DNA from: a virus
IMG/VR virus record: IMGVR_UViG_3300032006_000020
Location: 1-43,320 of that record
Direction: 5' to 3' (one strand)
DNA length: 43,320 nucleotides
Shown here: positions 1 to 43,320 of the stretch, piece by piece
Numbering within the stretch: the first letter of the stretch is position 1
How the letters are laid out: the number at the start of each line of letters is the position of its first letter
Position numbers and translations under genes: made by a program
Notes under the pieces: model-generated
Database searches by the model: none
Seen by the model: the letters and a program-made list of their open reading frames with translations, nothing else
What the model was told of the DNA's origin: nothing

Positions 1-194
1 AAGAAGGCTACTTCCTAGATGTACTTGAGTTGCCAGGTCCAATAGCACCAGATGGTGATGTTATGAGATTCAGTGCAACAGAAGTATCAGTAAGAATGCG
101 TAATAGGATGCCTGTTCTTGGACCATTGCTGGCACGACAGGAATCAGAATTGCTCGATCCGCTCATTAAGCGTACTGCATATATATTAACAAGA
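1..194. repeat. Overlap of the circular contig, left copy
   Basis: This stretch is repeated at 43127-43320 with mismatches at bases 128, 150 and 152. It lies inside the portal gene, and the reading frame is continuous when the two copies are superimposed. The simplest reading is that the window is a circular or circularly permuted genome written with a 194-base overlap. A true terminal repeat would normally be identical at both ends. Confidence 0.9.
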
Positions 195-572
195 GCAGGA
201 GCATTAGGCGAAATGCCAAAGGAAATGTCTGAAGGATTTAGAGTAGAATACTTAAATCCAATATCTATATCAATGAGAAGTGGCGAAGTTAATTCAATGG
301 TACAGTTATTTGATATGATTATGCCACTTGCACAGATTGACCAAACAATACCAATGTATTTTAATACTCAGCAAATATTGAAGAATACTGCTGAAATACT
401 GCAAGTGCCTCCTTCTAACTTAAGAACTGAGGAAGAAGTCCAAGCAATGATACAGCAACAAGAAGAGGCAAGACAGTTGCAACAGGAACAACAACTTGCA
501 CAGACAGCAGCACAAGTAGATGAAAGTCAGGCAAATGCTGAAGCTACAAGAGCACAAGCTAGAGCAGCATGA
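1..572 (+). CDS. Portal (head-to-tail connector) protein, C-terminal part
   Basis: This is the end of the portal gene that starts at 42043; the open frame enters at base 3 and stops at 572. Joined through the 194-base overlap, the whole protein is 551 residues, close to T7-like portals. This part holds the segment PVLGPLLARQESELLDPL, typical of podovirus portals, and then a Gln/Ala/Glu-rich C-terminal helix (QQQEEARQLQQEQQLAQ). The dodecameric portal forms the DNA channel and binds the terminase and the tail adaptor. The stop overlaps the next start (ATGA). Family assignment is firm; the methionine at base 30 is internal, not the true start. Confidence 0.93.
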   Translation, partial: EGYFLDVLELPGPIAPDGDVMRFSATEVSVRMRNRMPVLGPLLARQESELLDPLIKRTAYILTRAGALGEMPKEMSEGFRVEYLNPISISMRSGEVNSMVQLFDMIMPLAQIDQTIPMYFNTQQILKNTAEILQVPPSNLRTEEEVQAMIQQQEEARQLQQEQQLAQTAAQVDESQANAEATRAQARAA

Positions 573-838
573 ACTTTCCTTTTTCTGAGAGAAAACTAGA
601 AATCGATTTATTTCGTGATGTATTTAAAGGAGAACAAGGAAAAGATATTCTTGCAATACTTGCTAAGAAATTTCATGTTTATAAGTTTATGCAAACTCCT
701 GATCCTTATGTCTCTGCCTTCCAAGAAGGTCAAAGATCAGTAGTAATTCAAATAATGGAGATATTAGAAACAGATCTGGATGCTCTAAAAAGGCGATTAG
801 ATCTACAACAAGAAGCAAAAGATAAAAGGAGAATATAA
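569..838 (+). CDS. Small protein between portal and scaffold
   Basis: An 89-residue soluble protein beginning in an ATGA overlap with the portal stop and ending in a TAATG overlap with the scaffold start, so it is translationally coupled on both sides. The C-terminal third is charged and helical (ETDLDALKRRLDLQQEAKDKRR). I do not recognise a family. Small genes at this position are common in podoviruses of this type. The position suggests a head-assembly accessory, but no catalytic motif is visible. Confidence 0.8.
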   Translation: MNFPFSERKLEIDLFRDVFKGEQGKDILAILAKKFHVYKFMQTPDPYVSAFQEGQRSVVIQIMEILETDLDALKRRLDLQQEAKDKRRI

Positions 839-1641
839 TGGAAGAAACTGTAGCCCCTGAGGAATCAGGACAAGTTACTGAAGAGGTAAATCCGCTTGCA
901 TTTGATGCTGGTAGTTTACCCGAAGGCTTGAGGGCAGAACCAAGTCTTCAAACATTTGACTCAGTAGATAAACTTGCAAAGTCCTACGTTAATGCAGTCA
1001 AGAAAATAGGTTCAGATCCTTCATCTATGGTACAGTTACCAAGAGAAGGTGAATCTTGGGATAACTTCTATAATCAAGTTGGAAGACCTGAGACTCCAGA
1101 AGGATATGACTTTGGTGATGATCCTGAAAATACTTTAGAGTTTTACAGGAATGCAACTCACCAATTAGGTCTAACTCAAGAACAAGCACAAGGTATGCTT
1201 GACTTGTATGCATCTGTACAGGAAGATCAAATGAAGCACGATAATCAGGCTTCTGCTGATTTTGCCATAAATAGTGAAATTGAATTAAAACGTGAATGGC
1301 AAGCCTCATATGATGCAAAAATGGATCAAGCACAAAGAGCGTTTAAACAGTTTTCAACACCTGAATTAGATAAACTGATTGATGAAACAGGTCTTGGGAA
1401 TCATCCTGAGTTTATTAAAACCTTTGCAAAAATCGGTTCTATGATAGGTGAAGATCGTCTGGTAGTAGGTACAGGATTAGGACAATCTGGTATATCCCCA
1501 CATGATGCAAAAGCAGAAATTCAGTCTCTTTATTCTGATACTGAGTTTTCTAAATCATATAGGGATAATACGGATCCTGGTCATAAGGCTGCTATGGACA
1601 AGATGGATAAGTTATTTAAAACAGCTTATCCTGGACCTTAA
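838..1641 (+). CDS. Scaffolding / capsid assembly protein
   Basis: A 267-residue, highly acidic protein directly upstream of the capsid gene. The N-terminal 20 residues are Glu-rich. It then carries the segment VGRPETPEGYDF (about residues 80-91), a motif I associate with scaffolding proteins of T7-like and related podoviruses, followed by predicted helices. Scaffolding proteins line the procapsid interior and direct capsid protein assembly before leaving the head. Position, size, acidity and motif agree. A strong terminator hairpin follows before the capsid gene. Confidence 0.85.
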   Translation: MEETVAPEESGQVTEEVNPLAFDAGSLPEGLRAEPSLQTFDSVDKLAKSYVNAVKKIGSDPSSMVQLPREGESWDNFYNQVGRPETPEGYDFGDDPENTLEFYRNATHQLGLTQEQAQGMLDLYASVQEDQMKHDNQASADFAINSEIELKREWQASYDAKMDQAQRAFKQFSTPELDKLIDETGLGNHPEFIKTFAKIGSMIGEDRLVVGTGLGQSGISPHDAKAEIQSLYSDTEFSKSYRDNTDPGHKAAMDKMDKLFKTAYPGP

Positions 1642-1735
1642 TGCCAAATAGAAAAGAACGAAGAAGATAATCGCAAGACCTTCTAACTTTTTTTCTGCGA
1701 CCCAATAGGATAATCGCTAGGCTGTTGTTTTAGTT

Positions 1736-1766
1736 GCATACGCCTCATGGCGTACTGCGTTTTTTT
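1736..1766 (+). terminator. Rho-independent terminator between scaffold and capsid genes
   Basis: A GC-rich hairpin with six perfect pairs (TACGCC / GGCGTA, loop TCAT), extended by GCA/TGC around a one-base bulge, is followed directly by G and seven T. This is a textbook intrinsic terminator. Because the capsid gene starts 25 bases later and must be highly expressed, it may be partial, or a capsid promoter may lie close by. I could not identify a convincing one. Confidence 0.8.
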
Positions 1767-1790
1767 AATCTATATTTTATATGGAACAAT

Positions 1791-2813
1791 ATGCCAACAT
1801 TTAGTGATATTGAAACCTCGTATGTCCAGCGTTATGCTGCGGATGTACAGCATGTCTTACAGCAAAAGACTACCAGGTTGAGGAATCAGGTATCCCAAAA
1901 ACTTGATTGTTCAGGGATTGCAGAATTCATTGACCGCATTGGTAATGCTGCTGCTGAGAATAAGAATGCAAGGTTTGCAGATTCTCCTGTACAGTCCATC
2001 GCTCATCAGCGCAGGAGAGTTACAGCACGACCATATCATGCAGGGTTCTTTGTAGAAGGTTTTGACACTCGTAGGATGAACTATGATGTCTTTCAGCCTT
2101 ATGCAGAAGCAACAAGCATGGCAATGGCTCGTAAAATGGACGAAATCATTATTGATGCTGCCTTTGGCTCTGCATATCAGTCAGAAGGTGGAGCAATGGA
2201 TGGAGCCACAGAAGTAGTATGGTCTTCAAGTAGCACAGTAAAAACACTTTCTGGTGCAACAATTGGAGATCAGTTTATTCCTGCTACTTTTGCTTATCAT
2301 GCATCGCCAACTGCTCGTACGAGTGGTACAGCAACTAACTCTGATTTCCCTTTAACAATTGATAAACTGCTTCGTGCAAGACGAATACTTGCCCAGAATG
2401 AGGCAGATCAATATGATGAAGGTGGTAATCCTCTCTTTACTATTGTGTGTTCACAGGCTCAAATTGAAGCCATGTTGCACCTTGAAGCTGTACAGAGTGT
2501 TGATTACAACAATCTTCGTGCATTGGTTGAAGGCCAGACTAATTACTTTGCAGGATTCCAGTTTATTCGTTATGAAAAACTGCCTGTACTTGATAATACG
2601 AATGGCATGAGCCACGCAAGTAATGCTGGTGAAAAGGTATTAGCCTTCCATCCTCTAGGGCTTGCCCTGTGTGTCTGGATGGATCCAGTAACTAAAATTG
2701 AACAACGTGCAGATAAGAGCTTCACTCCATATGCATATTTTGAAATGGATATGGGTGCCGTGCGTGTCTGGGAAGAGATGGTTGTTCAAATTGACTGTCT
2801 TAAAGTAGCTTAA
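1791..2813 (+). CDS. Major capsid protein
   Basis: A 340-residue protein in the canonical place between scaffold and tail-tube genes, close to the length of T7 gp10A. I chose the ATG at 1791 (MPTFSDIETSYVQ). The upstream in-frame ATG at 1734 would place the start before and through the terminator hairpin and adds an unlikely hydrophobic leader. The C-terminal half has the features of podovirus HK97-fold capsid proteins (FIRYEKLPVL, FHPLGLALCVWMDP, GAVRVWEEMVVQIDC). It polymerises on the scaffold to form the icosahedral head. The ribosome site is weak (GGAAC). The stop is embedded in an AT inverted repeat. Confidence 0.88.
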   Translation: MPTFSDIETSYVQRYAADVQHVLQQKTTRLRNQVSQKLDCSGIAEFIDRIGNAAAENKNARFADSPVQSIAHQRRRVTARPYHAGFFVEGFDTRRMNYDVFQPYAEATSMAMARKMDEIIIDAAFGSAYQSEGGAMDGATEVVWSSSSTVKTLSGATIGDQFIPATFAYHASPTARTSGTATNSDFPLTIDKLLRARRILAQNEADQYDEGGNPLFTIVCSQAQIEAMLHLEAVQSVDYNNLRALVEGQTNYFAGFQFIRYEKLPVLDNTNGMSHASNAGEKVLAFHPLGLALCVWMDPVTKIEQRADKSFTPYAYFEMDMGAVRVWEEMVVQIDCLKVA

Positions 2814-2857
2814 TTAATTTTGAGTCCTTTTAGACGAACGCTTAACAATTAATTAAG
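2809..2857 (+). promoter_or_regulatory. AT-rich 11-bp inverted repeat next to a ribosome binding site
   Basis: The 11-mer CTTAATTAATT at 2809-2819 is perfectly complementary to AATTAATTAAG at 2847-2857, with a 27-base loop. The right arm ends in the AAG of AAGGAG, the ribosome binding site of the following gene. In RNA it would form a long weak stem running from the capsid stop codon to the next ribosome site. It could stabilise the capsid message end or tune translation of the next gene. Confidence 0.55.
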
Positions 2858-2865
2858 GAGCCAAT

Positions 2866-3336
2866 ATGGCAAATGTATACGGAACCCAACAGACTAAGGC
2901 GAATTCTGTACCTATGAAAATGGGCGATGCTCATTCAATGGGTGGAAGAATGCGTATTTTGTCTGATTCCTATCTTATCCCTGCTGCAGCAGATGTTAAC
3001 ATTGGTGATGTACTTACCATTGGTGAACTGCCAAAAGGGGCAAGAATATGGGAAGCACACTTAGGTGTCGATTCAACAACAGGAACAGCAACACTAGCAT
3101 TAGGCACAATAGTTACATCTGGTGGTGTTACTACTACTAATGCTATTGCACTATTACCTGCGGTTGTTCATTCATCCGACTTTAATCGTAGTATTCAAAG
3201 CGGACAGAATGCGACTACAGCAAGTGTAGTACCATTGTCGTATCCTGATGGTGCAACAATTATAGTTACCAATGGCACTGCAAAGTGGACATCGGCTAAG
3301 ACTATAACGTGTACTATTAAGTATACTATAGACTAA
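2866..3336 (+). CDS. Putative capsid decoration / head fibre-like structural protein
   Basis: A 156-residue protein directly after the capsid gene, with a strong ribosome site (AAGGAG, spacing 6). It is rich in Thr, Ser, Gly and Val and appears all-beta. Its recognisable core reads VNIGDVLTIGELPKGARI, followed by THR/GLY-rich beta strands. Similar small beta proteins follow the capsid gene in several marine podoviruses and are structural. I infer a decoration or head-vertex role from composition and position; no enzymatic motif is visible. Confidence 0.6.
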   Translation: MANVYGTQQTKANSVPMKMGDAHSMGGRMRILSDSYLIPAAADVNIGDVLTIGELPKGARIWEAHLGVDSTTGTATLALGTIVTSGGVTTTNAIALLPAVVHSSDFNRSIQSGQNATTASVVPLSYPDGATIIVTNGTAKWTSAKTITCTIKYTID

Positions 3337-3343
3337 AACCTAT

Positions 3344-3427
3344 AGGGGTATAGAGACTTATTTCGCTAATAAGGCTGGAATGGTCCAGTCTTCCAATCCA
3401 TGGTCAATAAGTAGCTATGCCCCTTTT
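3344..3427 (+). terminator. Structured intergenic RNA, terminator-like
   Basis: AGGGGTATAG (3344-3353) pairs with CTATGCCCCT (3415-3424), including one G-U pair, and ACTTATT (3356-3362) pairs with AATAAGT (3406-3412). The outer stem is followed by a TTTT tract. The enclosed 43 bases contain further short hairpins (CTTATT/AATAAG, CTGG/CCAG). The length resembles a tRNA, but no T-arm consensus or seven-base anticodon loop is present. A palindrome, CCTTTTATAAAAGG, overlaps the 3' side and the ribosome site of the next gene, so alternative folds are possible. Read-through terminator or translational switch are both plausible. Confidence 0.55.
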
Positions 3428-3440
3428 ATAAAAGGAAAAT

Positions 3441-4073
3441 ATGAATAAAGTTAGTGTAGCTAATCTTGCGTTATCTAACTTGGGGGAAGCTCCAATTCAG
3501 AATCTTACTGATAATAATGCAAGAGCAAGAATCGCAAGTTCTAGGATTGATGATGTAATTCGATCTGTGCTGAGAATGCATGATTGGAACTCTGCAATGA
3601 AGAGAATTGCATTAACTAAATCTAATGATCCTTTATTTGGATGGAATTCAACATTTGAGTTACCAGCAGACTATCTTAAGGTAATTGAGGTTTGGCCTGT
3701 ATCCAGGTACAGGGTGCAAGGTAAGGAGATACTTTCAAATGAAGCCTCATTAAATCTTTTATATATATATGAGCCTACAGATATAAACTCCCTAGATGTA
3801 CTCCTTGCAGAATCAATTGCACTTAAACTTGCAGTTGAAATGTCTGAAACATTGACAGGGAAAGATGGGCTTAAAGAGAGAATGATGCAGAAATACCTGA
3901 TGGCACTGCAAGAAGCCAGATCTGCTAATTCCAAAGATAAAACTCCTGAACACAGGGAAGAATCAACATTCTGGAATGCACGAAGGAGAGCGTCTGGACA
4001 GCCTCATAGAACCTGGTCAACACCATCTACAGGTTATGCGGTACTTAACAATTTTGTTCCTCCTGCATCGTGA
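3441..4073 (+). CDS. Tail tubular protein A (adaptor, T7 gp11-like)
   Basis: A 210-residue protein with the typical N-terminus of the podovirus tubular A family: NKVSVANLALSNLGE, then RMHDWNSAMKR and FELPADYLKVIEV. In T7-like phages a ring of twelve copies sits below the portal and connects it to the nozzle. The position between head proteins and the large nozzle gene is canonical. The ribosome site AAAAGGA lies within a palindromic element. The C-terminal tail is Ser/Thr/Pro-rich. Confidence 0.88.
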   Translation: MNKVSVANLALSNLGEAPIQNLTDNNARARIASSRIDDVIRSVLRMHDWNSAMKRIALTKSNDPLFGWNSTFELPADYLKVIEVWPVSRYRVQGKEILSNEASLNLLYIYEPTDINSLDVLLAESIALKLAVEMSETLTGKDGLKERMMQKYLMALQEARSANSKDKTPEHREESTFWNARRRASGQPHRTWSTPSTGYAVLNNFVPPAS

Positions 4074-4076
4074 TAA

Positions 4077-7000
4077 ATGATATACGAATTTCAGCAACCC
4101 AGATTTACAGAAGGCGTTCTCGCTAAAAGCCTTCAAGGGCGATCCACAGAAGAATTCTACCTTTATGGTGTAAAATCAGCACAGAACATGATCCCTCTTC
4201 TTGAGGGGCCCATGATCAAAAGACCTGGAACAATACATGTTTCAAGTGCTGGACATACAACATCACGATTATTCCCATTTTATAAAGGCGGTGAAGAAGC
4301 ATATGTTGTAGAAATAGGCTACGACAACAGTGCATCTCCAACTACACTTGCATGTACTGCTTCAAGCGGATCCACAACCATAACAACAACTGGCAATACT
4401 AATACTATAGCTGTTGGTCAGCATGTATATGGAGCAAATATTGATGGGGCTGCAACAACAGCATATCCAAATACAAATAAAGATTCATCTTCACAAGTTG
4501 CCTCAATAACAAATCCTACAACTTTTGAAATAACAAATGAAACTACTTCAACAGTAAGCGCAACTTTAAGTTTCAGTAACAAGCCCTTTATTCGTATATA
4601 TTCACAGGATCGGCTTTTAAATGTACAAGGCACATCAAATCCATATGTCATAAAATCACATAGATGGATTGTTGACAGTAATATTGATGAAATTGCAACA
4701 CTGCAAGTAAGTCAAAGTGGTGACGTACTATTCTTTACATGTCCTACCAGAGTACCATTCCTGTTATCACGAACACTTGAACCTACAAATACTGCTCGTG
4801 CAGAAGATGATAGTGTATGGACAATTAGTCAATATGTTGCAGAAGATGGACCTTACCAAAGTGTAAATGCGGATTTAACCAAATCTTTTCTTGTTACTGG
4901 AACAACAATTGAAGAAGATGTGGGTGATGTGGCATTTAAAACTGCAACTAATGAAGTTGTTGTATCAAATCATGGATTGCAAACTGGACAGAAACTTAAC
5001 CTATATGTTGCAGATACTACAAGTGATCAAACTGGTAATACACAAATCATCGTAAAAGATGGGACAGTAGATCCAACTGTAACAACAGATGTGGCTGTTG
5101 CTGATTCTGGTGGTCATATCCAATTTACAACAGTAAAATCCCATGGATTGAGTGATAATGATATTGTCCAGTTTGGTCATAATGGTGGATCATTACCTGG
5201 AAATATTAGTGCTGGTGTAAGTTATTATGTTCATACTGCTGCATATAAAACATTTAAGGTATCTACAGCAGAAGGCGGTTCTGAAGTTGCACATAGTAGT
5301 GATGGATCAAATGTATTCTTTGGCTCTAACTCTGCAACAAGTTTTGGAGATGGAGATCCATTATTAGGATCTGCAGATAACCTATCAGAATCATGGTGTA
5401 CTAATGCTGGAAAGGATAATCATTTCTATGTTGTATATTCAACCAATGCAACATTCCAGATTTCAGACGGACATACAAATAAATCATTTGACATGGGATT
5501 CAGGGATGCAGATTCAGCAGTTCCTCCAACTTCAGGTGTCCAGTTCTCTGGGAAAGTTACCTTAAAAAGAGTTGTCCATGCTAAAGGTGCAAGTATCACA
5601 GTAAAATCAAGAATAAAGTTATCTACAGGATGGGTAGATGCTACTGCCTCTAATGGTGGAGAAACATTTACGGATGCTGATATTGGCAGAATGATGAGAC
5701 TGAATACTCTAGCCGATCCATCAACAAGACGAGGTGGCATTCGATGGGGGTGGGGTAAAATAACCGAAATAACGAATATATCTACCTGTGTGGTAAAATT
5801 AGAGACAGATCTATCCCCGAACCCTGATACTACAAATGGGACCCCTGAGTGGCGATTAGGAGCTTTTTCAGGCTATATTGATTATTCTACTGGAGCATTC
5901 ACAGGATTAGGGTATCCCAAATTGTCCCAAATCTATCAGCAACGCTTTGTATTTGCAACAACAGAATATGAACCATCAACTGTCTGGCTCTCTCGTACAG
6001 GGAACTTTTACGCCTTTTCTCCTACAGAATTAGAAAATCAGGATACTCCAGTAATAACAGGAGGAGTAACAACAGAGGTTATATCCGACTCAAATGCAAT
6101 AAGTTTTACAATAGATTCTGATACATTGGACGAAATTCAATGGTTGATGGATTCAAAGAAACTTGCACTTGGTACTTCCGCAGGAGTTTATTTTCTCTAT
6201 GGAACAGAAACAAACCTTGCAGTAAGCCCAACACGCTTCACTGTCAGTAGAGAAACTTCATATTCCGCATCTTCCACACAGCCAGTAATTGTATCAAATG
6301 TTATCATTTATCCACAAAGAGGAGGACGAGAAATCCAGGAATTAGAGTTCTCAGGAGCAGAAGATCAGTGGTTGCAAAGTCGTATATCTATGAAGGCATA
6401 CGATATGATTGCAGAAAGCAGTGTTATCAAGGTAGATTGGCAGGAACGTCCTAATCCTATTATCTGGATGGTTATGGATAATGGTCAGGTTCTTACTCTA
6501 AGCTATGACAGATCAGTTAAATTCAAGGCATGGTCAGTTCATACTTTAGGAGGTGCATATCAGGGTGGGATTGCAAAAGTTGTGGATATAGCAATAATAC
6601 CACGCACAGATTATGATCAGGTATGGTTCAAGGTCAAAAGAACAATAAATGGCTCTGATGTTGAACATATCGAAATATTAGGCAGATTCCCTTCAGAAAA
6701 TATTATTACACGCAATGAACTTGTATTCCTTGATTCTGCAAAAATACACAAAGCTGTTAATCTGCTTGTTGACTCATCAGGTAATCCTGAAAATCCTCTT
6801 GTAAATGGGGGATCTCAAACTGGAACTTCTCTTACAGTAGATGGTGCAACTGTTGTTCCTGCCGTTGGGACAAGATTCATAATTAGGAAAGCTGATGGAA
6901 CAGCAAGTACAGATACAACTATTTATGAAATAGCAGCATCACCAGCAAGTACAACAACTTCTTGGAAACTTACTCAGGCGTTAGTATCTTCTCCTGCTGA

Positions 7001-7484
7001 TGATGCAGTTATTGAGTTTAGATTAGACAAACTTACAATAGCGCATCTTGAAGGACAATCTGCAGGGATATGCACAAATGGTATGGAACATGCCAATAAA
7101 ACTGTTGCAAGCAATTTAGCTACTCTAGATCATAATCTCGCAACAACAGCTGTGTCAGGATTATCATATACTGCTCAAATGGAAACATTAAGTCCTCCTA
7201 CGCCTGATAATCAATATAATTTTAATAAAAGATTGCTAACATTAACTGCATTAGTACAAGAAAGTTTAGGTATTGAAATTGAATATAATGAAACATCAGA
7301 AGAAATGTTATTTCGATCAACTCAGCAGAATACTGGAGAACCTATTGATTTCTTTAGTGGTTTTAAGAAATCCTCACTATCTGGGATTGGCTGGCAAGCC
7401 CATTCTGTTATAATTAGGAGTATAAGCCCATTACCTATGCAGATTAATTCCTTGTCAATTGAAGTTGAAACAGGTGGGGCATAA
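4077..7484 (+). CDS. Tail tubular protein B (nozzle, T7 gp12-like)
   Basis: An 1135-residue protein starting three bases after the upstream stop. The N-terminal signature GVLAKSLQGR...LYGVKSAQNMIP, followed by EGPMIKRPGT, is typical of podovirus nozzle proteins. The family core reappears in YPKLSQIYQQRFVFATT (near residues 615-635) and in SNVIIYPQRGGREIQEL (near 740). It is longer than T7 gp12 (794 residues). The extra length sits in Thr/Ser/Gly-rich beta regions (about residues 80-160 and 280-560) that look like inserted Ig-like or receptor-facing domains. It forms the distal tail tube. Confidence 0.87.
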   Translation: MIYEFQQPRFTEGVLAKSLQGRSTEEFYLYGVKSAQNMIPLLEGPMIKRPGTIHVSSAGHTTSRLFPFYKGGEEAYVVEIGYDNSASPTTLACTASSGSTTITTTGNTNTIAVGQHVYGANIDGAATTAYPNTNKDSSSQVASITNPTTFEITNETTSTVSATLSFSNKPFIRIYSQDRLLNVQGTSNPYVIKSHRWIVDSNIDEIATLQVSQSGDVLFFTCPTRVPFLLSRTLEPTNTARAEDDSVWTISQYVAEDGPYQSVNADLTKSFLVTGTTIEEDVGDVAFKTATNEVVVSNHGLQTGQKLNLYVADTTSDQTGNTQIIVKDGTVDPTVTTDVAVADSGGHIQFTTVKSHGLSDNDIVQFGHNGGSLPGNISAGVSYYVHTAAYKTFKVSTAEGGSEVAHSSDGSNVFFGSNSATSFGDGDPLLGSADNLSESWCTNAGKDNHFYVVYSTNATFQISDGHTNKSFDMGFRDADSAVPPTSGVQFSGKVTLKRVVHAKGASITVKSRIKLSTGWVDATASNGGETFTDADIGRMMRLNTLADPSTRRGGIRWGWGKITEITNISTCVVKLETDLSPNPDTTNGTPEWRLGAFSGYIDYSTGAFTGLGYPKLSQIYQQRFVFATTEYEPSTVWLSRTGNFYAFSPTELENQDTPVITGGVTTEVISDSNAISFTIDSDTLDEIQWLMDSKKLALGTSAGVYFLYGTETNLAVSPTRFTVSRETSYSASSTQPVIVSNVIIYPQRGGREIQELEFSGAEDQWLQSRISMKAYDMIAESSVIKVDWQERPNPIIWMVMDNGQVLTLSYDRSVKFKAWSVHTLGGAYQGGIAKVVDIAIIPRTDYDQVWFKVKRTINGSDVEHIEILGRFPSENIITRNELVFLDSAKIHKAVNLLVDSSGNPENPLVNGGSQTGTSLTVDGATVVPAVGTRFIIRKADGTASTDTTIYEIAASPASTTTSWKLTQALVSSPADDAVIEFRLDKLTIAHLEGQSAGICTNGMEHANKTVASNLATLDHNLATTAVSGLSYTAQMETLSPPTPDNQYNFNKRLLTLTALVQESLGIEIEYNETSEEMLFRSTQQNTGEPIDFFSGFKKSSLSGIGWQAHSVIIRSISPLPMQINSLSIEVETGGA

Positions 7485-7930
7485 TGGACATTGCACTTAG
7501 TAATCCTGTCAGCTTTATTCCATCGAAATATACACAAACAGAATTTCGAGATGGAATAGTAGAAATCCAAAATAGGATGGAAAAGCATGCCAAATCTACA
7601 GTAGAAGAACATGTAATAAACCAAAGATTCTTAGACAAACAATATTTAAGAGAATGGAGTAGCCCTGCAGGAGAGTTCATTGTTACTAAAATACATAAAA
7701 TAGAACATCCCTTCTTTTTAATGGCAGGAATTATGTCTGTTATTACAGAAAAAGGAGAAGAATATATATGTGCTCCCTATTATGGTATTACATCTGTTGG
7801 TACTAAAAGGATTATATATACACATACAGATTGTATATTTATAACTGTACATCCTACAGAATTGAAGGATCCAGACGAGATAGAAAAAGAAGTTATTGCA
7901 TCAGACTATACGGAATTGGAGGACGAATGA
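7484..7930 (+). CDS. Small virion-associated protein, cupin-like motif
   Basis: A 148-residue protein between the nozzle and the ejection proteins. The central part reads HPFFLMAGIMSVITEKG, then APYYGITSVGTKRIIYTH and ITVHPTE. Small phage proteins with a GTKR...TVHPT pattern occur at this spot in many podoviruses, and the strand-turn pattern looks like a cupin barrel. The stop overlaps the next start (ATGA). The function is unknown; a structural or assembly role is inferred from position. Confidence 0.65.
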   Translation: MDIALSNPVSFIPSKYTQTEFRDGIVEIQNRMEKHAKSTVEEHVINQRFLDKQYLREWSSPAGEFIVTKIHKIEHPFFLMAGIMSVITEKGEEYICAPYYGITSVGTKRIIYTHTDCIFITVHPTELKDPDEIEKEVIASDYTELEDE

Positions 7931-8598
7931 CTTATATTGCAGCATCTGCTGCCTTTTTGCAGTTAGGCATGAATTACATGGGGGCACAAGCTGCTAAAGC
8001 AGCTGGTCAAGCCGAAGGCAAAGAATACGATGCTCAGGCATTACATACTTTATTAACAGCAAAATGGAATATTGGAAATATACAACAATCTGGTTTTCAC
8101 CAGGAAATAGACTTATTTGATCAGGCTGGTGAGAAAAGGGGGTTAATAGCAAGATATGGCACTCAACAACTAGGCAAGATGAAAACAGCTTTGGGTGCTA
8201 GTGGTGTTCGTATGGATTCTGGGACATCTGCAGATTTGATAATTAAGTCAAGATTAGATAATGCAACACGCCTTCTTCAAAATCAGGAAGCTCTTTCACA
8301 ATCCTTAACTAATTTAAGATTTAAAACACAAAAAACTGTGGAAGAAACTGCTCGTACAGCTAATGAAAGATATGCTAAATTGAAACGTATGGGAGATATT
8401 GCAAGACAAGGTGGGAATGCTGCTCAATTTGCAGCAATGATGGGTGGACTTGTTAGTGCTGGCAAGACATTCCATTCGCTTGGTGGCGTTGATTGGCTCT
8501 CATCAATGGGTGATGATGGAGTTCAAACAGATGCAAATACAGGATCCACAACAGGATCATCATTTAATACAACAACTGGAAGATCAGGTGGTAGGTAA
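7927..8598 (+). CDS. Internal virion protein (T7 gp14-like)
   Basis: A 223-residue protein starting at the ATG in the ATGA overlap at 7927; an upstream in-frame ATG would run far into the previous gene. The N-terminus is Ala-rich and hydrophobic (YIAASAAFLQLGMNYMGAQ). The centre carries ALGASGVRMDSGTSADLI, a pattern typical of podovirus internal core proteins. In T7, gp14 is ejected first and forms the outer-membrane pore for genome delivery. The C-terminus is Thr/Gly/Ser-rich. It is the first gene of the ejection block. Confidence 0.75.
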   Translation: MTYIAASAAFLQLGMNYMGAQAAKAAGQAEGKEYDAQALHTLLTAKWNIGNIQQSGFHQEIDLFDQAGEKRGLIARYGTQQLGKMKTALGASGVRMDSGTSADLIIKSRLDNATRLLQNQEALSQSLTNLRFKTQKTVEETARTANERYAKLKRMGDIARQGGNAAQFAAMMGGLVSAGKTFHSLGGVDWLSSMGDDGVQTDANTGSTTGSSFNTTTGRSGGR

Positions 8599-11189
8599 TG
8601 GCTGAAATATCATTAGAAGAAGCACAAGAACAACAACAACTTAAATCACGAATTGCTCCATTTCGTTCTAGGGGATCTGGTCCAACTACTGTAGCAAATA
8701 CTGGTGTACCTGAGTCTTATACTCAGCAATTCTGGAAAAATGCTGCAGATGGTGTTGGAGTTGCAGGGGCAATTGTGGAGAATTATGCTCAGAATGCTGC
8801 AAAGGTCAAAGCTAAAGAGATAGCAAAAACAATGGAGGCAGATCATCAGGATCAAATGCTCAATCTTATAGAGAATCTTCACCAGACACCATTAGATAAT
8901 CTTGATTATGCAGAAACTCTATATGGTTATGACAGCAGACACGAAGTAGATTTTAGAATAGGTGCACTAAACCCTGATGGAATACCAAATACTGTTATAA
9001 AGGAAAAAGAATTTGAAGACTATGAAGTTCCATGGAGACAGAAAGAAGAACTGGAGAATACATATAATGACTTAAATGATAAAAGGAAGGAATATATCCT
9101 TAATGAGCTGCCAGGAATCATGGAAGCCAAAATTGGGATGGTAATCTCAGAAACTTCAAATGAATTATATAATGAAGCAAGTGCATTATTTAATAATCTT
9201 GGCTCTTACGACTCAGGAGAATTAACACTTGATGAGGATGGTAGTCATTGGGCGGTAAGTGAAGAGCATGGTAGGTTGATTCAATTAGCAGGAGATCCAA
9301 GTGATCTGGTTGATACTATTAAAGTTGGTGGTCAGGATGAACATGTCTATACAGAAGGATTAAATGCTGCTGGATTAACAAAATTGCGTGAAATTATGAA
9401 TCGGTTCGATACAGAATTAGCTGACCTAATGTCAACAGGAGCAATTTCGTCTGAGAAAGCAATAGCATATCAACGTGGGTTTACACAGGAAGTATTAAAT
9501 AGACAATTTCAAATTGAAAGATCAAGAGATCCAGATGGAGCTTACCTTAAGGTGCTCAATGGTGATTATTATATTAATCGAGACTTAATGTGGAATATGC
9601 CTGGTAAAAAACCAGGAAAAGAAGGTGAACTACTACAAAAAATAAGTCTAAATGATTTATATACAAATGAGTGGATGGCTCAAGTACATACAACAAGAAG
9701 AACTGAGCATGAAAGAGCAATGGAAGAAAAACGCTCTGAAGGGATCGCAATACTCCAACAAGACGTTTTTACTAAAATTGAGCAACCAGAATTTATGCTT
9801 AATCCTAATAATACAAAAGATGATGTTAAGGCTTATTTAATGGATGCCCAGATGGATGAGTCTGATGCAGAAATGCATTCACGTAAATGGTCATTTGAGC
9901 AAGTTGATGCTATTGATGGAGCAAAAAACAAAGCTCTTACAACTACAATGGGCATACTGGAACAGGAATTTATAAATGATCCAGAGTATATGACTCAGCT
10001 TCTTGGTAATGAAGTTAGCGAATCTCTTGTTATGGCAAAAAATCCAAAAGCTATTAAGGCTGCTATGAAGGATATTTTGACTAAGAGACTAATAGAAGAA
10101 AAGGATTTACAAACACCTGGTCCTCAAGAGGCACTTATTACAGATAAAGAAAGAAGAGAATTTATCCAATATGGTGTAGATAAATTAACTAGAGATCACA
10201 TCCAGAAATTTATTAACCATCATATTGCAACAAATAGGAATAATGAAAAACAACTTTATTCAATGAAACTTATTGCTAAATCTGAAACTGTACCAGGCAG
10301 ACGGCAGCTTGCAGCAGAGTTTTTTGATTTTGATGAAAACACAGGCGCATTTAAAATTAATAAGAATAAAGTAAATTCTCACAAAAATCGAAAATATTAT
10401 TCATCTGATGAAGAGTTTACAAAACCATTAATGGAAGTGTTGTCAGCAATGAATGACCAAGAAAAAGCATATCGTAAGGCTAATTCTAAAGGGAAATATC
10501 TTAGTCAACAACAATTCCATTTGGCAATGAAAGATTTTGCACAAGTACAAAAAATGCAAATGGCAAGTATGTTTGAAAGCATTGAATATCAGGGATTATA
10601 TTCAGATCCGAATAGACGTTATGAGGATCCATTTCATAGCGTAGTAAATAAATGGGCAAAAGGCAGCCCATATTTAGAGGGTGTTATTGCTGAAGAAGGA
10701 ATTGAAGGATTAATGACACCAAAGCAACGAGATCTTATGCATGAACATTATCATTCATTCCAGCAGATGGGAGTTTGGCTTAAAGAGACAATGCCCCAAG
10801 CACAAAATTCAAGACAATACTTAGAGGGGATACTAAAAGAAGTAGCAAGTGGTAAGAACAAAAGTAAATATCAGGGGACATATACTGGTCATGTGGGGAA
10901 TATGCTTAAAGGCCAATTAAAAGAAAGGATTGAGGCACTAATGCCTGGTAGAATGGTGAATACATTAATGATGGAATGCCGTGGTGATGGGAATGAAGTC
11001 TCTGATGACTGCTGGAATAAAAAAACAAGAGCATACAATATAATTAAAAAAACAAAATTAAATGGAGAATTGGGTCTTTTTGCTAATGGCGAAGAGCTAG
11101 TTACTATTGATGACTCAGATATTGAGATCACACAAAAACTATTAAATTCACGAAGTGCAGAGATTTCTGAACACACTCTTGCCGAATAA
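8598..11189 (+). CDS. Large internal virion protein (T7 gp15-like position)
   Basis: An 863-residue, mostly helical, Gln/Glu/Lys-rich protein coupled to the upstream gene by a TAATG overlap. It has no signal peptide or transmembrane segment and no visible enzymatic motif. Size, helicity and position directly after the gp14-like gene match the gp15 core protein, which is ejected into the host and forms the periplasmic tube. The assignment rests on gene order rather than on a sequence signature. Confidence 0.6.
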   Translation: MAEISLEEAQEQQQLKSRIAPFRSRGSGPTTVANTGVPESYTQQFWKNAADGVGVAGAIVENYAQNAAKVKAKEIAKTMEADHQDQMLNLIENLHQTPLDNLDYAETLYGYDSRHEVDFRIGALNPDGIPNTVIKEKEFEDYEVPWRQKEELENTYNDLNDKRKEYILNELPGIMEAKIGMVISETSNELYNEASALFNNLGSYDSGELTLDEDGSHWAVSEEHGRLIQLAGDPSDLVDTIKVGGQDEHVYTEGLNAAGLTKLREIMNRFDTELADLMSTGAISSEKAIAYQRGFTQEVLNRQFQIERSRDPDGAYLKVLNGDYYINRDLMWNMPGKKPGKEGELLQKISLNDLYTNEWMAQVHTTRRTEHERAMEEKRSEGIAILQQDVFTKIEQPEFMLNPNNTKDDVKAYLMDAQMDESDAEMHSRKWSFEQVDAIDGAKNKALTTTMGILEQEFINDPEYMTQLLGNEVSESLVMAKNPKAIKAAMKDILTKRLIEEKDLQTPGPQEALITDKERREFIQYGVDKLTRDHIQKFINHHIATNRNNEKQLYSMKLIAKSETVPGRRQLAAEFFDFDENTGAFKINKNKVNSHKNRKYYSSDEEFTKPLMEVLSAMNDQEKAYRKANSKGKYLSQQQFHLAMKDFAQVQKMQMASMFESIEYQGLYSDPNRRYEDPFHSVVNKWAKGSPYLEGVIAEEGIEGLMTPKQRDLMHEHYHSFQQMGVWLKETMPQAQNSRQYLEGILKEVASGKNKSKYQGTYTGHVGNMLKGQLKERIEALMPGRMVNTLMMECRGDGNEVSDDCWNKKTRAYNIIKKTKLNGELGLFANGEELVTIDDSDIEITQKLLNSRSAEISEHTLAE

Positions 11190-11198
11190 AAAGATACT

Positions 11199-12998
11199 AT
11201 GGATATAACAATAAAACATATGGACAATCTGTTTGCAGTAAATGCACAAAAGTCTGCTACTCTTAGTTTGAATCCTGTAGGTGAGATGTATAAACGCCAA
11301 GTTGGTATTGCAAATAAAGGTGATCATCTTCAAGCTGCACTGATTGATGTTTATCCATTTATGGGGCAGCAGAATAGGATGGAAGTATTAGATTTTTTGT
11401 CTATGAGAGGAGATCCCCAACAAAATATCAAAACAATGGCAGATAAGTTCTCAACTATTGATACTCGTATAATGAGTGCGATAAATCATTCCTTACCCTC
11501 TATTATCCAGCGTCCACGACATAAAGCATGGCATGCCCATCTAGTAAAAACTACGATGCATAGACTTATTAATAAGGGGATTAAAGGAGAATATTATGAT
11601 GAACAAAGTGCTTTACCTAAAGCAATTAATATGCTTTATGGTGGATACCAAATATTCCCTACTAATGCTCCTTTTAATATTGCATTCCCAAAACAGAAAT
11701 TAACCGATGCTAATGTAGGATTAAATGAATGGGAAGAGGTACAGGATCACTTGTTCATGCAATTGCATCAGAAATATGCAGGGAAAATATCATTTATTCC
11801 AAGAGCAAATGTGTTGGAAGGATTAGACCGTGAAGAGCTAAATGCCAGGAAAAAACAAATAGAGCAATCTCCGTGGACACCTTATTCAAAAGAAAATGAA
11901 GGTCGATTTAATATGAAAGCATTGGGGGTAAATACCTATAATGCACAATGGAATGCAATTCATTCAAGGCTTGTTAAATCGCAAGGCAGTTCAATACAAT
12001 TCGGTTTTATTAATGCTGGACATGATCCTAGTAAAATACAAGGGGTTATAGTAGAACATATGTCCACAGGTGAAAAACGGATAATTGGAGATATGCTTGG
12101 ACTAGAATATGACTCATCTAAGCCTGACTTTGGAAGTTATGTTCCTGCTGACTTTACAATGGATAATACAATAAAAATGATGCAGTCTAGGCAAGCATGG
12201 CAAAAAGCAAATTCTGGTGATGACATAATTCCTCATTCATTAGATATTCCATATGGAGAAGGAATATGGGATGGATGGGATCCTGTTACTGCAATAGGGA
12301 GAATATTTTCAAAGGACTTTGGAGAAGAAGGTGGTGATTTCAGCAGAGAAGTAATACTTAATCAGTATAAATATACACGAGCATATTGGGAAAAAGAAAA
12401 TGGGAGGAAATACCGTGATTGGCCTAGTGGACGAAAAGGACCTGATGGCAATTATGGAGATTGGGATCAAGCATCTGGTAAAGGATATGCAAGTCTTGCA
12501 AAAAACACATTTGGAGGCAAATGGTTAACAGAAGTATTTGCACCAGGACAAGTAGAAAATGACTTGTTCTTCCAGCCACTTGTAGAAGAGTTATTTGAAG
12601 AAGAAAAAAGATTAGGAAGAAAAATGACTAATCGAGAATTATACGACTTATATCAAATAGTAAAAGGAAGGCTTAATGGTAAACCAGATTTCTGGTCAGG
12701 TATGCTGGATAATAGACTTACAGATTTTCTATTCCAGGGTAAAGCATGGTATGATCCAGATGACGATGATAGTACACCACAGACTCTATTTGATGCATAT
12801 GTCGTAAAAGGAGGGAAATTCTTTGGCAAAGATCCATATAATTATCATTGGGTTGACAGTGATACGCCAATTGCTGATTGGCTAGGAAGAGGAATAAAAC
12901 ATCTTGGTGGAAAAGATGCCAAGTTATATTATGATATGTGGCGTGTATTTACAGCACCAACTGGTGCAAGACATGAAGGAACTAATATATTTAAATAA
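11199..12998 (+). CDS. Internal virion protein, possibly the first part of a longer protein
   Basis: A 599-residue protein starting 9 bases after the upstream gene, with no strong ribosome site. Aromatic-rich segments recur (WDGWDPVTAIGRIF, GGKWLTEVFAPGQ, FWSGMLDNRLTDFLF). I see no lytic transglycosylase motif. It ends TAA at 12996-12998 and the next gene begins with ATG at 12999 in exactly the same frame, so one stop codon separates two halves that would otherwise be a 923-residue protein. The role as an ejection protein is inferred from position. Confidence 0.6.
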   Translation: MDITIKHMDNLFAVNAQKSATLSLNPVGEMYKRQVGIANKGDHLQAALIDVYPFMGQQNRMEVLDFLSMRGDPQQNIKTMADKFSTIDTRIMSAINHSLPSIIQRPRHKAWHAHLVKTTMHRLINKGIKGEYYDEQSALPKAINMLYGGYQIFPTNAPFNIAFPKQKLTDANVGLNEWEEVQDHLFMQLHQKYAGKISFIPRANVLEGLDREELNARKKQIEQSPWTPYSKENEGRFNMKALGVNTYNAQWNAIHSRLVKSQGSSIQFGFINAGHDPSKIQGVIVEHMSTGEKRIIGDMLGLEYDSSKPDFGSYVPADFTMDNTIKMMQSRQAWQKANSGDDIIPHSLDIPYGEGIWDGWDPVTAIGRIFSKDFGEEGGDFSREVILNQYKYTRAYWEKENGRKYRDWPSGRKGPDGNYGDWDQASGKGYASLAKNTFGGKWLTEVFAPGQVENDLFFQPLVEELFEEEKRLGRKMTNRELYDLYQIVKGRLNGKPDFWSGMLDNRLTDFLFQGKAWYDPDDDDSTPQTLFDAYVVKGGKFFGKDPYNYHWVDSDTPIADWLGRGIKHLGGKDAKLYYDMWRVFTAPTGARHEGTNIFK

Positions 12999-13970
12999 AT
13001 GCTGTATCAACATTATTACTATAAAGAACCTAGCACATATCATAAAAGCAGATTAAATTCTGCAATGTCACGGTGGCATGGGGGTGCATGGGAAACATTT
13101 AAATCTGGATACCAAGAAGCAAGTGAACAATATACTGCGCTTGGATGGTTGGCAGAAGAAGCAAAAGAATCATTTGTAGATGATCAAACGCCTATTGCAA
13201 AAGAAGCATGGACTTCAGATCATCATTTATGGAGAGATGATGTTGAATGGTCACAAGGATTAAATGTAGGTATTGCAGAAGTAAGAGCAAGAAGATCAGA
13301 TCGGCTTAAAGAATTGCAATTCCGAAGAGCCAATGTAGATTTTTGGAGTTTGCCAAATTTAAGCGGAGTTCTTCTAGGAGCAATGGGATCGCCAGAGAAT
13401 CTAGTAGGATGGGGAGGTTTACTGGGCAGATCTGCAAAACTTGCTGAAATGGGTGTAAAGGCAGGAGTTCTTGCAAAATATGTAAAACCAGTAGCAATGG
13501 GTATGGCAGACAACTTTGTTGCAGATTCATTATACCAAACTACAAAAGCAATGGTTCAGCTTAATAGAGGAGAAAAACCAGATTGGGGTCATGCAGCACT
13601 AGAATTAGGAATAGCAACTGCTACAGGTGGTATTATAGGTACAACTCCTATGGCTGCTCAAATAGCATCTAAAGTGCCTATGGCCTTTCGTCCTACTCTT
13701 GTAAAAAAAGCAGTTAAAGATCTGGCTGCTGGCAAACCCTTTAATTACTTTAAAAGAAAAGGGATGCGTGATACAGCAGAAGAAGCAAATCCAGAAGATG
13801 TAATTGCGGATATAGATAAAAGAACACAAGAGATGTTAGATGAAGATGCACGATTACGTCAGGATCATTCTAAAGCTGCTGGTAAGGATTATGTTAAATA
13901 TAGTACTTCTCAGATTAAGAAGGGGATACATTGGGCAGCTAATTGTTTAAGAAAGAATCCTAAAAAATGA
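12999..13970 (+). CDS. Internal virion protein, in frame with the upstream gene
   Basis: A 323-residue protein whose ATG immediately follows the TAA of the preceding gene in the same frame. No good ribosome site lies just upstream; GGAAC is about 16 bases away. Translation may therefore depend on reinitiation, stop read-through or a recent nonsense change. The N-terminal 100 residues are aromatic and charged. The centre has hydrophobic Gly/Ala-rich stretches (LSGVLLGAMGS, LELGIATATGGIIGTTPMAA) that could contact membrane, as expected for a gp16-like ejection protein. The stop overlaps the next start (ATGA). Confidence 0.6.
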   Translation: MLYQHYYYKEPSTYHKSRLNSAMSRWHGGAWETFKSGYQEASEQYTALGWLAEEAKESFVDDQTPIAKEAWTSDHHLWRDDVEWSQGLNVGIAEVRARRSDRLKELQFRRANVDFWSLPNLSGVLLGAMGSPENLVGWGGLLGRSAKLAEMGVKAGVLAKYVKPVAMGMADNFVADSLYQTTKAMVQLNRGEKPDWGHAALELGIATATGGIIGTTPMAAQIASKVPMAFRPTLVKKAVKDLAAGKPFNYFKRKGMRDTAEEANPEDVIADIDKRTQEMLDEDARLRQDHSKAAGKDYVKYSTSQIKKGIHWAANCLRKNPKK

Positions 13971-16408
13971 GTAGTAAGTGTAAAAAGATATTAACTGATT
14001 CTGGTTTTAGCAGTCTAGATGCTGATAAAACAATCGATAAAATCCGTAACAGTAATAAATCATTTGATGAATTGGCAGATGATATATTACGTTCCCAGGA
14101 TAAAGAAGACTTTCATCCATTTAACAGGGATAGATCTGAGGAAATAGGCAATAGTTATCTAAATTCTCTAAAGGAAGTGTCAGGGATATTGAAACATCCT
14201 TTTAAAGTAATTAGGGATTTCTTAGGTGGCGATATGGCAGGAGCAACACAGAAAGCACAAAGTAGATGGATAAATGTGTTAGCACGTTATGTTGGAGAAA
14301 CTGGAGTTAGTCAAAGAGACTTCTTTACACTTATAGAAGGTGGATTCATTGGAGATAAATATAAAGGATTTCGACAGAATTTTATAAGAGAGGCTTTTAA
14401 TGATACTGACATATCTGTTACAGGAGATGTACTTGCAACTAAACTTGCAAATGCAGTCAAACGTCAATGGCGTATGGATATATTGGAAGCAAATCAATAT
14501 GGCGCTGGTATTAAGTTTAAAAATAACTGGACTGTACATCAGTCTCATATGCAAGACAAATTATTAAAACATGGTCCAGAAGAGTGGAAAACAGAAATAA
14601 TGAGGAATATTGATGAAGAAGCAACCATTGAGAACATACGCTATTTCTATCCAGAGACAAGAGACATATCAGATGCAGAATTCAATCTCGAAGAATTCCT
14701 AAATAATGCCTATCAACAAATGGCTGGAGCAACAGATGAAGGACAAGGCATACTAGCAGAAACATTTCAGTTGCACCGTATATTTGAATTTAAAAGTGCC
14801 GATCATTTAATTGATTATAATGCAAAGTTTGGACATGAAAATATTGCACATGCAATAATGGAAAACCAAAATATGTTTCAAAAGCACTTAGAAATTGGAA
14901 GTATGATGGGCTATGGAACTGTAGATATAAAGCCTATACTAAATCCAACTCCTAATGGACCAACAGAATATAAAGAAATTTTCAGTCCAATCCTTGAAAC
15001 AAGAAAGATACTCCAAGCAATGAAGGATATGGGGAAACTTTCTCCACATGAACATAGTCAGTTAAGTGCAATACTCAGGGATTTAACAGGAGATAATTCT
15101 GTTGTAGGCTCTCCTAAAAGAGCAGCAATGGTACAGGATTATATTGCTTGGCAGTCAATGGCAGTATTAGGTAAATCCATGTTCCAAACTGTTTCAGACA
15201 TAGGTAGTGCTGGTATAATGCTACATGTACAAGGATTAAAACCAGGACAAGGTTACTATGGAATGATTACAAAAACCCTAAAACAGCTAACAGGTAGGCT
15301 GTCAAAAGAAGAAAAGAGATTGACATTCCAAGCATTGCACACATTTACTGATGGAACTTTAATGAATAATGCCAGTAAGATCCATCCTGATCAAAAAAGG
15401 GCTGGATGGTTGGCAAAAGGTGCAAATGCAATGTTCCATTTTAGTGGATTGAATGCAGTTACTAATGCTATGCGTACTGGTTATGCAAATATGTCTTCAA
15501 ACATAATGGCAAATAAATTAGCAATAAAATGGGATGATCTGGATAGTTTATATAAAACAGAGTTCTTAGAAAAAGCACAAATTACTAAGTCTGATTGGGA
15601 GGCTTTACAGGAAATTGGATCGTTTAATGCAAAAATATGGAAAAAAGATGCGAATAAACTTGAAAATTTCATTACAATGGATCATATTCTGGAGCGAGGA
15701 AGAGAATTAAAAATTCCAGGCACAGTTAAATTAGCACGCAAAATTGACAATTATTTCATTCAAGGCTCAAGATCTGCTATCCCCGAGGCAAAAGCAATTG
15801 ACAGGGCATTACTCTTTGGCAACCATGATAGAGGAAGCTGGTTAGATGTTACTAGAAGACTTGCAGTTGTATTTAGATCTTATCAATCTCAATTAGTCAG
15901 GAATTTATATCCTGCAATACAAAAACTTGGATTGCCATCTGTGGTACATATAATTCCATATGTAGCATTAGGATATTCCTCAATGGCATTAAGAGAAATG
16001 GTTAAAGGGAAAGAGCCTCCACCTCCTACTCCAGAAACATTCATAAAAGCTATGGTGCATAGCGGTTTAGCACCAGTGATAGGCGACTATGTTGCAGGAG
16101 AATATGCAAACTATGACCCAGATATTGGTGAAGTCATAGGAGGATTCTCGTATAGCAAATTTAAAGGATTTGGCGAATTGATGGTTGGATTATGGACTGG
16201 AGATACTGATGCAGCAGATATATTCAACTCTATTCGCTATAATACTCCTTTTGCTAATTTATATTTTACAGAATTTGCAGTCAATTATGGGATGCATTAT
16301 GCAGTTATGGAAGCATTAAGACCTAGATATCTATATTCCTTAGAAGCACAAGCAGCTAGTCAGGGAACAGATTTCTTCTTTGAACCTAGTAATTTATACG
16401 GAGCCTAA
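13967..16408 (+). CDS. Large internal virion protein (gp16-like C-terminal part)
   Basis: An 813-residue, largely helical protein closing the ejection block. The motif FKSADHLIDYNAKFGHENIA (near residues 275-294) resembles segments I associate with very large ejection proteins of podophages. Hydrophobic stretches occur near residues 655-680. In T7 a single 1318-residue gp16 spans the inner membrane; here the same role seems spread over three consecutive genes (11199, 12999, 13967). The fibre gene begins two bases after the stop. Function is inferred from order and composition. Confidence 0.65.
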   Translation: MSSKCKKILTDSGFSSLDADKTIDKIRNSNKSFDELADDILRSQDKEDFHPFNRDRSEEIGNSYLNSLKEVSGILKHPFKVIRDFLGGDMAGATQKAQSRWINVLARYVGETGVSQRDFFTLIEGGFIGDKYKGFRQNFIREAFNDTDISVTGDVLATKLANAVKRQWRMDILEANQYGAGIKFKNNWTVHQSHMQDKLLKHGPEEWKTEIMRNIDEEATIENIRYFYPETRDISDAEFNLEEFLNNAYQQMAGATDEGQGILAETFQLHRIFEFKSADHLIDYNAKFGHENIAHAIMENQNMFQKHLEIGSMMGYGTVDIKPILNPTPNGPTEYKEIFSPILETRKILQAMKDMGKLSPHEHSQLSAILRDLTGDNSVVGSPKRAAMVQDYIAWQSMAVLGKSMFQTVSDIGSAGIMLHVQGLKPGQGYYGMITKTLKQLTGRLSKEEKRLTFQALHTFTDGTLMNNASKIHPDQKRAGWLAKGANAMFHFSGLNAVTNAMRTGYANMSSNIMANKLAIKWDDLDSLYKTEFLEKAQITKSDWEALQEIGSFNAKIWKKDANKLENFITMDHILERGRELKIPGTVKLARKIDNYFIQGSRSAIPEAKAIDRALLFGNHDRGSWLDVTRRLAVVFRSYQSQLVRNLYPAIQKLGLPSVVHIIPYVALGYSSMALREMVKGKEPPPPTPETFIKAMVHSGLAPVIGDYVAGEYANYDPDIGEVIGGFSYSKFKGFGELMVGLWTGDTDAADIFNSIRYNTPFANLYFTEFAVNYGMHYAVMEALRPRYLYSLEAQAASQGTDFFFEPSNLYGA

Positions 16409-16410
16409 TA

Positions 16411-18654
16411 ATGACAATTACTTCCACCATAAATAGTTCTGAAACAACAGGAGCAACAGCTTCAACATCTTATAATTTTAATTATCCTATACATAAAGCA
16501 GGCGATCTAAGGGTTTATGTAGATGCTGTTAGATATCAAGATAATGACACTACATATGGGCATACAATCACAGTAGCATCAAACAAACAGTCAGCAACTG
16601 TAGCTTTTAGTACTCCATCTTCAGTTGATGGGAAAGCATTAAAATTTGAAAGAGTTGTAGATTACAAACAGGAAACTGATCTTGCAAATAATTCGCTCTT
16701 TGATGCTGAATCACTAGAAACATCACTTGATAATATAGTGATGCAAGTACAGCAAGTAGGAAACACATCTACTGATCTTGTAGTAGCATTTGATTCGGCT
16801 CTAGGAAGCTCAGAATATAATACAGATGCAGCAACTGCCTCTACTATGACTGGCACTAAATTTTATAAAACCAATAGAGCACAAAAAGCATTAGCCTTTG
16901 ATGCAAATGGTGATATTACAACGTCAAGTGATGCAATTGATAGTACAATTGACCACCAATTAGAAGCAAAAGAATGGGCTTCTCTAGCATCAGGTAATGT
17001 ATATGATTATACAGATGGAGTTCGAGACTCAGATCAAGGTTCTATTTCAGCCAAAGCACAAGCTACTGCTGCTGCTGCCTCTGCTTTATCTGCTTCTACT
17101 GATTTAGCTGAATTTCAAGGAATATATAGAGGAGCTTCTGGTTCAGCACCAGGAACTCCTGCGGATGGTAATTTATGGTTTGATACCAGTGCTTCTGTAG
17201 ACGTAATGAAGGTTTATAATGCAACTGGAACTGCATGGGAACAGCTTACTCCTTCTTCTTCAGACCAAACAAATATCAATAGTGCTGTTTCAAACGCAAC
17301 AAATATCAATAAAGTTGCTGCAATTGATGGAGATGTTACAAAAGTCGCTGCAATTGATACTGATGTTACTGCTGTTAAAAATATAGGAACGAATGGTGCG
17401 GATGTTACTACAGTAGCTGGTATTTCAGGAAATGTTACAACAGTTGCTGGAATAAGTAGTGACGTAACAGGTGTTGCTGGAATAAGTAGTGCTGTTACAG
17501 GAGTTAATTCAAATGCAACTAATATAAATAAAGTAGCAACAATTGATTCTAATGTTACGACTGTTGCTGGTATTGATGCTAATGTTACTACAGTAGCAGG
17601 AATATCTGCGAATGTAACTTCTGTTGCTGGTGATGCTACTGATATTGGAAAAGTAGCAGCTATAGATTCAGATGTTTCTAGTGTTGCTGCAATAGATAGT
17701 AATGTAACTACAGTAGCGACTGCTCCGATACCAGCTAATCTTGCTATAGTAGCTCCTATTGCTGCTAATGTAACTACTGTTGCAGGGATAAGTAGTAATG
17801 TAACTACTGTTGCTGGAATATCAAGTGATGTTACAGCAGTAGCAGGAGATGCTACAGACATAGGAACAGTTGCAGGAATTAGTGGAAATGTCACAACCGT
17901 AGCTGGTATATCATCTAACGTAACCACAGTAGCAGGGATTAGTGCAAATGTGACAACAGTTGCAACAAATAATACAAATGTAACAACAGTTGCAACTAAC
18001 ATGAATGATGTGCATAACTTTGCAGATCTATACCAGATAGATAATTTTTCTCCATCTCCACCTACAACAGATGGTGGTGGAGTTGATGCAATTGCAGCAG
18101 GAGATTTAGCATATGATTCTACTGCAAATATATTAAAAGTATGGACTGGCTCTGTTTTTGCTCCTGTTTCTAATGTTACAGTTCTAAGTACTGATACTGC
18201 TCCTGCACTTGGTGGTAATCTAGATGTTAAAGATAAGATTATTACCACAACTACTACAAATGGTCATATTGCATTTGACAAAGGAGTTACAGAAAAGATT
18301 GGGACTTCAACAGTAGGTACTACAGTAGTAACAGTAGATTTATCAACAGGAAACTTTTTTGAAGTAGACTTAGAAGGGCTTACAGGAAATTGTGTTACAT
18401 TTACAATATCTAATCCAGATGCTACCTCAAGCATGGTTTCAAACTTTGTAATGAAAATAGTGCAAGGTTCTACAACAACCACACGGAATTTTGTTTGGTC
18501 TACTATTGTCAGTAATGGAACTAATATAGATTGGGCAGGAGGATCAGGACCAGATATTACTACTGGAGCGGATAAAGTAGATATATTAAGTTTTACAACA
18601 TACGATGGAGGATCAACATGGTATGGTGCAACTGTTGGACAGGATTTTAGCTAA
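16411..18654 (+). CDS. Tail fibre protein with T7 gp17-type N-terminus
   Basis: A 747-residue fibre. Residues 1-120 resemble the T7 tail fibre N-terminal attachment domain (YNFNYPIHKAGDLRVYVD; LKFERVVDYKQETDL), which binds the nozzle and adaptor. An Ala/Ser helix follows (near 210-230). Next comes a long tandem repeat region (about residues 285-530) with units of the form NVTTVAGIS, and then a segment DTAPALGGNLDVKD often seen in fibres of marine phages. The C-terminus is beta-rich. It probably forms a trimeric shaft. The stop overlaps the start of the adhesin gene (TAATG). Confidence 0.85.
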   Translation: MTITSTINSSETTGATASTSYNFNYPIHKAGDLRVYVDAVRYQDNDTTYGHTITVASNKQSATVAFSTPSSVDGKALKFERVVDYKQETDLANNSLFDAESLETSLDNIVMQVQQVGNTSTDLVVAFDSALGSSEYNTDAATASTMTGTKFYKTNRAQKALAFDANGDITTSSDAIDSTIDHQLEAKEWASLASGNVYDYTDGVRDSDQGSISAKAQATAAAASALSASTDLAEFQGIYRGASGSAPGTPADGNLWFDTSASVDVMKVYNATGTAWEQLTPSSSDQTNINSAVSNATNINKVAAIDGDVTKVAAIDTDVTAVKNIGTNGADVTTVAGISGNVTTVAGISSDVTGVAGISSAVTGVNSNATNINKVATIDSNVTTVAGIDANVTTVAGISANVTSVAGDATDIGKVAAIDSDVSSVAAIDSNVTTVATAPIPANLAIVAPIAANVTTVAGISSNVTTVAGISSDVTAVAGDATDIGTVAGISGNVTTVAGISSNVTTVAGISANVTTVATNNTNVTTVATNMNDVHNFADLYQIDNFSPSPPTTDGGGVDAIAAGDLAYDSTANILKVWTGSVFAPVSNVTVLSTDTAPALGGNLDVKDKIITTTTTNGHIAFDKGVTEKIGTSTVGTTVVTVDLSTGNFFEVDLEGLTGNCVTFTISNPDATSSMVSNFVMKIVQGSTTTTRNFVWSTIVSNGTNIDWAGGSGPDITTGADKVDILSFTTYDGGSTWYGATVGQDFS
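17263..18006 (+). repeat. Protein-level tandem repeat in the fibre shaft (xNVTTVAGIS)
   Basis: About twenty copies of a 7-14 residue unit, with core VTTVAGIS or VAAIDSD, follow one another. The DNA copies use many different synonymous codons (for example ACAACAGTT, ACTACAGTA, ACTACTGTT for TTV), so the periodicity is held at the protein level and is not a fresh duplication. Repeats of this type build a stacked beta or coiled shaft in phage fibres. Confidence 0.8.
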
Positions 18655-19937
18655 TGTTAGTTAGACATCATAGAGGTCTTAAAGCAGGTCAGGAAATGGA
18701 GCTGACATATACTGCTGATGAACAACATGCAAATTTACAAACTAAAGCTGTTGGATTAGGATGGGATGTTGCAAAATCTGGTACTATTACTGCATATGTA
18801 GGTGATGGTACAACAGGAATAGGATTATATTCAAAAACTGGAAGTACAAGTCAATATGGACTATCTACTGGTTCTGGATGGGCTGCTGATACAGAAATTA
18901 ATATTATTGTAAGAAATGGCAGTTATATTATGGGTACTGGTGGCACAAACGGTGCTGGAGGAAGCGCAGGAAGTGGAGGTAACGGTGGATCAGGAGGCTC
19001 TGGCGGAGGCGGAGGCGGAGGAGGTTCTGGTGGATGTGGTAACCTTTCAGGTGCTTCATTTTACTGTAATAATACTTCAGCATATGATGGTAGCGGTGGT
19101 TCAGGAGGCTCATCAGGTTCAAGTGGTAGTGGTGGCTCATCTGGAAGTGCTGGTGGCGCTGGTGGATCAGGAGGTGCTGGAACGCATGCATTGAATGTAG
19201 ATTTTACTGGTGGAGTAGTTAATATCACTGTAAATTCTGGAGGATACATTGTAGGAGGCGGTGGAGGAGGCAATGGAGGTGCAGGGGGCACTGGAGGTTC
19301 AGGAGGTTCAGGAGGACAAGGTGGAACTGGAGGCACTGGAGGAACTGGTGGTAGAGGTAGACAATATTTAGGACAAACTCTAATGAATATGGGATGGCCT
19401 TTTGGGACAATTTGTTTCAATGTCTGTGATAATAATTGCTGTGGTGGGACAGGAGGATCGGGAGGTTCAGGAGGAACTGGTGGTGGTGGTGGTTCTGGTG
19501 GTAACGGAGGAGCTGGAGGCGCAGGAGGCGCAGGAGCAGGATGGACAAATGGTTGCTCTGGTGCTTTAGTATCATGTAATAATACTGCTGGAGATGCAGG
19601 TTCTTCTGGAGCTGGTGGTTCAACTGGAAATACTGGAAGTAGTGGAGGAGGAGGAAGCGGTGGATCAACTGGAAGCGGAGGAGGTACTGCTTCGTGCGGA
19701 AACTGTGGTGGTCATCCTCAAGGTGGTTGTAACTGTGATGGCGGTTCGACTGGAAATACAGGAAGTTCTGGTAATACTGGTGCTGGTGGTAATAATGGAA
19801 GTACAGGAAGTACAGGAGTTGCAGGAGGAAATTACGGAACAGCAAGTTCTGCTGCTGCTGGATATTCAATAATTAATGGGAACCATTCTAGTGTTACTAT
19901 TACTAATAATGGTACAATAGCTGGTGGATATACATAA
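18654..19937 (+). CDS. Glycine-rich, cysteine-loop tail adhesin
   Basis: A 427-residue protein coupled to the fibre gene. Residues 1-95 form a beta-rich base ending in INIIVRNGSYIMGTGG. After that, six glycine-rich tracts (about 95-126, 146-176, 200-234, 264-296, 314-345, 362-391; GGS/GGT/GGN triplets) alternate with five non-glycine loops. Four of the loops carry cysteine pairs (near 128-138, 254-263, 301-308, 348-361). Two further ITV/NG segments (about 186-199, 411-424) mirror the base. This matches the polyglycine-II sandwich design of fibre-tip adhesins such as phage S16 gp38, where the loops choose the receptor. I infer it is the receptor-binding tip. Confidence 0.7.
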   Translation: MLVRHHRGLKAGQEMELTYTADEQHANLQTKAVGLGWDVAKSGTITAYVGDGTTGIGLYSKTGSTSQYGLSTGSGWAADTEINIIVRNGSYIMGTGGTNGAGGSAGSGGNGGSGGSGGGGGGGGSGGCGNLSGASFYCNNTSAYDGSGGSGGSSGSSGSGGSSGSAGGAGGSGGAGTHALNVDFTGGVVNITVNSGGYIVGGGGGGNGGAGGTGGSGGSGGQGGTGGTGGTGGRGRQYLGQTLMNMGWPFGTICFNVCDNNCCGGTGGSGGSGGTGGGGGSGGNGGAGGAGGAGAGWTNGCSGALVSCNNTAGDAGSSGAGGSTGNTGSSGGGGSGGSTGSGGGTASCGNCGGHPQGGCNCDGGSTGNTGSSGNTGAGGNNGSTGSTGVAGGNYGTASSAAAGYSIINGNHSSVTITNNGTIAGGYT

Positions 19938-19945
19938 AGGGAAAT

Positions 19946-20212
19946 ATGGCTGACGAAAAAATTTATTGTTTAGGAGTAGGGAGTTCAACACTTGGGTTCA
20001 ATAATGATAGCGATGGTAATCCGCCAGAATCAGCACATTTTGTTTGGGAAGATGGAGCATGGGTTAAAGTTCCTATGGATGAAGATCATTATGCTGGACT
20101 TAATGGATTAATGAAAACTAATGATCCTCCGTATGCTATTTTGCTAGTTCCGCATACTGCAATAACATTTGATTCAGATGACAATGTAACTGCTGTTGAG
20201 TTGCCAGGATAA
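19946..20212 (+). CDS. Small protein after the adhesin, unknown
   Basis: An 88-residue acidic protein with ribosome site AAAGGGA. It contains FVWEDGAWVKVPMDEDHYAGL and no membrane segment or metal motif. I do not recognise it. Its position directly after the fibre tip suggests a fibre chaperone or minor tail component, but this is a guess from context. Confidence 0.7.
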   Translation: MADEKIYCLGVGSSTLGFNNDSDGNPPESAHFVWEDGAWVKVPMDEDHYAGLNGLMKTNDPPYAILLVPHTAITFDSDDNVTAVELPG

Positions 20213-20214
20213 TT

Positions 20215-20409
20215 ATGGGTGTAATATTAGATAAAATAAAAGCTATATCTGTTGCTAGAGCTGATGAAGAAACTGTTAAAACAAGAAAAGATATTTGTGA
20301 AACCTGTGATGAATATATAAAAAGCACTACAACCTGTAAAAAATGTGGTTGTTTTATGAACATAAAAAACAAACTGCAAGCTGCAACGTGTCCAATAGGT
20401 AAATGGTAA
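20215..20409 (+). CDS. Small zinc-ribbon protein
   Basis: A 64-residue basic protein with a C-terminal zinc ribbon: CETC (residues 29-32), CKKCGC (about 42-47) and CPIGKW at the end. Five or six cysteines are spaced to bind one or two zinc ions. Small ribbon proteins ending in CP.GKW are frequent in marine phages and their function is unknown. The gene starts two bases after the preceding stop. Confidence 0.7.
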   Translation: MGVILDKIKAISVARADEETVKTRKDICETCDEYIKSTTTCKKCGCFMNIKNKLQAATCPIGKW

Positions 20410-20421
20410 ATTAAATAATGG

Positions 20422-20748
20422 ATGGCAGGGAAAGATACACACAATCTAAAACTAGAGTCAGCACCAGATGAAGAACATCACAAAACTCTATTCGGTGGCG
20501 GTGGAGATGCACTGGAGAATAGGAAACTACTTAATTTCTGGGCGAGATTTCTTATATCGGTTGCCAATGCAATTACGTTCGTTATTTTGCTCTGGTTATT
20601 ATTTTTCTCAGAAGTTAAAGAAGCGAGTCGTGATCTGGTTAATATCCTTGTGGGAACGTATGTTGCAATACTTGTCAAAATCACCGATTACTGGTTTAAA
20701 GACAAAAGAGATCAGGAACATGAGGAACACATGAATGGTAAGACTTAG
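20422..20748 (+). CDS. Two-TM membrane protein, holin candidate
   Basis: A 108-residue protein with a hydrophilic N-terminus, a first membrane segment around residues 42-66 (ISVANAITFVILLWLLFF), a short charged loop and a second segment around 74-92 (LVNILVGTYVAILVKITDYWF), ending in a charged tail. Two segments with both ends inside the cell is the class II holin layout. It opens the lysis block and overlaps the lipoprotein gene by 14 bases. Holin is the best guess; direct homology is not claimed. Confidence 0.6.
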   Translation: MAGKDTHNLKLESAPDEEHHKTLFGGGGDALENRKLLNFWARFLISVANAITFVILLWLLFFSEVKEASRDLVNILVGTYVAILVKITDYWFKDKRDQEHEEHMNGKT

Positions 20749-20914
20749 TTTAATACTGTTCCTGGTAGCTTCATGCGGATCCATACCAGTTAACACAGGA
20801 TACCATGAAGATAATAAACCATACAGAGGTACAAATATCTATAAACGTGATTATGTTAAACCTTATTGGCAATGTGTACAATTTAACAGGAATGTAGATT
20901 GCGATGTGGAATAA
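20735..20914 (+). CDS. Small lipoprotein, o-spanin (Rz1-like) candidate
   Basis: A 59-residue protein in a different frame overlapping the end of the two-TM gene. It begins MVRLSLILFLVASC, a short signal peptide with a clear lipobox (VAS before Cys14). The mature part of 45 residues is polar with two further cysteines. A tiny outer-membrane lipoprotein in a lysis cassette is typical of o-spanins, which join an inner-membrane partner to fuse the two membranes after the wall is cut. The stop overlaps the next gene. Confidence 0.65.
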   Translation: MVRLSLILFLVASCGSIPVNTGYHEDNKPYRGTNIYKRDYVKPYWQCVQFNRNVDCDVE

Positions 20915-21092
20915 AATAAAGAAGTTTTTATTTGAACCTTCAGAGAGAGATAAGGAAAGAGTGGAGAGATGGAAAAAACTTACTATAGAGGATTTTGATA
21001 AGGATGATGAAATGGAGGAAGTTCAGGTGACGAAGCATATGTCAATTAAGCAAAAGAAGAAAAAGACGAAACCAGTTACTTATAATTTTTAA
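20904..21092 (+). CDS. Small highly charged protein, unknown
   Basis: A 62-residue protein (MWNKIKKFLFEPSERDKERV...) overlapping the lipoprotein gene by 11 bases. About half the residues are Lys, Arg, Glu or Asp, and an amphipathic basic helix lies at the N-terminus. No family is recognised. It lies within the lysis block. Confidence 0.55.
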   Translation: MWNKIKKFLFEPSERDKERVERWKKLTIEDFDKDDEMEEVQVTKHMSIKQKKKKTKPVTYNF

Positions 21093-21101
21093 GGAGATAA
21101 T

Positions 21102-21332
21102 ATGGATAATAAGACTCTTATAACAGGAGGTACTAAGAAGCAAAAGTGGTTAAATTTTATGACTAATATGCCTAAAGGCTATGTTACTAAGGAAGAGATG
21201 GCAGCTAAGCGCAAGCAACTTAATGCTACTGATTTAGGGGCATCGCACCCAATAGGAAATCGCAACGAAAAAGTTAATCGAAGTTTCCCTTTAGGTAACC
21301 GAAGAGAAAAAATTAAAGGGCAATTGATGTAA
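21102..21332 (+). CDS. Small basic protein, unknown
   Basis: A 76-residue basic protein with a strong ribosome site (AAGGAGATAAT). The C-terminal half repeats the pattern PIGNRNEKVNR / PLGNRREKIKG, an internal duplication of about 13 residues. No membrane segment or known domain is visible. Confidence 0.6.
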   Translation: MDNKTLITGGTKKQKWLNFMTNMPKGYVTKEEMAAKRKQLNATDLGASHPIGNRNEKVNRSFPLGNRREKIKGQLM

Positions 21333-21340
21333 GGGACTAA

Positions 21341-21634
21341 GTGGCACTACAGAAAACAAGAGTCGTTATGGATAATAATGGCAGGAAAGCTCAGTCAGTA
21401 TTTGAACATAACGTTGTTAAGATAGGAACTCCGCTTTTAGGCGTTTTACTTCTATCAATCGTAGGATGGTTATTCCAGACTGTTCTCGAGCTTGATGAAA
21501 ACATGCAGAAACACAGTATAATGCTTGAACATCTCCATGAGGCAGAGGAAAATTTTGGACAACAAATGGAAAAAGTACAAACAACTTTAACTGATCTTCG
21601 TATTCAGGTAGGTCGGAACATAGGTTCACATTAG
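21341..21634 (+). CDS. One-TM protein with coiled-coil tail, i-spanin candidate
   Basis: A 97-residue protein with a basic N-terminus, one membrane segment (about residues 28-47, GTPLLGVLLLSIVGWLF) and a long C-terminal coiled coil (ELDENMQKHSIMLEHLHEA and on). This is the architecture of an inner-membrane spanin (Rz-like) or of a single-span holin. With the nearby lipoprotein (20735) and endolysin (22153) the spanin reading is attractive, though the pair is not adjacent as it usually is. Confidence 0.55.
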   Translation: MALQKTRVVMDNNGRKAQSVFEHNVVKIGTPLLGVLLLSIVGWLFQTVLELDENMQKHSIMLEHLHEAEENFGQQMEKVQTTLTDLRIQVGRNIGSH

Positions 21635-21642
21635 GAGGAACA

Positions 21643-21897
21643 ATGAGTCATCCAAAAAGATATGGAAGCAGAGGAACTATCAAAACGACAAAGCCATCTT
21701 TATTAAATCCTAATCCAAGAGAGATTAAAGCAAGAAATGATGCTATGTGGGCAGGAACTAATGTTAAGGTTGAACATGGTGGAGTTTGGGGCAGATACCA
21801 TGATATGAGAGAAAATGCAAAAAAATTAAGAGGAAAGCCTTTAGATCAGTTAAAGAATTTATTTAGTACAAAGCACGGAACTTACAAGGAGGAATAA
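21643..21897 (+). CDS. Small basic protein, unknown
   Basis: An 84-residue basic protein with ribosome site GGAGGA. The central motif NVKVEHGGVWGRYHDMRENA is distinctive, but I cannot name a family. The stop overlaps the next start (TAATG), so the two are coupled. It lies in the lysis and small-gene block. Confidence 0.6.
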   Translation: MSHPKRYGSRGTIKTTKPSLLNPNPREIKARNDAMWAGTNVKVEHGGVWGRYHDMRENAKKLRGKPLDQLKNLFSTKHGTYKEE

Positions 21898-22073
21898 TGC
21901 CATTTATTATTGCAGGAGTAGTAAAAAGTATGGCTTTATCGTTTCTAGGTAACAGTAAAGTTATCGAAAAAGTCATAATTTTATTATTAGAAACTTTAGC
22001 AAAAAAGACTGACAGTGATGTAGATGATAAGTTAGTCAAGATGCTAAAAGAATCATTGGGACACAAGAAGTAA
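21897..22073 (+). CDS. 58-residue small protein, unknown
   Basis: A short gene translated from the TAATG overlap, with AAGGAGG just upstream. The protein begins MPFIIAGVVKSMALSFLG, a mildly hydrophobic helix, continues with VIEKVIILLLETLAKKTDS and ends in a Lys-rich helix. Amphipathic helices of this kind occur in small phage membrane-active proteins. The ribosome site and coupling make it credible as a gene; the function is unknown. Confidence 0.6.
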   Translation: MPFIIAGVVKSMALSFLGNSKVIEKVIILLLETLAKKTDSDVDDKLVKMLKESLGHKK

Positions 22074-22152
22074 TAAGGCTTCTTAGTGTAATTAACCCAT
22101 GTGGGTTGGTACTAGACGACAATTCAATGGGTTAGTAATAGGAGGACTAGCT

Positions 22153-22548
22153 ATGATGATTACTAAGAACTTTAGTAGTGGGGAAATGATGTGCAGCTGT
22201 GGCTGCGGTGAGGACTCAATGGATCCAGACTTCATGTCTATATTGCAAAATATAAGAGATGAAATGCAACGACCCTTGAGAATTTCAAGTGGAGTACGCT
22301 GTGCCAAGAGAAATATGGAGGTGAGTTCAACAGGAAAGAATGGACCACATGTTCCTAGAACTACTGGTACAATGGCAAGTGATATTCTTATTGCAGGAGC
22401 AGATGCATTGAGATTAATTGATATTGCCAGGAAACATGGAATCAGTGGAGTTGGAATATCTCAGAGAGGCACCCATGCAAAGAGATTCATTCACATAGAC
22501 ACACTCTCTGATGATAAACATCCCAGACCTACAATGTGGTCTTACTAA
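22153..22548 (+). CDS. M15-family peptidase endolysin
   Basis: A 131-residue protein. I chose the ATG at 22153 because GGAGG lies eight bases upstream; a longer in-frame start at 22099 has no ribosome site. It contains the zinc-binding pattern of the peptidase M15_3 group: ISSGVRC (residues 44-50), His66 and Asp77 in HVPRTTGTMASDI, and His114 in FIHIDT. Such enzymes cut the peptide cross-links of cell-wall murein to release progeny. There is no signal peptide, so it needs the holin. Three extra cysteines (CSCGC, 14-18) near the N-terminus are unusual. Confidence 0.85.
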   Translation: MMITKNFSSGEMMCSCGCGEDSMDPDFMSILQNIRDEMQRPLRISSGVRCAKRNMEVSSTGKNGPHVPRTTGTMASDILIAGADALRLIDIARKHGISGVGISQRGTHAKRFIHIDTLSDDKHPRPTMWSY

Positions 22549-22793
22549 TAATTAGTCTCAAGAGACTCTTCAAGATAATAAAATTCAGCAGAATCAGAAT
22601 AAGATCCTAAGTCTCGTATTCCTACTGATGTTACCTTTGCATTAGGGGAATTAGTCTGATAGTGTATCTTATTTGTTTTAAGGTACTCTATTGTAGCATT
22701 CTTAACATCTATTCGTAGTTTGTCTTTATCTAATTTATCTTGAACTAAAGACATACTTGCTTTAAATGGATGTTTATGTGATTGTTTACTCAT
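22545..22793 (-). CDS. Last gene of the leftward operon, unknown
   Basis: An 82-residue basic protein, mostly Lys, Ser and Asp, with no recognisable domain. Its TAG stop shares two bases with the TAA stop of the endolysin on the other strand, so the two transcription units converge without an intergenic gap. A ribosome site (GAGGAATT) lies upstream. It is the promoter-distal gene of the replication unit. Confidence 0.65.
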   Translation of the reverse strand: MSKQSHKHPFKASMSLVQDKLDKDKLRIDVKNATIEYLKTNKIHYQTNSPNAKVTSVGIRDLGSYSDSAEFYYLEESLETNY

Positions 22794-22805
22794 AATTCCT
22801 CACAA

Positions 22806-23009
22806 TTAAACATTTTTGGGTTTATATCCAACTAAATCTCCAGGAATTAGAGGGACTTTAAAACGCTTTCCTTCAGCTTCCAGCCTAGTCTGTACATAAT
22901 CCTGTACTAAATGACCAACCTTATCTGATCTCCCATATTTATCCTCTCCTTCCTTAATAAGCATTTCTATATACTTATTCTCTGCAGGAGTATTCTTTCG
23001 TAGTTTCAT
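22806..23009 (-). CDS. Small protein downstream of SSB, unknown
   Basis: A 67-residue basic protein (MKLRKNTPAENKYIEMLI...). It is coupled to the SSB gene through an overlapping stop and start at 23009. The C-terminal part (FKVPLIPGDLVGYKPKNV) looks like a short beta segment. No family is recognised; co-transcription with SSB and RusA suggests a DNA-metabolism accessory. Confidence 0.65.
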   Translation of the reverse strand: MKLRKNTPAENKYIEMLIKEGEDKYGRSDKVGHLVQDYVQTRLEAEGKRFKVPLIPGDLVGYKPKNV

Positions 23010-23404
23010 TAGACCCCCTGTCCAAAAGGATTAGCTACTTCTTCAGGTTCAGAATTAAAATCAGAAGAATATTCCATTGCACGATCCTTGTCTTTAGCTA
23101 AGATAAACCGATGGACAAGGAAACGATACCTCTTATTCTTTTTACCAGTTTGTTTATCTTCCCAGGTAACTACTTCAACTTCACTATCTGCAATTAGGAT
23201 TTCATCTCCCTGTCCAGCATTCTTCATATATTCCGCAGCAGGACCATATACAACAAAATCAACAAATGTCGATTTATCATTGTATTTTTTCTTCTTTCTT
23301 ATGTTTCTAACTCCAATAGAGAAGTTACAATATGCAAGGTCACTGTTAGTCTGACCATGCGATGGTGCTTGAGCGATATTTCCATAGAATTTACAGTCAT
23401 TCAT
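23009..23404 (-). CDS. ssb: Single-stranded DNA-binding protein
   Basis: A 131-residue OB-fold SSB: NDCKFYGNIAQAP at the N-terminus, LAYCNFSIGVRN, FVDFVVYGPAAEYM and the VEVVTWEDKQTGKKNKRY hairpin follow the bacterial SSB pattern. It binds single strands during replication and recombination. It ends NPFGQGV and lacks the acidic DDDIPF-type C-terminal peptide with which bacterial SSBs recruit partners. A different protein in this genome (30383) has that tail. The gene sits between RusA and a small coupled gene. Confidence 0.85.
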   Translation of the reverse strand: MNDCKFYGNIAQAPSHGQTNSDLAYCNFSIGVRNIRKKKKYNDKSTFVDFVVYGPAAEYMKNAGQGDEILIADSEVEVVTWEDKQTGKKNKRYRFLVHRFILAKDKDRAMEYSSDFNSEPEEVANPFGQGV

Positions 23405-23406
23405 CG

Positions 23407-23793
23407 TTATACCCTATTAATTGTTATGCAACCCTCTGTGTCTACCCATATCTTACGAGCAGATACCCTCCAGACCTTACAGTCTTCTTCAAGGAGAGCA
23501 TCTAATAATCCTTTTATATAGTTATCTAAGTCAGGTCGCTGTTTATGAGGAGTGCCAGCCATTTCTGATCTTTTCTTCTTTGACCAGGATTTGGGCATTG
23601 GAATAAAGAACACAATATCCAACTCCTCCCATGATTTATTCTTATCATCATTATTCTGTAAGGCTAAAAGTCTCTCGATTTCTTGCTTTACAGTATCCCT
23701 AAAGGCAAAGTAATCCTTAACTATTTGCCTTTTTGCCCATCGATCACGTTGGGTCATTCTTGGTTTCGCAAATGGTGCTACATTTAGAATCAT
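23407..23793 (-). CDS. rusA: RusA-family Holliday junction resolvase
   Basis: A 128-residue protein with the RusA signature: PKSWSKKKRSEMAG, then RPDLDNYIKGLLDAL with catalytic aspartates at about D88, D90 and D98, and LEEDCKVW (D104). RusA dimers cut four-way junctions, which would resolve recombination or replication intermediates before packaging. The ATGA overlap at 23790-23793 couples it to the upstream alpha-CTD-like gene. The length matches the family (about 120 residues). Confidence 0.88.
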   Translation of the reverse strand: MILNVAPFAKPRMTQRDRWAKRQIVKDYFAFRDTVKQEIERLLALQNNDDKNKSWEELDIVFFIPMPKSWSKKKRSEMAGTPHKQRPDLDNYIKGLLDALLEEDCKVWRVSARKIWVDTEGCITINRV

Positions 23794-24644
23794 AATTTAA
23801 ACATTTTTATAATTTTATCTTTTTTGGATTGCTTAAGTTTCTCTTCTTTCTCCATATTAAGAGTTAACTTGTTACTCTCTAATGTTTGCTTAACTTCATG
23901 GAGACATTTACGACCAAAGCTCTTTATCTTTAGTAAATCTGATGGAGCTTTCTGGATTAGTTCTCCTACAGTCCTAATCTTCGCATCCCAAAGTGTATTT
24001 ATTGATCTGATAGAAAGTTCAAGACCTTGTTCAGACTTAAGATTTTTAATTGAAGTATTCCATATTTGAGGTCGGGCATATTTTAAATCACCTCTATGCT
24101 GAAGATCCATAGGTGTTACCTGTTTCTCTTTCTTAAACATAGTGTAATTTTTCTGCCTTTCATGGTCTTCTCTTACTTCAATAATATCTGCTTTCAGCTT
24201 TTGCTTTTCTGAACTTGTCTCTGAAAGGATCCATTCTTCAACAAGATCAAATCTTTCCCACATCTCATTTTGTAAGGAACGATAATCACCTCTTAGACGT
24301 TTTAAATCACTTTTGTATTCTTCTTCAAGCATTGAGATTCTATTAGCTAGATCGTCTCTTAACTTTCGTATATCTTTTCTAATATTATCGTATTCCTTCC
24401 TTATATTGACAATATCGTCTCTTATGCTACGTCTACCCTCAGTTCCTCTTTTAACTGCTGTGTCAACTCGAGTAACTAAGTCACAATCATAAGCTACTAA
24501 TTTGTCAATGCGTTTATCCATTTCTTTAAGCGCATCTTTAGCTTTCTGAGTCATTTCATATTTGACATCAGGAGGAGATCCATTAGACATATCAAATGCC
24601 TGTCTGAAAAACTTCCCCATTGCTTCAATTTCATCTTTATTCAT
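23790..24644 (-). CDS. Coiled-coil protein with an RNA polymerase alpha C-terminal-like domain
   Basis: A 284-residue protein. Residues 1-170 are a charged, largely coiled-coil stalk (IRKEYDNIRKDIRKLRDDL). Residues 200-265 closely follow the C-terminal domain of bacterial RNA polymerase alpha: LELSIRSINTLWDAKIRTVG, then LLKIKSFGRKCLHEVKQTL. Against E. coli alpha, the DNA-contact residues R265, N268, G296, K298 and E302 correspond to R213, N216, G244, K246 and E250; S299 is Cys. The end is a Lys-rich tail. The domain should bind AT-rich minor groove or activators and may let the phage redirect host transcription; a general DNA-binding HhH role is the alternative. It shares its GAAAGGT ribosome box with three other genes. 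Confidence 0.8.
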   Translation of the reverse strand: MNKDEIEAMGKFFRQAFDMSNGSPPDVKYEMTQKAKDALKEMDKRIDKLVAYDCDLVTRVDTAVKRGTEGRRSIRDDIVNIRKEYDNIRKDIRKLRDDLANRISMLEEEYKSDLKRLRGDYRSLQNEMWERFDLVEEWILSETSSEKQKLKADIIEVREDHERQKNYTMFKKEKQVTPMDLQHRGDLKYARPQIWNTSIKNLKSEQGLELSIRSINTLWDAKIRTVGELIQKAPSDLLKIKSFGRKCLHEVKQTLESNKLTLNMEKEEKLKQSKKDKIIKMFKL

Positions 24645-24895
24645 ATCAACCTTTCTTGTTTATCATTTTCAGGGTTCCATCTAAAATCCACTAAGCTATA
24701 TTTTTTCTCATTGAATTTACTTGGAACCTCTTTAGTTTGAGATTGACCACGCTCCAATACTTCTGGAGACAAAAACATGGTCTTATTATCGTGTGTGACT
24801 TCAATGCCACCACTTTGTATCCCTGATTTGACAATATAGTCCCGAATCGACACCATATGTCCTCTCCAGAGTTTCTTTATAACAACCCTTATCAT
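24641..24895 (-). CDS. Small protein coupled to the alpha-CTD-like gene, unknown
   Basis: An 84-residue protein ending in an ATGA overlap with the next gene. Two starts are plausible: the first ATG with AAGGAGG five bases upstream (used here), or a second at residue 14 with GGAGAGG upstream. The shorter version begins MVSIRDYIVKSGIQSGG. No domain is recognised. Coupling suggests it is made in step with the alpha-CTD-like protein. Confidence 0.65.
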   Translation of the reverse strand: MIRVVIKKLWRGHMVSIRDYIVKSGIQSGGIEVTHDNKTMFLSPEVLERGQSQTKEVPSKFNEKKYSLVDFRWNPENDKQERLI

Positions 24896-24950
24896 TCATC
24901 CTCCTTATCAATAAAATTGCGATACAGAGAGATCTGAGCATCCAAATATG

Positions 24951-25403
24951 CTAATTATGGAACTGAACATAGTCTTTTCCATCATCTCCCCTGGTTAAAG
25001 TAAATTTACGCCCATCTTGAACTCCATCAACAGGCATACCGCAAACTCCTTTATTTATTGTCTTGCCTTCCGAGATAAAATTTCTTAAATCCTCAAACAT
25101 TTTCTTGGATTTAGAATAATCTATATCCTTATGGGCAAGTTGCTGAGAATTTTCTATACGTTTTTTTGTATATATTCGTTCTCGTTCCTTGTAAATAGCC
25201 ATAAATTCTGCTATACTAGGCATCTTAAGTGAAGATCCACGACCATCTGTAATAATGTCGTATGCTTCTTTAAGAACTGTACTGTTTGGTATCTTTAATT
25301 TATCTTGCCAAACCTTAAGTTTAACCTCAGTCAGTGGTATGTTGTATGCTTCGCAAAGCTGAACTACCAATCTCCTGACTTGAGGATGTATGTTCGTTTC
25401 CAT
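24951..25403 (-). CDS. Putative helicase loader (G39P/P-like)
   Basis: A 150-residue protein with strong ribosome site AAAGGAG. The N-terminal half has the pattern VWQDKLKI...VLKEAYDII...LKMPSIAEF, which resembles the helical domain of phage helicase loader/inhibitor proteins of the G39P type (W...L, A...I, P.IAE). It follows an O-like replication gene, the lambda O-P order. The first 77 bases overlap the upstream gene in another frame. The loader role is inferred and moderately supported. Confidence 0.5.
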   Translation of the reverse strand: METNIHPQVRRLVVQLCEAYNIPLTEVKLKVWQDKLKIPNSTVLKEAYDIITDGRGSSLKMPSIAEFMAIYKERERIYTKKRIENSQQLAHKDIDYSKSKKMFEDLRNFISEGKTINKGVCGMPVDGVQDGRKFTLTRGDDGKDYVQFHN

Positions 25404-25839
25404 CTGTAAACTCCTTTTCAGCGAGGTTTAATTGATACTCTGTATTCAGAAACTTTCCATTATATTTGGATGGCTGTCTGTCCTTGTAGATGCCATTATA
25501 TTGGTTTCCTTTATTGCCAAAACTTTGCCATCCATTAACGATAACAGCCTCTAGCAACTCATTTGGTACAATACCATCTGATTTTGCTTTAGCTAATGCC
25601 TTAATCATAAGACGTTCAGCGAATCTGGTCATAGGCTTTTTGATCTTTTTCCTATGATTCTTGAATTCTTCCCAGACTACAGGATCAATCCAATCTGGCA
25701 GTCTGGGTTCATTCTCGGTTCGCAACTTGTCACAATTGACATTTACAATACAAATTGCATCAGCTTCAATTGTAGGTTCCCACTGCAATATCTTGAACTC
25801 CTTGATAATTTGCAGACGCATTTTTTCTAAGGGATTCAT
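25327..25839 (-). CDS. Putative phage replication protein (DnaT/O-like C-terminal domain)
   Basis: A 170-residue protein. Residues 48-106 carry LPDWIDPVVWEEFKNHRKKI...LLEAVIVNGWQSF, a domain I associate with phage replication initiation and primosomal DnaT-like proteins, where the NGW motif is conserved. The N-terminal winged-helix half expected of lambda O-type proteins seems missing or very short, so it may be a stand-alone loading factor. Its last 26 codons overlap the loader-like gene. A good ribosome site (AAGGAGG) lies just upstream, inside the coupled small gene. Confidence 0.6.
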   Translation of the reverse strand: MNPLEKMRLQIIKEFKILQWEPTIEADAICIVNVNCDKLRTENEPRLPDWIDPVVWEEFKNHRKKIKKPMTRFAERLMIKALAKAKSDGIVPNELLEAVIVNGWQSFGNKGNQYNGIYKDRQPSKYNGKFLNTEYQLNLAEKEFTDGNEHTSSSQEIGSSALRSIQHTTD

Positions 25840-26012
25840 TTTTCCTCCTTTATTGTTTGTCTGCCTATTTTACTTGCTATTACAGTTTCCTGTTGCCATA
25901 AATACGGCAAAACATATTTATTTATGACAACACTTTCTGCTAGGACACACTTACCTATTAATTCCATTATATAGGCATGTTTAATGCGCTCATGCATAGC
26001 ATTATAAGTCAT
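25836..26012 (-). CDS. 58-residue small protein between replication genes, unknown
   Basis: A short open frame fills the gap exactly: it starts in an ATGA overlap with the stop of the upstream gene and ends in an ATGA overlap with the next start. The upstream site GGAGGAGG gives it a strong ribosome signal. The product begins MTYNAMHERIKHAYIMELI and is helical and basic. Nothing is recognised, but tight coupling on both sides supports it as real. Confidence 0.7.
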   Translation of the reverse strand: MTYNAMHERIKHAYIMELIGKCVLAESVVINKYVLPYLWQQETVIASKIGRQTIKEEK

Positions 26013-26218
26013 GCAGCCTCCTCCATTGCTGTTCTTAAAAGATCCTTGAATAATCTGCCAACGGCATTTTTATGTTCCAGGGTATCTTTCAGTTTAGGCT
26101 TATAGGAATTTCGTCTTCTTTTAAGATCATCTTCAAAATATCCCATAATAACTTCATTGCATTGTACTACTGCACTTACATATGCAGCTCTATTGATTGG
26201 ATTAATTAGATCACTCAT
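26009..26218 (-). CDS. Small protein after the annealing-protein gene, unknown
   Basis: A 69-residue basic helical protein (YFEDDLKRRRNSYKPKLKD). Its start overlaps the stop of the putative annealing protein (ATGA), and its stop overlaps the next start. No domain is recognised. It belongs to the same polycistronic message as the recombination and replication genes. Confidence 0.65.
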   Translation of the reverse strand: MSDLINPINRAAYVSAVVQCNEVIMGYFEDDLKRRRNSYKPKLKDTLEHKNAVGRLFKDLLRTAMEEAA

Positions 26219-26964
26219 ACAGCCTCCTCTTCAAACTTCTTGTTAAGATATGTCATGAATTGAACAAGCTCATCATACTCATTCTTAGGCAAAGCCTCCT
26301 GCCAATGCTTAATAAATGGTTCGCAGTATTTCTTCAGCTTTGCTTTGTTCTGCTGATTTGTAAGAGCAAAATCCTTAATATCGAACTCTTCCATATCAGT
26401 TGTGTCTTCACGAATAATATTCTCGATCATCTCACTCTTCTGATCTGCCATAGATCCTGTCCAATGAGTTGATTCAGCAAATATTTCACAGAGTTTCATT
26501 TTAATATCATTAACAGACAGCTTATTATCTTCAGGAATATTACTTTCCATCTGGTCAATAAGATCATCAGTCTTATTCTGACTCTTCTTCTCAGATTTGG
26601 ATTCCTGTTTCTTAATAGCTGCTTTTACTTCATTTGCTGAAGCATATGCATCTTCAATACCAATACCAAATGCTGCTAATGCTCTTCCAATTGCACTTGT
26701 TTCACAGTTTTCAACATAGCTGGTGGCATTAACAAAGGAATTAGGATCATCTTGCCACTCATGTGCAATACCACTACCAACTATACGACCAGTTTGATCA
26801 GTAATCCATGCTTGTATGATTACTTCTTTTGCTTCCTTATTCCATTCGATTACTTTGGTGCTGATACCAAACATATTATCTTTATCTCCAAAGTTTTCAC
26901 GAAGATAGGTTACTCTTTCATGTACTTCAACGTAATCCTTACCTTTAATTTTTATCTTTTTCAT
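26215..26964 (-). CDS. Putative single-strand annealing protein
   Basis: A 249-residue protein. The first 120 residues contain KGKDYVEVHERVTYLRENF, then NATSYVENCETSAIGRALA and IGIEDAYASANEV, a conserved block found in a phage family that accompanies exonucleases and replication genes and that I relate to Rad52/Erf-type annealing proteins. The C-terminal half is charged and variable. It follows the YqaJ exonuclease gene, so the two may form a recombination pair. The family is familiar; the annealing function is inferred. It uses the shared GAAAGGT ribosome box. Confidence 0.5.
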   Translation of the reverse strand: MKKIKIKGKDYVEVHERVTYLRENFGDKDNMFGISTKVIEWNKEAKEVIIQAWITDQTGRIVGSGIAHEWQDDPNSFVNATSYVENCETSAIGRALAAFGIGIEDAYASANEVKAAIKKQESKSEKKSQNKTDDLIDQMESNIPEDNKLSVNDIKMKLCEIFAESTHWTGSMADQKSEMIENIIREDTTDMEEFDIKDFALTNQQNKAKLKKYCEPFIKHWQEALPKNEYDELVQFMTYLNKKFEEEAV

Positions 26965-27188
26965 AATGACCTTTCTTATTTATTGATTAGATTAATTAGA
27001 GTCACCCAGAGACAGCGTATGACCGACAGTCTTTAGATCAATATTGCTTTACTAGCTATGTCAGAGGATTATTTTAGGTAGAAAGAAATGTACAAAATTA
27101 ACAAAAAACATTAATTCCTACCGAGGAAAATAACCTGCGCTTATGAAACAGGAGTCCTCACTAGCTTACCCTCTGGGGCTCCAGATTG
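26965..27188 (-). promoter_or_regulatory. 224-base leader between exonuclease and annealing genes
   Basis: This gap inside an otherwise overlapping operon probably holds regulation. On the minus strand, TCTGG-AGCC-CCAGA forms a small hairpin just after the exonuclease stop. AATTAA and TTAATT flank an A-tract near 27096-27116. A 16-codon frame at 27061-27111, with AGGAA upstream, encodes a Phe-rich peptide (MFFVNFVHFFLPKIIL). No strong promoter is visible, only TAAAAT-like -10 candidates without a matching -35. Confidence 0.4.
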
Positions 27189-28274
27189 TTACTTAGCTTT
27201 CAGTCGAATTGACTTTTCATAGGTACAGATCTTATCAATCAGACCATCATGATCCTTCTTGAATTTAGATCTGTCAAACTTCTGACATTTTTTATATTCC
27301 TCAGGGAAATTCTCCTTTACTTTATCTTCTTTGTAATCCCTTGTTACTACACGTTTAGCGGTCAACTGACGACCATCTTTTAAAATAGCACCTGGTGCCT
27401 TACCAATACTTCTTAAAACAAGTAATCGGTCTTTCTTGTCTTCTAGTTCAGCGATTTTAGCCTGTACTTTCCTTTCTTCCATTCTCTTCCAGGCAAACTC
27501 ACCTTCAGGATCAAGATCAGTAATAAACTCATCAGTATGATTCCAATTAACTAATGTATAATCATGTGAAGTTCTTGGATCTGGACCTCCTGACATATCA
27601 GGATTCTTTCTCTTTTCTTCTACAAAAGACCAGAAACGACATACTGCTTTTATATATGTGTCAATCAGCTTCTTATCCCGCTTGACAACATAATGCTTTA
27701 ACTTTTCATGTGGCAGTTGCACGAATACAAAAACTGCATCAACATTGGTATGTACTACCAGATAATGTATACACTGCATCAGTGTCCATGTAGGCACTTG
27801 ATTAGTACCTTCTTCTCCATAGTTCTTTGCAGAATATGTAAGAGGACATTTTATCTCTGCAATTACTCTTTTATATTTCTTACCAAATGCTTCAATTACA
27901 TTCCCTTGCAGATATGCATCAATATGTGCAAATAGGAAAGGGAAATCAACAGACCAATGAGTTTTACTGTCCCTAGATAATTTATATTTAGTCTCTTTAT
28001 TTATTTTGTCTATTACTGGACCTTCCAACCATTGACCCCATTGAACTGAAGCCTTATCACTTATATCTGGTACAGCTAATAATCCGCATTTCTGATAGAA
28101 CAATTCAAACTGCGTAGTAGCCCAACCTTCCATTTCAGGAGTTAATATATTTGCAGCAGCATAGGCTTCACTACCACCTATACCTTGCATTCTTGCTTTG
28201 ACATCTCCAGGTTTAAATTGCAATCCATTTCCATTAAATCCTAGTACTTTGGAATTCTTAACATCTCCTGCCAT
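27189..28274 (-). CDS. YqaJ-type recombination exonuclease
   Basis: A 361-residue nuclease. Motifs of the YqaJ/lambda-exonuclease fold are visible: IGGSEA (residues 32-37), WLEGP with Glu84, FAHIDAYL with Asp119, AEIKCP with Glu140 and Lys142, and QCIHY with Gln167. The D...ExK set binds magnesium. Such enzymes degrade one strand from a double-strand end, making a substrate for the annealing protein encoded downstream. The C-terminal 100 residues are Lys/Glu-rich and coiled. The gene begins with the shared GAAAGGT ribosome box. Confidence 0.82.
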   Translation of the reverse strand: MAGDVKNSKVLGFNGNGLQFKPGDVKARMQGIGGSEAYAAANILTPEMEGWATTQFELFYQKCGLLAVPDISDKASVQWGQWLEGPVIDKINKETKYKLSRDSKTHWSVDFPFLFAHIDAYLQGNVIEAFGKKYKRVIAEIKCPLTYSAKNYGEEGTNQVPTWTLMQCIHYLVVHTNVDAVFVFVQLPHEKLKHYVVKRDKKLIDTYIKAVCRFWSFVEEKRKNPDMSGGPDPRTSHDYTLVNWNHTDEFITDLDPEGEFAWKRMEERKVQAKIAELEDKKDRLLVLRSIGKAPGAILKDGRQLTAKRVVTRDYKEDKVKENFPEEYKKCQKFDRSKFKKDHDGLIDKICTYEKSIRLKAK

Positions 28275-28284
28275 ATTGACCTTT

Positions 28285-28470
28285 CTAATTTACGATTAAT
28301 CTTAGTTCTGCTTTACGTCTTTCTATTGCTAGATGAACGGCAGATATTATTTCGGCATTGTGTCGTTTCCCTCTTACTACCATCCCCACATATGGCAGAG
28401 AGAATCCTGTTTGCAGGGCAATAGGTTCTAATTTAATATTAAACTCAGTACATATTTCTCTGAGATTCAT
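28285..28470 (-). CDS. Small helix-turn-helix regulator
   Basis: A 61-residue protein. I chose the ATG at 28470 (MNLREICTEFN), which has GGAGGAG upstream and a TAATG overlap with the preceding stop, rather than the ATG five codons earlier. The stretch LEPIALQTGFSLPYVGMVVR reads as a lambda-repressor-type helix-turn-helix (A..TG.S...V). Tiny Cro-like proteins at the start of an early operon commonly repress or modulate their own promoter, here the one at 28617-28645. No dimerisation domain is visible. Confidence 0.65.
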   Translation of the reverse strand: MNLREICTEFNIKLEPIALQTGFSLPYVGMVVRGKRHNAEIISAVHLAIERRKAELRLIVN

Positions 28471-28592
28471 TAATACTCCTCCCATCCATCATCCACTGGT
28501 TCTGGATCATCTGGATCATAATTAAGTTTTTTCTTAGGCACAGAATAATGTTCTGCATATGCCTCTTCATCAAATAACCAATGTGGTTCCAT
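28470..28592 (-). CDS. 40-residue acidic leader gene of the replication operon
   Basis: A 40-codon gene with a strong ribosome site (TAGGAGGATAC) lies directly behind the promoter at 28617-28645. It encodes an acidic peptide rich in Asp, Glu, Pro and Tyr (DPDDPEPVDDGWEEY at the end). Its stop overlaps the HTH start (TAATG). The acidity is reminiscent of small DNA-mimic or inhibitor proteins, but no homology is claimed. Confidence 0.65.
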   Translation of the reverse strand: MEPHWLFDEEAYAEHYSVPKKKLNYDPDDPEPVDDGWEEY

Positions 28593-28616
28593 GTATCCTC
28601 CTATGTTATGTTTACT

Positions 28617-28645
28617 ATACTATACAACTTATTTTAATCTGTCAA
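28617..28645 (-). promoter_or_regulatory. Sigma-70-type promoter of the leftward replication operon
   Basis: On the minus strand a perfect TTGACA (28645 down to 28640) is followed by TAGTAT after 17 bases, or by TATAGT after 15. The spacer is A/T-rich and the first gene starts about 25 bases downstream. This is one of the best promoter matches in the window. It drives the unit from the acidic peptide gene through HTH, exonuclease, replication, RusA and SSB genes. Confidence 0.75.
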
Positions 28646-28908
28646 GAAATAAACTGGCTACACAGCAGTTAATCCACTTATTCATGACTACGTGGATTTG
28701 CTCGTTGCCCCTCCTCCGCTTCTGATCTCTCCTCACCAGTTTATAAATTGCGCACCCACCCCTAACCCATCGTCTAATCAGGTAATACCATACCATTCAG
28801 GACGAAGACTTCTAACAGGAGCATCCATTCTCCCACCGCATGTACCTGGCCACCAAGTGCTTCTTGATAAAAGGGCATACTTGGTAGTTACTGGCTACAT
28901 ACGAAATA
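28646..28908. other. Non-coding region with many inverted repeats, strand-biased in C on the plus strand
   Basis: No credible gene is seen between the operon promoter and the end of the DUF932-like gene. The region is richer in C (plus strand) than its surroundings. Inverted repeats: AATCCAC (28672-28678) with GTGGATT 14 bases later; ACCAAGT with ACTTGGT around 28850-28885; CAGGTA with TACCTG and CGTC with GACG around 28770-28850. ACTGGCTACA occurs twice, near each end. It could be an operator/origin region or a structured RNA. An 80-residue open frame on the plus strand lacks a ribosome site. Confidence 0.45.
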
Positions 28909-28930
28909 TAGGCATGACTCACTATGCCTA
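28909..28930 (-). terminator. Hairpin at the stop codon of the DUF932-like gene
   Basis: TAGGCAT and ATGCCTA are perfect 7-base arms around the 8-base loop GACTCACT. On the minus strand the first arm begins with the TAG stop itself and the hairpin is followed by TATATTT, so it is a likely weak intrinsic terminator closing the second leftward unit. Confidence 0.55.
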
Positions 28931-29785
28931 ATTCAGTACAGGCACCCTCCTTCTCCTGCTTACAACATCAATCTCAATGTCTTCAGGAGCTTCCACTATT
29001 TCAGGAGCCTTAAAATCTACTAACTGATCCATCATTGAAGTCAGACTCATTCCTCTCTGGAATAACTGATGAGGATTACTGTATTTCTTAAAGGATTCAG
29101 TATATGCATTAGAAAGCGACCACGCTGTCCTGGGAGCAAACTCTTCAAATCTGGGTGTTCTCCACTCATCCAGTACACTTTTTACAGCAGAGGGCGCTAT
29201 AACGCCTCTATCCATAGATTTAATTACAAAGTCATGTATGAACTCAGAAGATTTGTATTTAACTGCTGTACTATCTTCTTCTTCAACATATGACCACTCT
29301 TCCTGTGGCAGATGATAATCTTTGTAAGCAGTAACACGCTCCTCATTGATTGCATCAAACTGTGTCAATTCAAACAAACCCTTTGTTACCATCCTCTTGA
29401 GCCTGTCAAATATGTGCTTCGTATGCTTGGAAGATACTTCAACTTCTCCTGTAAACTGCAAATTTGCACATATCCAAGTACCTAATCCTGCCAGGAATAG
29501 CAGGGAATATGACTTATCATGGGAATTTCTACCTCCCCAGACACTGTTCCAGCCTTTTGCAACAGTATCACTGAGTATATCCATGATCCAAAATGATCTC
29601 ATTGTTTCATGTGATACTCCTATTTCCAGGTTATCCCATTTGTAACCAGTGGCATCCAACTGATCCAATTGCTCCATCATTACATCGTAATGTGGTACTG
29701 GAAAATGCGTAGCAGTAGGTGCTGGCGTTTTCATTAGCTTAAGGTCATCTATTGTAACCTTCTCATTGCACATTAATCGTTCCAT
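28928..29785 (-). CDS. DUF932-like phage/plasmid protein
   Basis: A 285-residue protein. The central stretch GGRNSHDKSYSLLFLAGLG, then WICANLQFTGEVEVSSKHT, resembles the core of DUF932 proteins (RNSHD...VC.N......KHT), which are widespread in phages and plasmids and have no settled function. The C-terminus ends in Arg-rich residues. It begins with the GAAAGGT ribosome box shared with the exonuclease, annealing and alpha-CTD-like genes, and ends in a hairpin terminator. Confidence 0.6.
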   Translation of the reverse strand: MERLMCNEKVTIDDLKLMKTPAPTATHFPVPHYDVMMEQLDQLDATGYKWDNLEIGVSHETMRSFWIMDILSDTVAKGWNSVWGGRNSHDKSYSLLFLAGLGTWICANLQFTGEVEVSSKHTKHIFDRLKRMVTKGLFELTQFDAINEERVTAYKDYHLPQEEWSYVEEEDSTAVKYKSSEFIHDFVIKSMDRGVIAPSAVKSVLDEWRTPRFEEFAPRTAWSLSNAYTESFKKYSNPHQLFQRGMSLTSMMDQLVDFKAPEIVEAPEDIEIDVVSRRRRVPVLN

Positions 29786-29798
29786 ATTAACCTTTCAT

Positions 29799-29987
29799 TT
29801 AGATTAGATCCTGTGGATCTTCGTTGAATTCTGGATCATTCTCATAGAAATGACCTAGAATCTCTTCAAGCTGTGCATCAAATATTGCATAGCTGTTTAA
29901 TCTCCCATCGGCAAATAGTTTCTTGTCTTTGATATAATCCCTAAGACACTTTATTGAACCTTCCAGTTCATAGTATATCTGTTCCAT
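29799..29987 (-). CDS. Small acidic protein, unknown
   Basis: A 62-residue protein. I chose the ATG at 29987 (MEQIYYELEGSIK), which has GGAGG eight bases upstream and overlaps the preceding stop (TAATG); a longer in-frame version would overlap the zinc-finger gene. The product is acidic and helical. No family is recognised. Confidence 0.6.
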   Translation of the reverse strand: MEQIYYELEGSIKCLRDYIKDKKLFADGRLNSYAIFDAQLEEILGHFYENDPEFNEDPQDLI

Positions 29988-30157
29988 TAAGCTACCTCCG
30001 TTTTTCTTAAATGCTCTTCCCATGCCTCTGCCCACTCTGCTGAACATTGACTTGGTAATGCACAGAATATCCTATCTGCAACGATGTGAGCATAACCCAT
30101 TGTTTTTTCTCCACAAAAAGAGCAACGAGCTACATCTTCTTTATCACGTTTTTCCAT
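29987..30157 (-). CDS. Small zinc-finger protein (ClpX-type motif)
   Basis: A 56-residue protein starting at the ATG at 30157, which has GGGAG upstream. It contains RCSFCGEKTMGYAHIVADR and then C...C (FCALPSQC), a four-cysteine arrangement like the small N-terminal zinc finger of ClpX (CSFCGK...C..C). It might bind adaptors or nucleic acid. The first 14 bases overlap the upstream gene. The family link is by motif only. Confidence 0.55.
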   Translation of the reverse strand: MEKRDKEDVARCSFCGEKTMGYAHIVADRIFCALPSQCSAEWAEAWEEHLRKTEVA

Positions 30158-30374
30158 GATGACTCCCATCTGGTGTAATATTAAGCATTAAATAATCTTC
30201 TATGAAATTCTTTAGAACAGTTATTTGTTGTTCACGAAGATCATCAATATCTTCAAGACATTTAACTCTGCCTTTCAGTATTTCAAATTCCAAGACGACA
30301 TCTTTAATATCAGATACATCTTTTTCATTTTTTTCGGAATCCCAACCATCTGGCTGGTCTATTTTTATTTCCAT
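30144..30374 (-). CDS. Small acidic coiled-coil protein, unknown
   Basis: A 76-residue acidic protein with ribosome site AGGAGATAAT. The centre is helical (VVLEFEILKGRVKCLEDIDDL). No domain is recognised. The gene overlaps the zinc-finger gene at its 3' end. Confidence 0.6.
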   Translation of the reverse strand: MEIKIDQPDGWDSEKNEKDVSDIKDVVLEFEILKGRVKCLEDIDDLREQQITVLKNFIEDYLMLNITPDGSHHGKT

Positions 30375-30382
30375 ATTATCTC

Positions 30383-30790
30383 CTAAAAGGGTATATCCTC
30401 AGAAAAAACCTCTCTTCTGGCTTGTTCCTTGAATTGTTCCATCATTGATGCCACATCAAGCGGTTGCTTACCACTTCCATGACAATATGAACATGGTTCT
30501 GGCACTTGTCTTCCTTCTATTGCACAGCCTACCATTTCTAATCCTGATCCGCTACATGTACCACATGGACCAGTTGCTAAACGCAGCAGTCTTTCTAGCT
30601 TATCAAGTCTCTCCATTAGCTCCATAACCATATTGGCATGTTGAGCTTCCAGTTTGCCTCGTTGTCTAGTTTCCTGTTCAAGCATATAGACTCTCTCAAC
30701 TAAGTTCTTGCTTATTTCCCTTAGTTCATTATCTTTTGAGTCATGCTCAACTATTTCAACTCCTGCCCAGGTCTTCTTTTCTTTTGTCAC
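30383..30790 (-). CDS. Coiled-coil, DnaJ-type zinc protein with an SSB-like C-terminal tail
   Basis: A 135-residue protein. Residues 18-70 form a coiled coil. Residues 76-107 carry two CxxCxGxG units (CGTCSGSG and CSYCHGSG), the zinc-binding motif of DnaJ, enough for one zinc site. The final residues are REVFSEDIPF. The last five (EDIPF) match the conserved C-terminal peptide by which bacterial SSB recruits its partner proteins (DDDIPF in E. coli). It could occupy or recruit SSB-interacting proteins of the host. It overlaps the next upstream gene by 35 bases. Confidence 0.7.
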   Translation of the reverse strand: MTKEKKTWAGVEIVEHDSKDNELREISKNLVERVYMLEQETRQRGKLEAQHANMVMELMERLDKLERLLRLATGPCGTCSGSGLEMVGCAIEGRQVPEPCSYCHGSGKQPLDVASMMEQFKEQARREVFSEDIPF

Positions 30791-30965
30791 TGTATCTCCT
30801 TTCTCTAGCAGATTTTATTTTATGGACAAGTTCTCTTACTTTTATCACCTCTTTCAGTGAATTCTGACTATGTAGATAATCATCATACAAATTCAGAGCT
30901 TCCATCAGTATTTCGTACTCATCCTCATCTACTTTAGATATAAAGTTTATAATTTTCGCTACCAT
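30756..30965 (-). CDS. First gene of the second leftward unit, small charged protein
   Basis: A 69-residue helical charged protein (VDEDEYEILMEALNLYDDY) with ribosome site AGGAG. It lies about 45 bases behind an extended -10 promoter and a terminator. No family is recognised. Its end overlaps the start of the SSB-tail gene by 35 bases in another frame. Confidence 0.65.
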   Translation of the reverse strand: MVAKIINFISKVDEDEYEILMEALNLYDDYLHSQNSLKEVIKVRELVHKIKSARERRYSDKRKEDLGRS

Positions 30966-31014
30966 AACTGCTCCTGTCTGGGCGTTTTATATTAAAGTTT
31001 TGCGGTTTGCAACC

Positions 31015-31023
31015 ATTATAACA
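31015..31023 (-). promoter_or_regulatory. Extended -10 promoter of the second leftward unit
   Basis: On the minus strand TGTTATAAT, a perfect -10 with TG one base upstream, lies just after the terminator of the previous unit. No clear -35 is present, as allowed for extended -10 promoters. The next gene starts about 50 bases downstream. A neighbouring GGTTGCAAACC inverted repeat may be an operator. Confidence 0.6.
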
Positions 31024-31031
31024 AACCCATT

Positions 31032-31066
31032 AAAAACCCTGCATACACTCCATGTGTACACAGGGT
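31032..31066 (-). terminator. Rho-independent terminator of the first leftward unit
   Basis: On the minus strand ACCCTG pairs with CAGGGT and, after a TG/TG internal loop, TACAC pairs with GTGTA around the loop ATGGA. Five T follow directly. It sits eight bases after the stop of the gene at 31074-31388 and immediately before a promoter, so it divides two transcription units. Confidence 0.8.
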
Positions 31067-31073
31067 CCAAACA

Positions 31074-31388
31074 TCACTTAGCTGGCAGAGCTTTATTCAC
31101 TCTTGCACCATGCCAGTGCTGTTTTATTACTTCCCAAAACATCCATAATGGTTTCACAACACACCATGTTATGGGCAAACAAGCCATATCAAAGATGAAA
31201 GCAAGCAATTGACCGATTTTGGACAGTTTCTCACCTCTGACAGCAGCTTTATTTTTCAGATATGCACTCAGCATAAGAGCAGAAAATTTTCTTACTGGTG
31301 CAGTACCCATTACCTTGTTTGTAGCACTGATAACAGCACTCTTCGTTCCTAATCTTATAGAACGGCCTAGATTTAGATTTTTAGACAT
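31074..31388 (-). CDS. Small hydrophobic-C-terminus protein, unknown
   Basis: A 104-residue basic protein. I chose the ATG at 31388 (MSKNLNLGRSIRLG) with AAAGGA upstream. A hydrophobic aromatic segment (about residues 60-85, LLAFIFDMACLPITWCVV) could be a membrane anchor. It is the last gene before the terminator. No family is recognised. Confidence 0.6.
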   Translation of the reverse strand: MSKNLNLGRSIRLGTKSAVISATNKVMGTAPVRKFSALMLSAYLKNKAAVRGEKLSKIGQLLAFIFDMACLPITWCVVKPLWMFWEVIKQHWHGARVNKALPAK

Positions 31389-31389
31389 A

Positions 31390-31656
31390 TTATTTCCTTT
31401 CATTTAGGTTATTAGAAGCCCACCAATTACAGTAGTGTCCAGCAATGTACGCTAAAGCAATTGGCAGTATTGGTACAACAATTATGACAGCCATAACTGC
31501 TATAAACACAACTAACCATTGACTTGGGTTAGTTCCTTTTACTGCATCAGATCCAGCACTTGCAATGACTCTTAAATCATCGAATGTGTCTATTTCATCA
31601 ACAGATTTTTCAACTGGAATCTCACCAGTTTTATTTAATATTTTGATCCTGTTCAT
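31390..31656 (-). CDS. Single-span membrane protein, unknown
   Basis: An 88-residue protein starting at the ATG at 31656, which has GGAG six bases upstream within a small hairpin. The N-terminus is acidic and soluble. Residues 47-75 form a strong membrane segment (WLVVFIAVMAVIIVVPILP), followed by a short aromatic tail. Early phage membrane proteins of this kind are often involved in superinfection exclusion or host takeover, but no homology is claimed. Confidence 0.65.
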   Translation of the reverse strand: MNRIKILNKTGEIPVEKSVDEIDTFDDLRVIASAGSDAVKGTNPSQWLVVFIAVMAVIIVVPILPIALAYIAGHYCNWWASNNLNERK

Positions 31657-31662
31657 AGGCAA

Positions 31663-31678
31663 CTCCATTTGCATGGAG
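31663..31678 (-). promoter_or_regulatory. GNRA-capped hairpin over a ribosome binding site
   Basis: On the minus strand CTCCAT-GCAA-ATGGAG forms a perfect 6-bp stem with a GCAA tetraloop. The 3' arm contains GGAG, the ribosome site of the membrane protein gene starting at 31656, and the hairpin fills the gap after the previous stop. It would reduce translation unless opened by ribosomes finishing the upstream gene. Confidence 0.55.
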
Positions 31679-31679
31679 A

Positions 31680-31943
31680 TCAAAAGTCCCATCGCTTCTG
31701 TACTCCACTTAATGAATCACAACTACGATTAGCATCATTCATTATCATTTCTACCAATTCATCCTTATTTGGACGCTTTGGATGACCTGAGTATATTACT
31801 CCATTTACATCGAAGCAATATTTCCAAAACTCATGTCTTACTTCAGGATTATTGGTAGCAATTACGATAAAATCTCGGAAGAATTGCAATAAATACTCCT
31901 TCTTCGATATATATGGCATATATTTGTATTCACCGATTGACAT
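31680..31943 (-). CDS. Small protein, unknown
   Basis: An 87-residue protein. I chose the ATG at 31943 (MSIGEYKYMPYIS), which has GGAG six bases upstream; an in-frame ATG 13 codons earlier overlaps the previous stop and lacks a site. Motifs such as QFFRDFIVIATNNPEVRHEF suggest a small helical fold. No family is recognised. Confidence 0.6.
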   Translation of the reverse strand: MSIGEYKYMPYISKKEYLLQFFRDFIVIATNNPEVRHEFWKYCFDVNGVIYSGHPKRPNKDELVEMIMNDANRSCDSLSGVQKRWDF

Positions 31944-31968
31944 ATTAATCTCCATTAAGGTTATAGAA

Positions 31969-32226
31969 TTATACGCCTTCATAGTTAACCAGTTCTTTAA
32001 TATGGCGTATTAACAGGTTATCAACATGAAGTCCAGCTTCATCACCAGCCTTCAAAAATCCCCTGATAATCTCATCTCTTGTCTCAATTTGGATCTGAGC
32101 ATCCTTGAGTTTCTGAGCCATATCAAGCAACCTTACTGGTTGTATTTCATTTGCAATTGTGTGGCAAAACATTGATATTGCTTTACGATTCTTTTCACAT
32201 TGCTTACATTTAACTTTTGCAGACAT
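31969..32226 (-). CDS. Small protein with N-terminal CxxC motif, unknown
   Basis: An 85-residue protein starting at the ATG at 32226 with GGAG upstream. The N-terminus holds CKQCEKNRKAISMFCH, a possible zinc site of three Cys and one His. The rest is helical (LLDMAQKLKDAQIQIETRD). It lies just after a strong hairpin terminator. A separate promoter is not clear. Confidence 0.6.
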   Translation of the reverse strand: MSAKVKCKQCEKNRKAISMFCHTIANEIQPVRLLDMAQKLKDAQIQIETRDEIIRGFLKAGDEAGLHVDNLLIRHIKELVNYEGV

Positions 32227-32274
32227 ATTATTCTCCATTTGCGGTTTGAAACATTTATTAAAAACTCAGAATTA

Positions 32275-32300
32275 AGGGCACACACCGTAGTGCATGCCCT
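32275..32300 (-). terminator. Strong hairpin after the first leftward gene
   Basis: On the minus strand AGGGCATGCAC pairs with GTGTGTGCCCT (11 pairs, two of them G-T) around the loop TACG, a UNCG-type tetraloop. TTAATT and, further on, TTTTT follow. It lies six bases beyond the stop of the 202-residue gene and would separate that gene from those below, perhaps as a partial terminator or an mRNA 3' stabiliser. Confidence 0.65.
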
Positions 32301-32306
32301 ATATTA

Positions 32307-32915
32307 CTAACGCCCAGCCTCACGCGTCTTTTTCACGTCCTGCTGTGCACGCTCACGAGGAGCTTGCATGTCGAACGCTACTTTCGGATCTCGAGCGATA
32401 GTCTCATGTAGATACTCCACAGAGAACATCGAATCGGTATCACAGCGAAAGGCCAGAGCACGATCACATCCCACAGGATCTTTGGGGTCATGTTTCATGA
32501 AGTTAGACTCAGAAAGAGACATATTCATTTGTACATGACTGTACCCCTTCTCGATAGCAAATTGCTTTGCTTTCTCGAAACGCTCACCAAGCAGTGATTC
32601 AGGGGTGCCAACTTCGGTTAAGACAGAAAGATGAATATTGGAGAAAATCCGTTCAATGGGTTTTCCATCAGTATCCAGCACGTCCTTGCCGTATCCATCC
32701 TGAAGCATTATAGTTCTACCAGTCCTCGAATCAACTCGAGGTCCAGATTCCAGTATAATGCCAGAGGCAAGTTTGTTACCAACAGATTCACGAGCGTATT
32801 GCTTGTTCTGTTCGATCAAACCTGCAACCTGAGACTGTAAAGTTTCCTGGTTAGCCAGAATAGCTTCAAACTCAGATTTGGACATTGTGACTTGCTCTTC
32901 AGTTTTCTTAGACAT
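32307..32915 (-). CDS. First leftward gene, 202-residue protein of unknown function
   Basis: A 202-residue soluble protein with ribosome site AGGAG, behind its own promoter and before its own terminator, as expected for an abundantly made early product. The first 45 residues form a coiled coil (SKSEFEAILANQETLQSQVA). The middle is beta-rich (RTIMLQDGYGKDVLDTDGKP) and the C-terminus basic. I do not recognise a family. Its codon and base usage look less AT-rich than in neighbouring genes (several CTCACGAGG-, CGCGTC-like stretches). Confidence 0.7.
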   Translation of the reverse strand: MSKKTEEQVTMSKSEFEAILANQETLQSQVAGLIEQNKQYARESVGNKLASGIILESGPRVDSRTGRTIMLQDGYGKDVLDTDGKPIERIFSNIHLSVLTEVGTPESLLGERFEKAKQFAIEKGYSHVQMNMSLSESNFMKHDPKDPVGCDRALAFRCDTDSMFSVEYLHETIARDPKVAFDMQAPRERAQQDVKKTREAGR

Positions 32916-32943
32916 AGTATTCTCCTGTTAGAAAGTTACAGTA

Positions 32944-32973
32944 TTTATACCATGTGCTAAACACCATGCTCAA
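32944..32973 (-). promoter_or_regulatory. Promoter of the first leftward gene
   Basis: On the minus strand TTGAGC is followed after 18 bases by TATAAA. The start codon lies about 30 bases downstream. A CCATGTG...CACATGG inverted repeat (32950-32980) covers the spacer and could be an operator. Confidence 0.6.
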
Positions 32974-33032
32974 CACATGGGCGTGTAAGAAAGAATGGCG
33001 AGGAACGAGCCTCTAAAAATCTTTCTCATTGA

Positions 33033-33041
33033 TGGTATAAT
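33033..33041 (+). promoter_or_regulatory. Rightward extended -10 promoter
   Basis: TGGTATAAT: a perfect TATAAT preceded by TG with one base between. No TTGACA-like -35 is present, which fits an extended -10 promoter. It faces the non-coding region, so its product could be an untranslated RNA or part of a long leader for the packaging genes. Confidence 0.55.
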
Positions 33042-33144
33042 GTTAGATGGGTGTGTGATGGATGATGAGTACAATCACAGAGAGTGGAACTGAAGATATA
33101 CACGCTATAATTCAATTGGATATGCTGCTATAACAGTATAAGAG

Positions 33145-33187
33145 TGCCATCTTTAACAGACTGCGACCCTTTGGAGCAGTCATGGCA
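33145..33187 (+). promoter_or_regulatory. Two-step hairpin in the divergent region
   Basis: TGCCAT (33145-33150) pairs with ATGGCA (33182-33187), and inside it GACTGC (33159-33164) pairs with GCAGTC (33176-33181). The inner loop is GACCCTTTGGA, and an eight-base bulge lies on the 5' side. All 12 pairs are perfect. It is not followed by a T tract, so a structured RNA or replication element is more likely than a terminator. Confidence 0.5.
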
Positions 33188-33271
33188 CGGCAGAGAAATC
33201 TGCTTATACTGGTATACAGCCAGATCCAGAATTATTAGTGTGTATCAAAGTGTAACGAACACAGATTTAGC

Positions 33272-33300
33272 TTGACAGTATACTTGTAGACTAGTATATA
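33272..33300 (+). promoter_or_regulatory. Rightward sigma-70-type promoter
   Basis: TTGACA (33272-33277), a 17-base spacer and TATATA (33295-33300). The -10 lies in the first TAGTATA repeat, so proteins binding that repeat would affect this promoter. Confidence 0.6.
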
Positions 33301-33423
33301 TATAGTATATATATAGATAAGTGTAATATAGTAAGATAGTATAAAGGTATAAATATTAGTGTTATTATTAGTACAGTCTACTTAACAAATATATAGTTCT
33401 AGTATACCTCCATAACTAGTATA
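33291..33423 (+). repeat. Cluster of TAGTATA direct repeats
   Basis: Five copies of TAGTATA at about 33292, 33303, 33337, 33400 and 33417; three of them extend to CTAGTATA (33291, 33399, 33416). The surrounding DNA is almost all A and T. An iteron-like origin or a binding array for a phage regulator are the likely uses. Low complexity could produce some copies by chance, but the three identical 8-mers within 133 bases stand out. Confidence 0.5.
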
Positions 33424-33585
33424 ATAGTTTTCCTAGAACCGACTATAAGTATACAAGAACATCCCCAGTATAAATCCCAGCACAGATCCAACGTGTACCC
33501 CCTCCCCACAAAATTGGCTACTCCACACCCATAAAACATCCCTATCACCTACACGGGGGGAAAATATGTTTAACCCATAAAAAAC

Positions 33586-33615
33586 TTGACAAATATATTT
33601 TTTTAGCTGTATACT
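33586..33615 (+). promoter_or_regulatory. Rightward promoter of the packaging and late genes
   Basis: A perfect TTGACA (33586-33591), an 18-base A/T-rich spacer and TATACT (33610-33615). The start of the small terminase gene lies about 105 bases downstream behind two hairpins. This is the nearest strong promoter to the late operon. Confidence 0.7.
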
Positions 33616-33622
33616 GCGCTAA

Positions 33623-33709
33623 CCCCAAAAACACAGGTTTCGACCTTTCTCCTGTATTTGGGGATTATAACAACTCAGCCCCTGGATAGATTCTCCTACA
33701 TCTGGGGGC
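33623..33709 (+). promoter_or_regulatory. Structured 5' leader of the packaging operon
   Basis: First hairpin: CCCCAAA (33623-33629) pairs with TTTGGGG (33657-33663), and inside it ACAGG pairs with CCTGT, or alternatively AGGT-TTCG-ACCT closes a UUCG tetraloop (33635-33646). Second hairpin: GCCCC (33678-33682) pairs with GGGGC (33705-33709) with an inner AGAT/ATCT. No long T tract follows either. Two stable, partly alternative stems in a 100-base leader suggest control of elongation, message stability or translation. Confidence 0.55.
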
Positions 33710-33724
33710 AACCCATGAGGATGC

Positions 33725-34150
33725 ATGCCGAGTAGTGAGTTATTTGTAGAGAAGTATGTTGAGACAGGAGACATCCTAGTTTCCTTGAAGGAGGGAGGTT
33801 ATAAGCCTAATAGAACCACAGGCTATAATTTACGAAAGAAACACCAAGACGAGATTGAGCAGAAGATGCAGGAGCGTTTGAGGGGAAGTGGCCCGAGAGC
33901 GTTGAGTGTTATTGAGGAATTGATGACAAGAGCGGACAGTGAACAAGTTCGTTTAGGTGCTGCAAAGGATATGCTGGATCGTGGTGGTTACAGGGCATAC
34001 GAGGAGGAGGGACTTGGAAAGACAGTTGAGGAGATGGAACAGCAGTTAATTGCACTTGTTGGAAGTGATGGTGCAAAAATGTTAGTTAGTAAAGTTAGAA
34101 CCAGGAAATCAATAAGTGGACCAGAATTATCAGGAGGCGAACATGAGTAG
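33725..34150 (+). CDS. terS: Terminase small subunit
   Basis: A 141-residue protein. The N-terminus has the DNA-binding pattern of small terminases: FVEKYVETGDILVSLKEGGY, a helix-turn-helix of the TerS type. It is followed by a coiled-coil oligomerisation part (EEGLGKTVEEMEQQLIALVG). TerS rings recognise the packaging site and stimulate the large subunit. Four other genes separate it from TerL, which is unusual. The ATG at 33725 follows GAGG; the next gene overlaps its end. Confidence 0.75.
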   Translation: MPSSELFVEKYVETGDILVSLKEGGYKPNRTTGYNLRKKHQDEIEQKMQERLRGSGPRALSVIEELMTRADSEQVRLGAAKDMLDRGGYRAYEEEGLGKTVEEMEQQLIALVGSDGAKMLVSKVRTRKSISGPELSGGEHE

Positions 34151-34376
34151 GAGCAATACTGGCAGATGGATGAATCCAGATGACTTTAAAGAAAAATACG
34201 GATACGACTATACTGATGATCCTGAGTTTGACAGCCGATCCGATGCAGGAGGTGGAATGCCAAAGATGGGTCCTTCTCTGATAACGATGCGTCGTCAAGC
34301 CAGTAATGCCGAAACTAAGCCAGCATCGAAGGCAGGAGCACTAAGGCGTGTAATTAAGCCTGTCAGGAAATTCTAA
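34143..34376 (+). CDS. Small basic protein, unknown
   Basis: A 77-residue protein starting at the ATG at 34143 inside the end of the TerS gene, with GGAGG six bases upstream; an earlier in-frame ATG lacks a site. It begins SRSNTGRWMNPDDFKEKYG and has a basic C-terminus (ALRRVIKPVRKF). The stop overlaps the next start (TAATG). No family is recognised. Confidence 0.65.
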   Translation: MSRSNTGRWMNPDDFKEKYGYDYTDDPEFDSRSDAGGGMPKMGPSLITMRRQASNAETKPASKAGALRRVIKPVRKF

Positions 34377-34687
34377 TGAGTCATGAGAACCTTGTAACAG
34401 ATGGACCTGATGATATTGGAATGTGGCATGTCAGACCAAGTTCAGGTAAATTTGCTGATAACAGGACAAGTTCTTATATAACCTCAATTGCAGAGTTTGA
34501 TAATCAGGAAGAAGCAGATACCTTTGCAGAAGAGTGGTCGCATGCATCATACTCAGTTGAAAGACGTAATTTCCTTCTTGAGAAGCATAAACTCAAATTC
34601 CCAGAATACTGGAGACTTGCAGGACCCTTGAAGGACATGTATCTCAAATATTACTTTGATGAAGCTAACAAGCTGAAGGAGAACTAA
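34376..34687 (+). CDS. Small protein of the packaging operon, unknown
   Basis: A 103-residue protein linked by TAATG overlaps to both neighbours. The middle shows an acidic, aromatic helical region (FDNQEEADTFAEEWSHASY). No known motif is visible. Confidence 0.65.
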   Translation: MSHENLVTDGPDDIGMWHVRPSSGKFADNRTSSYITSIAEFDNQEEADTFAEEWSHASYSVERRNFLLEKHKLKFPEYWRLAGPLKDMYLKYYFDEANKLKEN

Positions 34688-34890
34688 TGCCAGGTTATCA
34701 TACAAAAAAGAAGCCATATGCACAGAACCCTTATGGTGGGACATATGCAAGCCAAAACAGACTCGAATATGAAGATAATATGCCGAAGCAGGGATTTAAG
34801 TCTGGTGAGCAGTTAAACAAGGAAATTGCTGAAGAGCATAAAGCACGGATCAAAGGTAAGACATTATTGACAACAGGGCTAACTCGCTGA
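34687..34890 (+). CDS. Small basic protein of the packaging operon, unknown
   Basis: A 67-residue basic protein rich in Lys, Gly and Tyr (KKPYAQNPYGGTYASQNR). It begins in a TAATG overlap and ends five bases before the 1245-residue gene. It resembles small virion-associated basic proteins in composition only. Confidence 0.6.
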   Translation: MPGYHTKKKPYAQNPYGGTYASQNRLEYEDNMPKQGFKSGEQLNKEIAEEHKARIKGKTLLTTGLTR

Positions 34891-34894
34891 TTTT

Positions 34895-37800
34895 ATGGCA
34901 GATATAAAGAAACCCAAAGATAAAAGCAAGTATATTGAGATTAAGGGACCTTTCCATCTTAGGAGTCCTGAAGCTCAACAGAGAGTTGCACAGGGGATTA
35001 CTGAATTAGCAAAAAAATATCCTGATGCTAAGTTTATTTTACGAGAAGGTGCAAGTAAAAACCCACGCAAAGCCAATGTTTACACTCAAGCCTTTTCTAC
35101 TCTCTCTTATCTCAAGGAAGGAAAGAGAATTAAGGTTGTTCAGGCACAATATGGGCGTGGTAAAGGCGGTTCAGAAGCAAGAGAAGCCATTATCAAGTCA
35201 TTAGAGCCATTTGAAACCGCAGAATTTACCTTTGGAGGCAAAAGAGTTACAGAAGATTATGATAAATGGCGTGATGTTGACAAAGCACTAAGCCAAGAAA
35301 AAGTATTTGATCCCCTCCGTAGCAGAAAAAACCCTAAAACTGGCGAAAGATACCAAGTTAAGAAATATCCAGGCAAAGGAACACATGCAACCAAGAAAAT
35401 TGATGCATATTTAGATAAAGTATCTGAATATGGGAAAACTAGAGGGGCTAGACCAGAAAGTGTGGATGCTGCACTTGAATATATACAAGATAAAGCGGAT
35501 TTATTCTACGAACAGCAAAGAACAGGCACAAAAAGAGTCTTATCGTGGGATCGGAAGACAGGAAAGAAGGTTTACAACACAAAAGAGCCGATCCACATGA
35601 TAACTGGAGACAGATCAAGACGTATTGCCAAACTCCAGAAGGATTATGGTACTCCTCCTAAACTTAAAGGCAATGTTGCAGTTGAACAGGCTAAATCAAC
35701 AGCTAAACATCAAGTGCCAGTTAATATCACTGAAGATCCTGTATTTGATAGAAGAGAAAAGGTACATACCTTAACTCATAAGACTGTATCTCCAGGTACA
35801 GACATAACAGGGCTTAAAAGCAAACCAAATGTATCTGTAACTAAAAGTCTGGTTAAAACCTCAGAAATTAGGAAAATAGGCACACAGTTACGCTTACCTC
35901 TGCCAGAGACTTCCTCTGAAGCTCCAAAAAGCAAATCCACATATCTTGGATTATCTCCGCATGATAAACTTGGATTGTCTCCTATTCCTAAAAAACAATT
36001 TGGTATAACAAAAACACAGCCAATTGAAGGTCATAAAAAGGGTGAAATTATTACAGGACTAAGAGAGGCAGATGTAGACAGATCCCCTAAAGGCATTGAA
36101 ATAATTGATGATTCTGCAAGGAACATAGATGAATTGAGTACTCTTGAAGGTCCTCCATCGCCTTCACCTATTGAACAAGCAACTATTGAAAAGGTGCAAG
36201 CACCCTTATCAGCTAAACATCAACCAATGTCCTATTCAGCACGGCAAGGTGCAGCATTGAGGAAAGAAATGGATTGGTATGGAGAGAAGCATGGTCAGAA
36301 GAAGGGGTCAATTGAATATGCTCAAACTCCAGGCGAACCAATTACTCAGGATACAGCCAAACGAAAAGATTTTATTCAAGACTTTTCACAGAGAGAAGAC
36401 TTAAAACGAGCAAATATAGATATAGGGACACCTCCGCTAGTTACAGGGAAACAGGGGGGTAAAAGAGTAAAAGTAACTGAAACTAAAGTTCAAGGTGATA
36501 AGCGTAGCCTGTTCCCTACTCGTGGACCTTTAAAAACTGTGAGTGGCAAGCCCATAACAGTTAAAACTAAAGATATGGGCAATATTAAAATCGATAGGAC
36601 ACATCCTTCTAATCAGCTAACTTCTTCTCTTGCTCCTGCTGTAAGCAAAGCACAGGGTGTAGAATTTGATGCGGATCAGGCAGCATTTAAAAAAGCACAA
36701 GTTGAAGATATTAAAGTGTCAGACTATGAAGGAATCGACTTAGGAGAAGATAGAGGTAGTGGAGCACATTACCAAGTTGATAAAGGAGATCTTAATCTTG
36801 GAGATGATTATAGTTACCTTCCAGATAAAGATAAAGCACTTAAGAAAGAATTGGCAGGAATACACCCAGAACAATGGGCAAATGAAATTACTGTAAGCAA
36901 AAAAGATCTTACGGTTATTTCAGGAGGCCAGATAGGTGCTGATAGGATTGGACTTGAAATAGGAAAAGAGCTCGGATTTAAAACTGGAGGCACTGCACCA
37001 CCAGCATTTGCAACTGATGTTGGGTTTGATCCTAGCCTCAAAGATTATGGTGTAGTTGAAGTGTCACCAAGAGATCAGTCTGAGTATGCACAGAGAACAG
37101 GAACTAGGAATAAATATGGGGCAAGAACAGAACAAAACGTACTTAAATCTGATGTTACCTTCTTGTTCACAAAACCTGAACATAAAGATTCACCAGGATC
37201 TAAACTCACTCGCAAACTTGCAATACAGCATGGGAAACCTCTTTTAGAGAATCCGACAGCACAAACTGTTAAAAAATTAGCTGAAGGTGGTATTAAAATG
37301 TCAACTGTTAATATTGCAGGGAATAGGCAGTTTGATGATAGAAAGGCTATTTCAAACGCTCTTACAGCATTTGGAGAAACAGTTTCGGTTGAACAGCAAA
37401 GGCAATGGGTAACAAAATCAACTGTAGGTGATACTAAGGCAACAACCAAAACTACTGGAATATCCGATGTATTACAGGGAGATGCAATTGATCCTATTGC
37501 AGATCCGAGACATGGCAGTACAAGCCTTATAAGATCATCTACTTCACCACATAATGTCAGAGAAGCAATTCCTGGTGTTTATAAACCTGATGTAACTAAA
37601 GATCCATATGTGGATCGTCCTAAGAAGCGTGATTACGCATGGCAGGATAGACAGCAAAAACTGGCAGCAAAAGGCTCAACCACTTGGTATGGGACTGATG
37701 TAGATACAAAAGGTAATGTATATGAAAAACTTGTGAAAAAATATCCGAGTGATATGCCAATAGAGGAGCAACTGGAAAAAGAAAAAGTATTTGCAAAGAA

Positions 37801-38632
37801 AAGTGGCGGTTCACCACAACATCAAGCATTAATGAATTACAATAAGAGGCGTGATGCAGAGATACAGAAACTTAGTGATTCTGGTGAATTAGCCTATGTA
37901 AGTACCAGACCTGGCACTGAAACCAAGAAGGATATTAAGCCAAAGACTATCAGGCAACAAAATTATGATGCAAATGTTGAACAGCTATCTCTTATCAGGA
38001 AAAGCCAGAAGCCTGGTCAGGATGTTACAAAACAAGTACAAAATCTTGAGAGTAATATCAAGAAGAGCCTGAGAGGTGAAAAAAGAGATACATATATCGT
38101 TACAGATGAAAAAGGAGATAAAAAACGTATAACAGGAGATATATCATTTACTGGCGAAGGTAGTGGTCCAATGATAACTAAATCTGTCAAAGCTCCAACA
38201 ACAGCAGTTAAACAGTCAGACAAGGCTCGTATTGCTAGAAGTATTATGAGAAATACACCGAAAGTTGTACTTGGTCCTGCATTGCTGGCTGTAACTCCAT
38301 GGATTGCAAGTAAGCAACTTAAGGCGAAAGGCATTGATAAACCTACTACTGGACAAGTAGTTCAGGAAAATATTTCAGTATTTGCTGGTGCTCCGAGAGT
38401 TATTAGTGGAGTAGGAGAGAAAAAAGGATACTTGAATGTTTTAAAAGACTATGATACAACGTCAATGAAAGAATTAGGGAAAAGGCGTGTACCACAGCGA
38501 CACGTTACTGGAACTGTAACTCCATTTGATAAAATGAAAAAAGCCATTAGTGGAGCAGTAGCAGCTTGGGCAAATGCATCAAGATTATCCAATGAAGCTA
38601 TGAAAGCACATGGTGGCTGGAGATTTAAATGA
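34895..38632 (+). CDS. Giant multidomain protein with a cpYpsA/SLOG-type domain
   Basis: A 1245-residue Lys-rich protein between the terminase subunits. Residues about 669-826 contain a recognisable domain: VISGGQIGADRIGLEIGKEL, TGGTAPP, RTGTRNKYGARTEQNVLKSD and GSKLTRKLAIQHGKPLL. These are the marks of the circularly permuted YpsA (putative molybdenum carrier) branch of the Rossmann-like SLOG superfamily, which binds nucleotides or related ligands. The N-terminal 140 residues look like a separate alpha/beta domain, and long low-complexity Lys/Thr/Pro linkers join the parts. Size, linkers and location fit the polyvalent proteins proposed to enter the host with the DNA. The stop overlaps the HNH gene. 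Confidence 0.7.
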   Translation: MADIKKPKDKSKYIEIKGPFHLRSPEAQQRVAQGITELAKKYPDAKFILREGASKNPRKANVYTQAFSTLSYLKEGKRIKVVQAQYGRGKGGSEAREAIIKSLEPFETAEFTFGGKRVTEDYDKWRDVDKALSQEKVFDPLRSRKNPKTGERYQVKKYPGKGTHATKKIDAYLDKVSEYGKTRGARPESVDAALEYIQDKADLFYEQQRTGTKRVLSWDRKTGKKVYNTKEPIHMITGDRSRRIAKLQKDYGTPPKLKGNVAVEQAKSTAKHQVPVNITEDPVFDRREKVHTLTHKTVSPGTDITGLKSKPNVSVTKSLVKTSEIRKIGTQLRLPLPETSSEAPKSKSTYLGLSPHDKLGLSPIPKKQFGITKTQPIEGHKKGEIITGLREADVDRSPKGIEIIDDSARNIDELSTLEGPPSPSPIEQATIEKVQAPLSAKHQPMSYSARQGAALRKEMDWYGEKHGQKKGSIEYAQTPGEPITQDTAKRKDFIQDFSQREDLKRANIDIGTPPLVTGKQGGKRVKVTETKVQGDKRSLFPTRGPLKTVSGKPITVKTKDMGNIKIDRTHPSNQLTSSLAPAVSKAQGVEFDADQAAFKKAQVEDIKVSDYEGIDLGEDRGSGAHYQVDKGDLNLGDDYSYLPDKDKALKKELAGIHPEQWANEITVSKKDLTVISGGQIGADRIGLEIGKELGFKTGGTAPPAFATDVGFDPSLKDYGVVEVSPRDQSEYAQRTGTRNKYGARTEQNVLKSDVTFLFTKPEHKDSPGSKLTRKLAIQHGKPLLENPTAQTVKKLAEGGIKMSTVNIAGNRQFDDRKAISNALTAFGETVSVEQQRQWVTKSTVGDTKATTKTTGISDVLQGDAIDPIADPRHGSTSLIRSSTSPHNVREAIPGVYKPDVTKDPYVDRPKKRDYAWQDRQQKLAAKGSTTWYGTDVDTKGNVYEKLVKKYPSDMPIEEQLEKEKVFAKKSGGSPQHQALMNYNKRRDAEIQKLSDSGELAYVSTRPGTETKKDIKPKTIRQQNYDANVEQLSLIRKSQKPGQDVTKQVQNLESNIKKSLRGEKRDTYIVTDEKGDKKRITGDISFTGEGSGPMITKSVKAPTTAVKQSDKARIARSIMRNTPKVVLGPALLAVTPWIASKQLKAKGIDKPTTGQVVQENISVFAGAPRVISGVGEKKGYLNVLKDYDTTSMKELGKRRVPQRHVTGTVTPFDKMKKAISGAVAAWANASRLSNEAMKAHGGWRFK

Positions 38633-39510
38633 CTAGAAAAGTAACAAGGAAAAAATTTAGATGGGCTGAATTCGGAGAGTCAACGAACACTACTACGGAC
38701 AAGAATGCTAAAAGTCTTTCAGCAGAAAGTTCAAATATTAATAAAAAACTACCAGCTAAAAAAAGTACGTTTAGTGACTATATTAAGAAAATTAATAAAG
38801 GTGTTAAGATTGAAAAATCGAAACCTCGGGTAATCAAGAAGAGTAGAAGTCATGTTCAGGATACTACTGCATCTGGTCATCAAAAATGGGCAGCATTACG
38901 TCAAAGAGTAATTGATGAGAATATTAAACATACAGAAGAAATTACTGAATGGGTAGATGTTCCTCAAGGAGTGGAAGTTACTGAAGGCGGAATATCGAAA
39001 GAACAAAGTAAACTAGAAAAAGCTGAAGGATTTAAAGGCGGAACGCGCAAAGTAACTAAAACTGTGCGAGTGCAACCTTATGTTATTGATTTCTTTAATA
39101 ATAAAAAAATACGCATTGATAAGACAGGGAAGTTTTCGGAAGCTATTGAGGTTGACCATGTTGTTCCTTCTAGTAGATTCCAGAAAGCAGGGATCTTAAC
39201 TCAAAAAACTTTCCATGACAGGAAAAATTTAGTTATTACAACTGCTGATAAAAACAGGGTTGCAAAAGGATCAAAAGGATTGCATGAGTTTGTACCTAGT
39301 AATGCAGGAGCATATGCTCGAAAATACGATCAAACACTCTTAAGGAATAATGCCTTGATGACTGCAAGTGAATCAGCAGCAGTATGGAAACATACTGGAA
39401 AAGCCCCAACATCTACAATTATGAAAAATCCAGCAGCACCAACATTTGAGGATCTTGCAACCCAACAAGCACGGCATGATCGAATGCGTGGTATCCAGAG
39501 GAATCGTTAA
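38629..39510 (+). CDS. HNH endonuclease next to the terminase
   Basis: A 293-residue basic protein. The nuclease core is EVDHVVPSSRF (about residues 174-184), then FHDRKNLVITTADKNRVAKGS, giving DH, N and N/K positions of an HNH site. The first 90 residues are a Lys/Ser-rich linker similar in style to the preceding giant protein. HNH enzymes beside large terminases assist DNA cleavage during packaging in several phages. It overlaps the giant gene (ATGA) and TerL (TAATG), so the three are coupled. Confidence 0.75.
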   Translation: MTRKVTRKKFRWAEFGESTNTTTDKNAKSLSAESSNINKKLPAKKSTFSDYIKKINKGVKIEKSKPRVIKKSRSHVQDTTASGHQKWAALRQRVIDENIKHTEEITEWVDVPQGVEVTEGGISKEQSKLEKAEGFKGGTRKVTKTVRVQPYVIDFFNNKKIRIDKTGKFSEAIEVDHVVPSSRFQKAGILTQKTFHDRKNLVITTADKNRVAKGSKGLHEFVPSNAGAYARKYDQTLLRNNALMTASESAAVWKHTGKAPTSTIMKNPAAPTFEDLATQQARHDRMRGIQRNR

Positions 39511-40964
39511 TGTCTAAACAAGCACTTAAAGCATTAAAGATTGCAGAAGCAATTATTGAGGTTGAAGAGAATAATAAGCTAAAGTGTTATAAACCTTATG
39601 AATATCAGGAAAGATTCCATAATGCAAAAGATATGAAGGGTCGTCTTGCCAGACAGAGACTCTTGATGGCTGCAAATAAAACTGGTAAAACATTCTGTGG
39701 TGCAGTAGAAATGGCATTCCATTTAACTGGCCTTTATCCTAAGTGGTGGACAGGAGCAAAATTCAGCAGACCTGTAACTGCATGGGCAGCAGGAAATACT
39801 ACTGGAAATACAAGAGATATAGTTCAGGCAGAATTACTAGGAGAACCAGGGGATCCAGAAGATTACGGAAAAGGTGCGATTCCTAAAGACCTGATTGTAG
39901 GACAACCTCAACGACTTCCTGGTATTCCCAACGCTTTTCAGAATGTTGTAGTAAAACATGTGTCAGGAAAGAACTCAAAATTAATGTTTAAGTCTTACGA
40001 ACAGGGGAAGCAACAATGGATGGGTAAAGCCGTTGATGTGGTATGGCTGGATGAGGAACCACCTCAAGATATTTATTCACAGGCATTGAGAGCTTCCCTT
40101 AAATCAGGGGGTTTAGTATATATGACCTTCACACCAGAAACAGGAATGACTCCAGTTATTACCCAGTTTATGACAAAACTCGGTAATTCTCAGGCATTGT
40201 TCTCAGCGACATGGGATGACGCACCTCATTTAGATGAGGATATCAAGGAAGAGATATTGAGGGCATTGCCACCCCACGAAAGAGAAATGCGATCTAAGGG
40301 GATTCCTGTTTTCGGTTCAGGTATGGTATTTCCAAATGTAGAAGATCAGATCCAATGCGAGCCATTTGCTATTCCTGAGTACTGGCCTCGAGTATGTGGA
40401 ATAGATTTCGGTTGGGACCATCCTACTGCTGCCGTGTGGCTTGCATGGGATCGTGATACTGATACTGTTTATGTATATGACTGCTATAGGCAAAGTTCAC
40501 AAACACCAGTAGTTCATGGTGCAGCAATAAAAGAAAGAGGATCATGGATACCAATTGCATGGCCTCACGATGGCTCACAGCATGATAAGGGATCTGGGCA
40601 GTCGCTTGCCTCTATATATCGTAAACAGGGACTTAATATGATGCATACACATTTCACTAATCCTGCAGGAGATATTGGGATTGAACCTGGAATTATGGAA
40701 ATGCTTCAACGTATGGAAACAGGACGCTTCAGGGTATTTAGTTTTTTAAGAGAATGGTATGAAGAAGTAAGGATGTACCACCGCAAGGATGGTAAAATTG
40801 TAGCAAACAATGATGACTTGATGAGTGCAACTAGATATGCAACACAATCATTAAAGTTTGCAACTACAGGAAAACCAGTTCATCGTAAAAGAAAAGCTAT
40901 TGGATCTGGTCCAGGTGAATGGAATTATTTTCCAATTGAAACAAACAAACGATTATATGCATAA
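39510..40964 (+). CDS. terL: Terminase large subunit
   Basis: A 484-residue packaging motor. ATPase: Walker A AANKTGKT (residues 54-61) and Walker B VVWLDEEP (177-184, D181 and E182). Nuclease: CGIDFG with D299, WPHDGS with D354, and NNDDLMSA with D435/D436. The length is normal for the family. It pumps DNA into the procapsid through the portal and cuts at the end. The gene lies after HNH and before two small genes and the portal. Confidence 0.93.
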   Translation: MSKQALKALKIAEAIIEVEENNKLKCYKPYEYQERFHNAKDMKGRLARQRLLMAANKTGKTFCGAVEMAFHLTGLYPKWWTGAKFSRPVTAWAAGNTTGNTRDIVQAELLGEPGDPEDYGKGAIPKDLIVGQPQRLPGIPNAFQNVVVKHVSGKNSKLMFKSYEQGKQQWMGKAVDVVWLDEEPPQDIYSQALRASLKSGGLVYMTFTPETGMTPVITQFMTKLGNSQALFSATWDDAPHLDEDIKEEILRALPPHEREMRSKGIPVFGSGMVFPNVEDQIQCEPFAIPEYWPRVCGIDFGWDHPTAAVWLAWDRDTDTVYVYDCYRQSSQTPVVHGAAIKERGSWIPIAWPHDGSQHDKGSGQSLASIYRKQGLNMMHTHFTNPAGDIGIEPGIMEMLQRMETGRFRVFSFLREWYEEVRMYHRKDGKIVANNDDLMSATRYATQSLKFATTGKPVHRKRKAIGSGPGEWNYFPIETNKRLYA

Positions 40965-40973
40965 GGAGATCAT

Positions 40974-41486
40974 ATGAAAGTATATACTGAAATAAACTAC
41001 ATCTGGAAAGATGATAAACTGGTTCAAACTGACTCACAGTCATTTGACTATGAAGGTGAAGTTACACAATGCCATGAAAAATACCATAAAATACTAGGCA
41101 GAAAAATTAATAGTCCTCATTCACATGGAACAGGAAGCCAAGAAGTTAGTGATATGGCAGACGCTGCCACTACAAATATGGCGAATGTGGGGTTAGATAA
41201 GCCAGGTGGTGATGTTAAAAAACAGATTACTGATCCTGTAAGAAATTGGTCAAAGAAATTAGAACACCATGTCTGGGGCAATGAATATCCTGGCCGTGGT
41301 CCTGGCGGTGATGATTCAGATAATCAGAATCAACTAGCAGCTTTAAACCGTAGCCGAAAAACTCGTCTTGGACCTGGAAGAGAAGGTGAAGATAAAGACA
41401 GCGATGAAAGGCGTGGACTAACAAATATGAGTATGGGTACATTATTGACACAAGGACAAAAAGCTAAGAAATTACCTACTGCATAA
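40974..41486 (+). CDS. Protein between TerL and portal, unknown
   Basis: A 170-residue protein with strong ribosome site AAGGAG. The N-terminus is beta-like (YTEINYIWKDDKLVQTDSQ) and the remainder polar and disordered-looking, rich in Asp, Gly and Lys. The spacing and ribosome site repeat those of the next gene. No family is recognised; a head or packaging role is likely from position. Confidence 0.7.
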   Translation: MKVYTEINYIWKDDKLVQTDSQSFDYEGEVTQCHEKYHKILGRKINSPHSHGTGSQEVSDMADAATTNMANVGLDKPGGDVKKQITDPVRNWSKKLEHHVWGNEYPGRGPGGDDSDNQNQLAALNRSRKTRLGPGREGEDKDSDERRGLTNMSMGTLLTQGQKAKKLPTA

Positions 41487-41495
41487 GGAGATAAT

Positions 41496-42050
41496 ATGGC
41501 AAGAAGACCAAAGCGTACTTATAATCAAGCAACAGGACAATGGGAAGTTGAAAAGTTTTGGGATTATAGAGATGATCAAGGGTTCTATTGGAAAGATGGA
41601 GTTCAAGTAGATTCTAAAGGTCGTCCAATTTATGATGAACAAGGTAACGAGCAGGGTGCAGCACCAGCAGATGAAAATAATGTGACCTTGAATCCTACTG
41701 ATATGACTATTGATAAGTACGATCCAAGAAATCTTATAACAACAGATCAAGGCGAAATAAGGCCACACCCATCTCAAGCAGAAGAAGATTATTATGCTGC
41801 ACTAGATGCAGGAGAAGATCCTAAGATAACACAGGCTCACTTAGATGAGATTGCACCAGGCGCAGGGCAAATGTATGTAAGTGATTTCTATGATGAAGGT
41901 CCAAGAAGACAGTCATTTCAGCCAGGATCTGAACCAACAACACAGGCTGGATCTATGCGAAGAATTATTCAAGATAAATCTAAAGGAGCAACAAGCACAA
42001 GGAATATTGCTCCATCACTTCTAAATAGGAAGGCGAGTGCAAATGCTTGA
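41496..42050 (+). CDS. Protein upstream of portal, unknown
   Basis: A 184-residue acidic, low-complexity protein with strong ribosome site AAGGAG. It starts ARRPKRTYNQATGQWEVEKF and ends in a basic helical stretch (MRRIIQDKSKGATSTRN). The C-terminus resembles in style that of the 77-residue gene at 34143. The last 8 bases overlap the portal start. A minor virion or packaging component is plausible. Confidence 0.7.
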   Translation: MARRPKRTYNQATGQWEVEKFWDYRDDQGFYWKDGVQVDSKGRPIYDEQGNEQGAAPADENNVTLNPTDMTIDKYDPRNLITTDQGEIRPHPSQAEEDYYAALDAGEDPKITQAHLDEIAPGAGQMYVSDFYDEGPRRQSFQPGSEPTTQAGSMRRIIQDKSKGATSTRNIAPSLLNRKASANA

Positions 42051-43320
42051 TCATGAAAAAGATCCAATTGCGACTCAGTTAGATAAGCAATACGAGTTTC
42101 TAAAAGGAAAACGGACAACATGGGAACGTAATTGGCAAGAGATTGCTGAGTATGTTCTTCCTCATCGTTCTGATTTTACATCTAAACGCTCTAAAGGTGA
42201 AGAAAGACTCGAAATGGCATTTGAGGGTACAGCAATGAGATCTCTTAAACGCTTTGCCTCAAATATACATAATGTCTTTACTCCAATGGGAGCAGATTGG
42301 TTTAGGTTAACTACTGGTCATCCTTACATGGACAGTCAGCGTAAAATTGCTTTATGGTTAGAAGATGCAACACGAATCATTAAACATCATATCTCAAGAC
42401 CATCATCAAACTTCCACTCTGCAATCTATCAGTACTACTTGGAAGCAGGGGCTTTCGGAACTGGCATTATTTTTGTTGAAGATATTCCTGGTATGGGGCC
42501 TCATTTTAGGAACTTCCCTTTATCTGATTGTGTGCTGGCTGCTGGTGGAGAAATGGAAATTGATACCGTCTTCAGACTCTACAAACAAACATGCAAAGAC
42601 TTAATATCTAAATATAGTCCAGATGTATTGCCTGAGTCTATTATAAAAAAAGGGCAAAGTGAAAAAATGCTGGAAGAAGTTGATGTAGTACATTATGTTG
42701 CACCAGCATGGCTTCTTCAAGAAGCTCTTCCAAAAGAATGGATGTGGCCTTATGTATCAGTCCATTATCTTAAAGATCAAAAGAGAGTCCTCTCATTTGG
42801 GGGATTTGATAATATGCCATATATCTGTGCAAGATGGGAAAGATCAGATAGAGAGATATATGGAAGAGGTCCAACATGGGAAATATTACCTGATTGCAGA
42901 TTGATTAATGAAGTAGAAAAAGTCTTCTTGAAGGGAGTGCAGAAAGCAATTGCACCACCTATGTTTGTCCCTGACTCTGGGCTTCTGGATCCACTTGATA
43001 CTACACCTGATGCAATCAATTATTACACAGCAGGAATTGGAGGGAAGGATACAATATTCCCTGTACCGAATGCTGGTAGAGTTGAATATGCACAAGATCT
43101 CAATGCAAGGCTGGTAAACTCAATTAAAGAAGGCTACTTCCTAGATGTACTTGAGTTGCCAGGTCCAATAGCACCAGATGGTGATGTTATGAGATTCAGT
43201 GCAACAGAAGTATCAGTAAGAATGCGTAATAGGATGCCTGTTCTTGGACCATTACTGGCACGACAGGAATCAGAACTACTCGATCCGCTCATTAAGCGTA
43301 CTGCATATATATTAACAAGA
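42043..43320 (+). CDS. Portal (head-to-tail connector) protein, N-terminal part
   Basis: The gene starts at the ATG at 42043, inside the end of the preceding gene, and runs open to the window end; it continues at base 195 of the left end. Typical connector segments are visible: WERNWQEIAEYVLPHRSDF near residue 30, NIHNVFTPMGADWFRL near 80, YYLEAGAFGTGIIFVED, and GRGPTWEILPD. It belongs to the podovirus head-to-tail connecting protein family. The junction at the contig ends preserves the frame, and the three base differences there are all silent. Confidence 0.93.
   Translation, partial: MLDHEKDPIATQLDKQYEFLKGKRTTWERNWQEIAEYVLPHRSDFTSKRSKGEERLEMAFEGTAMRSLKRFASNIHNVFTPMGADWFRLTTGHPYMDSQRKIALWLEDATRIIKHHISRPSSNFHSAIYQYYLEAGAFGTGIIFVEDIPGMGPHFRNFPLSDCVLAAGGEMEIDTVFRLYKQTCKDLISKYSPDVLPESIIKKGQSEKMLEEVDVVHYVAPAWLLQEALPKEWMWPYVSVHYLKDQKRVLSFGGFDNMPYICARWERSDREIYGRGPTWEILPDCRLINEVEKVFLKGVQKAIAPPMFVPDSGLLDPLDTTPDAINYYTAGIGGKDTIFPVPNAGRVEYAQDLNARLVNSIKEGYFLDVLELPGPIAPDGDVMRFSATEVSVRMRNRMPVLGPLLARQESELLDPLIKRTAYILTR
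43127..43320. repeat. Overlap of the circular contig, right copy
   Basis: Second copy of bases 1-194, differing at 43254 (A for G), 43276 (C for T) and 43278 (A for G). All three changes fall in leucine codons and leave the protein unchanged. The unit genome is therefore about 43,126 bases. Confidence 0.9.

Follow-up and report, generated by a model that had tools for sequence, protein, structure and literature searches.

The analysed DNA (the window) is a stretch of 43,320 nt from an uncultivated virus of bacteria, IMG/VR record IMGVR_UViG_3300032006_000020, whose ends form an imperfect terminal repeat (1-194 versus 43127-43320; 191/194 bases identical), indicating an essentially complete genome of ~43.1 kb. 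The phage is of a short-tailed type, with tail tubular proteins and a terminase 52-55% identical to those of vibrio and Pelagibacter podoviruses. A leftward gene block extending from ~33 kb to 22.5 kb is dedicated to replication and recombination, and a rightward block, starting at 33.7 kb and running past the contig end on to 22.5 kb, comprises genes for the terminase, the virion structure and lysis. The gene under study (23790-24644, minus strand; ATG start), located close to the end of the leftward operon, encodes a 284-aa protein. ATGA overlaps join this gene to both neighbours, namely an upstream gene of 84 aa (24641-24895, minus strand; its homologue in the related phage G001 is 56% identical) and the downstream RusA Holliday-junction resolvase (23407-23793, minus strand; PF05866, E=9e-16), which is followed by a single-strand DNA-binding protein, SSB (23009-23404, minus strand; PF00436, E=2e-10). 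Profile searches placed a YqaJ/RecE-like exonuclease and an O-like initiator together with SSB in the same strand-consistent operon, where all neighbours of known function are replication or recombination genes. An earlier note, made from the sequence alone, had proposed this coupling to RusA and co-transcription with SSB and replication genes in a phage devoid of its own RNA polymerase. Both points hold: several searches of the window, one of them weak alone since its control gave no signal, found no phage RNA polymerase.

Two other ORFs of this genome deserve mention. A 1245-aa ORF with a SLOG-type cpYpsA domain (34895-38632, plus strand; E=1e-14) sits between the small and large terminase genes, and its size varies widely among relatives (828, 1101 and 627 aa). 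The second, of 135 aa (30383-30790, minus strand), matched a DnaJ-like zinc finger and antitermination Q, both weakly (E=0.005 for the latter), and is a possible second regulator.

Residues 202-267 of the 284-aa protein (23844-24041, minus strand) form a bona fide RNA polymerase alpha-CTD. The Pfam profile PF03118 matched this segment with 59.2 bits (curated cut-off 23.8; E=3.4e-16), phmmer recovered solved alpha-CTDs from the PDB with E down to 4.5e-9, and AlphaFold modelled the domain with pLDDT of 93-98. The leading Foldseek matches in the PDB were all polymerase alpha-CTDs (0.6-0.8 A over about 55 residues), with 1LB2 superimposing at 0.8 A over 56 residues and 41% identity. Equivalents of E. 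coli R265, N268, G296, K298 and E302, the DNA-contact set, are all kept, so that the alpha-CTD-like domain and the five residues read by eye in the earlier note were both confirmed by comparison with the profile and with 1LB2-type structures. The same note had considered that an unrelated helix-hairpin-helix (HhH) might fit better. We discarded such a repair-type identity (UvrC, ligase, Rad51), as the next related Pfam fold, RAD51D_N, reached E=0.056, under its cut-off, and a viral ligase matched with E=0.2 at rank 15. Other positions of the domain have diverged: C269 is replaced by T and S299 by C; of the residues that face sigma, E261 is retained and D259 has become G; and the activator-facing 287 determinant is largely altered (E286 to P, R317 to E).

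No match to the alpha N-terminal domain (alpha-NTD) was found in the protein with Pfam or NCBIfam profiles. The NCBIfam rpoA models scored 32-64 bits, against cut-offs of 228-523, and covered residues 201-280 only. The protein is thus not an RNA polymerase alpha subunit. PHROGs returned no convincing family for it, and neither Pfam nor PHROGs revealed homology to the known late regulators Q, RinA or ArpU. The best cellular match in a pattern-based scan was a SAR324 rpoA (53%); since 60 residues do not suffice for a tree, no host was assigned from it.

Instead of an alpha-NTD, residues 27-175 (24120-24566, minus strand) form a long helical stalk, with AlphaFold helices at 27-66, 71-140 and 144-175 and homology across relatives in the shuffle tests described below. 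Its most conserved motif in the alignment of relatives is EEWILSETSSEKQKLKAD (residues 136-153; 24186-24239, minus strand), in which W138, E146, K147 and L150 are invariant in the four proteins first aligned and partly lost in L198 and L269. The earlier note was right that the N-terminal part is not alpha-NTD and that it is built of long helices, but its coiled coil over residues 1-170 fared less well: the best period in a heptad test was 3.6, and period 3.5 gave p=0.011 and 0.004 in two segments. A strict heptad repeat is thus only moderately supported, and "long helical stalk" is the safer description. A basic C-terminal tail ending in FKL (23793-23825, minus strand) is common to the window protein and those of G001 and L198.

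Related phages were collected by a capsid-guided scan; L198 and the near-identical pair L269/L270 came from further scans guided by RusA and by the upstream gene. Four related viral proteins, all syntenic with the window gene, combine the stalk with a terminal alpha-CTD, so that the fusion does recur in other phages, where the earlier note had proposed to look for it. In G001 (L164:1465-2391), whose capsid is 95% identical, the relative has 308 aa, is 41% identical over 198 aa and lies directly before RusA; in G006 (L170:5042-5752; capsid 66%) it has 236 aa and the same position. The other two are those of L198 (ORF ending at 2609) and L269 (1306-2106). Stalk homology, scored against window shuffles that preserve local composition, was evident between the window and G001 (z=11.8), the window and G006 (5.8), G006 and L198 (7.6), L269 and G006 (14.9), and L269 and G001 (14.8). 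G002 and G003 lie outside this survey, as their contigs do not include the early region. A direct scan of IMG/VR revealed no close relatives of the full protein, pairing with G001 returning G001 only, and the matches in cultured phages were set aside as apparent host rpoA contamination or short unannotated records. The control L034, an unrelated helix-plus-alpha-CTD protein, gave a stalk z of about 0 and was rejected as a homologue, which indicates that this architecture arose more than once.

The two parts of the protein do not always travel together. A protein encoded elsewhere in the early region of G004 has the stalk, EW-EK motif included (z against the window, G001 and G006: 4.3, 7.1 and 5.9), and lacks the alpha-CTD, ending in a different C-terminal domain that AlphaFold models with low confidence (pLDDT 35-65). 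The stalk is therefore the constant part and the C-terminal module the variable one. The alpha-CTD varies too. Its contact set is intact in the window and G001; in G006, L198 and L269 only R265 and G296 are kept, N268, K298 and E302 are lost, and E302 is K in all three. These figures come from relatives found by synteny, which are the unbiased sample; conservation in the pattern-retrieved set is inflated by the search patterns. With these contacts lost in three of the five stalk/alpha-CTD proteins, minor-groove binding is not family-wide, and competition for UP elements, put forward in the earlier note, fails as a function of the whole family. The alpha-CTDs of G006, L198 and L269 may have shifted to protein contact.

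The stalk/alpha-CTD gene occupies a variable slot, bounded upstream by a replication-module gene conserved in synteny across relatives (24951-25403, minus strand) and downstream by RusA. It fills this slot in the window, G001, G006, L198 and L269/L270. In L267, L276 (=L190) and L277 (=L191), the same slot holds an unrelated protein of 222-227 aa whose C-terminal part is a sigma70 region 4 (RpoD models of NCBIfam; Pfam, E=1e-8; PHROG sigma factor, 7e-11) and whose N-terminal part is, in our own reading of the sequence, a putative HTH. These occupants comprise two sequence types only, 65% identical, and did not co-occur with the alpha-CTD proteins in the records searched, including the 38-kb record of L267. 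Position beside RusA and exchange with a sigma-region-4 protein are thus both observed among related contigs. The slot contains small genes only, or is empty, in L185, L271-L275 and L280-L282, from which we conclude that the stalk/alpha-CTD gene is accessory and not essential to this phage type.

Free alpha-CTD proteins are common in viral contigs, and some are already so named in BFVD. Among 57 non-redundant viral proteins with an alpha-CTD, Pfam detected Sigma70_r4, a sigma70-region-4-like HTH, in the same chain in 11 (L028, L038, L064, L066, L070, L072, L078, L079, L007, L012 and L051) and an XRE-type HTH in two; L078 unites XRE HTH, sigma region 4 and alpha-CTD. Swapping in the slot and chain fusion with sigma region 4 together point to work at promoters. 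The neighbours of other viral alpha-CTD genes, in a census without control, were mixed (nucleotide kinases, endonucleases, DNA polymerase) and were given no weight in the argument. Further architectures were noted: two tandem alpha-CTDs in one protein (L062:5253-5924 and L063), and, in L042, L045, L046, L052-L054, L003, L031 and L040, an N-terminal alpha-CTD followed by a helical-looking part, the reverse of the window arrangement.

The sole near-consensus sigma70 promoter of the window, TTGACA-18-TATACT (33586-33615, plus strand), precedes the terminase and structural genes. It has an A-tract upstream and an equivalent with the same spacing in G001, at 11277, and is a candidate target of the stalk/alpha-CTD protein. 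Just 5' of it, a block conserved with G001 and partly with G002 (33504-33566, plus strand; CCCCACAAAA ... CCTACACGGRGRGAAAATA) is a possible regulator site. The intergenic region, of ~800 bp, also contains a candidate RNA with strong folding that resembles a three-way junction (33125-33221, plus strand; z=-6.4), for which Rfam gave no match. Its counterpart in G001 (L164:10824-10917; z=-2.8) has a similar shape with different paired bases (CAGTATAAG/CTTATACTG versus AGTTGA/TCAACT).

We lean, by somewhat better than even chances, to the view that the stalk/alpha-CTD protein is a phage transcription regulator acting via host RNA polymerase. Its stalk, which probably forms oligomers and probably binds a partner, would present one or more alpha-CTDs. 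At phage promoters, for instance the sigma70 promoter ahead of the terminase and structural genes, the alpha-CTD of this phage would grip A/T-rich DNA in the minor groove and/or contact sigma region 4 or the polymerase, thereby aiding the shift from replication-module to structural-gene expression. Late-gene activation is a prediction of this model, as are its components: oligomerisation, polymerase contact, DNA binding, promoter choice and the sign of the effect. An alpha-CTD with its DNA-contact set and a sigma70-like structural-gene promoter with an A-tract speak for such a regulator, and the slot shared with a sigma-factor-like protein suggests redirection of the host gene-reading machinery. 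Against it stand the contact residues lost in three relatives, the slot empty in many others and the replication or recombination role of the known operon neighbours.

These neighbours are at the root of the strongest alternative, which we nevertheless hold unlikely: a replication or recombination accessory, in which the HhH-fold alpha-CTD would bind DNA without sequence preference and the stalk would keep RusA, SSB or a further replication protein on DNA. The ATGA overlap with RusA, seen in the window and in G001, the operon shared with SSB, exonuclease and initiator, and the loss of specific contact residues would all fit. However, the domain is an alpha-CTD by both sequence and fold, not a repair-type HhH, many relatives have RusA without any stalk/alpha-CTD protein, and the other protein seen to occupy the slot carries sigma region 4. 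A variable slot can gather unrelated genes, which counts against arguing from exchange; even so, the exchange together with the sigma4/alpha-CTD fusions favours a host-transcription regulator over a repair protein. Of the functional reading in the earlier note, action on host transcription is the part that gains support.

Lower still in our estimation is a decoy or inhibitor, whereby free alpha-CTDs would rival the host's own alpha-CTD in binding UP elements, activators of the CRP type or sigma region 4 and so lower host transcription. Phages do target this surface, as T4 Alt/ModA ADP-ribosylate alpha R265 (PMC2988021), and the window and G001 proteins keep the contact set intact; yet a decoy requires high copy number, the determinant that faces activators is not kept, and the degenerate relatives would be unable to compete for UP DNA. 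A nucleoid-like DNA-structuring or tethering protein, or other accessory cargo without a specific transcription role, is marginally less probable again, since patchy occurrence and the G004 stalk with its different C-terminal domain suit it, but it fits poorly with a protein that has kept a specific domain derived from polymerase and trades places with a sigma-4 protein.

Returning to the regulator acting via host polymerase, we tentatively extend it to a class of modular phage transcription factors, a possibility we rate well below the regulator itself. The stalk would carry a polymerase-derived alpha-CTD, supplied in trans to host polymerase at the phage's promoters, and either the module or the whole gene would be exchanged, the partners being the unrelated C-terminal domain of G004 and the HTH plus sigma-4 protein of the slot. 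Phages seize host RNA polymerase in many ways, and an extra alpha-CTD on a separate protein is apparently unexplored in the literature we searched. If true, this would amount to promoter control in trans, would assign a role to the large class of phage proteins named only by domain, and would reveal, as a natural experiment, which residues of an alpha-CTD count once it is freed from polymerase.

Polymerase alpha-CTDs (E. coli 1LB2, B. subtilis 1Z3E, Caulobacter 9ZUM) share with the window domain the sequence family, the fold and the five DNA-contact residues. The window protein differs in its helical stalk in place of the alpha-NTD, and hence of polymerase assembly, in its altered 287 determinant and in its FKL tail. 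Free alpha-CTDs are likewise encoded by other phages, being annotated in Erythrobacter phage vB_EliS-L02 (ORF 40; PMC9127768), in Bacillus phage Goe8, and in other viral contigs and BFVD entries, with architectures that differ (sigma region 4, HTH, short helical extensions); the window protein is therefore a variation on a known theme. Our literature search returned no characterised phage free alpha-CTD protein and no comparable stalk family, and a term search of a jumbo-phage survey (PMC7824862) turned up no passage on alpha-CTD. As far as searched, the novelty lies in the family built on the stalk, in the variation of its terminal module and in the alternation with a sigma-4 protein in the slot. 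Several phage late regulators use sigma-4-like HTH domains, and in lambdoids the Q gene is found where the early operon ends. ArpU, Ltr and RinA of Gram-positive phages and Q of lambdoids are, like the window gene, at or near the end of the replication module; they are unrelated to it in sequence, an alpha-CTD replaces their HTH, and the activity of the window protein is putative. Late regulator genes of Gram-positive phages stand just before the terminase genes (PMC5601072). Finally, T4 AsiA/MotA, gp33 and Alt/ModA redirect host polymerase via sigma region 4, the flap or alpha R265. These are different proteins, and the window protein, in contrast, would supply the alpha-CTD itself.
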